From Armatimonadota bacterium (GTDB lineage: Bacteria > Armatimonadota > JAAZEB01): a DNA stretch of 38,939 nt. The stretch is taken from positions 1-38,939 of the forward strand of contig JAAZEB010000282.1 in the NCBI GenBank assembly GCA_012512505.1. The letters are read 5' to 3'. Under the pieces are notes generated by a model. It had not been told where the DNA came from. It worked only from the letters and a program-made list of their open reading frames with translations, and did not search any database. This document shows, in pieces, positions 1-38,939 of this stretch (positions are counted from its first letter, which is position 1; each line of letters opens with the position of its first letter). The translations under genes were made by a program, and so were the position numbers.

Positions 1-3000
1 CGGTTGGGGCGCCCCGGCCAGGGTCGGGTTACCCCACCACCCACCGATGGGCGCCAGGTGGTCGGCGTAGTCAAACTGGAACTTCACGGCGGCGAACTCT
101 TCCAGAGTCACGTTGCAAGCGCCCGCCAGATCGAGGAGCACCTGCCGCTCGCGGTCGGCCTCCGGCAGCCTGGCCGCGGTGCCGGCGCCGCCCGGGCCTA
201 ACGCCGCCTCTGGCGCGGCCTCGCCACTCTCAACCAACACCTGGGGCTTTTCCGCCACCACCGGCGCCAGCGCCGGCTTCCCCTGGCGCAGCGTCACCAC
301 CGACTCCGCCTCGGCACGGGTGACCACCTCGCGGCCCGTGGCGCCCGCGCGCACGCGCTTCACCAGTGGCTTTGGGGTGCGGATGCGGAGCGTGATCCGC
401 TCTCCCTCGCGCCGGTACTCATAGCTCACGTCGGGCGTGCGGATGCTTGCCTCTTCCCAGTCCGACGGGAACGCCGGGCGGATCTCCAGGGCACCCTCAT
501 GCAGCGCCGGCTCGATGCCAAACAGCCCGCGAATGGTGGCATAGAGGAAGGGATCGACCGAATCGACATCCTCCCGGTCGCCGCCGCCAGCGCCGGTGTT
601 GGCAATCCCCATGTTGATGCCGGGGAAGTCGCTACGGAAGGAGGAGCGGACGGCAGTCTGGAGGTAAGGCCACCAGCGGTCGGTATCGCCGCACAGGGCG
701 CCGGCGAGCACGGCGAGGCAGGTGTCGCCGGTGGGCACCCACTGGGTGCTCCAGCGGATCGGCCACCAGTCGCTGCAGGCCAGCAGGTGCACCCCGGGGC
801 GCGGCTCGAAGCCGTAGTGCTGCTCCAGCCAGCGCAGAGCGCGCTGCCCCTGCTCCGGGCGAAGCAGGCCAGCGTTGACGGCCAGGTACTCCTCCCAGAT
901 CTGGGGATGGCCGCGCCAGAGCCCGTCGGCGCCGATGGAGCCGAGCAGGCCCACGTCGTCGCGCCACAGCTCGCGGAAGATCGCCTGCCGGGTCTGCTCG
1001 GCGAGGGCGCGGTACTCCTTCTCCGCCGTCGCGTCGCCCACGACGGCCGCCATCCGCGCCGCCCGGTCCAGCATCGCCCACGACATCGCGCTGGGCGCCG
1101 CAGCCTTCGGGCCTTTGCCGTTCGAGTCGCAGTTCCAGTACTCGTAGGCATCGCGGAAGAGGCCGTCGCCATCCGGATCATTCTGCCTGCGCTGCCAGGC
1201 CACCGCCTTGCGCACCAGCGGCCACAGCTCACGCACGAACTGCCGGTCGCCGGTCCAGGTGTAGTGGCGCCACACCTGGTCCACCCAGTAGGGCGTGTTA
1301 TTCTCAGCCGGGAAGGCCACCAGGGAGGGCGAGATCCAGCGGATGAAGCCGTTGTCGTCCTGCATGGCGCCGTAGAGGCGCAGGCACTCCTCGATGGCGG
1401 CGTGGTCGCCGCCCCACTGCTTGCCGTACCACCCGGTGGAGATGTGGGCGTACACGTGCCACATCTGCAGACCCAGGATCAGGCCCGGCCCACGACGATG
1501 GTACTCACTGGTGCAGCGCGTCCAGTTGACGAGCGCGTTCAGGTGGGCGTCCGGCGTGCGGATCTGGAACTCGGCGCGGCGGGCATCCCACCAGTCGCGC
1601 GTGCGCTTCAGGGCGCTCTCTGGCTGCAAGAGTGCTGCCGCCAGTTGCAGATCCGGGCGGAGCGCGCGCCCAATGTAACAGTCGAACCACGCCCGCTTCA
1701 GGATGTCGCGCGCCCACTTCCAGCCCTCGGAGGCCGGCGTGTCGAGGCGGGCCATCGTCTGTTTCGCGCGCTCCTCATCGTACTTTGTCACGCCCCAGGT
1801 GGCAACGACGTGGTAGACCTTCCGCGCCACCTTCGCGGTGAACTCCACCTGCTGGCCGTAGGGAGCCGGGATCGCGCGGCACGGGCCCTCCGTATCGCAG
1901 CCGATTGCCACCAGGCCGTTCGGCAGGTTGGGCTCGGTGATACGCGCCTCCCGCTCCCCGATCACCTCCACGCGGTTGGCGTTCGCCTCCGACTCCTGCC
2001 ACCAGACGCCGCCGTATTGCCAGACGAGCGGCGTCTCCTTGTCGAACTCGATCCGGCACACCAGCCCGTGGGAGTCCAGGAGCGGGGCAATGGTGACGGA
2101 TGCCTTCCAGGCCCCGCCCGGGCCGGTCACCTGGTAGTCGGTGTAGCCGGGGCGGAAGAGCGCCGTGGTGCCCGGCAGCTCCTCAAACCACTGAGTCTGG
2201 CCGTCGGCACCGGGCACCCCCAGGCGCAGCGTGCCGAAGCAAGGGTCCACGTTACCGATGTGCCCGTCCGGCCGCGGCCACAGCGGGAAGGCGCGATCAT
2301 TCTCGCTATAGCTGCCGTTGCCGGTGGTCGTGTCCATGCGGAAGAGCGGCACGTCGCCGGTCCACACGCGGTTCTGCCCCTGAATGATCGGGCGGTTGAG
2401 GCGGCGCGGCCCGCCGGTGATGCGAAAGCCACCATCCTCCACCGGCTCGTAGACCGGCGTGGCATCGCCCCGCCCCTCGTCCGGCGCCATGAAGGGCGAG
2501 CGGCCCAGCAGCACGCTGCGGTCGGTGTCCGGCACCTTCGTCGGCTTGAGCGGCGCTGGCGTGAAGGTCACCGCCGGCCGCAGGATCTTCAAGCCGCGAG
2601 TCAGCTCGCGGTCGCGCGCGTCGAACTCCGCCTGTGTCGCGCGGCCGGCGGCCACGTACTGCGCCACCGGGCGCTCGCGCTGCAGGAGGGTCAGCCCCAA
2701 CGCCTGCACACTCAATGCCTGCCCCTGGAGCGGTATCTCCTGGACGTACACGTCGCCGGCCGGGAAGCTCTCCCCCACGCCTGCCTCCCGGGTGAGGATC
2801 GCCGCGTACCGCGCCGTGCCGGCCGGGAGGGTGAGCGTCACCGGCCCGGGCGCGCGCAGAAACGGCATCCCGAAGACGCGCACGTAGCGGCTCTCTCCCG
2901 GCGGCACCGCCAGGCGGGCATGGTTCGTGTTGCGGCCGGCCAGGTAGCGCAGGAGATTGGCGAAGAGGCGCTCCAGGTTAGGGCGGTAGGCATCCTGGTC

Positions 3001-3681
3001 GGTGGTGAAGTCGGCCAGCCGCCAGCCCACCAGGATCACCCGCCCGGCACCGACCGTGTATTCTACCAGCGGGCGCTCGCCCATGCCCGCGTTCCCCTCC
3101 GCCAGAAGCTCGCCGTGCGGGCCCGCGGTGCCATAGAAGTCGGCCAGGGCGTTCCCGCCGCGGCTGGTCAGCAGCAGCGGTCGCGTCACCTCCAGCCCGG
3201 CAAAGGCGGGGTGCGCCCGGTGCTGCTCCGGCACCACGATCCCGCTGGCGAAAGCGACGCCCGTCGGGCCGAGCACGCGCAGGGGAGTGCTCTCTACGTC
3301 CATCTCGTTCAGCAGGTCGCCCGCCGCGCCGGAAAGGAGCAGCACGCCGCCGCTTTCCAGGTAGGCTCGCAGGTCAGCGCAGGCGGCCCGGCCGAGGGCC
3401 GCCAGGCCGGAGCCTTCCGCCTGGTGGTACCAAACCACGTCGAACTCCTCGGGGGCGCAGGGGCGCCCGGCGGCATCATTCCAGCCGCCCTCCGCCAAAG
3501 CCTGCAGGCGCGTGACGGTGCCCTGCGTGCGCGCGAACGCCAGCGCCGCGGCGTTGCGGGCCGGCGTTTCCTTCGGCAGCGCCGGGTCGATGAAGCCGAT
3601 GTGAAGCGGCTGCGCCGGCAAGGGCGCCGCCAGGCAGCAGAGCGCGGCTGTCAGGGCAAGGAAGAGGTGGCGGGTGGTCAC
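1..3681 (-). CDS. Exported six-hairpin glycosidase-like protein, 3' end outside window
   Basis: The frame opens with GTG at 3681, eight bases after a GGAGAG ribosome binding site, and has no stop down to base 1, so at least 1227 codons are present and the C terminus is missing. Residues 1 to about 22 form a signal peptide (TTRHLFLALTAALCCLAAP), so the product should be exported. Residues about 24-290 resemble a class I glutamine amidotransferase/ThuA-like alpha/beta domain. A beta-rich region follows. Residues about 660-1060 are helical repeats typical of six-hairpin (alpha/alpha)6 glycosidases, with the pattern TGD...ELWP...NDPDGDGLF near residues 805-845. The last part is beta-rich again. 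The overall look recalls DUF4450-type proteins, but this is by eye. The substrate is unknown. A 6-bp hairpin (3704-3719) lies 23 bases upstream in the leader. The gene is divergent from the next glycosidase-like gene across 273 bases. Confidence 0.8.
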   Translation of the reverse strand, partial: MTTRHLFLALTAALCCLAAPLPAQPLHIGFIDPALPKETPARNAAALAFARTQGTVTRLQALAEGGWNDAAGRPCAPEEFDVVWYHQAEGSGLAALGRAACADLRAYLESGGVLLLSGAAGDLLNEMDVESTPLRVLGPTGVAFASGIVVPEQHRAHPAFAGLEVTRPLLLTSRGGNALADFYGTAGPHGELLAEGNAGMGERPLVEYTVGAGRVILVGWRLADFTTDQDAYRPNLERLFANLLRYLAGRNTNHARLAVPPGESRYVRVFGMPFLRAPGPVTLTLPAGTARYAAILTREAGVGESFPAGDVYVQEIPLQGQALSVQALGLTLLQRERPVAQYVAAGRATQAEFDARDRELTRGLKILRPAVTFTPAPLKPTKVPDTDRSVLLGRSPFMAPDEGRGDATPVYEPVEDGGFRITGGPRRLNRPIIQGQNRVWTGDVPLFRMDTTTGNGSYSENDRAFPLWPRPDGHIGNVDPCFGTLRLGVPGADGQTQWFEELPGTTALFRPGYTDYQVTGPGGAWKASVTIAPLLDSHGLVCRIEFDKETPLVWQYGGVWWQESEANANRVEVIGEREARITEPNLPNGLVAIGCDTEGPCRAIPAPYGQQVEFTAKVARKVYHVVATWGVTKYDEERAKQTMARLDTPASEGWKWARDILKRAWFDCYIGRALRPDLQLAAALLQPESALKRTRDWWDARRAEFQIRTPDAHLNALVNWTRCTSEYHRRGPGLILGLQMWHVYAHISTGWYGKQWGGDHAAIEECLRLYGAMQDDNGFIRWISPSLVAFPAENNTPYWVDQVWRHYTWTGDRQFVRELWPLVRKAVAWQRRQNDPDGDGLFRDAYEYWNCDSNGKGPKAAAPSAMSWAMLDRAARMAAVVGDATAEKEYRALAEQTRQAIFRELWRDDVGLLGSIGADGLWRGHPQIWEEYLAVNAGLLRPEQGQRALRWLEQHYGFEPRPGVHLLACSDWWPIRWSTQWVPTGDTCLAVLAGALCGDTDRWWPYLQTAVRSSFRSDFPGINMGIANTGAGGGDREDVDSVDPFLYATIRGLFGIEPALHEGALEIRPAFPSDWEEASIRTPDVSYEYRREGERITLRIRTPKPLVKRVRAGATGREVVTRAEAESVVTLRQGKPALAPVVAEKPQVLVESGEAAPEAALGPGGAGTAARLPEADRERQVLLDLAGACNVTLEEFAAVKFQFDYADHLAPIGGWWGNPTLAGAPQP

Positions 3682-3954
3682 GAGCTACTCTCCAAGGCGT
3701 TCTGGGCCGTCGTCGGCCCGACCGGCTGCACCCGGCGGGCCTGTTTGGCCATCCGGGCGTAACTTCGCCGCCTGCCGGGCTAACCCCTTCACCAGACGCC
3801 CATCCACAGCAGCCGGGGGAGGTGAGAGGACATCCGGACGCGGCAACGAACTACAGCCCGACGCGGGCCGGCGCTGCCTGGCGCTCGCGGATGGAAGCCT
3901 GTATGGTACCTCTGCCGCCTCGGGAGCGGCAACCCTGGAGGAGACCGATCGCTG

Positions 3955-6900
3955 ATGGAGCACCCACACCCAAGCGTACCTTCGCCGGGCGCGCCGTTCG
4001 ATGCCGTGCCGTTTGGCCACCCCCTGCCGGAAGGAACCGGCGTCTGCTGGGAAGACCCCCGTGAGATCCACCGCGTCGTCGTGCGCTTCGCCGGGCCGGC
4101 CCCCCGCCCGGAGGACCTCCGCCTGGAGTACTGGGGCAGCCGCTGGCCCGAGCAGCGCCTTCCCAAGGATCGGCAGCCGGGCGGCGGCGATGTGGGTTGG
4201 TGGGAACTCGGCAACTGGTACCAAGGCGGCTGGCGTGCCGCCGACACTCACGTCGACGTGGAGGGCGACACCGCCACGTTCGCCTTCCGGCCGGTGAATG
4301 CCCGCGAGTTTCCCCAGCTTGCCGACTTTGCTGCCCCCTACCGCTACACCCTGAAGGTGCGCGTTGCCTGCCTGCCGGGTGCGCCGGCGATCACCGCCCT
4401 GCAGGCGTTCACCAACTCCACCTGGGAGGCGCGTGAGGTGCGCCTGGCGTGGGCCCGCACGCCCCGGAAGCCGGTGCAGGTGGAGGCGCTGAACGGCGTC
4501 GTTGCGGCTGTGGCGACACAGGCGCCCACCGCGACCCACCTTCAGGTGTGGGTGACCACCAACCCCGACCCCAACTGTTTCGACCGTACCCTGGTGACGG
4601 TGGACGCCGGCCACGGCTTCACCTTTGCCGTGGATGACTTGGCCGAGGGTCCCCTCTTCCTGCCGCACCTGGGCGTGGCGGTGCTGCCTGGCCAGGATCC
4701 GCGCAGCTACCGCGCGGTCGCGGCCGCGGTGAAGGAGAACGGGCAGGCGACTCTCTATGACCGCGTCGGGCAGCTTCCGGAGCAGACGTGGCGCGGCGCC
4801 TGGGAGGGGATGCCCCCCAAGCGGCGGCCGATCTACCTCCCGCTTGGCCTGGAGGGCGGCCGGCAGCGCTTCCGGCTGGATGGCGATGGCGGCGTTCTCT
4901 TCCGCACGAACAACCACTTTCTGGAGAGCCGGCCGGGCAGGGAGACACCCCGACTGGCACAGGACGGCGCTTGCCTGCACTTCCGCTTCGGCCTGACGGA
5001 GACGCCGGTGGCCCGCACCATCGAGGACGCCTCCATCCCGATTGGGCACACCACCTGGGAGGTGGATGGCCTCCGCGTGGAGCAGACGGCGTTCGCCACC
5101 GCGCTGGAGGGCACCGATCCGGAGGGCCCCCTCCCCGCCGGCGATACCTTCACCGTCTTCCTGGCGCGCTTCACCTTCACGAACCCCACCGCCCAGCCGA
5201 AAGAGGCTGTCCTGCCGGTTGAGTGCCGGGCAGACGACGCTCCCGAGGCGCTGGAAGTGGACGGTGAGGGGATGCTGTGGGCCGGCGACCACCTGCGTGG
5301 GCAAGTGGTGGCGGCAGGCAGCCCCACCATAGCGCACGGAGTGCCGGCCTGGTGCTGGTTGCTGGCCCCGGGGGAGACACGCACGGCGTTGGTGAAGATC
5401 CCTTACGTGCTCCTCACCGAGGAGGCCGAGCGGCAGGCACTGCAGGCGCTAGACTACGAGCGCGAGCAGGCAGCGGTGGCGGCCTACTGGCGGCGGCGCC
5501 TCGACCAGGGGATGCGCCTGATCACCCCCGAGCCGATGTTGAACGAGTTCCACCGCGCGCACGCCGGCCACCTACTGATCAACTGCGAGCGCGAGCCGGA
5601 GAGCGACCGCCGCTTTGCCCGCGTCGGCTCCTTCAACTACGGGGCCTTCAGCAATGAGTCGTGCATGATGGTAGTGGACCTGGACCGGCGCGGCTATCAC
5701 CAGGAGGCACGCGCCTGTCTGGAGGCGTGGCTGCACTACCAGGGCACGGTGGTGCTGCCCGGCGACTTCTCCTCGCGGGAGGGGATCCTCTACGGCGCGG
5801 GCGGCTACGAGCATGGCGGCTACAACCAGCACCACGGCTGGATCCTCTGGTGCCTGGCGGAGCACTACCGCTTCACCCGCGACGCCGAGTGGCTGCGCCA
5901 TGCCGCCCCGGGCATCCTGGCCGGCGCGGAGTGGATCGTCCGCGAGCGCAATCGCACCGCCGACCGCGATGACCTGGGCCGAGGGCTGCTGCCGGCCGGC
6001 AGCCTGGAAGACATCGGCGATTGGTGGTTCTGGCTTTCGACCAACTGCTACACCTGGCGCGGGCTGGACGCGGCCGCCTGGGCGCTGGCGCAGATCCACC
6101 ACCCGGAGGCGTCACGCCTGCGCTGGGAGGCCGGCAGCTACCGCGACTCAATCTTGCAGGCGTTCCGCGAGGCGTCGCGGCGCTCGCCGGTGGTGCGCCT
6201 GCGCGACGGCACGGCGGTACCCAAGATCCCCTCGCACGTCCACCGGCGGGGGCGCTGCTTCGGCTGGATCTGCGAGACGCTGGAGGGGGCGATCCACCTG
6301 CTGATCTCGCGTGCGCTGGGCGCCAACTCGCGGGAGGCGGAGTGGATCCTGAAAGACTACGAGGACAACCTCTACCTCTCCAACCAGTGGGGCTACACGC
6401 TGGACGACTTCGAGGCGCACTGGTTCGGGCGTGGCGGCATGTCGATGCAGTCCTGCCTCCTCTTCGACGTGGAGCCGTACCTCTACCGCGATGATGTGAA
6501 GCACGCCCTGCGCGCCGCCTTCAACGCCATCGCCGCCGGCTACTTCCCAGACGTGCGGATGATCACCGAGCACGCCCTGCCCCACCTGGGTGACTGGCGC
6601 GGCGACCACTACAAGAGCTCCGACGAAGCGAACGCGACCGGCTGGCTGCGCTACCTCTTCGTGCGCGAGGAGGGAGAGGAGCTGCTGCTGGGCCAGGCGG
6701 TGCCCCGCGAGTGGCTGCGAGCCGGGCAACGCTGTGGCGTGGAGCGGGCGGGCACCCACTTCGGGCCGATGAGCCTGCGCTATGCCGGCGGCACGGATCA
6801 GATCCGGGCGGACCTGGAGGGCCCCCGCCGCAACCCGCCGCGCCGGATCCGCCTGCGCTTCCGCCACCCGGAGGGCCGCCCGCTGGAGCAGGTGCGGGTC

Positions 6901-6993
6901 AACGGGGAACCATACACCGACATCGAGGGAGAGTGGGTCCGCCTCCCCGGCGACGTGGGCAACGCCACGATCATCGCCCACTGGTCCGGATAG
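3955..6993 (+). CDS. Cytoplasmic six-hairpin glycosidase-like protein
   Basis: This 1012-residue protein starts at ATG 3955 behind a GGAGGAG site at 3937-3943. It has no signal peptide or membrane segment, so it should act in the cytoplasm, unlike its divergent neighbour. Residues 1 to about 500 are beta-sandwich-like. Residues about 530-960 show the helical pattern of (alpha/alpha)6 glycosidases, with conserved-looking aromatic and acidic clusters: GGYEHGGYNQHHGW near 618-631, LEDIGDWWFW at 684-693, and GDWRGDHYKSSDEAN near 880-895. The acidic residues E685, D686 and D689 are candidates for catalysis, by inference only. The C-terminal 70 residues look like a small beta domain. A likely role is breaking down imported oligosaccharides released by the exported enzyme next door, perhaps under control of the AraC-type regulator 0.4 kb downstream. 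The substrate cannot be read from the sequence. Confidence 0.85.
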   Translation: MEHPHPSVPSPGAPFDAVPFGHPLPEGTGVCWEDPREIHRVVVRFAGPAPRPEDLRLEYWGSRWPEQRLPKDRQPGGGDVGWWELGNWYQGGWRAADTHVDVEGDTATFAFRPVNAREFPQLADFAAPYRYTLKVRVACLPGAPAITALQAFTNSTWEAREVRLAWARTPRKPVQVEALNGVVAAVATQAPTATHLQVWVTTNPDPNCFDRTLVTVDAGHGFTFAVDDLAEGPLFLPHLGVAVLPGQDPRSYRAVAAAVKENGQATLYDRVGQLPEQTWRGAWEGMPPKRRPIYLPLGLEGGRQRFRLDGDGGVLFRTNNHFLESRPGRETPRLAQDGACLHFRFGLTETPVARTIEDASIPIGHTTWEVDGLRVEQTAFATALEGTDPEGPLPAGDTFTVFLARFTFTNPTAQPKEAVLPVECRADDAPEALEVDGEGMLWAGDHLRGQVVAAGSPTIAHGVPAWCWLLAPGETRTALVKIPYVLLTEEAERQALQALDYEREQAAVAAYWRRRLDQGMRLITPEPMLNEFHRAHAGHLLINCEREPESDRRFARVGSFNYGAFSNESCMMVVDLDRRGYHQEARACLEAWLHYQGTVVLPGDFSSREGILYGAGGYEHGGYNQHHGWILWCLAEHYRFTRDAEWLRHAAPGILAGAEWIVRERNRTADRDDLGRGLLPAGSLEDIGDWWFWLSTNCYTWRGLDAAAWALAQIHHPEASRLRWEAGSYRDSILQAFREASRRSPVVRLRDGTAVPKIPSHVHRRGRCFGWICETLEGAIHLLISRALGANSREAEWILKDYEDNLYLSNQWGYTLDDFEAHWFGRGGMSMQSCLLFDVEPYLYRDDVKHALRAAFNAIAAGYFPDVRMITEHALPHLGDWRGDHYKSSDEANATGWLRYLFVREEGEELLLGQAVPREWLRAGQRCGVERAGTHFGPMSLRYAGGTDQIRADLEGPRRNPPRRIRLRFRHPEGRPLEQVRVNGEPYTDIEGEWVRLPGDVGNATIIAHWSG

Positions 6994-7038
6994 CTCCGCG
7001 GCCAGCCCGCGATCTGGGGACCGACGCCCGGCACTGCG

Positions 7039-7401
7039 TCAAGGTCGCACCAGCACGCCCAGCATGAGCAAGGCAAACGCGAGCGTCACCAAGGCGCAGC
7101 CGGCGCCTTGCCGCGCGGGAGCAGTGCGTACGGTGAAGACAGCCTGCTCCAGGCTGTCGCCGGCATCCATCATCTGCTCGACCGCGCGCTTGGCATCCGC
7201 CAGACCGAGGCCCGTTCCCTCGCGCAGGCGCTTGATCGCCTGGATCTTCTCGCCGCGCGCCAAGTAGGCGCGCACCTCCGACTCCAGCAATAACACCGGC
7301 GACGACGCGCTGCCCGGCTTCGGCTCCAGCCACTCGCCGCAGTAGCGACACTTGATCGCCTCGTCCTGGATCTCCTCCGCACAGTACGGGCATCGCTTCA
7401 T
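7039..7401 (-). CDS. Small zinc-ribbon / L7-L12-like / membrane-anchor protein
   Basis: This is a 120-residue protein with three parts. Residues 4-21 form a CxxC...CxxC zinc ribbon (Cys 4, 7, 18, 21; CPYCAEEI and CRYCGEWL). Residues about 50-76 resemble the C-terminal domain of ribosomal protein L7/L12 (KIQAIKRLREGTGLGLADAK). Residues about 101-118 are a hydrophobic membrane segment near the C terminus. The start at 7401 is set by a GGAGGAG site just upstream, which excludes longer in-frame starts inside the AraC gene. It lies 29 bases downstream of the AraC-type gene on the same strand, so the two are probably cotranscribed. Proteins joining a zinc ribbon with an L12-like fold are known in several phyla, but their function is not established. 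It faces the end of the glycosidase gene across 45 bases. Confidence 0.85.
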   Translation of the reverse strand: MKRCPYCAEEIQDEAIKCRYCGEWLEPKPGSASSPVLLLESEVRAYLARGEKIQAIKRLREGTGLGLADAKRAVEQMMDAGDSLEQAVFTVRTAPARQGAGCALVTLAFALLMLGVLVRP

Positions 7402-7430
7402 CCGGTGCTCCTCCTCAGAAGTGAGATCGT

Positions 7431-8270
7431 CTACTTGGAGCGCACGCGCTGGGCATAGCGGGAGGGAAGCTCGCCCTCGTAGCGCTTGAAGGTGCGCGAG
7501 AAGTGATGCAGGCTGGCAAAGCCGAGCTCCTGGGCGATCTGGGTCAAGGTGCCGCGGCCGGCGGCGATCTGCTGCTTGGCGCGCTCCATCTTCAGGCCGG
7601 TGTAGTAGGCGTGGGGCGTGCTGCCCATCACCCGCTTGAACACCTTCGCGAAGTGCGAGGGGCTCATCTCCGCGTGCGCCGCCAGCTCCTCCAGGCTGAT
7701 GTCGCCGGTCACGTGCTCCATCATCAGCGCCACGGCGGCCATCACCTGCGCGGAGTGGCGGCTCCGGGCGCCATCGCCCGATGCCCCCGGCGGCGCCTCG
7801 GCACACTCCACGCCGTCGGTGAGGTCATCTAGCAGGCCGAACAGCGCCGCCAACAGTGCCAGCCGGCCGCCGGGACAGTGCAGCGCCTGGTGAACGCACT
7901 CCACGAAAAGGCGTTCCAGGGCATGCCGGCCCTTGGTCGGCACCACGTCGGGAATGCCGAGGTCACTCGCGTTGAGGGGATCGCCGCGCGCGTCCAACAA
8001 GACGAACTGAATGGCCCAGTACTCAATGGCGCGGCGGGCATCGGCCCGAAGCAAGTGGGGCACTCCCCGGCGGAGGAGGTAGAGGTGGTCGCGCCGCACC
8101 GGGTAGGTGCTCTCGGCGAGGGTAAGCTCGCCACTCCCACGGCGCACGTAGAGCAGCACGTCTTCCTCCAGGGTGCGCCAGGGAAGCAACCATCCCCGCG
8201 GGGAGACAACCCGGTCGGCGCCCACCACGCGGGCACCACAGACCTGTGAAGGGCCTGGCCCAGCCGCCAT
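7431..8270 (-). CDS. AraC-family transcriptional regulator with N-terminal cupin-like sensor
   Basis: The 279-residue product has the usual AraC layout. Residues about 20-110 are a cupin-like ligand-binding domain (the segment RRDHLYLLRRGVPHLLRAD is typical of effector arms). Residues about 175-279 contain two helix-turn-helix motifs ending in IAQELGFASLHHFSRTFKR, the family signature. Such proteins usually bind a sugar or small metabolite and activate nearby catabolic genes. The ATG at 8270 has a GAGGAG site at the right distance. The open frame continues upstream across the divergent gene's antisense strand, but that part is not protein-like. A consensus promoter at 8420-8449 would give a leader of about 140 bases. 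The neighbouring glycosidase-like genes are the obvious candidate targets, though this is inferred from position only. Confidence 0.93.
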   Translation of the reverse strand: MAAGPGPSQVCGARVVGADRVVSPRGWLLPWRTLEEDVLLYVRRGSGELTLAESTYPVRRDHLYLLRRGVPHLLRADARRAIEYWAIQFVLLDARGDPLNASDLGIPDVVPTKGRHALERLFVECVHQALHCPGGRLALLAALFGLLDDLTDGVECAEAPPGASGDGARSRHSAQVMAAVALMMEHVTGDISLEELAAHAEMSPSHFAKVFKRVMGSTPHAYYTGLKMERAKQQIAAGRGTLTQIAQELGFASLHHFSRTFKRYEGELPSRYAQRVRSK

Positions 8271-8684
8271 TGAACGCTCCTCGCCCGGTACACGCGCGCC
8301 ACGGCGTGGCACCGGAGGGTGTCGTTGGGGGGTACGAACGCTGCCCGCGAAGAAGCGAAGGCGCGGTTGCCGGACGAAGCATCTGGCCGGACATGGCGCG
8401 CGGGTGGGCGTTCCTCCGTAGTATAGGCGGCCGGCGCCAGGTTTGTCAAGGTCAGGATCAGGCCCCCGGGCACCAACCCGGCGGTGTGGCGGCACGGGCG
8501 GCCTTGGGCAGGCAAAAGGATTCGCCGCGGGCGCGCAGGCCGTTTGTCGGATCCGACGGAGGGGTAGCGTACTGTCAACGTTACGAGGACACGACGCTGA
8601 CCGCGCGCCGCCGCGGGCACCCAGTAGCCCACGGCCGGCGCGGGCATGACGCGGCGCGGCGATCCCGCGCCCGGAGGGTAGAGA
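8271..8684. other. Divergent intergenic region between araC-type and PRC-barrel genes
   Basis: This 414-base gap holds the minus-strand promoter at 8420-8449 and the long leader of the AraC-type gene. It presumably also holds a plus-strand promoter for the PRC-barrel gene. I could not identify that one; there is a 10-bp palindrome TCGGATCCGA at about 8548-8557 that could be a binding site. I see no convincing small gene or RNA here. Confidence 0.5.
8420..8449 (-). promoter_or_regulatory. Housekeeping sigma promoter for the AraC-type gene
   Basis: On the minus strand TTGACA (8449-8444) is separated by 18 bases from TATACT (8425-8420). This is a perfect -35 box and a 5/6 match to the -10 box. 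It points at the AraC-type gene, whose ATG is about 143 bases further on. Confidence 0.75.
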
Positions 8685-9590
8685 ATGGAGCAACGTGAGC
8701 GGTATCCGCTTGGCGAGGAGGATCGCTTCCGCGTGTTCAGCGAGGGCACCTACCGGCGCGAGGATCTGGACCTGACGCGCCTGGAGAAGCTCGAGCATTG
8801 GACCATCGCCGAGGGTGAGCCGGACATCCGTGGTTGGGGAGTTTACAGCAACGAGGGCGAGCAGGTCGGGCAGGTGGAGGATCTGATCGCCAGCCCCAAG
8901 ACGCGCCAGGCATACTTCCTGCTGGCCCGGATCGGGGGCGTGCTGGGGATCGGCGGCAAGCACGTGCTGGTGCCTCTCGACATGATCCACCTCAACCGCG
9001 ACAACCAGCGCGTGGAGATCGACGGCACGCGCGATCACCTCGAAAACGCCGTCGAGTGGCACGCCGACCGGGATGTGGACTACACGGCGGCCTACCGCTA
9101 CTGGGAGGAGCGCATCGGCCGGGGCGGCATGAAAGAGCGCCATGAGGAGGAGCGCCACGTGGCCGGCGTGGCCGGCGGCGAAGCGCCCTCCACCCAGGAG
9201 ACCCGCATTCCTCTGCGCGAAGAGGAGATGGTGGCCCGCCACGAAGTGCACACCGGCGAGGTCGAGATAGAGAAGCACGTCGAGTCTGAAGAGCGCACCA
9301 TCGAGGTGCCGGTGACCCACACGGAGGTGGAGATCGAGCGCCGGCCGGTCACCGGGAAACAACGCGAGCACGTCGAGGGGGAGATCACCGAGGGCGAGGT
9401 GCGCGTTCCGGTGATGGAGGAAGAGATCCACGTCGAGAAGCGCCCGGTGGTGAAGGAGGAGATCGTCGTCCGCCAGCACCCGGAGACGGAGACGGTGCGG
9501 CGCACGGAGACGATCCGCCGCGAGGTAGCCGAGGTCCACAAAGAGGGAGATGTCGACATCGAGACCAAGGGCGACATCGACGTGAAGTAA
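8685..9590 (+). CDS. PRC-barrel and DUF2382 (YsnF/AvaK-type) protein
   Basis: This 301-residue soluble protein begins at ATG 8685 after a GGAGGG site. Residues about 36-115 match a PRC-barrel (WTIAEGEPDIRGWGVYSNEGEQVG, then HVLVPLDMIHL). Residues about 173-285 form a DUF2382 region (IPLREEEMVARHEVHTGEV onward) made of charged alternating beta strands rich in Glu, Val and Arg. This domain pair is known in stress-related proteins such as YsnF of Bacillus and proteins of Deinococcus and cyanobacteria, but a biochemical role is not established. The protein is very acidic and repetitive toward the C terminus. It stands alone, divergent from the AraC-type gene and convergent with accA. Confidence 0.9.
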   Translation: MEQRERYPLGEEDRFRVFSEGTYRREDLDLTRLEKLEHWTIAEGEPDIRGWGVYSNEGEQVGQVEDLIASPKTRQAYFLLARIGGVLGIGGKHVLVPLDMIHLNRDNQRVEIDGTRDHLENAVEWHADRDVDYTAAYRYWEERIGRGGMKERHEEERHVAGVAGGEAPSTQETRIPLREEEMVARHEVHTGEVEIEKHVESEERTIEVPVTHTEVEIERRPVTGKQREHVEGEITEGEVRVPVMEEEIHVEKRPVVKEEIVVRQHPETETVRRTETIRREVAEVHKEGDVDIETKGDIDVK

Positions 9591-9700
9591 GCCGGTGGCC
9601 GGGAAGGGGGCCGCTTAGGCGCGCGCCGTCAGCGGTTCTCTCCCGGACCACCCCCGCGCCCCGCGCTTGGCGTCACCCCACGGATCCGCAACCACGCGGG

Positions 9701-9744
9701 GAGGCGCCCCGAACCACGGCGACAGCCATGGGGGCGGGCGCCTC
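9701..9744. terminator. Possible two-way terminator hairpin between convergent genes
   Basis: A perfect 9-bp inverted repeat, GAGGCGCCC (9701-9709) and GGGCGCCTC (9736-9744), lies between the convergent stops of the PRC-barrel gene and accA. A weak T-containing stretch (TCTACTTCGTTT) follows on the plus strand. The long loop and the lack of a clean T run make it tentative. Confidence 0.4.
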
Positions 9745-9765
9745 TCTACTTCGTTTCCCCCGCGG

Positions 9766-10737
9766 CTAGGCGGTCATCTCCAGGTAGCGGCCCATGGAGC
9801 GGAACTTGGCATAGCGCTGCTCCAGGAGGTCAGGGATCGGCACCGAGCGCAGGTCGTCCATGCTCTCGACGATCGCCTGCTTTAGCAACTGGCCGGCGTG
9901 GGCCGGATCGCGGTGTGCGCCGCCACGCGGCTCGGCGATCACGCGGTCGACGACGCCGAGGCGGCGCACGTCGCGCGCGGTGAGCTTCAGGGCACTGGCG
10001 GCCTGGGGCGCCTTGGCCGGGTCGCGCCAGAGGATGGCGGCGCAACCTTCCGGGGGGATCACCGAGTAGATGGCGTGTTCGAGCATGAGGACACGGTCGC
10101 CCACGGCGAGGCCGATGGCGCCGCCGCTGCCACCCTCGCCGGTGATCGCCACCACGATCGGCACTGCCAGGGCGGACATCTCCAGCATGGCGCGGGCAAT
10201 CGCCTCGCTGATGCCGCGCTCCTCGGCGCCGACGCTGCAGTCCGCCGCCGGGGTATCGACGAAGGAGATCACCGGCCGGCCGAGCTTCTCGGCCAGCTTC
10301 ATCAGGCGAATCGCCTTGCGGTACCCCTCCGGGCGCGCGCTCCCAAAGTTGCGCAGGCTGCGCTCCTTGATGTCACGGCCTTTCTGGTGCCCCACCACCA
10401 TCACCGGCTCGCCGTTCAGCAGCGCCGGGCCGCCGACGATGGCGCGGTCATCGGCGCCCAGGCGGTCGCCGTGCAGCTCCATAAAGTCGTCGAACACCAT
10501 GCGGATGAAGTCCAGCGTGTAGGGGCGGGCGGGGTGCCGGGCGAGCTGCACCTTATCCCAGGGGGTAAGCTGTGCGTAGATGCGTTCGGTAACCGCCCTC
10601 AATTGCGACTCCAAAGCAGCGATCTCCTGGCTGCGGTCGATCCCTTGCGCGGCGGTGAAGCGCTTCAGCTCCTGGATCTGCTCTTCGAGCTCGTGAAGGG
10701 GTTTCTCAAAGTCCAACAAATTGCGAATCGTGGGCAC
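9766..10737 (-). CDS. accA: Acetyl-CoA carboxylase carboxyltransferase subunit alpha
   Basis: The 323-residue product is full length for AccA. With AccD it transfers the carboxyl group from biotin carboxyl carrier protein to acetyl-CoA, making malonyl-CoA for fatty acid synthesis in the cytoplasm. The N-terminal helical part (LLDFEKPLHELEEQIQEL) and the crotonase-like core are both present, including FMELHGDRLGADDRAIVGG, GEGGSGGAIGLAVGD and YSVIPPEGCAAILWRD. The start is GTG at 10737, with GAGGAG five bases upstream. It lies 146 bases downstream of accD on the same strand, so the pair should be cotranscribed and made in equal amounts. The subunits for biotin carboxylase and carrier protein are not in this window. 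Confidence 0.97.
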   Translation of the reverse strand: MPTIRNLLDFEKPLHELEEQIQELKRFTAAQGIDRSQEIAALESQLRAVTERIYAQLTPWDKVQLARHPARPYTLDFIRMVFDDFMELHGDRLGADDRAIVGGPALLNGEPVMVVGHQKGRDIKERSLRNFGSARPEGYRKAIRLMKLAEKLGRPVISFVDTPAADCSVGAEERGISEAIARAMLEMSALAVPIVVAITGEGGSGGAIGLAVGDRVLMLEHAIYSVIPPEGCAAILWRDPAKAPQAASALKLTARDVRRLGVVDRVIAEPRGGAHRDPAHAGQLLKQAIVESMDDLRSVPIPDLLEQRYAKFRSMGRYLEMTA

Positions 10738-10883
10738 CGTTACTCCTCAGGGTTGCACGCGATCGCGGCCGCCAGCCCCCCATGGGGCGAGCCTGCCCGC
10801 GGGTTCACTCGTTCTGCCGACGCAGGCCAGGCGGCACATTCGATAAAGGTCCTGCGGTTCGTCGTCCGGTCGGGGGCCAGCGG

Positions 10884-11780
10884 CTAGCGCATCGCCGCCA
10901 GCGCCTCAGGAGTTTCTCGCGCCATGCGACCCTGGCAGCAGAAGGTAAGCACGCGCGAGAGCGTATCCAGCAGGTCCTTCCGGTGAACGATCAGGTCCAC
11001 CGTTCCGTGCTGCAGGTAGAACTCCGCCGTCTGGAAGTTGTCCGGCACTTTGCTGGTGGGGCCAGCCTGTTGGGCCACCCGCTCGCCCGCGAACCGCATC
11101 AGCGCGCCCGGCTCGGCGATCACCACGTCGCCCAGCGAGGCGAAGCTAGCGAAGACTCCCGCCGTGGTGGGATCGGTGAGCACCGTGATATAGGGAACGC
11201 CGGCGCGGTTGAGCCGGCCGACGGCGGCGCTGGTCTTCGCCATCTGCATCAGCGAGAGGATCCCCTCCTGCATCCGGGCGCCGCCGGAGGCGCAGACGAG
11301 GATCGCCGGCACCCGTCGCCGGAGGGCCTCTTCCAGGGCGCGGGTCACCCGCTCTCCGTACACCGAACCCATGCTGCCGCCCATGAAGCGGAAGTCGGCC
11401 ACGCCGAGCACTACCGGCCAGCCGGCAATGCGCGCCCGGCCAACGACCATGCCGTCGTTCATGCCGGTGTTGGCCCGCCCCTTGGCCAGCTTCTCCGGGT
11501 ACTCGGGAAACTCCAGGGGATCGACACTGGCCAACCCGCCGCCGATCTCCTCGAAACTGCCTTCCTCCACCAGCATCTCAATGCGCTCGCGCGCGCTGAG
11601 GCGGAAGTGATAGTTGCACTTGCGGCAGACCTTCTGGTTCTTCTCCAACTCCTTGACGAGGAGGGCTTCGCCGCAGTTAGGACACTTGGTCCACAACCCC
11701 TCCGGGATCTCCTGGGTCTGCGACCGGCTGCTATGTTCCTTCATCTTAGGCCGGCGGTGAAACCAGCCATTTGGTGCCAT
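10884..11780 (-). CDS. accD: Acetyl-CoA carboxylase carboxyltransferase subunit beta
   Basis: This is a 298-residue AccD. An N-terminal zinc ribbon has Cys 33, 36, 52 and 55 (CPNC and CRKC), followed by the crotonase-like core with FMGGSMGSVYGERVTRA, CASGGARMQEGILSLMQM and TDPTTAGVFASFASLGD, all typical of the family. It partners with AccA, encoded just downstream. The ATG at 11780 follows a GGAGGT site eight bases away. The short basic stretch before the zinc ribbon (NGWFHRRP) is normal for the family. No clear promoter was found in the 282-base gap to the divergent pheA gene, but a strong hairpin lies there (11870-11901). Confidence 0.97.
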   Translation of the reverse strand: MAPNGWFHRRPKMKEHSSRSQTQEIPEGLWTKCPNCGEALLVKELEKNQKVCRKCNYHFRLSARERIEMLVEEGSFEEIGGGLASVDPLEFPEYPEKLAKGRANTGMNDGMVVGRARIAGWPVVLGVADFRFMGGSMGSVYGERVTRALEEALRRRVPAILVCASGGARMQEGILSLMQMAKTSAAVGRLNRAGVPYITVLTDPTTAGVFASFASLGDVVIAEPGALMRFAGERVAQQAGPTSKVPDNFQTAEFYLQHGTVDLIVHRKDLLDTLSRVLTFCCQGRMARETPEALAAMR

Positions 11781-11869
11781 GCAAACTACCTCCAGGGCCG
11801 GGCCAGGAGCAGCGGGGCAGAGGCGCTACCGCCCTTCCGCCAACCGCCGGCCGATAATGCTCCGGCGCC

Positions 11870-11901
11870 GGAAGCCCTGCCCTCGGGTGCTGAGGGCTTC
11901 C
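11870..11901. other. Inverted repeat in the accD-pheA divergent gap
   Basis: GGAAGCCCT (11870-11878) and AGGGCTTCC (11893-11901) form a perfect 9-bp stem with a 14-base loop. It is about 90 bases upstream of accD and could be a leader hairpin or an operator. No function can be assigned from sequence. Confidence 0.35.
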
Positions 11902-12012
11902 CGCTCTGCCGGCGGCCCAGCAGCACGCGAATTCCGTTCTCGCGCCGCGTTGTCGGGCCGTAGGTACGAAAATACGACTCAGACCACCCAGTTTCCTTTT
12001 CTGCCCACACCA

Positions 12013-12021
12013 TGCTATAAT
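12013..12021 (+). promoter_or_regulatory. Extended -10 promoter of pheA
   Basis: TGCTATAAT is a perfect extended -10 element (TG, one base, TATAAT). The matching -35 position (TTCCTT near 11993) is poor, as is usual for extended -10 promoters. Transcription would start near 12028, leaving a leader of about 35 bases with a GAGGAG site before the pheA ATG. That is too short for an attenuator. Confidence 0.7.
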
Positions 12022-12062
12022 TCGACTGCATACCTGACCGGTTTTGTTTCGAGGAGACCCGC

Positions 12063-13127
12063 ATGACGATCGATGACCTGCGCGCCCGGATCGACGCCCT
12101 GGATGCCCAGGTACTGGATCTGCTGAACGAGCGCGCGCGCCTGGCGACAGAAATCGGGCGGCGCAAGGCAGACCGCACCGAGAGCTTCTTTGCGCCGGCG
12201 CGGGAGAAACAGGTGATCCAGGGGTTGCTGTCGCGCAACGGCGGCCCACTGCCGGAGAGGGCCGTCCGCGCCATCTACCGGGAAATCATCTCTGCCTGCC
12301 GCGCCCTCGAAAAGCCGCTGCGCGTCGCCTACTGGGGCCCACCGGCGAGCTTCACCCACGTGGCCAGCCTCCAGAAGTTTGGCTCGCTCACCGACTACAT
12401 CGCCTGCGACACGGTGGCGGATGTCTTCGCCACCGTCAGCAAGAAGCAGGCGGATTACGGCGTGGTGCCGATTGAGAACTCCACCGAGGGGATCGTGGAG
12501 TATACGCTCGATACGTTCAACGAGTCGGAGCTGATCATCTGCGCCGAGGTGTACGTGGAGATCGCGCACAACTTGCTCTCGCTGGCCGCCTCGCTGGATG
12601 AAGTGGGCCTGGTCTACACCGGCGCCCAGCCCCTGGCGCAGTGCCGCAAGTGGCTGGAGCACCACATGCCGGGCGTCGCGCTCCAAGAGGTGGCCACCAC
12701 CTCGCGCGCGGCGCAGCTTGCCGCCGAGAACCCCGCCACCGCCGCCATCGGCAACACAATGGCCGCCGAGGTCTACCACCTGCGCATCCTGCAAGAGCAC
12801 ATTGAGGACTCGCCCCACAACCGCACCCGCTTCCTGGTGGTGGGCCACACCGCCACCCCGCCCAGCGGACACGACAAGACCTCAATCTTGATGTCGGTGA
12901 AGCACCGCGCCGGCTCGCTCTACCGGGCGCTGGCAATCTTCGATAAGTACGACATCAACCTGACGATGATCGAGTCGCGCCCGAGCAAGCGCACGCCATG
13001 GGAGTACATCTTCTTCCTGGACTTCCAAGGGCACTATCAGGAGCCACATGTCCAGAAGGCGCTGCGGCATCTGCTGGAGGAGGTGCAGTTCGTGAAGACG
13101 TTGGGCTCCTACCCGGAGGCGGAATAG
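12063..13127 (+). CDS. pheA: Bifunctional chorismate mutase / prephenate dehydratase (P-protein)
   Basis: The 354-residue protein makes phenylpyruvate from chorismate in two steps of phenylalanine synthesis. Residues 1-85 are an AroQ-type chorismate mutase (RIDALDAQVLDLLNERARLA). Residues about 87-265 are prephenate dehydratase, with IENSTEG (137-143) and the catalytic NRTRF motif (253-257). Residues about 273-350 are an ACT domain (RAGSLYRAL, then IESRPSKR), which normally binds phenylalanine for feedback control. All key motifs are intact. ATG 12063 follows a GAGGAG site. The gene is alone on the plus strand, with its own promoter at 12013-12021. A heptamer array and a dispersed structured repeat lie directly after its stop. 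Confidence 0.97.
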   Translation: MTIDDLRARIDALDAQVLDLLNERARLATEIGRRKADRTESFFAPAREKQVIQGLLSRNGGPLPERAVRAIYREIISACRALEKPLRVAYWGPPASFTHVASLQKFGSLTDYIACDTVADVFATVSKKQADYGVVPIENSTEGIVEYTLDTFNESELIICAEVYVEIAHNLLSLAASLDEVGLVYTGAQPLAQCRKWLEHHMPGVALQEVATTSRAAQLAAENPATAAIGNTMAAEVYHLRILQEHIEDSPHNRTRFLVVGHTATPPSGHDKTSILMSVKHRAGSLYRALAIFDKYDINLTMIESRPSKRTPWEYIFFLDFQGHYQEPHVQKALRHLLEEVQFVKTLGSYPEAE

Positions 13128-13132
13128 CACAA

Positions 13133-13181
13133 GTGTCAGGTGTTAGGTGTCAGGTGTTAGGTGTCAGGCGCCGGGCGCCGA
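13133..13181. repeat. Heptanucleotide tandem repeat, 7 units
   Basis: Five units alternate GTGTCAG and GTGTTAG (13133-13167), followed by two degenerate units GCGCCGG and GCGCCGA (13168-13181). The period is exactly 7. It begins five bases after the pheA stop codon and ends three bases before a dispersed structured repeat. Confidence 0.85.
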
Positions 13182-13184
13182 TTC

Positions 13185-13370
13185 GGGGCGCCGTAAACGA
13201 CGCCCCTGCCCCTGGGGACAAGCACCCTGCAGGACGCTCCGGAGCGGCGCATTGCGCCCTCAACCGCATTCCAGAGTCGGTGCGAGGGCGCGTCGTGCCC
13301 ACAATCGTGTTTCGGAGCCGGCTTTAGACGGCTTGCCCCTTCCGCAGGGTAGTCGTTTACGGCTACCCTG
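13185..13370 (+). repeat. Dispersed structured repeat, copy 1
   Basis: This 186-base element shares its order of conserved blocks with 28936-29065, in the same orientation. The left end is a hairpin, GGGGCG...CGCCCC, around the loop CCGTAAACGA. The right end is a hairpin, CAGGGTAG...CTACCCTG, around the loop TCGTTTACGG. The two 10-base loops are perfect reverse complements. A third hairpin, AGCCG...CGGCT with GCTTTAGA between, lies before the right end. Conserved blocks GGGACAAGC and AGGACGCTCCGGAGC follow the left hairpin. About 56 bases in the middle have no match in copy 2. It lies between the convergent pheA and corC-type genes. It could be a non-autonomous mobile element or a structured RNA. 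Confidence 0.85.
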
Positions 13371-13396
13371 CCCCACCTGATGCCACCCGCCCGTGG

Positions 13397-14974
13397 CTAC
13401 CCGCCGCCCTTGTCCTCCTTGCCGGTGGGCTCGCCGTCGGTGACTGGGGCGGGCAGGCGAGCGATCTTGACGCGGGTGACGCGGCGGCTGTCGGCTTCCA
13501 CCACCTCGATGCGCAGGCTGTCATATTCCACCGTCTCGCCGATGGTGGGGATCTTGCCGAGGATGGCGAAGACGAAGCCGCCCAGCGTCTCGCTCTCCTC
13601 TTCCGGCAGGTGGATGCCGAGCGCCTCGTTCACGTCGTCGATGGACATCCGGGCGTCCACCAACGCCGTGTCTTCATCCACCATCGCGATCGAGGGCTCG
13701 TTCTCCACGTCGTACTCGTCGGTGATCGGGCCGACAATCTCCTCCAGGAGGTCTTCCAGCGTCACCAGGCCGGCGGTGCCGCCATACTCGTCCACCACCA
13801 CCGCCATCTGGTGCTTGGTGCGCTGGAACTCGGCCAACAGGTCGTCCACTTTCATGTTCTCGGGCACGTAGTAGACCGAGCGAATCACGTTCGCCGCGGG
13901 GATCGTCGCGTCGCGCTGCTGGTCGCGCACCACCCGCAGCAGGTCCTTGGCATGCACGATGCCAACGATGTTGTCCACCGTCTCTTCGTAGATCGGGATG
14001 CGGGTGTGCCCGGATTCCAGCACCACCGTCAGCAGGTCGTCGATGGTGCGGTTCGACTCGACGCAGACCATGTCGATGCGGGGCACCATCACTTCGCGCA
14101 CGACGATGTCGGTGAACTCGAGGACGGAGTGGATCATCTCCGTTTCCTGCTCCTCGAGGACGCCCTCTTTCTCGCTCTCCTCGACGATCGTCTTGATCTC
14201 TTCCTCGGTGAGGTGCGCCGCGCTCACCTCGGGGTGGCCGCCGAAGCCCCGAGCAACGCCGGCCGAGAGGGCACCCAGCCCGCGCGCAAGGGGGTAAGTG
14301 AGGTTGGCCAGCGCCCCGATCGGTCCGGCGACGCGCAGTGCCACCTCCTCGGAGTGCCGGGTGCCGAGCTGCTTGGGCAGCAGTTCACCGAAGAGCAGCT
14401 TCGCCAGCGCCACCAGGAGGACCACGCCCGCCAGGCTCAGCTCAAAGGCGGAGGCCGCCAGCCAGTCGAGACCCCATCCCAGGGCCGCCTGGCTAACGCG
14501 GGCCGCCAGTCGGTCGGTCAGGCCGCGTGCTGCCAGGGCGGCGGCCAGCATGCTGGCGAGGGTGATGCCGATCTCGATGGTAGGCTGGTAGCGCGCCGGC
14601 TCCTCCACGAGGCGCTGCACGGCGAGGGCGCCGCGCACTCCCTCCTCCACGAGCTGGCGCAGGCGTGTCCGGCGTACCGCCCCCAGCGCCGCTTCGGCGG
14701 TAGCCAGGAACGCCACGAAGAGGATCAGGGCGCCAATCGCCGTGACGAGATCCCAGGGAAAGGGGCGAGCCTGGGGCGGCACGGCGGTTCCGGCCGGAGA
14801 GGCGGCGGAGCGCCCGGCCACCACCAAGACGATCAGCACCAGCAGCGGCCCCGCGACGTGCCAGAAGGCGCGAGGCCGCTCCCCACGCTGCGTCTCCGGC
14901 AAGCTCGACCGGCCGCCAGGGCGGCGAGCGGTAGATGCACCCGAGTGTTTACTTGGAGGTTCGGACGAACCCAA
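13397..14974 (-). CDS. HlyC/CorC-family membrane protein (DUF21, CBS pair, CorC domain)
   Basis: I choose the TTG at 14974, 11 bases beyond the dgkA stop, because an AGGGGA site lies seven bases upstream. This gives 525 residues. A longer frame inside dgkA is not protein-like. Hydrophobic segments at about 39-54 and 74-95, plus further ones to about 225, make up the DUF21/CNNM membrane part. Residues about 290-415 are a CBS pair (VMVPRIDM, HTRIPIYEE, VVVDEYGGTAGLVTLEDLLEEIVG). Residues about 430-508 are the CorC/HlyC C-terminal domain. Family members are linked to magnesium or cobalt efflux, and CBS domains usually bind adenine nucleotides. The extra N-terminal membrane segment is longer than usual. 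It is last in the pgpH-ybeY-dgkA run, a common neighbourhood for this family. Confidence 0.93.
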   Translation of the reverse strand: MGSSEPPSKHSGASTARRPGGRSSLPETQRGERPRAFWHVAGPLLVLIVLVVAGRSAASPAGTAVPPQARPFPWDLVTAIGALILFVAFLATAEAALGAVRRTRLRQLVEEGVRGALAVQRLVEEPARYQPTIEIGITLASMLAAALAARGLTDRLAARVSQAALGWGLDWLAASAFELSLAGVVLLVALAKLLFGELLPKQLGTRHSEEVALRVAGPIGALANLTYPLARGLGALSAGVARGFGGHPEVSAAHLTEEEIKTIVEESEKEGVLEEQETEMIHSVLEFTDIVVREVMVPRIDMVCVESNRTIDDLLTVVLESGHTRIPIYEETVDNIVGIVHAKDLLRVVRDQQRDATIPAANVIRSVYYVPENMKVDDLLAEFQRTKHQMAVVVDEYGGTAGLVTLEDLLEEIVGPITDEYDVENEPSIAMVDEDTALVDARMSIDDVNEALGIHLPEEESETLGGFVFAILGKIPTIGETVEYDSLRIEVVEADSRRVTRVKIARLPAPVTDGEPTGKEDKGGG

Positions 14975-14984
14975 GCGTGTTCCC

Positions 14985-15689
14985 CTATGGCAGTAGCCGC
15001 ATGAGGATGACCGGCAAGCAGATGCCGAGAAGCGCCCCGGTGAAGACCGCCCGGAAGTTCTGGAGTCCTCGCTCCAGGCGGCTTTGGGCCAGCAGCACTG
15101 CCAACAGCACCGCGAAGACACCCACGACCACCTCGCGGTGCGCGACGAGCACGGTGATCGTGGCCAGGGAGAAACCGAGTGCCGTGTGGCTGCTGACGAC
15201 GCCGCGTGGCTCGTTGAGGCGGTTACCCCACACCTTCAGCGCCACGAGCACCACCAGCAGGACGACCAACTCGATCACGACGGTGCGGACCAGCGACGGC
15301 GGGTGGGCCCCCGCCGCGCCAGACAGCACGGCGCGCAGGCGCGCGTCATCCAGGAAGAGGAGGAAGCCGACCACCACCGCGTTGATGGAGGCGATGAGCA
15401 CCGCGCCGGCGGCCATGTCCTTCGCGTGCTTCGCCAGGGGATGGTAGGCCTTCGTGATCATGTCGATCACCGTTTCCACGGCAGTGTTGAACATCTCGGT
15501 GATCAGCACGAAGCTGATGCTGAAGAAGAGGACCAACAGTTCGGTGCGATTGAGCCGGTAGACCTTGGCCAGCGCCAGCACCAGCACCACCATGAGGAAG
15601 TGAAACCGCATGTGCCGCTGGGTGCGGAAAACATGCAGTACGCCCTCGACGGCGAAGCGAAAGCTATCGTAGAGCGTACGCCTCTTCAT
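14985..15689 (-). CDS. dgkA: Diacylglycerol/undecaprenol kinase with C-terminal PAP2-like domain
   Basis: The 234-residue membrane protein is about twice the size of a plain DgkA. Residues 5-115 are the kinase, with three membrane helices and the motifs EMFNTAVE (65-72) and KHAKDMAAGAV (87-97). In Gram-positive relatives this enzyme phosphorylates undecaprenol to regenerate the cell-wall lipid carrier. Residues about 135-232 resemble a PAP2 phosphatase, with SSHTALGF (166-173, His168) and SRLERGLQNFRAVFTGALLG (203-222). The second catalytic His and the following Asp of PAP2 enzymes appear replaced (Gln210, Ala214). The added domain may therefore be inactive or have another role. Its ATG overlaps the ybeY stop by four bases (ATGA), so translation is coupled. 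I keep the gene symbol for the kinase half. Confidence 0.92.
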   Translation of the reverse strand: MKRRTLYDSFRFAVEGVLHVFRTQRHMRFHFLMVVLVLALAKVYRLNRTELLVLFFSISFVLITEMFNTAVETVIDMITKAYHPLAKHAKDMAAGAVLIASINAVVVGFLLFLDDARLRAVLSGAAGAHPPSLVRTVVIELVVLLVVLVALKVWGNRLNEPRGVVSSHTALGFSLATITVLVAHREVVVGVFAVLLAVLLAQSRLERGLQNFRAVFTGALLGICLPVILMRLLP

Positions 15690-16156
15690 CGGGCCCGGTC
15701 CAGATAGGCAGCGCCCGCGAGCACCTGACGCTCGGCCTCCCGCATCCGCTCGGCTTCCTCCGGGCTGCCGTGGTCATAGCCCACCAGATGGAGGACGCCA
15801 TGGGCCAACAGCAGCGCCACCTCCTGCGACAGGGAGTGGCCCTGCTCGCGGGCCTGCTCGCGCGCCCGGTCCACGGAAACCACCACGTCTCCTAGCAGCA
15901 CCTCCGCCTCGTCATCGGCCGCCTCCAGCTCCGCGCGGGTATGCAGCGGGAAGGAGAGCACGTCGGTAGGGGCGTCGATCCCGCGGTAGTCACGGTTCAG
16001 CTCCTGTATAGTTTCATTATCGGCAAACAGAATGGAGATCTCCACCGTGGCGGGCAGGCGCTCACGAGCCAGCAAGCTCTCGACGACCCTCTCGGTCTGC
16101 GCCCGCGTCAACGGCGCTCGGGGTACGTTCTGACGCCGTACCATCACTGAGGCCAT
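15686..16156 (-). CDS. ybeY: Endoribonuclease YbeY (16S rRNA maturation)
   Basis: This 156-residue protein is the metal-dependent endoribonuclease needed for 16S rRNA 3'-end maturation and ribosome quality control. The zinc-binding signature HGVLHLVGYDH is complete at 119-129 (His119, His123, His129), and LNRDYRGIDAPTDVLSFPL at 53-71 is the other family hallmark. The length is normal. Two close starts are possible, ATG 16156 or ATG 16144. The first has an AGGA site about 12 bases upstream. Either way the gene begins inside the 3' end of pgpH, overlapping it by 95 or 83 bases, which suggests coupled translation. It overlaps dgkA by four bases downstream. Confidence 0.96.
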   Translation of the reverse strand: MASVMVRRQNVPRAPLTRAQTERVVESLLARERLPATVEISILFADNETIQELNRDYRGIDAPTDVLSFPLHTRAELEAADDEAEVLLGDVVVSVDRAREQAREQGHSLSQEVALLLAHGVLHLVGYDHGSPEEAERMREAERQVLAGAAYLDRAR

Positions 16157-18335
16157 TCAGTTTCTGTCCTTCCACCGTCAATGGTTCCGGATACTTGATG
16201 CGCGCGTGGAAGATCCCCTGGAGGATGCGCGTGAACGCGGCCTCCACCTTCGAGAGGTCGCGGAAAGTCAGATCACACTCCGCCAACTGGCCATCGGCCG
16301 CCTTATCGTGGATGATGTGGCTGACGATTGATTGGATGCGCGCCGGGTCGGGCCGCTCCGCCACCGCCGCGCGCACCGCGCCTTCGACCGAGTCGGCCAG
16401 CATCACGATGCCAGCCTCCTTGGTGCGCGGCCGCGGCCCCTCATAGCGGAAGTGATGCTCGGGCAGCGGTGTTTCGCCGTCGCAAGCCAGCATCGCCTGG
16501 TGGTAGAAGTACTTCACCAGGCCGGTGCCGTGGTGCGAGCGAATGAAATCGACAATCGCCGCGGGGATGCGGTATTCGCGCGCCAACTCCACGCCGTCTT
16601 TGATGTGGCTGGTGACGACCAACTTGCTGAGCGTCGGGTTCAGCCGGTTATGGATGTTCTCCACCGTCTGGTTCTCGACGAAGCAGTAGGGCCGCATCAC
16701 CTTGCCCAGGTCGTGGTAATAGGCGCCCACGCGCGCCAGCAACGCATCCGCGCCGATCGCCTCCGCCGCCGCCTCCGCCAACTGCCCCACCGTCAGGCTG
16801 TGGATGTAAGTGCCGGGGGCCTCCTGCAGCAGCCGCCGCAGAGCCGGCCGGTTCATGTCAGATAGCTCCAGCAGCCCAAAGTGCGTGGTAATGCCGAACG
16901 GCCGCTCCAGCAGGGCCACTCCCAGCCAGGTGCCTAGACAGGCGAGCATGCTGGCGCCAATGCCCCAGGCCGCGCCGGTGAGCAGGTCTGGCAGCGTGTT
17001 GCCGCTGAGGCTGCCGAGCACCCAGATCGCAACGGTGTTCGCCAGGCACAGGTAGAGGAGGGTGCGGACCACATCGCCGCGGTCGCGGATTCGCGAGAAG
17101 CCGTGGATGCCGACCAGGCTGCTGATGAGCGCCACCCCGGCAAAGCGCAGGTCGAGGTTGGTCATGATGCCCAGGTGCAGGCTCAGCAGCCCGGCGACCA
17201 TGGTCGCCAGCGCCGGATGCAGCAGCACGGCGATCAGCATCCCGGCCACGCTGACGCACAGGGTGCCGAAGTAGCCATACTGGGCGGTTTCCAGCTTGAC
17301 GCCCAGGGCAGTGCCGGCCACCTTGAAAAGCGCGATGCTACCGACGACGATCAGCACCAACAGCCACAGCAGGCGCCGGTCATTGTAGACCGGGCGATGG
17401 AACCGGTAGAGGTAGGCGCCGATGAGCGCCACCACGCCGATCATGAACAGCGCCAGGTAGAAGACGCCCATCCAGTCGAGCCGTGGTTGGCGCAGCCCCA
17501 GCGCGGTAAACTTCGCCAGGTGCTCCTCGGTGACGATCTCCCCCTTATGGATGATCGGCTCGCCGAAGGCGATCGACGCCATCACCGGTTTGACGGCGGC
17601 CGCCACCTGCCGGCGCGCCTCTTCCGTCTTTTCCGCGCTGAAGGCGAGCGTGGGGCGCAGCGCGTGCTGGGCGACCTCGCGCACCAGGGTACGGGCGCCG
17701 GAGGCCAGCGGGAGGGAGCGTGCCCGGCTGGCGACCAGGTCGGCCGCGCGCTGCAGGTCATCGGTGCCCTCGTGAATCCCCCCGGGCAGGCCCATCCCAT
17801 CCAGCACCAGGCGCCGGGCGTGGGCCGGCAGCGCCTCGAACGTTCGCCGGTCCAACTCCAACGCCACCCGCACGCTTTCGGGAGAGAGCTCCAGGTCCAG
17901 GTCGCGCAGCAGCTTCTCCGCCAGCGGCTGAACGCGCTCGGAGACCGGCTGGGTCGTCGCCTGGGAACGCGCCGTTTCCAGGCGGGCAAACACCTGCTGA
18001 ACCGCCCCCTCGGCACTCTGGGCGGCGTAGGGGTCTACCTCGTACTGCGGGGCGACGGTGGCGAGGAACTGCTGGCGGAGGGCGGCAGTGGCCGCCTTGT
18101 CTTCGTAGCGGGCGCTGCGGGGGGCACGGATCTCGCGGTCGCTGGTAGCGCCGACTTCGAGGGAGACTTTGTCTGGAACCAGGTGCAGCGCGGTGAGGGC
18201 AGTCAACACCGCGGCGCTGAAGAGTGCCAACGTCACGCGGTGGGTTCCCACCGCGTGCAGCCAGCGCCGCAGACTGCCCCGGAAGCCGGGGGCCTGCCGA
18301 GAATGCCCTCTGAGACTGGTCCTAGCCGATCTCAA
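16062..18335 (-). CDS. pgpH: PgpH-type membrane HD-domain phosphodiesterase
   Basis: The 757-residue protein has the 7TM-HDED/7TM/HD layout. There is one membrane helix at about 34-53, a large extracytoplasmic region at 55-285, a block of six or seven membrane helices at about 287-475, and a cytoplasmic HD domain at about 505-715. The metal ligands are visible: His512, His541-Asp542 (YYHDLGK), His577, His601-His602 and Asp648. PgpH of Listeria hydrolyses the second messenger c-di-AMP; activity here is inferred from the family. The start is TTG 18335, behind a clean AGGAGG site 11 bases away. The last 40 residues overlap ybeY and look poorly conserved. The order rpsU, pgpH, ybeY, dgkA matches the conserved order in Bacillus-like genomes (yqfF region), although yqeY and phoH are absent. 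Confidence 0.93.
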   Translation of the reverse strand: MRSARTSLRGHSRQAPGFRGSLRRWLHAVGTHRVTLALFSAAVLTALTALHLVPDKVSLEVGATSDREIRAPRSARYEDKAATAALRQQFLATVAPQYEVDPYAAQSAEGAVQQVFARLETARSQATTQPVSERVQPLAEKLLRDLDLELSPESVRVALELDRRTFEALPAHARRLVLDGMGLPGGIHEGTDDLQRAADLVASRARSLPLASGARTLVREVAQHALRPTLAFSAEKTEEARRQVAAAVKPVMASIAFGEPIIHKGEIVTEEHLAKFTALGLRQPRLDWMGVFYLALFMIGVVALIGAYLYRFHRPVYNDRRLLWLLVLIVVGSIALFKVAGTALGVKLETAQYGYFGTLCVSVAGMLIAVLLHPALATMVAGLLSLHLGIMTNLDLRFAGVALISSLVGIHGFSRIRDRGDVVRTLLYLCLANTVAIWVLGSLSGNTLPDLLTGAAWGIGASMLACLGTWLGVALLERPFGITTHFGLLELSDMNRPALRRLLQEAPGTYIHSLTVGQLAEAAAEAIGADALLARVGAYYHDLGKVMRPYCFVENQTVENIHNRLNPTLSKLVVTSHIKDGVELAREYRIPAAIVDFIRSHHGTGLVKYFYHQAMLACDGETPLPEHHFRYEGPRPRTKEAGIVMLADSVEGAVRAAVAERPDPARIQSIVSHIIHDKAADGQLAECDLTFRDLSKVEAAFTRILQGIFHARIKYPEPLTVEGQKLNGLSDGTASERTPSAVDAGADREGRRELAGS

Positions 18336-18502
18336 CGTGGCAAAAGCCTCCTGTGATGCCCATTCGCGGCACCGCGCCTGAATGGCAAGAGGAGATCAGC
18401 CATGCAGGCGCACCGCGCCATCGCGCATCACGCGGCCGCCCCCCTGTGGCAGCAAGAGATCGGGTGCCGTGGTGCGCCACCCTGAAGGATGGGAATGGCG
18501 CG

Positions 18503-18573
18503 GGGGACGTTCCCAGGATCGTCCCCGCGTCGCCGGCCTACAGACACGCGCGCCCCGGTGGGTTTCCGGGGCG
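18503..18573. other. Two GC-rich hairpins between rpsU and pgpH
   Basis: GGGGACG/CGTCCCC (18503-18509 with 18520-18526, 10-base loop) and CGCCCCGG/CCGGGGCG (18551-18558 with 18566-18573, 7-base loop) are perfect stems in the 294-base gap after the rpsU stop. Neither is followed by a T run. They may limit read-through from the strong rpsU promoter into pgpH, or serve as processing sites, but this is inference. Confidence 0.4.
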
Positions 18574-18629
18574 GCAAGGACTGGTGGCCAGCGACACGGG
18601 TACGAACCATGGGCAATACACCACCGGGC

Positions 18630-18824
18630 TCAGCGAGAAGCTTCCTCGGCGGCACGGATCTTGCGCCGACGTGCCGCCTCGGCGCGGCGCCGACGCTCGC
18701 TCGGCTTCTCGTAGTGCTCGTGCCGACGCGCTTCCTTGAGCACTCCAGCCTCCTGGATCTGCTTCTTGAAGCGCCGCAAAGCGCTATCCAGCGACTCGTT
18801 CGGCTTGACGGTCACTTGCGCCAT
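18630..18824 (-). CDS. rpsU: 30S ribosomal protein bS21
   Basis: This is a 64-residue basic protein. It begins with the S21 pattern ([44 protein letters not shown]) and ends in a basic tail, the usual length. bS21 binds the 30S platform near the anti-Shine-Dalgarno region and helps start translation. The ATG at 18824 is preceded by a purine-rich AGGGGGG site about 10 bases upstream. A perfect consensus promoter lies at 18912-18940, fitting a highly expressed gene. The leader of about 80 bases contains a hairpin (18851-18879). Downstream is pgpH, 294 bases away. Confidence 0.97.
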
Positions 18825-18850
18825 CCTGGCATCCCCCCCTCTGCTGGCCG

Positions 18851-18879
18851 AAACGAGGTCGAATCACTCCAACTCGTTT
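18851..18879 (-). promoter_or_regulatory. Hairpin in the rpsU leader
   Basis: AAACGAG (18851-18857) and CTCGTTT (18873-18879) form a perfect 7-bp stem in the roughly 80-base rpsU leader, with a 15-base loop. The patch is AT-richer than its surroundings. It could be a control element for bS21 synthesis, but I do not recognise a known leader family. Confidence 0.35.
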
Positions 18880-18911
18880 AAGCACAAGATTTGCGGCTAC
18901 CACCGGTCATG

Positions 18912-18940
18912 ATTATACCGGAACGGGAGGGGCTTGTCAA
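18912..18940 (-). promoter_or_regulatory. Perfect consensus promoter of rpsU
   Basis: On the minus strand TTGACA (18940-18935), a 17-base spacer and TATAAT (18917-18912) match the housekeeping consensus at all 12 positions with ideal spacing. It points at rpsU. Confidence 0.92.
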
Positions 18941-19078
18941 GGTGAGGCCCGCCGGCCATCAACCAGGCACAAGCCCCGCATCCCTGTTCACGGCATTCCT
19001 CGCCCCTGCCGCGCTTGCTGCCCAGCACCCGGCAAGATTGCTGCCGTTTCGGCCGCACCGCGCCGGTCGGGCCCCGGG

Positions 19079-22000
19079 CTACTGTTGAGCCAGTGCCTGC
19101 ACCACGCGGCGGCGAACTGCCTCCAGGCGCGCCGGGTCGGTCTCGTAGTCGGTGGCGTTGCGCACCGCCGCCGCCATCAATTGCCGAGCCTCCTCCGGGC
19201 GCCGGGCCGCCAGCATCTGGAACAACTCGTAGTCCTCCAGGCCATCGCGGAACGCTTCCCAGCGCAGGCTGGAGCGTGGGCCATCGCTGCCCGGGTAGAC
19301 GATCCAGTTGTCGCCCGGGGCAAAGCCGACATCCTTCAGCTCAGGGGTCCAGAAGTTGAGGCCCCAGTGCAGGTAGCCGCTGGCGTCCAGGGCATGGACC
19401 ATCCAGGGGATGATGCGCGTCTTGATCGCCGGGTAGTCGATCAGCCGGTTGGGGAACTTCCCTTGCGGCACCCAGGCGATGTAGAACCACACCTCGGCGC
19501 CTTGCTGCTTGGCCTCCATGAACTGCGAGTGGAAGTCGCTGAAGTAGTTGAGCTGCGGCACCATCACTTCCAGGGCGCCGCGCACCTCCGACGGCGCCAC
19601 GTGAATGGCGTCGATGCGCTTCACCCGAGAGGCACCCTCGCGGATCTTGCGGCTGATCTCGCGCCAGGAGGCCACGTTCAAGGTGATTGGCTCGTCGGCA
19701 ATGTGCAGCACCGCGCGCTCCAGCCACCCCTTCTCGATTAGATGCTGCTCGATTGCCGCCGCCACCTCGGTCGGAGGAGCAACCGGGACGCGCAGGCCCG
19801 TCCGCCGGTCGATGGCAGACCGCGGGTACAAGACGAAGTTCTTGTCCTCCCATTGGCCGTGTTCGCGGCCCCCGAAGTGCATGATCTCCAGGCGCTGCCC
19901 CACCCCTTCAGAGGTGAACAGCTCCACCCAGCGGTCGAAGCGGGAGAAGTCGAAGACGAACTTGCCCTCTAGATCGCAGTAGATATCGATCGTATCCAGC
20001 GGCACCATCGTCACCGTTTGGCGGTGCGCCGCCATGTCACGAGCGTAGGCACGCAGGATCTCCCAGAACCGCTCCGACCAAAGCGGCACCTTGTGCCAAG
20101 AGCAGAGGTTGCCGATGTTGAACCAGTGCGTCACCGGCAGCGTCGGCCGCGCGGGGAGGGTGACCGGAGCCACCTCCAGGCTCAGCGGCACGCTGATCTG
20201 CGCCGGGCCGATCCCCTTCAGGTTCACCTGAACGCGCGCCGTGCCGCGGTAGCGCCCCGGGGCCGCGTTCCGGGGCACGTCCACCATCAGGTAGACCGGG
20301 CGTGCCGTGTTTGCCGGCACCGCCTGAGGGAAGCCCTCCAGGAACGGATCCGGAAACTCCGCGGGCGCCTGGCGCAGCAGCAGCTCCGGCGGGGTAGCCG
20401 TCGAGTTCTTGTCGGCAAAGAAGGTGCCGACTACGGCGGCCCGCAGCGTCGGCCGCAGAGCGGCCGGGGGGCTGGGCTGCTTCGCGCCACCAGAAGCAGC
20501 GCCCACCGGGGCAAGCGGGTCGAGCGCGACCCCGGTGATGGTGAACGCCCGGGCACTGCGCAGCACCACCTGCGACCCCTCTGTCTCGCCGCGCACCGCC
20601 AGCCAGTCAATGCCCAGCGATGGGGACGCGGGCGTCTCCGCATCAGGGAAGACGTTGGCCAGTGACGGGGTGCTCCAGGCCGAAAGCTCGGCCGTGGACA
20701 CCGCGAGGGCCAGGTCCGCCGTCAGCCGGTCACCCGCCCGCAGCAAGAGCAGGGTGTCGAGGCTGTCGAGGTAGCCGGGGGCGGAGGCCCGCACCCGGGT
20801 GAGTGACGATGGGGTCAGGGCGGCGGAGCCGCTGGCCAGGGTGGGCAGGCGGAGGAAGTAGCGGCCGTCGGCCCGGCTGGTCGTCTGCCGGCGCCGGCCA
20901 TCGGGCGTCACGGCGGTGACGGTGGCCCCCGCGACCGGCTTGCCGCCGGCCCGCACCACGCCGCTGAGGCCGGCGGTTCGGCCAGCCGCGGCGGGCGCCA
21001 GCGCCACGCGGAGGGTGGCCTTGGGGCCGAGGTTGCCGGCGGTATCCTTAGCGGCCACGCTCACCGTCAGCGGGCGGGTGCCCACGCCATCCACCAGCAG
21101 CTCGCGCCGGCTGGCAGGAACGCTCTGCTGGCGAGACCCAACCACCACGTTGAAGCCGGCCAGGTCGAAATCGAGGCGGTGGGGGCGCCAACGTACCAAG
21201 AGGGCGCCATTGCGCGAGAGAACGGGGAACGCTTCCACCGCCACCGGGCGCGGGGCGAGGTTATCCTTCACCGTCATCTTCCGCGGCGCCGCTTCTTGCA
21301 GCCGATTGCCGTCACGGTCCACGGCGGCCACCCACACGTAGTAGCTGCGCCCATCCTTCAGCCCAGCCACCTCAGCCATCTCGGTCTCGGCATCGAAGGA
21401 GGCACGCGGGAACATGCCGGTGGTGGTGCGGAACGGCTGCTCGGAGACGAACACCTCGTAGCGAACCACGTCCTCCTCGGCACGTTTCCGATCCCAACGC
21501 AGGGCGAGGCAGCCGGCGTTGGCCGGCGCCGGTTTGAAGGAAACGGGGGCGGGCGGCTCGGTGTCGCGCGTCACATCCTCGAGGGAGATGTCATCGAACC
21601 AGGCCACGCCGTTGTTGGGGTTGGACGTCAGCAGGTCAATGCAGATCATGCGGGTGCCCGGTGGCGCGGTGACTTCCCCGCTGAGGTAGGTCCAATCGGT
21701 GGTGCCGGTCACGCCTGCCACGGCCTGCCCGCCCAGGTAGGTGCCATCATTCGCCTTGAACTCCGCCAGCAGATACGCGGTACCGGCATCCAGGCCCTCG
21801 GTGCGCACCCAGCCGCTGAGGCGGTAGCGATCAGCGTAGCCGGCGAGAATCTGCATCGCTAGGCCGCGGTTGCCCTGGCCCTGCACCCGTGCTGATGCCT
21901 TGCCGGAGTGGAAGACTTGCTCGTCGAGCGTCCAGGTGCTGAGGCCGTTCCCCTTCCCTTCGCCGCCGGCCTCATACCACGGGTTGTTCGTATTCCACGC

Positions 22001-22102
22001 GACCCAGCCCTCCTCAAAGCCGGAGTTGGCCAGCAGATTGGTGCCGGCGGGCGCGGCGACAAGCGCCAGCAGCAAGCCACAGAGCGGAGAAAGCGCAGAC
22101 AT
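19079..22102 (-). CDS. Exported multidomain GH123/DUF4091-like glycosidase
   Basis: The 1007-residue protein starts at ATG 22102 behind a GAGGAG site, with a signal peptide at about 1-20. The domains run in this order: a CBM4/9-like carbohydrate-binding jelly roll (22-177, beginning NLLANSGFEEGW); two fibronectin type III-like domains (180-280 and 282-370); a carboxypeptidase-regulatory-like domain (377-466, SGVVRAGGKPVAGATVTAV); a beta linker region; and a TIM-barrel part from about 640, ending in DUF4091 (about 925-990, with YPGSDGPRSSLRWEAFRDGLEDYEL, a strong signature). GH123 enzymes release N-acetylgalactosamine using an adjacent Asp-Glu pair. HIADEP at 800-805 (Asp803, Glu804) is the likely equivalent. 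The substrate remains inferred. It is the last of four minus-strand genes for exported proteins. Confidence 0.88.
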   Translation of the reverse strand: MSALSPLCGLLLALVAAPAGTNLLANSGFEEGWVAWNTNNPWYEAGGEGKGNGLSTWTLDEQVFHSGKASARVQGQGNRGLAMQILAGYADRYRLSGWVRTEGLDAGTAYLLAEFKANDGTYLGGQAVAGVTGTTDWTYLSGEVTAPPGTRMICIDLLTSNPNNGVAWFDDISLEDVTRDTEPPAPVSFKPAPANAGCLALRWDRKRAEEDVVRYEVFVSEQPFRTTTGMFPRASFDAETEMAEVAGLKDGRSYYVWVAAVDRDGNRLQEAAPRKMTVKDNLAPRPVAVEAFPVLSRNGALLVRWRPHRLDFDLAGFNVVVGSRQQSVPASRRELLVDGVGTRPLTVSVAAKDTAGNLGPKATLRVALAPAAAGRTAGLSGVVRAGGKPVAGATVTAVTPDGRRRQTTSRADGRYFLRLPTLASGSAALTPSSLTRVRASAPGYLDSLDTLLLLRAGDRLTADLALAVSTAELSAWSTPSLANVFPDAETPASPSLGIDWLAVRGETEGSQVVLRSARAFTITGVALDPLAPVGAASGGAKQPSPPAALRPTLRAAVVGTFFADKNSTATPPELLLRQAPAEFPDPFLEGFPQAVPANTARPVYLMVDVPRNAAPGRYRGTARVQVNLKGIGPAQISVPLSLEVAPVTLPARPTLPVTHWFNIGNLCSWHKVPLWSERFWEILRAYARDMAAHRQTVTMVPLDTIDIYCDLEGKFVFDFSRFDRWVELFTSEGVGQRLEIMHFGGREHGQWEDKNFVLYPRSAIDRRTGLRVPVAPPTEVAAAIEQHLIEKGWLERAVLHIADEPITLNVASWREISRKIREGASRVKRIDAIHVAPSEVRGALEVMVPQLNYFSDFHSQFMEAKQQGAEVWFYIAWVPQGKFPNRLIDYPAIKTRIIPWMVHALDASGYLHWGLNFWTPELKDVGFAPGDNWIVYPGSDGPRSSLRWEAFRDGLEDYELFQMLAARRPEEARQLMAAAVRNATDYETDPARLEAVRRRVVQALAQQ

Positions 22103-22240
22103 GATGTCTCCTCGATCCGGCGGCGGCCGCGCGCCGGGCGTAGTTCCGGCCCGACGCGCGCCGGGCTGTCGTCTCAGTTCGCGGCGCCCCTATCCGAACC
22201 GCAGGGCGCACCGCCAGTGCGGCTGTTCGCGGATGGGTTC

Positions 22241-24349
22241 TCAGTAGACCGTTACGGCCCCGATCTCACACTCGCCGAGGTCGCCGCGATCGGCGTTGTC
22301 CTGCGGCTGAGCGTGGTAGGGCACCTTGCCGATGAGCAGCTCCACCGGCTCGCCGTTCATCGTGCCGGCGTGGCTGAACCTCCACACCATTCGGTAGCGC
22401 TTGCCGTCGTTGCTGCACTCCACCACGCCCCAGCGTTCGGTCCAGCGCGCGCGCAGCCAGATCCACTCCGAGATGCGGTAGGTATCGCCGTGGAGCTGCT
22501 CGCCGTTGATGTCGGCCTGCAGTTCGCCATCGGCGCGGGTGCCGATGCGGATGCGCGCGTTGTTCGCCAGGCGCAGCGCCACGCTCGGGCCCCACGACAT
22601 GCCACCGTCGCTGCCATGGCGCAGGCGCACCACAAACCCGCGCGCCTTGCCGGGCAGCGGATAGGAGAGGTAAGCATGGGTGTGCGCGTATCCGCGCACG
22701 CGCAGCACGCCGTCGGCCACCGTGAACGGGTTCTGGTTGTGCGGCGAGACCACCTGCTTGGCCGCCGCGATCTTGGCAAAGTCGGCGCGGAAGAGCGGCT
22801 GGTCCCACTTTGGCTCCGCCTTCAAGGCGGCGATCTCCGTCTTGTTGCGGGCGGCGACGGCGGCGATCTCCGCCTGGCGGCGGTCCACCTCATGGTCCAC
22901 TTCCTCGCGCAGGGCAGGCGTCAGGCGAGCCTGGTAGTGAGTGCGCAGGGTCTCCATCACCTTCGGGTTCGCCGCCCAGCCGGCGATGGTGTGGAAGCGA
23001 CCGTTGACGCGCAGCAAGGTGCTGGCCAGCTCCGGGGTCACCTGGGTGGGGCCGTTGTTGCAGATGACGCCGATGGAGTTGTGCACGTTATAGCCGGAGA
23101 CGAAGAAACGGAGGTAGTCGAAGTCGCCGTAGCGGGCATCGACGCCCTCGCCGCGGAGGATGAAGTCGACGTAGGCATCGGCCTGGGGCAGCGAGCACTG
23201 GCTCGGACCGAGCGCCCAGGTGGAGTGCCACTCGAGGATGCCCTCCTCGCCCAGAAGCGCGCGGGTGCGCCGCGCCAGGGCGTAGAGCGCCGCCGGGTTG
23301 TCGGTGTACTGGCCGTCGAAGTAGAGGCCATCCGGCTTGTACTCACGCATTACGCGGGTGATGGCGGGCATGAACAGCTCGATGTTCTCGCCGGTCGGCG
23401 TTCCGGGCGGCCAGCCCTTGAAGTTCTCGAAGCTGTTCAGGGCGAGTCCCTCAAGCGCGGTGCCCTTGAGGAAGTAGTAGGGACTGGTGTAGACGATGAA
23501 GCGCATCCCCAGGTCGTGCAGCGTCTTGCGGACGCGGGCGAACTCCTCCGGCCCCAGGCGCGGCACGAAGTCGAGGTTCCAGTCCTTCCAGAGCATCACC
23601 TCGGACTGGAGCAGGACGATGTTGCCCAGATCCTTCCACGAGCGCAGCACATCGTCCGGCGGGTAGCCCTCGCTGTCGGACCAGTGCCAGACGACGTTGT
23701 CCTTCAGCGAGCGCTCCCAGTCATACGGTTTCGGGGGGCAGACACCCACCCAGAGGACCGCGTCGGCCGGCAGACGGTAGCGGGCCACGGGGTCGGCGTA
23801 GAGGTCGAAGTCGTCCTTCAGATCAGTCGCCGAGCAGTAGAGGCCGAAGCCGCCCCACTCATCGAGGACGATGTGGTTCGCCTGGAACGAGGTGTGCCAG
23901 GCCGGCAGGATGAGGCGGTCGACCGGCACGGCAAGCGGCTCGTGGGCGTGCAGCATCAGCAGCGAGTCGCCATTGATGCGGATCGTCAGACGGGGCGAGG
24001 TGCAGGTCACCCGCGCCAGCCCCGGGCCACGATGGGTGAGGCGGGCACCCCGCAGCGCCTTGCCCAGGCGCAGGCGCACCACCGGGCGCTCGTGTCCGAT
24101 ACGCTGCCGGCAGGTGATCTCGCCCCGACGCAGGTCCGCCACAAACTGGGCGCCGGTGGTGACCACCTCCAGCCGGTTGCCAGTCAGCCGCGCGGACTCC
24201 ACGACCATTCCCCGCTGTGGCTCAGGGAAGACAGACGGGTCCATCAGCTCCTGGAAGGTGGGCGCGGCGGCCTGGCCAGCCACGGCGCTCCCTGCCAGCA
24301 GGAGCAGAGCTCCCCCCACACGTACCGCGACAGGATCGAGAAACGCCAT
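22241..24349 (-). CDS. Exported TIM-barrel glycosidase-like protein with C-terminal beta sandwich
   Basis: This 702-residue protein starts at ATG 24349. An upstream in-frame start at 24442 is less likely because the GGAGGAG site lies right before 24349. Residues 1-28 are a signal peptide (VGGALLLLAGSAVAGQAA). A beta-rich N domain (about 35-200) precedes a TIM-barrel-like region (about 210-460), with GMRFIVYTSPYYF (281-293) and KPDGLYFDGQYTD (338-350). Asp345 in YFDG is a candidate nucleophile, as in clan GH-D-like barrels. Residues 470-515 are helical and may form a coiled coil. Residues about 515-702 resemble a concanavalin-like sandwich (DGVLRVRGYAHTHAYLSYPLPG). I do not recognise the exact family or substrate. 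It lies 138 bases before the GH123-like gene and 142 bases after the protease gene. Its ribosome binding site is buried in a hairpin (24352-24374). Confidence 0.82.
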   Translation of the reverse strand: MAFLDPVAVRVGGALLLLAGSAVAGQAAAPTFQELMDPSVFPEPQRGMVVESARLTGNRLEVVTTGAQFVADLRRGEITCRQRIGHERPVVRLRLGKALRGARLTHRGPGLARVTCTSPRLTIRINGDSLLMLHAHEPLAVPVDRLILPAWHTSFQANHIVLDEWGGFGLYCSATDLKDDFDLYADPVARYRLPADAVLWVGVCPPKPYDWERSLKDNVVWHWSDSEGYPPDDVLRSWKDLGNIVLLQSEVMLWKDWNLDFVPRLGPEEFARVRKTLHDLGMRFIVYTSPYYFLKGTALEGLALNSFENFKGWPPGTPTGENIELFMPAITRVMREYKPDGLYFDGQYTDNPAALYALARRTRALLGEEGILEWHSTWALGPSQCSLPQADAYVDFILRGEGVDARYGDFDYLRFFVSGYNVHNSIGVICNNGPTQVTPELASTLLRVNGRFHTIAGWAANPKVMETLRTHYQARLTPALREEVDHEVDRRQAEIAAVAARNKTEIAALKAEPKWDQPLFRADFAKIAAAKQVVSPHNQNPFTVADGVLRVRGYAHTHAYLSYPLPGKARGFVVRLRHGSDGGMSWGPSVALRLANNARIRIGTRADGELQADINGEQLHGDTYRISEWIWLRARWTERWGVVECSNDGKRYRMVWRFSHAGTMNGEPVELLIGKVPYHAQPQDNADRGDLGECEIGAVTVY

Positions 24350-24351
24350 CG

Positions 24352-24374
24352 GAACTCCTCCTGCCGAGGAGTTC
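24352..24374 (-). promoter_or_regulatory. Hairpin that buries the ribosome binding site of the TIM-barrel gene
   Basis: On the minus strand GAACTCCTC (24374-24366), a 5-base loop and GAGGAGTTC (24360-24352) form a perfect 9-bp stem that ends two bases before the ATG at 24349. The whole GGAGGAG site is paired. In RNA this would block ribosome access unless opened by heat, a protein, a ligand or an RNA. Confidence 0.6.
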
Positions 24375-24491
24375 GCGGGCACGGCAGCCGATCCCTGTTG
24401 GGAGGAAGCGGCGGGGTGATTCCCCCTTCCGGCGTCGAGCACCCGGGGTCTGCCGCCCCGCCGCCGCGGTTGTTGGTAGACCGCCCAACCC

Positions 24492-25532
24492 TTACTGCTC
24501 GGCCGGGCGCTCCACCAGGCGGACGCTCACCTGGGTGCGACGGCCCCCGCGCAGAACGGTCAGCGGCAGGGTGGCCCCCACGCCCTTGCGGCGCAGGGCC
24601 TGGCGCAGGTCGCCAATCTCGCTCACCCTCTCGCCGTTGGCTGCCACGATGACGTCGCGCTCGCGCAGCCCCCCCTGGGCAGCCGGGCTACTCGGGTAGA
24701 CGCGGCGCACCAGCACGCCCTCGGTGGCCGACAGCCCGAAGCGCCGGGCCACCTCCTCATCGATCTCCATCGGCTCAATCCCCAACCAGGGATGGATCAC
24801 CCGCCCGTAACGCTCGATGTCGCGCATCACGTCGCGGGCGGTATTGGACGGGATCGCGAAGCCGAGGCCGGCGGAGCCCACCGGGCCGCGGATCACCAGG
24901 GTGTTGATGCCGATCACCTCGCCCGCGGTGTTCACCAGGGGCCCGCCGGAGTTGCCCGGGTTGATGGCGGCATCGGTCTGGATCAGGTTGTCGAGCTCGG
25001 CGCGGCTGTCGGGCAGGCGGCGGTTGATGGCGCTCACCACCCCCACCGTCACGGTGCGCTCGAACCCAAGCGGGTTGCCGATGGCGATGGCGGTCTGGCC
25101 CACCTGCAGGCGGTCGGAGTTGCCGAGGGTAGCCGTCGGCAGGCCCTGGGCATTCACCCGGATCAGTGCCAGCTCGGAGATTGGGTCGGTGTTCACCACC
25201 CGGGCGGGCAGTTCGCGGCCATCGGCGAGGGCAACGCGCAGCTCGCGGGCGCCGGCAACGACGTGGTTGTTCGTCAGGATGAGGCCACCCGACTCGACAA
25301 TCACCCCGGAGCCAAGGCCCTCGCGCTCACCGTTGCTCATGCGAATGACGCCGACGACCACCGGCGAGACGCTGCGGGCGACCTGAACGATGCGGTTCTC
25401 CCCGGCGACGACCGCCGGTGCCGCCTGCAGCGGCTGGCCATGCTGGGAGAGCGAACCCCGGCCGGCAACGATCCCGAGCGCCAGGGCAACGGCCAGCCCG
25501 GGCACCGGCCAGCGATGACGCGTAGCTTTCAT
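24492..25532 (-). CDS. HtrA/DegP-type serine protease with one PDZ domain
   Basis: The start is ATG 25532, after a strong AGGAGGGG site. Longer starts upstream lack one. The 346-residue product has an N-terminal signal or anchor (about 8-24). A trypsin-like domain follows with the full triad His90 (TNNHVVAG), Asp116 (NTDPISELALIR) and Ser195 (NPGNSGGPLV). One PDZ domain sits at about 249-340. HtrA proteases degrade or refold damaged proteins in the envelope. It sits inside a run of exported glycosidase-like genes, which suggests a role in quality control or processing of those large secreted proteins, though this is from context. A gap of 319 bases separates it from the GH42-like gene upstream. 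Confidence 0.95.
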   Translation of the reverse strand: MKATRHRWPVPGLAVALALGIVAGRGSLSQHGQPLQAAPAVVAGENRIVQVARSVSPVVVGVIRMSNGEREGLGSGVIVESGGLILTNNHVVAGARELRVALADGRELPARVVNTDPISELALIRVNAQGLPTATLGNSDRLQVGQTAIAIGNPLGFERTVTVGVVSAINRRLPDSRAELDNLIQTDAAINPGNSGGPLVNTAGEVIGINTLVIRGPVGSAGLGFAIPSNTARDVMRDIERYGRVIHPWLGIEPMEIDEEVARRFGLSATEGVLVRRVYPSSPAAQGGLRERDVIVAANGERVSEIGDLRQALRRKGVGATLPLTVLRGGRRTQVSVRLVERPAEQ

Positions 25533-25851
25533 GGTTGGGCCCCTCCTTGGCGGCTCCGCAGAAGCCACCCGATTCTTCCCTCTGGACGCGGGGGGCAAAC
25601 ACGCTCAGACAGGTCTGGGAGAGAAGTGCGACAGGGGGCGCCGGTCACCCCCCGGCCCGACGCAGGTGGGGTCGGCTCGCCGGCGTCCCGCCGGCCGCCG
25701 TAGGAGCCCCTATGCCCGGCGGGCACCCAAGAGGATGAAACTGGGGCTCCCTCGCCAATCCGAGAGGCAGGCAGCCGACCCGCACCCCTTCGGGGTGGGA
25801 GGCGCCGCCGATCAGGGTAGGGGCGTGCCAGGAGGAGGACCGGTTGGCCGG
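25533..25851. other. Intergenic region between protease and GH42-like genes
   Basis: This 319-base gap contains a GC-rich hairpin, CACCCC/GGGGTG around TTC (25783-25797), 55 bases after the GH42-like stop. A second small one, TGCCC/GGGCA, is at 25713-25725. Neither has a T run. I found no consensus promoter for the protease gene and no convincing small gene. The region may carry an alternative-sigma promoter that cannot be recognised by eye. Confidence 0.4.
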
Positions 25852-28824
25852 TTACTCCGTCACGCCGGTGGCCTGCACCCCGGACGCCAACTCGGTGAGG
25901 GTAACCGAGACCGGGCCGGCGGGGAACGGGTTCAGGAACGGCGCCGTCCAGGTAAGCGTGCCCTCCCGGGTGGTGGCGTAGACGCTCTGCCGCGCGCGGC
26001 CGCAGCGCAGGTCAATCCGGAGCGGGAGCGAGGCGTTCAGCACGCCGGAGCGGCCCAGAACCCGCGCGGAGAGGCGCACGCCCTCGGCCACCCGAACCGG
26101 CGGGGCGGTGAACACCACTTGCTGAACCGGCTCCGGCAAGAGGAGGAAGAGTCGGCCGCCACCGCCCTCCAGGTCGAGGCGCAGGGAGGTTGGCTTGTCG
26201 GCGGTGAGTATCCTGGGCCGGCCGCCCGACGGCAGCAGCGGGTAGAGGATACCCTCGCCGCGCACCGTCAGTGTCGCCCGGGCGCGGGGGAAGGTCATTG
26301 GCAGCAGCATGAAGTGGTTGTACTGCTGGCGCCGGGCCCGCATCTCCGGCGAGGTGGGGTTCACCTGGTGGTCGTTGATGGCGAAAAGGTAGCGGGCCAC
26401 CCCCGCTTCCCGCACGCTGGTGACCACCTCGGGGTCATCGGCCGTCACCAGGGCCTCGTCGCGGTAGGCGGCGAAGAGGGGGCGAAGCTGGCGTGCCTTC
26501 TCCAGGAGCGGGCCAATCACGTACTGGCGCGCGCGGCGCTGGTTCCACTCTTCCTTGCGTTCCACCGGCCACCAGGTAGTGAACTTGGTATCGAAGCTCA
26601 CCGGCAGCTTCTGGACCCCCGGCAGCTCCAGGGTGGAGTTGGCGCCCACGTAGACCTTGCCACCAGCGGCGAGGAACGCCTCCAGCGCCCGGCGGCTCCT
26701 GGCGTGCAGGTGCTCCACGTAGGGAATCACGAGCACCTTCCACGGCAGCGGCTGGCCTTCCAGGAGGCGGTGCTCGCTCACCACGTTCAGGGGCACCCCG
26801 GCGTACTTCAGCACCGCGTAGGCCTCCTGGGTGGCGTGCGTCGTCCACCAGCGGATGAGGCCCTTCCAGGGGCGTGCCTCGTCCCAGGTGGCCTCCTTCA
26901 GGCCATCCACCGCCTCCTGCGAGTAGCAGTAGAGGAGGCCCACCGGCTGTTGGGCATTGCGCATCTGGTAGAGAGTGGGCGTCAGCGGCTCCAGCACCTC
27001 CTCGGCAAGGCGGCCGGCCTCCGCCCACGCCTCCGAGCCGGGCATGTTCCAGAAGCAGTAGTTGTAGACAAACCAGCCGATGGAGTCGATGCCGTGGGCA
27101 ATCGCCTGCCAGGCCATCTCCCGCACATACTCCGGTGGGGGCATGTGGGAGACGCGGTCGTAAGAGTCAAAGCCTTGCAATAGATCAAGGATCGGCACCT
27201 CGGGGCGGCCCTGGAGCATCGCCGTCTCCTCCAGCAGCGCGGCGTGGAGGCCGACACGGATCGCCATCGTGCCCGGGTAGGTGTGATCCCACAGCAGATC
27301 GAAGCCGGCCTGAGTGTGGTAGAGGTCATCGCCGTGGCACGTGCCACCCACCAGCGGCAGGGAGGCGAACATGCGCAGGCGAGGGTTGGCCTGGTGAGCA
27401 ACCCGCGTGGCACGAGCGTACATCCGGCCGATGGCGCCGTTCTTGAAGCGGTGGTAATCGATCCACTGGTCAAGATACTGCGGCGAGAAGTCGTCGCGCA
27501 GGGGCGGCAGCTCGTAACCGAACTCGGCGCGGAAGGCGGCGCGGCAGTGCTCGCAGTAGCAATTGCCAAACTCGCTCTCGTCGCCCATATGCCCGTAGGT
27601 CACCCACGGCGAGGCTGCCAACGCGGCCGCCTGGGCGCGCACCGCCTCTTCCAGGTAGCGCAGCGACTGTGGGTTGGTGTAGCACGGCCGGCCTTCCACT
27701 GGCTTACCAGCGGCGTCTACCATCCAGCACTCGGCATCGGCCACCGCCGTCTTGGAGTTCAGCGGGCACCCAAACGAGCCCCACCCGGCGGCGCCGCTCG
27801 CCTTCGCCACCGACTCCGGCAGGTCGCCATGGCCATAGAGGGTGACCGAGTGCGCCGCCAGATCGCGCGCCCAGAGGTGCTCCATCTCCGGGGTGCGATA
27901 GTAGAAGGCACCGCCCCAGAGGAAGTTCAGCGGCTGGTCGGGGTGTGCCAGCGCCGGCCGGCGGGTGATGGTCGGCACCGGGTCGGGCGCCGCGGCGATA
28001 GCGGCCGGGTCTCCCACGGCCAACGCGGCTAGCCGGCGCCAGAGGGTGCCCGCGTAGGGGTTTCGGTTGCTGGCGACGCCAGCGCGCAGCCAGGCCAGGT
28101 CGTCGCCGGTGTAGACGACCACCCTCCCCTGCCCCGCCGCGCCGCGCGCGATCAGCGGCCGGCCGTCCACCGTGGCGAGCACCTCGCCGCGCGGCTGGCA
28201 GTCGTGCAGGCCGAACACTTCCCAGTTGGGCGCGTCGAGGCCCCGGCCGAGAGCCGCGTCGGTGAAGAGCGGTCGGCGCACCGCCGCGGGCTTCTCGCGC
28301 AGCGATTCCAGATCGGGGGAGCGAGTGATGGCGACCGGCAAGAGGGCGCCGAGCGGCGTGTGCTGGTAGCTGCTGCTCGTCGGCAGCCTGCAGTAGTCGC
28401 TCTTGGGGCAACCGCCGAGGCCCCAGAAGCCAGCGTAGACCAGCAGCCCGCCGCCGGCGCGCACGAACTCGACCAGGGTGGCCTCGTGCGGGTCACACAC
28501 GCACTGGCGCACGTCATCAAGGATGACCAGGTCCACCCCATCCAGGCGCAGCGGACCGTTGAGCTGCTCCAGGTCGACGCGGCGGACGTTCCAACCCTTC
28601 AGCCAGCGTTGGAAGCGAGTGTCGTTCTCCAGGAGGCCGCGGACGCAGTAGTCGTGACCAGGGTGATCCCAGGGGAAAGTCATCTCCTGGTACCGGCCCC
28701 AGGCGTACTCGGAGACGTAGCCATCGGCCAGCACGAGGCAGGTGCGCTTGGCCGGCGCGGCGCCGGCATCCGGGGTGGCAGCCATCAGCGTGATTCCCAA
28801 TCCAGCGAGCAGGCGTAGGTCCAA
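25852..28824 (-). CDS. Exported GH42-like glycosidase with N-terminal amidotransferase-like domain
   Basis: I place the start at TTG 28824, which has AGGAG eight bases upstream and leads directly into a signal peptide (LDLRLLAGLGITLMAATPDAGA). The ATG 12 codons earlier at 28860 lacks a good site. The product has 990 residues. Residues about 27-280 resemble a class I glutamine amidotransferase/ThuA-like fold (VDLVILDDVRQCVCDPHEATL, FVRAGGGLLVYAG). Residues about 295-690 look like the GH42/GH-A TIM barrel. GDESEFGNCYCEHC (414-427) matches the GH42 acid/base plus zinc-cysteine segment, making Glu418 the candidate acid/base and Cys422, 424 and 427 the metal ligands. The C-terminal 250 residues are beta-rich. 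GH42 enzymes are mostly beta-galactosidases; specificity here is unknown. It is first of the four-gene minus-strand group. Confidence 0.85.
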   Translation of the reverse strand: MDLRLLAGLGITLMAATPDAGAAPAKRTCLVLADGYVSEYAWGRYQEMTFPWDHPGHDYCVRGLLENDTRFQRWLKGWNVRRVDLEQLNGPLRLDGVDLVILDDVRQCVCDPHEATLVEFVRAGGGLLVYAGFWGLGGCPKSDYCRLPTSSSYQHTPLGALLPVAITRSPDLESLREKPAAVRRPLFTDAALGRGLDAPNWEVFGLHDCQPRGEVLATVDGRPLIARGAAGQGRVVVYTGDDLAWLRAGVASNRNPYAGTLWRRLAALAVGDPAAIAAAPDPVPTITRRPALAHPDQPLNFLWGGAFYYRTPEMEHLWARDLAAHSVTLYGHGDLPESVAKASGAAGWGSFGCPLNSKTAVADAECWMVDAAGKPVEGRPCYTNPQSLRYLEEAVRAQAAALAASPWVTYGHMGDESEFGNCYCEHCRAAFRAEFGYELPPLRDDFSPQYLDQWIDYHRFKNGAIGRMYARATRVAHQANPRLRMFASLPLVGGTCHGDDLYHTQAGFDLLWDHTYPGTMAIRVGLHAALLEETAMLQGRPEVPILDLLQGFDSYDRVSHMPPPEYVREMAWQAIAHGIDSIGWFVYNYCFWNMPGSEAWAEAGRLAEEVLEPLTPTLYQMRNAQQPVGLLYCYSQEAVDGLKEATWDEARPWKGLIRWWTTHATQEAYAVLKYAGVPLNVVSEHRLLEGQPLPWKVLVIPYVEHLHARSRRALEAFLAAGGKVYVGANSTLELPGVQKLPVSFDTKFTTWWPVERKEEWNQRRARQYVIGPLLEKARQLRPLFAAYRDEALVTADDPEVVTSVREAGVARYLFAINDHQVNPTSPEMRARRQQYNHFMLLPMTFPRARATLTVRGEGILYPLLPSGGRPRILTADKPTSLRLDLEGGGGRLFLLLPEPVQQVVFTAPPVRVAEGVRLSARVLGRSGVLNASLPLRIDLRCGRARQSVYATTREGTLTWTAPFLNPFPAGPVSVTLTELASGVQATGVTE

Positions 28825-28935
28825 CGTGCGGTCTCCTGGTGCCCCGGCTCCGCGGCGCATCGGGCGACGCCGACCATCCGCGGAGGGCGCAGGCGCCGGT
28901 GCCGGGTGCCCGTGTTACCTATGGGGCGCCGGTAT

Positions 28936-29065
28936 GGGGCGCCGTAAACGACGCCCCTGGCGATAGGGACAAGCGCCCTGAAGGACGCTCCGGAGCTGAG
29001 TTTGGCCACGTTCAGCCGGCTTTAGTCGGCTTGCCCCTTGGACAGGGTGGTCGTTTAGGCCACCC
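28936..29065 (+). repeat. Dispersed structured repeat, copy 2
   Basis: This 130-base element shares blocks with 13185-13370 in the same order and orientation. The first 24 bases are identical, including the loop CCGTAAACGA. The blocks GGGACAAGC and AGGACGCTCCGGAGC are kept, as is the hairpin AGCCG...CGGCT around GCTTTAGT. The right hairpin is GGGTGG/CCACCC with loop TCGTTTAGG, which keeps 7 complementary bases to the left loop. The variable middle is shorter than in copy 1. A direct repeat of TATGGGGCGCCG lies at its left edge. It ends 15 bases from the secA stop. Confidence 0.85.
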
Positions 29066-29079
29066 GTCCGGCCCTCAGC

Positions 29080-32529
<3,450 letters not shown>

Positions 32530-32548
32530 CCATCCACCTCACCCGAAG

Positions 32549-32578
32549 ATGATACCACAGCGGGGACCCCCTCGTCAA
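32549..32578 (-). promoter_or_regulatory. Housekeeping promoter of secA
   Basis: On the minus strand TTGACG (32578-32573), 18 bases, then TATCAT (32554-32549), a 5/6 match to each box. The start of transcription would be near 32542, giving a leader of only about 13 bases that just includes the GAGGTG site. Confidence 0.75.
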
Positions 32579-32650
32579 ACCAAACCGGTCGCTCCTCAGG
32601 CGGGTGGTGGCCCTCCCTGCCCTCCAATGCTGAGGCGCAATGAGACTATC

Positions 32651-32699
32651 GCGAATCGCGAATTGCGAATCGGGAATTGCGAATTGCGAATCGGGAACC
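32651..32699. repeat. Heptanucleotide tandem repeat, 7 units
   Basis: Seven consecutive 7-base units of the form GCGAATC, GCGAATT or GGGAATT occupy 49 bases in the 323-base gap between secA and the Nif3 gene. The unit sequence differs from the array at 13133-13181, but period, copy number and total length are the same. Confidence 0.85.
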
Positions 32700-32730
32700 C
32701 AATGCGGGGGAGGCCACTCCCTCACTGGTT

Positions 32731-32831
32731 CCCCCCGGATTCGGGGGGTCGGGGGCCAGCGCCCCCCCTTCCCCCCAATGCTGGGGGGTGTCCGCTCGCT
32801 GCAGAATCGGTTCCCCCCGATTTCGGGGGGG
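32731..32831. repeat. Three C6/G6 hairpins in the Nif3-secA gap
   Basis: Three short perfect hairpins follow each other: CCCCCCG/CGGGGGG (32731-32748, loop GATT), CCCCCCA/TGGGGGG (32771-32788, loop ATGC) and CCCCCCG/CGGGGGG (32813-32830, loop ATTT). The first and third are embedded in a longer direct repeat starting GGTTCCCCCC and ending in GGGGGCC. They lie downstream of the Nif3 gene and upstream of the secA promoter. The G runs could also form quadruplexes. Confidence 0.75.
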
Positions 32832-32852
32832 TCAGGGGGCCGTCGCGCTCGA

Positions 32853-33965
32853 TCAGCTTTCGGCGAACGGGTCCGTCACCACGCTGGAGACGCGCACGGG
32901 CACATCGGCCGGGAGGCGCTCCGAGAGAAGGCGGCAGAGGAGGTCGAGGACCGGGCGCTCGGTGGCATAGTGGCCGGCGTCGATCAGGGCCAGACCACGG
33001 TCGCGGGCATGCAAGGCTTGATGGTGTTTCACGTCGCCGGTAATGAGCACTTCGGCGCCAGCGGCGGCGGCAGCGTCGATCAGGTCGCCCCCGGAGCCAC
33101 CGCAGAGGGCCACCCGGGCGACGTGCCGGTCGCGGTCGCCCACCACCGCGACGTGGGAGGTGGGCAGGCTCGTTTCGCAGCGGCGCGCCAGCTCTCCTAG
33201 CGTGCAGGGCTCCGCCAGGCGGCCCACGCGGCCGAGGCCGGCACCGGTAGGCGGCGGCGCCAGGGGGAGGATGTCGTAGGCCACTTCCTCATACGGGTGC
33301 GCAGCCAGCATGGCGCTCACCACCTGAGGAAGAAGTCGCGCCGGCACCAGTGCTTCCAGGCGCTCCTCGGCCACGCGTTCCAGCGTGCCAACCGTGCCGA
33401 TGGCCGGGCGGGCGCCCTCCAGCGGCCGGAACGCGCCGGTGCCCGGCGTCGCGAAGCTGCAGTGCGAGTAGTTGCCCAGCGCCCCGGCGCCGGCGTCGCC
33501 GATGGCCGCGCGCACCCGCTCCACGTCTGCCAGCGGCACGAAGACCACCAGCTTGAAGAACCGCTCGCCAACCGGCCGCTCAAGGCGCACCAGCGGCTCG
33601 CGGTCACCCACCCCGAGGAGATCGCCCAGGGCATCGCTGGTGCCCGGAGAGGCTAGGTCGAGGTTGGTGTGCATCGCGTAGTAGGCGGTGCCGGTGCGGA
33701 TGAGCTCGGTCAGCAGGTGCCCCTCCGCGCGGTCGGCCCGCAGCGAGCGCAGCGGGCGAAAGATCGCCGGATGGTGGCCGATGAGGCAGCGGAACCCGGC
33801 CTGACGGGCCTCCGCCAGCACCGCGGGCGTCAGGTCGAGGCAGAGGAGCACGCCGTCGACCTCATCGTCTGGATGGCCGGCGTGCAGGCCCACGTTGTCC
33901 CACTCCTCGGCCAGCGCCTCCGGGGCGATTTGGTTACAGATGGCAATCAGTGCGTGAAGCTGCAT
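32853..33965 (-). CDS. Nif3/YqfO-family dinuclear metal-binding protein
   Basis: The 370-residue protein has the Nif3 fold in two halves split by an inserted PII/CutA-like domain (about 130-235), as in YqfO of Bacillus. The start MQLHALIAICNQIAPEALAEEWDNVGL is typical. Metal ligands are visible at His64-His65 (GHHP), Asp103 (HTNLD), His332 and Glu336 (GHYATE). Members are toroidal hexamers. They have been annotated as GTP cyclohydrolase I type 2 or as tRNA and metal-handling proteins, but the true function is unsettled. ATG 33965 has no clear ribosome binding site; the gap to the STAS gene upstream is only 71 bases, so it may be translated as part of that transcript. Downstream are repeats and then secA. 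Confidence 0.94.
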   Translation of the reverse strand: MQLHALIAICNQIAPEALAEEWDNVGLHAGHPDDEVDGVLLCLDLTPAVLAEARQAGFRCLIGHHPAIFRPLRSLRADRAEGHLLTELIRTGTAYYAMHTNLDLASPGTSDALGDLLGVGDREPLVRLERPVGERFFKLVVFVPLADVERVRAAIGDAGAGALGNYSHCSFATPGTGAFRPLEGARPAIGTVGTLERVAEERLEALVPARLLPQVVSAMLAAHPYEEVAYDILPLAPPPTGAGLGRVGRLAEPCTLGELARRCETSLPTSHVAVVGDRDRHVARVALCGGSGGDLIDAAAAAGAEVLITGDVKHHQALHARDRGLALIDAGHYATERPVLDLLCRLLSERLPADVPVRVSSVVTDPFAES

Positions 33966-34036
33966 TGTTACGGACGGCCGTACACCGGCCCGGCGTCAGC
34001 CTGGGAGGGCCGGCTACGCGGAAAGCACGCCCCGGA

Positions 34037-34393
34037 TCAGTGGCCCGTCGCCGCCAACGCCGCGTCGCGATCCTGGTAGACGTCAAAGATCTTCGTCAGG
34101 CGGGTGATCTCCAGGACCTTGTAGACCGAGGGGTTTGGGTTCACGATGCTGATCGAGCCATCGTGTTCACCAACGCGCCGCCGCGCGCCCACGAGCACTC
34201 CCAGCCCGGCGCTGTCGATGTAGGGCACCTTTTCCATGTCGATAATGATGTGGTACTCGCCCTCATCGATCAAGTGGATGATAGTATCCTTCAACTGCGG
34301 GCAGGTGTAGATGTCCACCTCGCCCTCGAGCTTGATCACCGGAACGCCGCCCGCCTCGCGGTTCACGTTGATCTGCAGGTCCACCTGGCTCAT
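34037..34393 (-). CDS. STAS-domain anti-sigma factor antagonist
   Basis: This 118-residue single STAS domain resembles SpoIIAA and RsbV. The phosphorylation motif IDSAGLGVLV has Ser61 after Asp60, the residue that a partner kinase (RsbW/SpoIIAB type) would modify to control release of a sigma factor. The start is ATG 34393 with a GAGGAGGG site; an upstream in-frame start at 34465 would run into the DUF192 gene and lacks such a site. No kinase, phosphatase or sigma factor gene is nearby, so it is an orphan in this window. It may share a transcript with the Nif3-type gene downstream. A weak promoter candidate is at 34439-34465. Confidence 0.93.
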   Translation of the reverse strand: MSQVDLQINVNREAGGVPVIKLEGEVDIYTCPQLKDTIIHLIDEGEYHIIIDMEKVPYIDSAGLGVLVGARRRVGEHDGSISIVNPNPSVYKVLEITRLTKIFDVYQDRDAALAATGH

Positions 34394-34438
34394 CGGAACC
34401 CTCCTCTGTGCTCGTTGTCGGGCACGTGACTCGCTTTG

Positions 34439-34465
34439 TGTATACCCGATCAGGCGTGCGCTCAA
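34439..34465 (-). promoter_or_regulatory. Possible promoter of the STAS gene
   Basis: TTGAGC (34465-34460), 15 bases, TATACA (34444-34439) on the minus strand. The -10 box is good, the -35 box is 4/6 and the spacing is short. The -35 box overlaps the DUF192 stop codon. Confidence 0.4.
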
Positions 34466-34824
34466 ACCAGCCGCGCTCTTTCCACTCCCTCGAAGGAGAC
34501 GCGGTCACCAGTGACCGTGCCGGTGGCTGCCAGTGTGCCCGCGGGCAGCTCCAGCACGCGCGTGGCCCGCTGGCCGCTGCGGCAGCGCCAGGGGCGCAGG
34601 TCACGCACCGCCGCCACGACGCACCCCCGGCGGTCCAGGAAGAGCGCGTCAATCGCGAACCGCAGGAAGCAGGTATGGATCGCGCGGCAGCGCTCGATCA
34701 GCAGCGCCTCGCCCGGCGACAGCGCCGGTACCCCCATCAGGCCCCGAAAGCGTGTCCACCCGGTGCGCGCCACCCGCACCCGCCGGGCCAGCACCGTGCC
34801 GCGCGTGGCGTTGCGTGCGAGCAT
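34462..34824 (-). CDS. DUF192 family protein
   Basis: The 120-residue protein carries the DUF192 pattern: FRGLMGVPALSPGEALLI, then a conserved hydrophobic segment ending IDALFLDRRGCVVAAV, and VLELPAGT near the end. Function of the family is not established; many members are exported, but this one has no signal peptide. The start ATG 34824 is fixed by an unusual arrangement: TATAAT ends only six bases before it, so the transcript should begin at or next to the A of the ATG and carry no ribosome binding site. A longer frame reading from 34941 crosses the promoter and is unlikely. The STAS gene follows after 68 bases. Confidence 0.9.
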   Translation of the reverse strand: MLARNATRGTVLARRVRVARTGWTRFRGLMGVPALSPGEALLIERCRAIHTCFLRFAIDALFLDRRGCVVAAVRDLRPWRCRSGQRATRVLELPAGTLAATGTVTGDRVSFEGVERARLV

Positions 34825-35069
34825 AGAGTGATTATACTGTCGGCACCCGGCACCGTCAAGAGCGCCTGTCCCACGCGCGCGCGCAAGGCGGGCCGGTGGC
34901 GGGCCTGCCCCAGGCGCGTGCCCAGCAGCAGCCCCAAACACAGCCCCAGCAGCAGCGTCAGGGTGGTGCCCATGATGAACGTCGCGTGGGTCACCAGCAG
35001 CGCCTCACGCGGGGGCACCGCGCGAGAGCGGCCCGACTGCCGGATGGATCGATGCGTGGTGGTACCCAT
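34737..35069 (-). CDS. Small single-span membrane protein (uncertain)
   Basis: The frame encodes 110 residues with a basic N terminus and one strong hydrophobic helix at about 30-52 (TFIMGTTLTLLLGLCLGLLLG), followed by a basic stretch, so an inside-anchored membrane protein is plausible. Codon third positions are GC-rich as in the neighbours up to about residue 72. The last 30 residues overlap the start of the DUF192 gene by 88 bases in another frame and cross its promoter, and look random. The true product may matter only in its first 70 residues. A TATAAT element lies nine bases upstream of the ATG, so it also seems to have almost no leader. I recognise no family. Confidence 0.5.
   Translation of the reverse strand: MGTTTHRSIRQSGRSRAVPPREALLVTHATFIMGTTLTLLLGLCLGLLLGTRLGQARHRPALRARVGQALLTVPGADSIITLCSHATPRAARCWPGGCGWRAPGGHAFGA
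34831..34859 (-). promoter_or_regulatory. Promoter giving a leaderless DUF192 transcript
   Basis: TTGACG (34859-34854), 17 bases, TATAAT (34836-34831) on the minus strand. Only six bases (CACTCT) separate the -10 box from the ATG, so the predicted start of transcription falls on the start codon. Confidence 0.8.
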
Positions 35070-35078
35070 CTCAGGATC

Positions 35079-35084
35079 ATTATA
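35079..35084 (-). promoter_or_regulatory. TATAAT element before the small membrane protein
   Basis: A perfect -10 box lies nine bases from the ATG at 35069. The -35 region is weak (TTGGCC with 15 bases of spacing). If used, the leader would be about two or three bases. Confidence 0.45.
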
Positions 35085-35223
35085 GACCGCGGTGGCAGCG
35101 GCCAAACCCCGACGCGGGCGGCAGCGGGCAGCAAGAGGGGAGTAACGCCTGGGTGACTGTCGGAGAGCTCAGCACGCGGGCGGTCGCGAGCAGCACGCCG
35201 GGGGCAGCGGGCACCCCCCCGTC

Positions 35224-35261
35224 AAAAAGCAAGCGGCCGGGTGGGTGCCCGGCCGCTTGCT
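35224..35261 (-). terminator. Rho-independent terminator of the NTF2-like gene
   Basis: A perfect 14-bp stem, AGCAAGCGGCCGGG (35228-35241) and CCCGGCCGCTTGCT (35248-35261), with a 6-base loop, is followed on the minus strand by five T residues (35228-35224, the first shared with the stem). It lies about 40 bases after the stop of the gene at 35302 and is the clearest terminator in the window. Confidence 0.9.
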
Positions 35262-35301
35262 CTCAAACAGGATCCCCCATCGGGGGAATGCCGGCTGGCG
35301 C

Positions 35302-36360
35302 TTACGGCGCGACAGGCGTAAGCAAGGGCGAGCGGCGCTCGCGGCACAGGTCGATGCTGCGAATGAGCCAGTGACGGCCGGTGCGGCGCAGCACGTAGAC
35401 CGCATCCACCCGCCGTTCCTCGCCATCGGGGCCGATGAAGTGGTGCTCGCCAGCGGCAACCACCTCCGTGTCGCCGCGCATCCGCACGTCGTAGAAGCGG
35501 AAGCGGATGGTCCGCACGTCATCGAACGCCTGCACGGTGAGCGCTCGGAACTCGCGGGCGCTCATGGCATGGCTGTAGCGCCCGTCGTGGTAGATGGCTA
35601 CGGTGCCGTCGCCATCCACGTGGTTGGCGATGAGGCGGTAGTTTCGCTCCTGCCAGCCGCGCTCAATCTCCCGAAGCGCCTCCTCGGCGCGCCGCTCATA
35701 AAGATCGCTGCGGTCGTAGCCGTAGGGCACCGCGTCGAGGTCGCGCCACTGAAGAACCCACGGCCCGTAGTAGTCGTAGAAGACGCGGTCGTAAGGGTGG
35801 TACCACGGGTCGTAGTAGTGTTGAACCACCACGGCAGGGGGCCGGGTAACCGGCTGCGCGGCCGGCCGTTTCACCTGGGTGCGGCCCGGCTTCTGGAAGA
35901 TGTCGATCAGGCCGCCGCCAGCCGAGGGCGGATTGCGCGGCTGCTGGGTAGTGCCCGGCCGATCGGGAGTGGTCGTGCCAGCCGTGTCCTGGGCACGCTT
36001 CCGCAGGATGTCGAAGAGGCTTCCCGCGCGGCGCGGCGAGGTGGTGTCAGTAGACGGAGCAGGCTTCGTCGTGACCGACGGCGCGGGTCGGGAATCCGGC
36101 TCACGGCGCTCCGGCTTCTTCAGAATGCTGCCGAGGGATGAGCCCTGGCCGCTGGGCGCCTCCCGACGGACGGTCGGGCTGCTGGAACCACTGGAGTTGC
36201 CACGCTCCTCGGTCTTCTTGTCTCCCTTTTTCAGGAAGTCGCTGAGACCTGCAGCGGCCACGGGGCGCAAGGAGGCGGATCCAAGGAGCGCCAGCGCGGT
36301 GAGTGACCCCACGAGGGCAACCGAGCGCGGCGGCATCCGGCGAACGCGTGCAGCGATCAT
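35302..36360 (-). CDS. Exported protein with four short-motif repeats and an NTF2-like domain
   Basis: This is a 352-residue protein with a signal peptide (about 1-37, ending PVAAA). Residues 38-160 are disordered and rich in Ser, Pro, Thr and Arg, but carry four copies of one motif: GLSDFLKKG (38-46), SLGSILKKP (75-83), SLFDILRKR (114-122) and GLIDIFQKP (150-158), spaced 37, 39 and 36 residues. A Tyr-rich stretch (181-200) follows. Residues about 222-338 resemble an NTF2/SnoaL-like alpha-beta domain (EIERGWQERNYRLIANHVDGDGTVAIYHDG, then HWLIRSIDL). I do not recognise the family. The motif copies look like short binding helices. ATG 36360 has a GGAGGG site, its own promoter (36381-36409) and a strong terminator, so it is a single-gene unit. 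Confidence 0.85.
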   Translation of the reverse strand: MIAARVRRMPPRSVALVGSLTALALLGSASLRPVAAAGLSDFLKKGDKKTEERGNSSGSSSPTVRREAPSGQGSSLGSILKKPERREPDSRPAPSVTTKPAPSTDTTSPRRAGSLFDILRKRAQDTAGTTTPDRPGTTQQPRNPPSAGGGLIDIFQKPGRTQVKRPAAQPVTRPPAVVVQHYYDPWYHPYDRVFYDYYGPWVLQWRDLDAVPYGYDRSDLYERRAEEALREIERGWQERNYRLIANHVDGDGTVAIYHDGRYSHAMSAREFRALTVQAFDDVRTIRFRFYDVRMRGDTEVVAAGEHHFIGPDGEERRVDAVYVLRRTGRHWLIRSIDLCRERRSPLLTPVAP

Positions 36361-36380
36361 TGTCCTGTCCCTCCACCTCT

Positions 36381-36409
36381 ATCTTAGCAGGAAAGCCCCC
36401 TGCCGTCAA
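36381..36409 (-). promoter_or_regulatory. Promoter of the NTF2-like exported protein gene
   Basis: TTGACG (36409-36404), 17 bases, TAAGAT (36386-36381) on the minus strand, 5/6 and 4/6 matches with ideal spacing, 21 bases before the start codon. Confidence 0.65.
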
Positions 36410-36503
36410 TCGATTGCAGGATCCCACGCTTCCCTGCGGCCGACCGCTCCCATCGGGCGTCCGGTGAGATGTACCCCTTGGACGCGCCAGAGCGCCCGCG
36501 GGT

Positions 36504-38939
36504 TCAACTTCCGCTTTCGCTCTGGCCGAGGGCGGAGCGCCCCTGGGCACTGAGATGCAGCAAGGGACGGTTCGAGTGGGCGTCGCGCTGGAGCTGGCCG
36601 GATTCCACCAGGCTGTCCACCAGGCGCTCCACCTCGGCGCGGGAGAGGCCGGCGAGCGCCCCGTGCTGCGGGCAGCGCTCCGGGCTGATCGGGGCGGCGA
36701 GCGACCCCCGCAGGATGTTGACGAGCCCCTTCTTTCCGACGGCGAACGGCAGCGCCCCGAGGCACTGCAGCGCCACCCGCGCCGGCGAGTCGGGAACGGC
36801 GGCGGCACGCCGGCTCGAACGCGCGGTGGCGCGGGCCGCCGGCATGGCAGCGCTGGCACCGGGGCGGCAGTTGTCGCAGGCGCGGCAGTCGGTGGGAGGA
36901 GCCTCACCAAACTCGGCGGCGATGAAGGCATGGCGGCACCCGCGCGTCTGCACGTAGGCCGCGATGCGGTCGAGGCGGCGCCGCTGTGCCTGCTCCTGAT
37001 CCGCGAGGAGGCGATCCAGGGCGGCCCGGGCCCCCGGCGGCGGTGGCGGCACCGCCAGCAGCAGGTCGCGGCCGGCGGGGCGATAATCCACCCAACCTTG
37101 CGCCTGCCACGCCAGCACCAGGCCCTCCAGCTCGCCGGGGTGGATGCCCGCTGCGGCGGCCAGTGGCAGCGGATCCACGGTGGTGCTTTGGCCGGGGCGC
37201 AGGTCAGCGGCAGCGGCCACGGCGCACAGCGCGGGATCCTCCGCCTGCTGCAGCAGGCGCAGCGAGAGCACGCGGGGCAAGTCGAGGTAGCGGGTCACCA
37301 GCCCCACTTGCTCCAACAGGGAGAGCGCCACGCGCACCGGCGTTTCCTCCAGGCCGGTGGCGTGGGTCAGCTCCTCGATGGTCACCCGGCCGACGCGTGC
37401 CGACCCGGCCATCCGCCGCACGGCATGGTAGGTGCCGCTGAGGTCTTCCATGCGGATTCGGTCGCGGGCCGCCCAGCGGCTGAGGTTGGCCCGATCGCCG
37501 GGCGTGGCCAGCAGCACGCAGCGCGAGGGAAGGCCGTCGCGGCCGGCGCGACCGGCTTCCTGGTAGTAGCTCTCCACCGAGCGGGGGAGGTTGTAGTGGA
37601 CCACCAGGCGCACGTCGCGCTTATCGACCCCCATGCCGAAGGCCACGGTCGCCACGATCACCCGCACCCGGCCGTCCATGAAGGCGTCCTGCACGGCCGC
37701 GCGCTCCTCGCGCTCCATGCCGGCGTGATAGTGCAGCGCCTGCACCCCTTTGCCGCGCAACATGCGCGCCAGATCCTCACAGCGCTCGCGCGAGGAGGCG
37801 TAGACCACCACCGCGCCGGCCTCGCCGCGGCACAGCGCTACCAGCAAGCCGAGCTTCTCCTCATTGATCCGGGCGGGGATCACCTCCAGGCGCAGGTTGG
37901 GCCGAAACACGCCTAGGCTGATGCGCCGCAGCTCACGACCCAGGCGGCGGGTCACGTCGCGCTGAACGGCTGGCGTCGCCGTGGCCGTCATCGCCAGCAC
38001 CGGCGGGTCGCCCAGGCGGCGCAGCGTCGGCCCGAGGAAGAGATAGTCGGGGCGGAAGTCGTGGCCCCAGAGGGAGAGGCAGTGCGCCTCATCCACAACG
38101 AACAGGGAAACGCCCGCCCGGCGCAGCGCATCGAGGAACGGCCACTGGCGCAGGCGCTCCGGCGCGGCGTAGATCAGCCGGCACTGCCCGGCGGCAATCC
38201 GCCGCAGGCAGGCGTCCACCTCCCCGGGCGGCAGGGTGCTGTTGACCAGCGCGGTGCGCTCCGCCAGTGCTGGCGGCAGGCCGTCCACCTGGTCCTTCAT
38301 CAGGGCAATCAGCGGGGAGATGACCACCGTGGCGCGCGGCAGCAGCGCCGCCGGAAGCTGATAGCAAAGCGACTTCCCGGCCCCGGTCGGCATCACTGAG
38401 AGGATGCTCTCCCCCGCCAGCACCGCCTCGATCACCTCTTGCTGCCCCGGCCGGAACCCGGAGTGGCCAAACAGCTCGCGCAGCACCGTGGCAGGCTCCC
38501 GGGGCAGCGGGGTCGCCCGGGGAACAGCGCGTGGGGAGGCGCTGGGGCCTGACCTTCTGCCGGCCTCGCGGTCGCCCCGGACCTCGCCGACGCCCAACGC
38601 GGCCGCCGGTCGGACGGCGGCAGGCTCCCCCACCCCGGCGGCCTCCGGCGAGGGGGGCACCGGGGGGCACTCGCGCGGCGTGGAGCGCACCGGCATGGCG
38701 AACCCCTCGCCAAACAGATCGCGCCGGAGGCGGCGGAGGTCGGTGGCGTAGGTCTGCTGCAGGCGAGCGCGCAACTGGGGGTCGCCGGCCCCGGCGGAGC
38801 ACAGCAGGTGGTCGAGGAGCCGCAGCAGCGAGGCCGGCGGGGCATCGGCCGGCGCCAGCGCCAGCGCTTCCTCGACGGCCGCCCGGGCACCGGCCGCGGC
38901 TCCTTGCGCTGCCCGGCAGCGGGCCAGCCGCTCCAGACC
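36504..38939 (-). CDS. RecQ-family DNA helicase, 5' end open at window edge
   Basis: The reading frame stays open from 36504 to the right edge. ATP-dependent 3'-5' helicase motifs are complete: FRPGQQEVIEAVL, Walker A TGAGKSLCYQLP, VDEAHCLSLWGHDFRPDY and YYQEAGRAGRDG. The order after the core is unusual: about 170 residues with a winged-helix-like part (VTIEELTHATGLEETPVRVALSLLEQVGLV), then the zinc cluster (C...FGEAPPTDCRACDNC), then an RQC-like winged helix. No HRDC domain is seen. A Pro/Ala-rich linker precedes the core. RecQ proteins unwind forked DNA in repair and recombination. Possible starts are ATG 38696 (GAGGGG site) or TTG 38774. The upstream frame, Ala/Leu-rich and TPR-like, also looks coding, so the gene may begin outside the window. 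Confidence 0.9.
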   Translation of the reverse strand, partial: GLERLARCRAAQGAAAGARAAVEEALALAPADAPPASLLRLLDHLLCSAGAGDPQLRARLQQTYATDLRRLRRDLFGEGFAMPVRSTPRECPPVPPSPEAAGVGEPAAVRPAAALGVGEVRGDREAGRRSGPSASPRAVPRATPLPREPATVLRELFGHSGFRPGQQEVIEAVLAGESILSVMPTGAGKSLCYQLPAALLPRATVVISPLIALMKDQVDGLPPALAERTALVNSTLPPGEVDACLRRIAAGQCRLIYAAPERLRQWPFLDALRRAGVSLFVVDEAHCLSLWGHDFRPDYLFLGPTLRRLGDPPVLAMTATATPAVQRDVTRRLGRELRRISLGVFRPNLRLEVIPARINEEKLGLLVALCRGEAGAVVVYASSRERCEDLARMLRGKGVQALHYHAGMEREERAAVQDAFMDGRVRVIVATVAFGMGVDKRDVRLVVHYNLPRSVESYYQEAGRAGRDGLPSRCVLLATPGDRANLSRWAARDRIRMEDLSGTYHAVRRMAGSARVGRVTIEELTHATGLEETPVRVALSLLEQVGLVTRYLDLPRVLSLRLLQQAEDPALCAVAAAADLRPGQSTTVDPLPLAAAAGIHPGELEGLVLAWQAQGWVDYRPAGRDLLLAVPPPPPGARAALDRLLADQEQAQRRRLDRIAAYVQTRGCRHAFIAAEFGEAPPTDCRACDNCRPGASAAMPAARATARSSRRAAAVPDSPARVALQCLGALPFAVGKKGLVNILRGSLAAPISPERCPQHGALAGLSRAEVERLVDSLVESGQLQRDAHSNRPLLHLSAQGRSALGQSESGS

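Follow-up and report, generated by a model that had tools for sequence, protein, structure and literature searches.

A dispersed palindromic element with two-hairpin arms and REPIN-like features in an Armatimonadota genome

We describe a dispersed palindromic element of an Armatimonadota bacterium that is likely a non-autonomous mobile element of single-stranded DNA, similar in its action to a REPIN. It is most likely an unusual variant of the REP and REPIN elements in which each arm holds two hairpins, and this arm structure is what is new. REPINs are inverted REP doublets (Bertels and Rainey, PMC3116915), and they provide the mode of action proposed here. We call the element REPIN-like in action, and not a proven REPIN, because no Y1 transposase gene flanked by the same element was found with PF01797, NF033573 and a G002 protein query in an assembly that is 96.9% complete.

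In the proposed mechanism, the element would consist of two inverted REPs, each of them compound and made of two hairpins, and each arm would fold when the DNA is single-stranded. We infer that a Y1 (HuH) single-strand transposase moved the family; it would recognize the hairpin on the strand that carries a TTNA loop and would cut near the CA at the hairpin foot. Reinsertion would leave no target-site duplication and may prefer targets with a heptamer on the left side.

Copies and anatomy of the element

The window is the whole stretch of DNA that was analysed, a contig of 38,939 nt (JAAZEB010000282.1 of assembly GCA_012512505.1, Armatimonadota bacterium; contig C192 of genome G000 in our labelling), and it contains two copies (Table 1). 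A sequence-only reading of the window had placed them at 13185-13370 and 28936-29065; both are present, the first ending at 13368, with the blocks in the order described there and with both inner complementary pairs, GGGGACAAGC with GCTTGCCCC (one bulge) and ACCCTG with CAGGGT. Its impression that the pattern exceeds chance agrees with the fold of copy 1, for which z is -5.3 (RNA) and -4.7 (DNA) and which none of 200 shuffles reached.

The further copies that the same reading had proposed to look for are numerous in the G000 assembly (5.66 Mb in 396 contigs). BLAST with copy 1 against its own genome gave 64 aligned pieces at E <= 1e-3, many of which pair up as the left and right arm of a single copy, and a covariance model built from 25 copies gave 97 matches at E <= 0.01. 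Because a palindromic element scores on both strands at many places, we estimate the family at roughly 50 distinct places, partial ones included, which is fewer than the number of matches. The copies are diverged: their left arms share a mean pairwise identity of 85%, and no two of them are identical. Exact-pattern scans of public genome contigs, with the window's own genome excluded, returned one match, in an unrelated Bacilli MAG and without hairpin context, which we take as chance; a scan of viral contigs returned no match.

The element is an imperfect palindrome with two inverted arms of two hairpins each, arranged as H1-spacer-H2 ... H3-spacer-H4. Across 25 aligned copies, the consensus left arm consists of H1 (GGGGCGC-CG-TAAA-CG-ACGCCCC), the spacer TGnCCCnnGGGACAA and H2 (GCGCCC-TGAA-GGACGC), and the consensus right arm of H3 (GCCGGC-TTTA-GTCGGC), the spacer TTGtCCCnnGGnCA and H4 (GGGTAGTCG-TTTA-CGGCTACCC). 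The right arm is an inverted, diverged counterpart of the left, as copy 1 matches its own reverse complement at 65% identity over almost the full length. This self-match and the 25-copy alignment correspond to the two inverted palindromes with variable spacer that characterize REPINs. The true end loops are 4 nt long, as the CG...CG flanking the TAAA/TTTA core pair with each other.

Table 1. Parts of the two copies in the window and of the adjoining heptamer array
Feature	Positions	Strand	Basis
Tandem heptamer array (GGTGTCA/GGTGTTA)n, left of copy 1	13133..13168	+	seen in sequence
H1 of copy 1, GGGGCGCCG-TAAA-CGACGCCCC; TTNA on minus strand	13185..13206	+	sequence, 25-copy alignment, covariation
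Left spacer of copy 1, TGCCCCTGGGGACAA; TG at H1 foot (CA on minus strand)	13207..13221	+	T 24/25, G 24/25
H2 of copy 1, GCACCCTGCAGGACGC; consensus as in text	13222..13237	+	alignment, consensus fold energy
Variable centre of copy 1	13238..13316	+	length varies, poor alignment between copies
H3 of copy 1, GCCGGC-TTTA-GACGGC	13317..13332	+	sequence, alignment
Right spacer of copy 1, TTGCCCCTTCCGCA; ends in CA at H4 foot	13333..13346	+	C 23/25, A 24/25
H4 of copy 1, GG-GTAG-TCG-TTTA-CGG-CTAC-CC	13347..13368	+	compensatory pair changes
H1 of copy 2	28936..28957	+	sequence, alignment
Left spacer of copy 2, TGGCGATAGGGACAA	28958..28972	+	sequence, alignment
H2 of copy 2, GCGCCC-TGAA-GGACGC	28973..28988	+	sequence, alignment
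H3 of copy 2, GCCGGC-TTTA-GTCGGC	29015..29030	+	sequence, alignment
Right spacer of copy 2, TTGCCCCTTGGACA	29031..29044	+	sequence, alignment
H4 of copy 2, GGGTGGTCGTTTAGGCCACCC; one base lost in loop region	29045..29065	+	sequence, alignment

By inspection, a GT[AG]G foot motif lies within the H4 stem of the right arm in 22 of 25 rows and resembles a double foot. The left arm lacks a canonical unpaired GT[AG]G foot; its H1 has GGCG. For all four consensus hairpins, the predicted folding energy is better on the TTNA strand under both RNA and DNA parameters, and a conserved C-A mismatch becomes a G-T wobble when read on that strand. In one copy, on contig C18 (L002/L063), the H4 loop reads GTAAAC where the other copies have GTTTAC, an inversion that looks like a flip of the hairpin tip.

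Placement among neighbouring genes

Placement was computed for the 30 best copies with a purpose-made gene caller based on codon usage. All 30 are intergenic, in keeping with the extragenic dispersal in many copies that is a feature of REPINs. Their neighbouring genes are codirectional in 18 cases (nine in each of the two arrangements), convergent in seven and divergent in four, and one copy has no right-hand gene; no gene-strand preference is apparent among them. A gene-oriented regulator or terminator is therefore rejected.

It is conceivable that the element is a domesticated repeat, serving as a bidirectional transcription terminator, an mRNA stabilizer or a nucleoid site, and that its mobility is long past. 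REPs are known for such effects (PMC6006769), a gene 3' end lies on at least one side of 26 of the 30 copies, and the copies are diverged, as given above. However, this share of 3' ends is near that of random intergenic placement (about 75% if all arrangements are equally open), four copies have divergent neighbours, and domestication leaves the spread of the copies unexplained. We consider a domesticated repeat unlikely and retain the REPIN-like mobile element as the better account.

Local hairpins and the TTNA loop

The sequence-only reading had noted that the two end loops are exact reverse complements and had suggested a kissing loop. The complementarity is exact in copy 1 (CCGTAAACGA against TCGTTTACGG) but not in copy 2, which has lost one base of the right loop (TCGTTTAGG), and it is exact in 6 of the 25 aligned copies. 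The ten would-be kissing pairs show no both-sided change, and their covariation score is no better than that of shuffles (251/500). Exactly complementary loops in copy 1 would be expected from the inverted-repeat design. With loops that do not covary and exact complementarity in 6/25 copies only, the kissing loop or pseudoknot is rejected.

The two local hairpins, on the other hand, carry the compensatory stem changes that had been named as supporting evidence, with both-sided change in 17 cells where shuffles average 7.9 (0/500), a control from which the relatedness of copies is not removed and with which slid controls agree. These changes come from H4, H1 being little variable. At the innermost H4 pair, 11 copies have G-C and nine have C-G, with no matching change in H1, and at another H4 pair 15 copies have A-U and six have G-C. 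The loop-adjacent bases thus belong to the hairpin stem and not to kissing pairs. Stems kept by compensatory change, a further REPIN feature, are found both in G000 and in the sister genome G002.

These data bear on a second alternative, namely a structured RNA family, either a cis-regulator or a small RNA, with kissing or pseudoknotted end loops. Strong folding, compensatory changes in the stems and some G-U pairs on the plus strand would be in line with it. Against it stand the behaviour of the kissing pairs, the lack of a consistent orientation or gene association, and the mirror-image arms, which give the same signals on opposite strands; an Rfam search at the gathering score gave no match to a known RNA family. 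We hold a structured RNA to be very unlikely. The earlier suggestion of either a structured RNA or a non-autonomous mobile element thus survives in its second half, since the family is dispersed and resembles a mobile element with compensatory stem changes, while the RNA half is disfavoured by the gene-strand, Rfam and mirror-image results.

The loops themselves are strongly constrained. In the H1 loop, T, A and A at the first, third and fourth positions are each present in 25 of 25 copies, and the second position is A in 20, C in four and G in one; on the other strand this is TTNA, in which N alone varies. For the Marinomonas REPtron Mb, SELEX and mutation identified loop positions T12, T13 and A15 as needed and position 14 as free (PMC8266576), so that the same recognition feature, a TTNA loop with a free third base, is present in the H1 loops of the 25 copies. 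The loop rule agrees with a recognition so far shown for one Marinomonas enzyme, and would extend it to another phylum.

Around 40 Y1 genes of the phylum, TTNA also ranks first among the loop classes. There are 31 such hairpins at 10 loci within 1 kb of the genes and five at more than 2 kb at the same 40 loci; as hairpins at one locus are not independent, the safer figure is 10/40 loci, and the loop idea itself had been formed with some of these same loci in view. Hairpins with TRAA or TTYA loops occur at 0.39 per kb near Y1 genes versus 0.016 per kb far from them. Under the strict TTNA rule, no nearby hairpin was found at 30 of the 40 loci. Hairpins with any loop are near 25 of 29 genes for enzymes of the Y...Q type versus 10 of 12 others, which gives no separation. 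Y1 genes of other families at L133, L148 and L140 are bracketed by hairpin pairs with other loops, for example GCCGGGGCTATAAAAGCCCCGGC and AAGTGCCCCTTCGGGCACTC; these loci are further REP-like families in the phylum.

Insertion, transposases and related families

Target-site duplications, which the first reading had raised as a possible sign of mobility, were not found: a direct end repeat of 4 bases or longer occurs in 1 of 29 copies, compared with a mean of 1.1 after shuffling. Y1 (IS200/IS605-type) transposition would be expected to leave none, unlike most DDE elements. A third alternative is a MITE that descends from a DDE transposon and has long terminal inverted repeats, to which the inverted arms, the many non-coding copies and the intergenic placement would be suited. 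It is rejected for want of that duplication and is very unlikely, as what is conserved is hairpin loops and pairing within arms, arm sequence is unrelated between sister genera, and the related family of the sister genome G001 brackets a Y1 gene.

Arrays of (GGTGNNA)n adjoin the left side of 18 of the 30 best copies in constant orientation and the right side of none. The array pattern has 363 hits in the genome, compared with none for a reversed control, and many of these have no element nearby; with or without an array, a GGYGYCR-GGTnC-like sequence often stands before H1. We infer that a one-sided target motif of this kind, the left heptamer, would be compatible with insertion of the Y1 type, in which the target is not duplicated. 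In Beggiatoaceae, heptamer repeats with a different sequence are known (PMC4679880). In the flanks, GGCTACCC/GGGTAGCC recurs on the right (10 occurrences in 30 copies, for example L068 and L069; none on the left), and GGCGCC recurs on the left (38 versus 7 on the right), and each flank seems to hold partial copies of its own hairpin half.

Searches of the G000 genome with the PF01797 profile (E <= 0.001) and with a G002 protein as query gave no Y1 gene. NF033573 gave one weak match, on contig C120 (E 0.46). The gene concerned encodes a REP-associated tyrosine transposase (NF047646, E 2.7e-16; L191 1375-1991, corresponding to about 5.0-5.6 kb of C120), whose frame is broken at a tandem duplication with two identical 38-base copies 71 bases apart. 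Its flanks on both sides hold arrays of another REP family, CGGAGTG followed by GCCGCAGCCATGCGGC (GCCGCA..TGCGGC). Owing to flanks that belong to a different REP family, we do not accept this transposase as the mover of the TTNA element. This other REP family also occurs at a few further loci (L034, L045 and L015).

The element's own enzyme is lost, unassembled or undetected. With no cognate enzyme found in the assembly, we regard the family as a probable relic, unless the enzyme is encoded in a part of the genome that was not assembled. This suggests that sizeable REP families can persist without a detectable cognate transposase, which bears on the survival time of such elements in its absence.

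In our collection, the genus is represented by this genome only and the family by two other genomes, G001 and G002. The G001 family has 42 scored matches among those listed, and 178 candidates at first look. Full copies at C105:9906 and C105:10740 bracket a G001 Y1 gene (C105, 10279-10620), with a partial copy at 10052, and in each arm a spacer of type TGCnnnnnnGCAAAG separates two hairpins. Because the G001 hairpins at the Y1 gene have a 3-nt GGA loop, the TTNA rule is not universal. Comparison of copy divergence between G001 and G000 draws on only four aligned G001 copies.

The G002 family (39 matches) shares the four-hairpin plan of the G000 and G001 families, with TGAA/TCAA loops on the left and TTCA/TTGA on the right; the loop class of the G000 element thereby recurs. 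Over 30 stem pairs, 98.6% of cells are paired, with 10 both-sided cells (0/500 shuffles). The G000 covariance model gave three weak matches in G002 (L092, L093 and L094), of which L092 and L094 belong to G002's own hairpin family. GT[AG]G was not seen in the hairpins of G001 and G002. Between the three genera the stems are unrelated, while the order of the hairpins is kept, as is the CA foot (TG on the opposite strand). The three-genus comparison separates the features that the enzyme likely reads, namely loop, foot and spacing, from stem sequence, which it likely ignores.

Among known systems, REPINs share with the G000 element the inverted doublet of palindromes, extragenic location, many copies, compensatory changes and two alternative folds, either one long hairpin or separate hairpins. 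The G000 element differs in its arms of two hairpins with a conserved spacer, in a left arm without the GT[AG]G foot and in having no linked transposase found in the genome; usual REPs are simpler and shorter than its arms. The hairpin of the group 3 REPtron Mb of Marinomonas (PMC8266576) likewise has a TTTA loop, with T, T and A required and the third base free, and it has CA/CT cleavage sites beside the hairpin, where G000 has a conserved CA. REPMb, however, has a short stem of 5 bp and a GTAG that lies two bases upstream of it, in contrast to the 6-9 bp stems of the two-hairpin G000 arms.

Class 3 TnpA-Y1 proteins (Quentin et al. 2018, PMC6006769) are about 155 residues long, have a Y...Q motif and are associated with atypical high-copy flanking hairpins (about 600 in Solibacter). 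In size and motif, the Y1 genes of G001 and G002 resemble this class, and NCBIfam calls their enzymes IS200/IS605; the class 3 foot is CnGA, whereas the foot on the TTNA strand of G000 ends in CA. The TIR families, or TIRYTs (Di Nocera et al. 2013, PMC3733652), are inverted repeats, some of them self-complementary, that lie beside Y1 transposase genes and are dispersed as dimers. Their consensus GGGGWSAS resembles GGGGACAA of the G000 element, but the likeness is one short motif that is not kept in the sister genera, and G000 has no linked Y1 gene.

We tentatively suggest, as a possibility somewhat short of even, that these families may form a distinct class of REP defined by shape and not by sequence. 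Such a class would have two-hairpin arms, TTNA loops, a CA foot and small IS200-like Y1 enzymes; its stems would turn over completely between sister genera, and it would insert beside the GGTGNNA heptamer, with arrays marking the left end only.

In another genome, G032, two ORFs (L152 4748-5584 and L156 5463-6422) seemingly encode two Y1 domains per chain. The N-terminal half has no visible HuH and keeps Y..Q, and the C-terminal half keeps HuH, the C-terminal tyrosine of L152 being doubtful. Such an ORF could encode a dimer in a single chain whose two halves form one composite active site. Upstream of these ORFs there are arrays of TTCA hairpins, and downstream there are TGAA hairpins.
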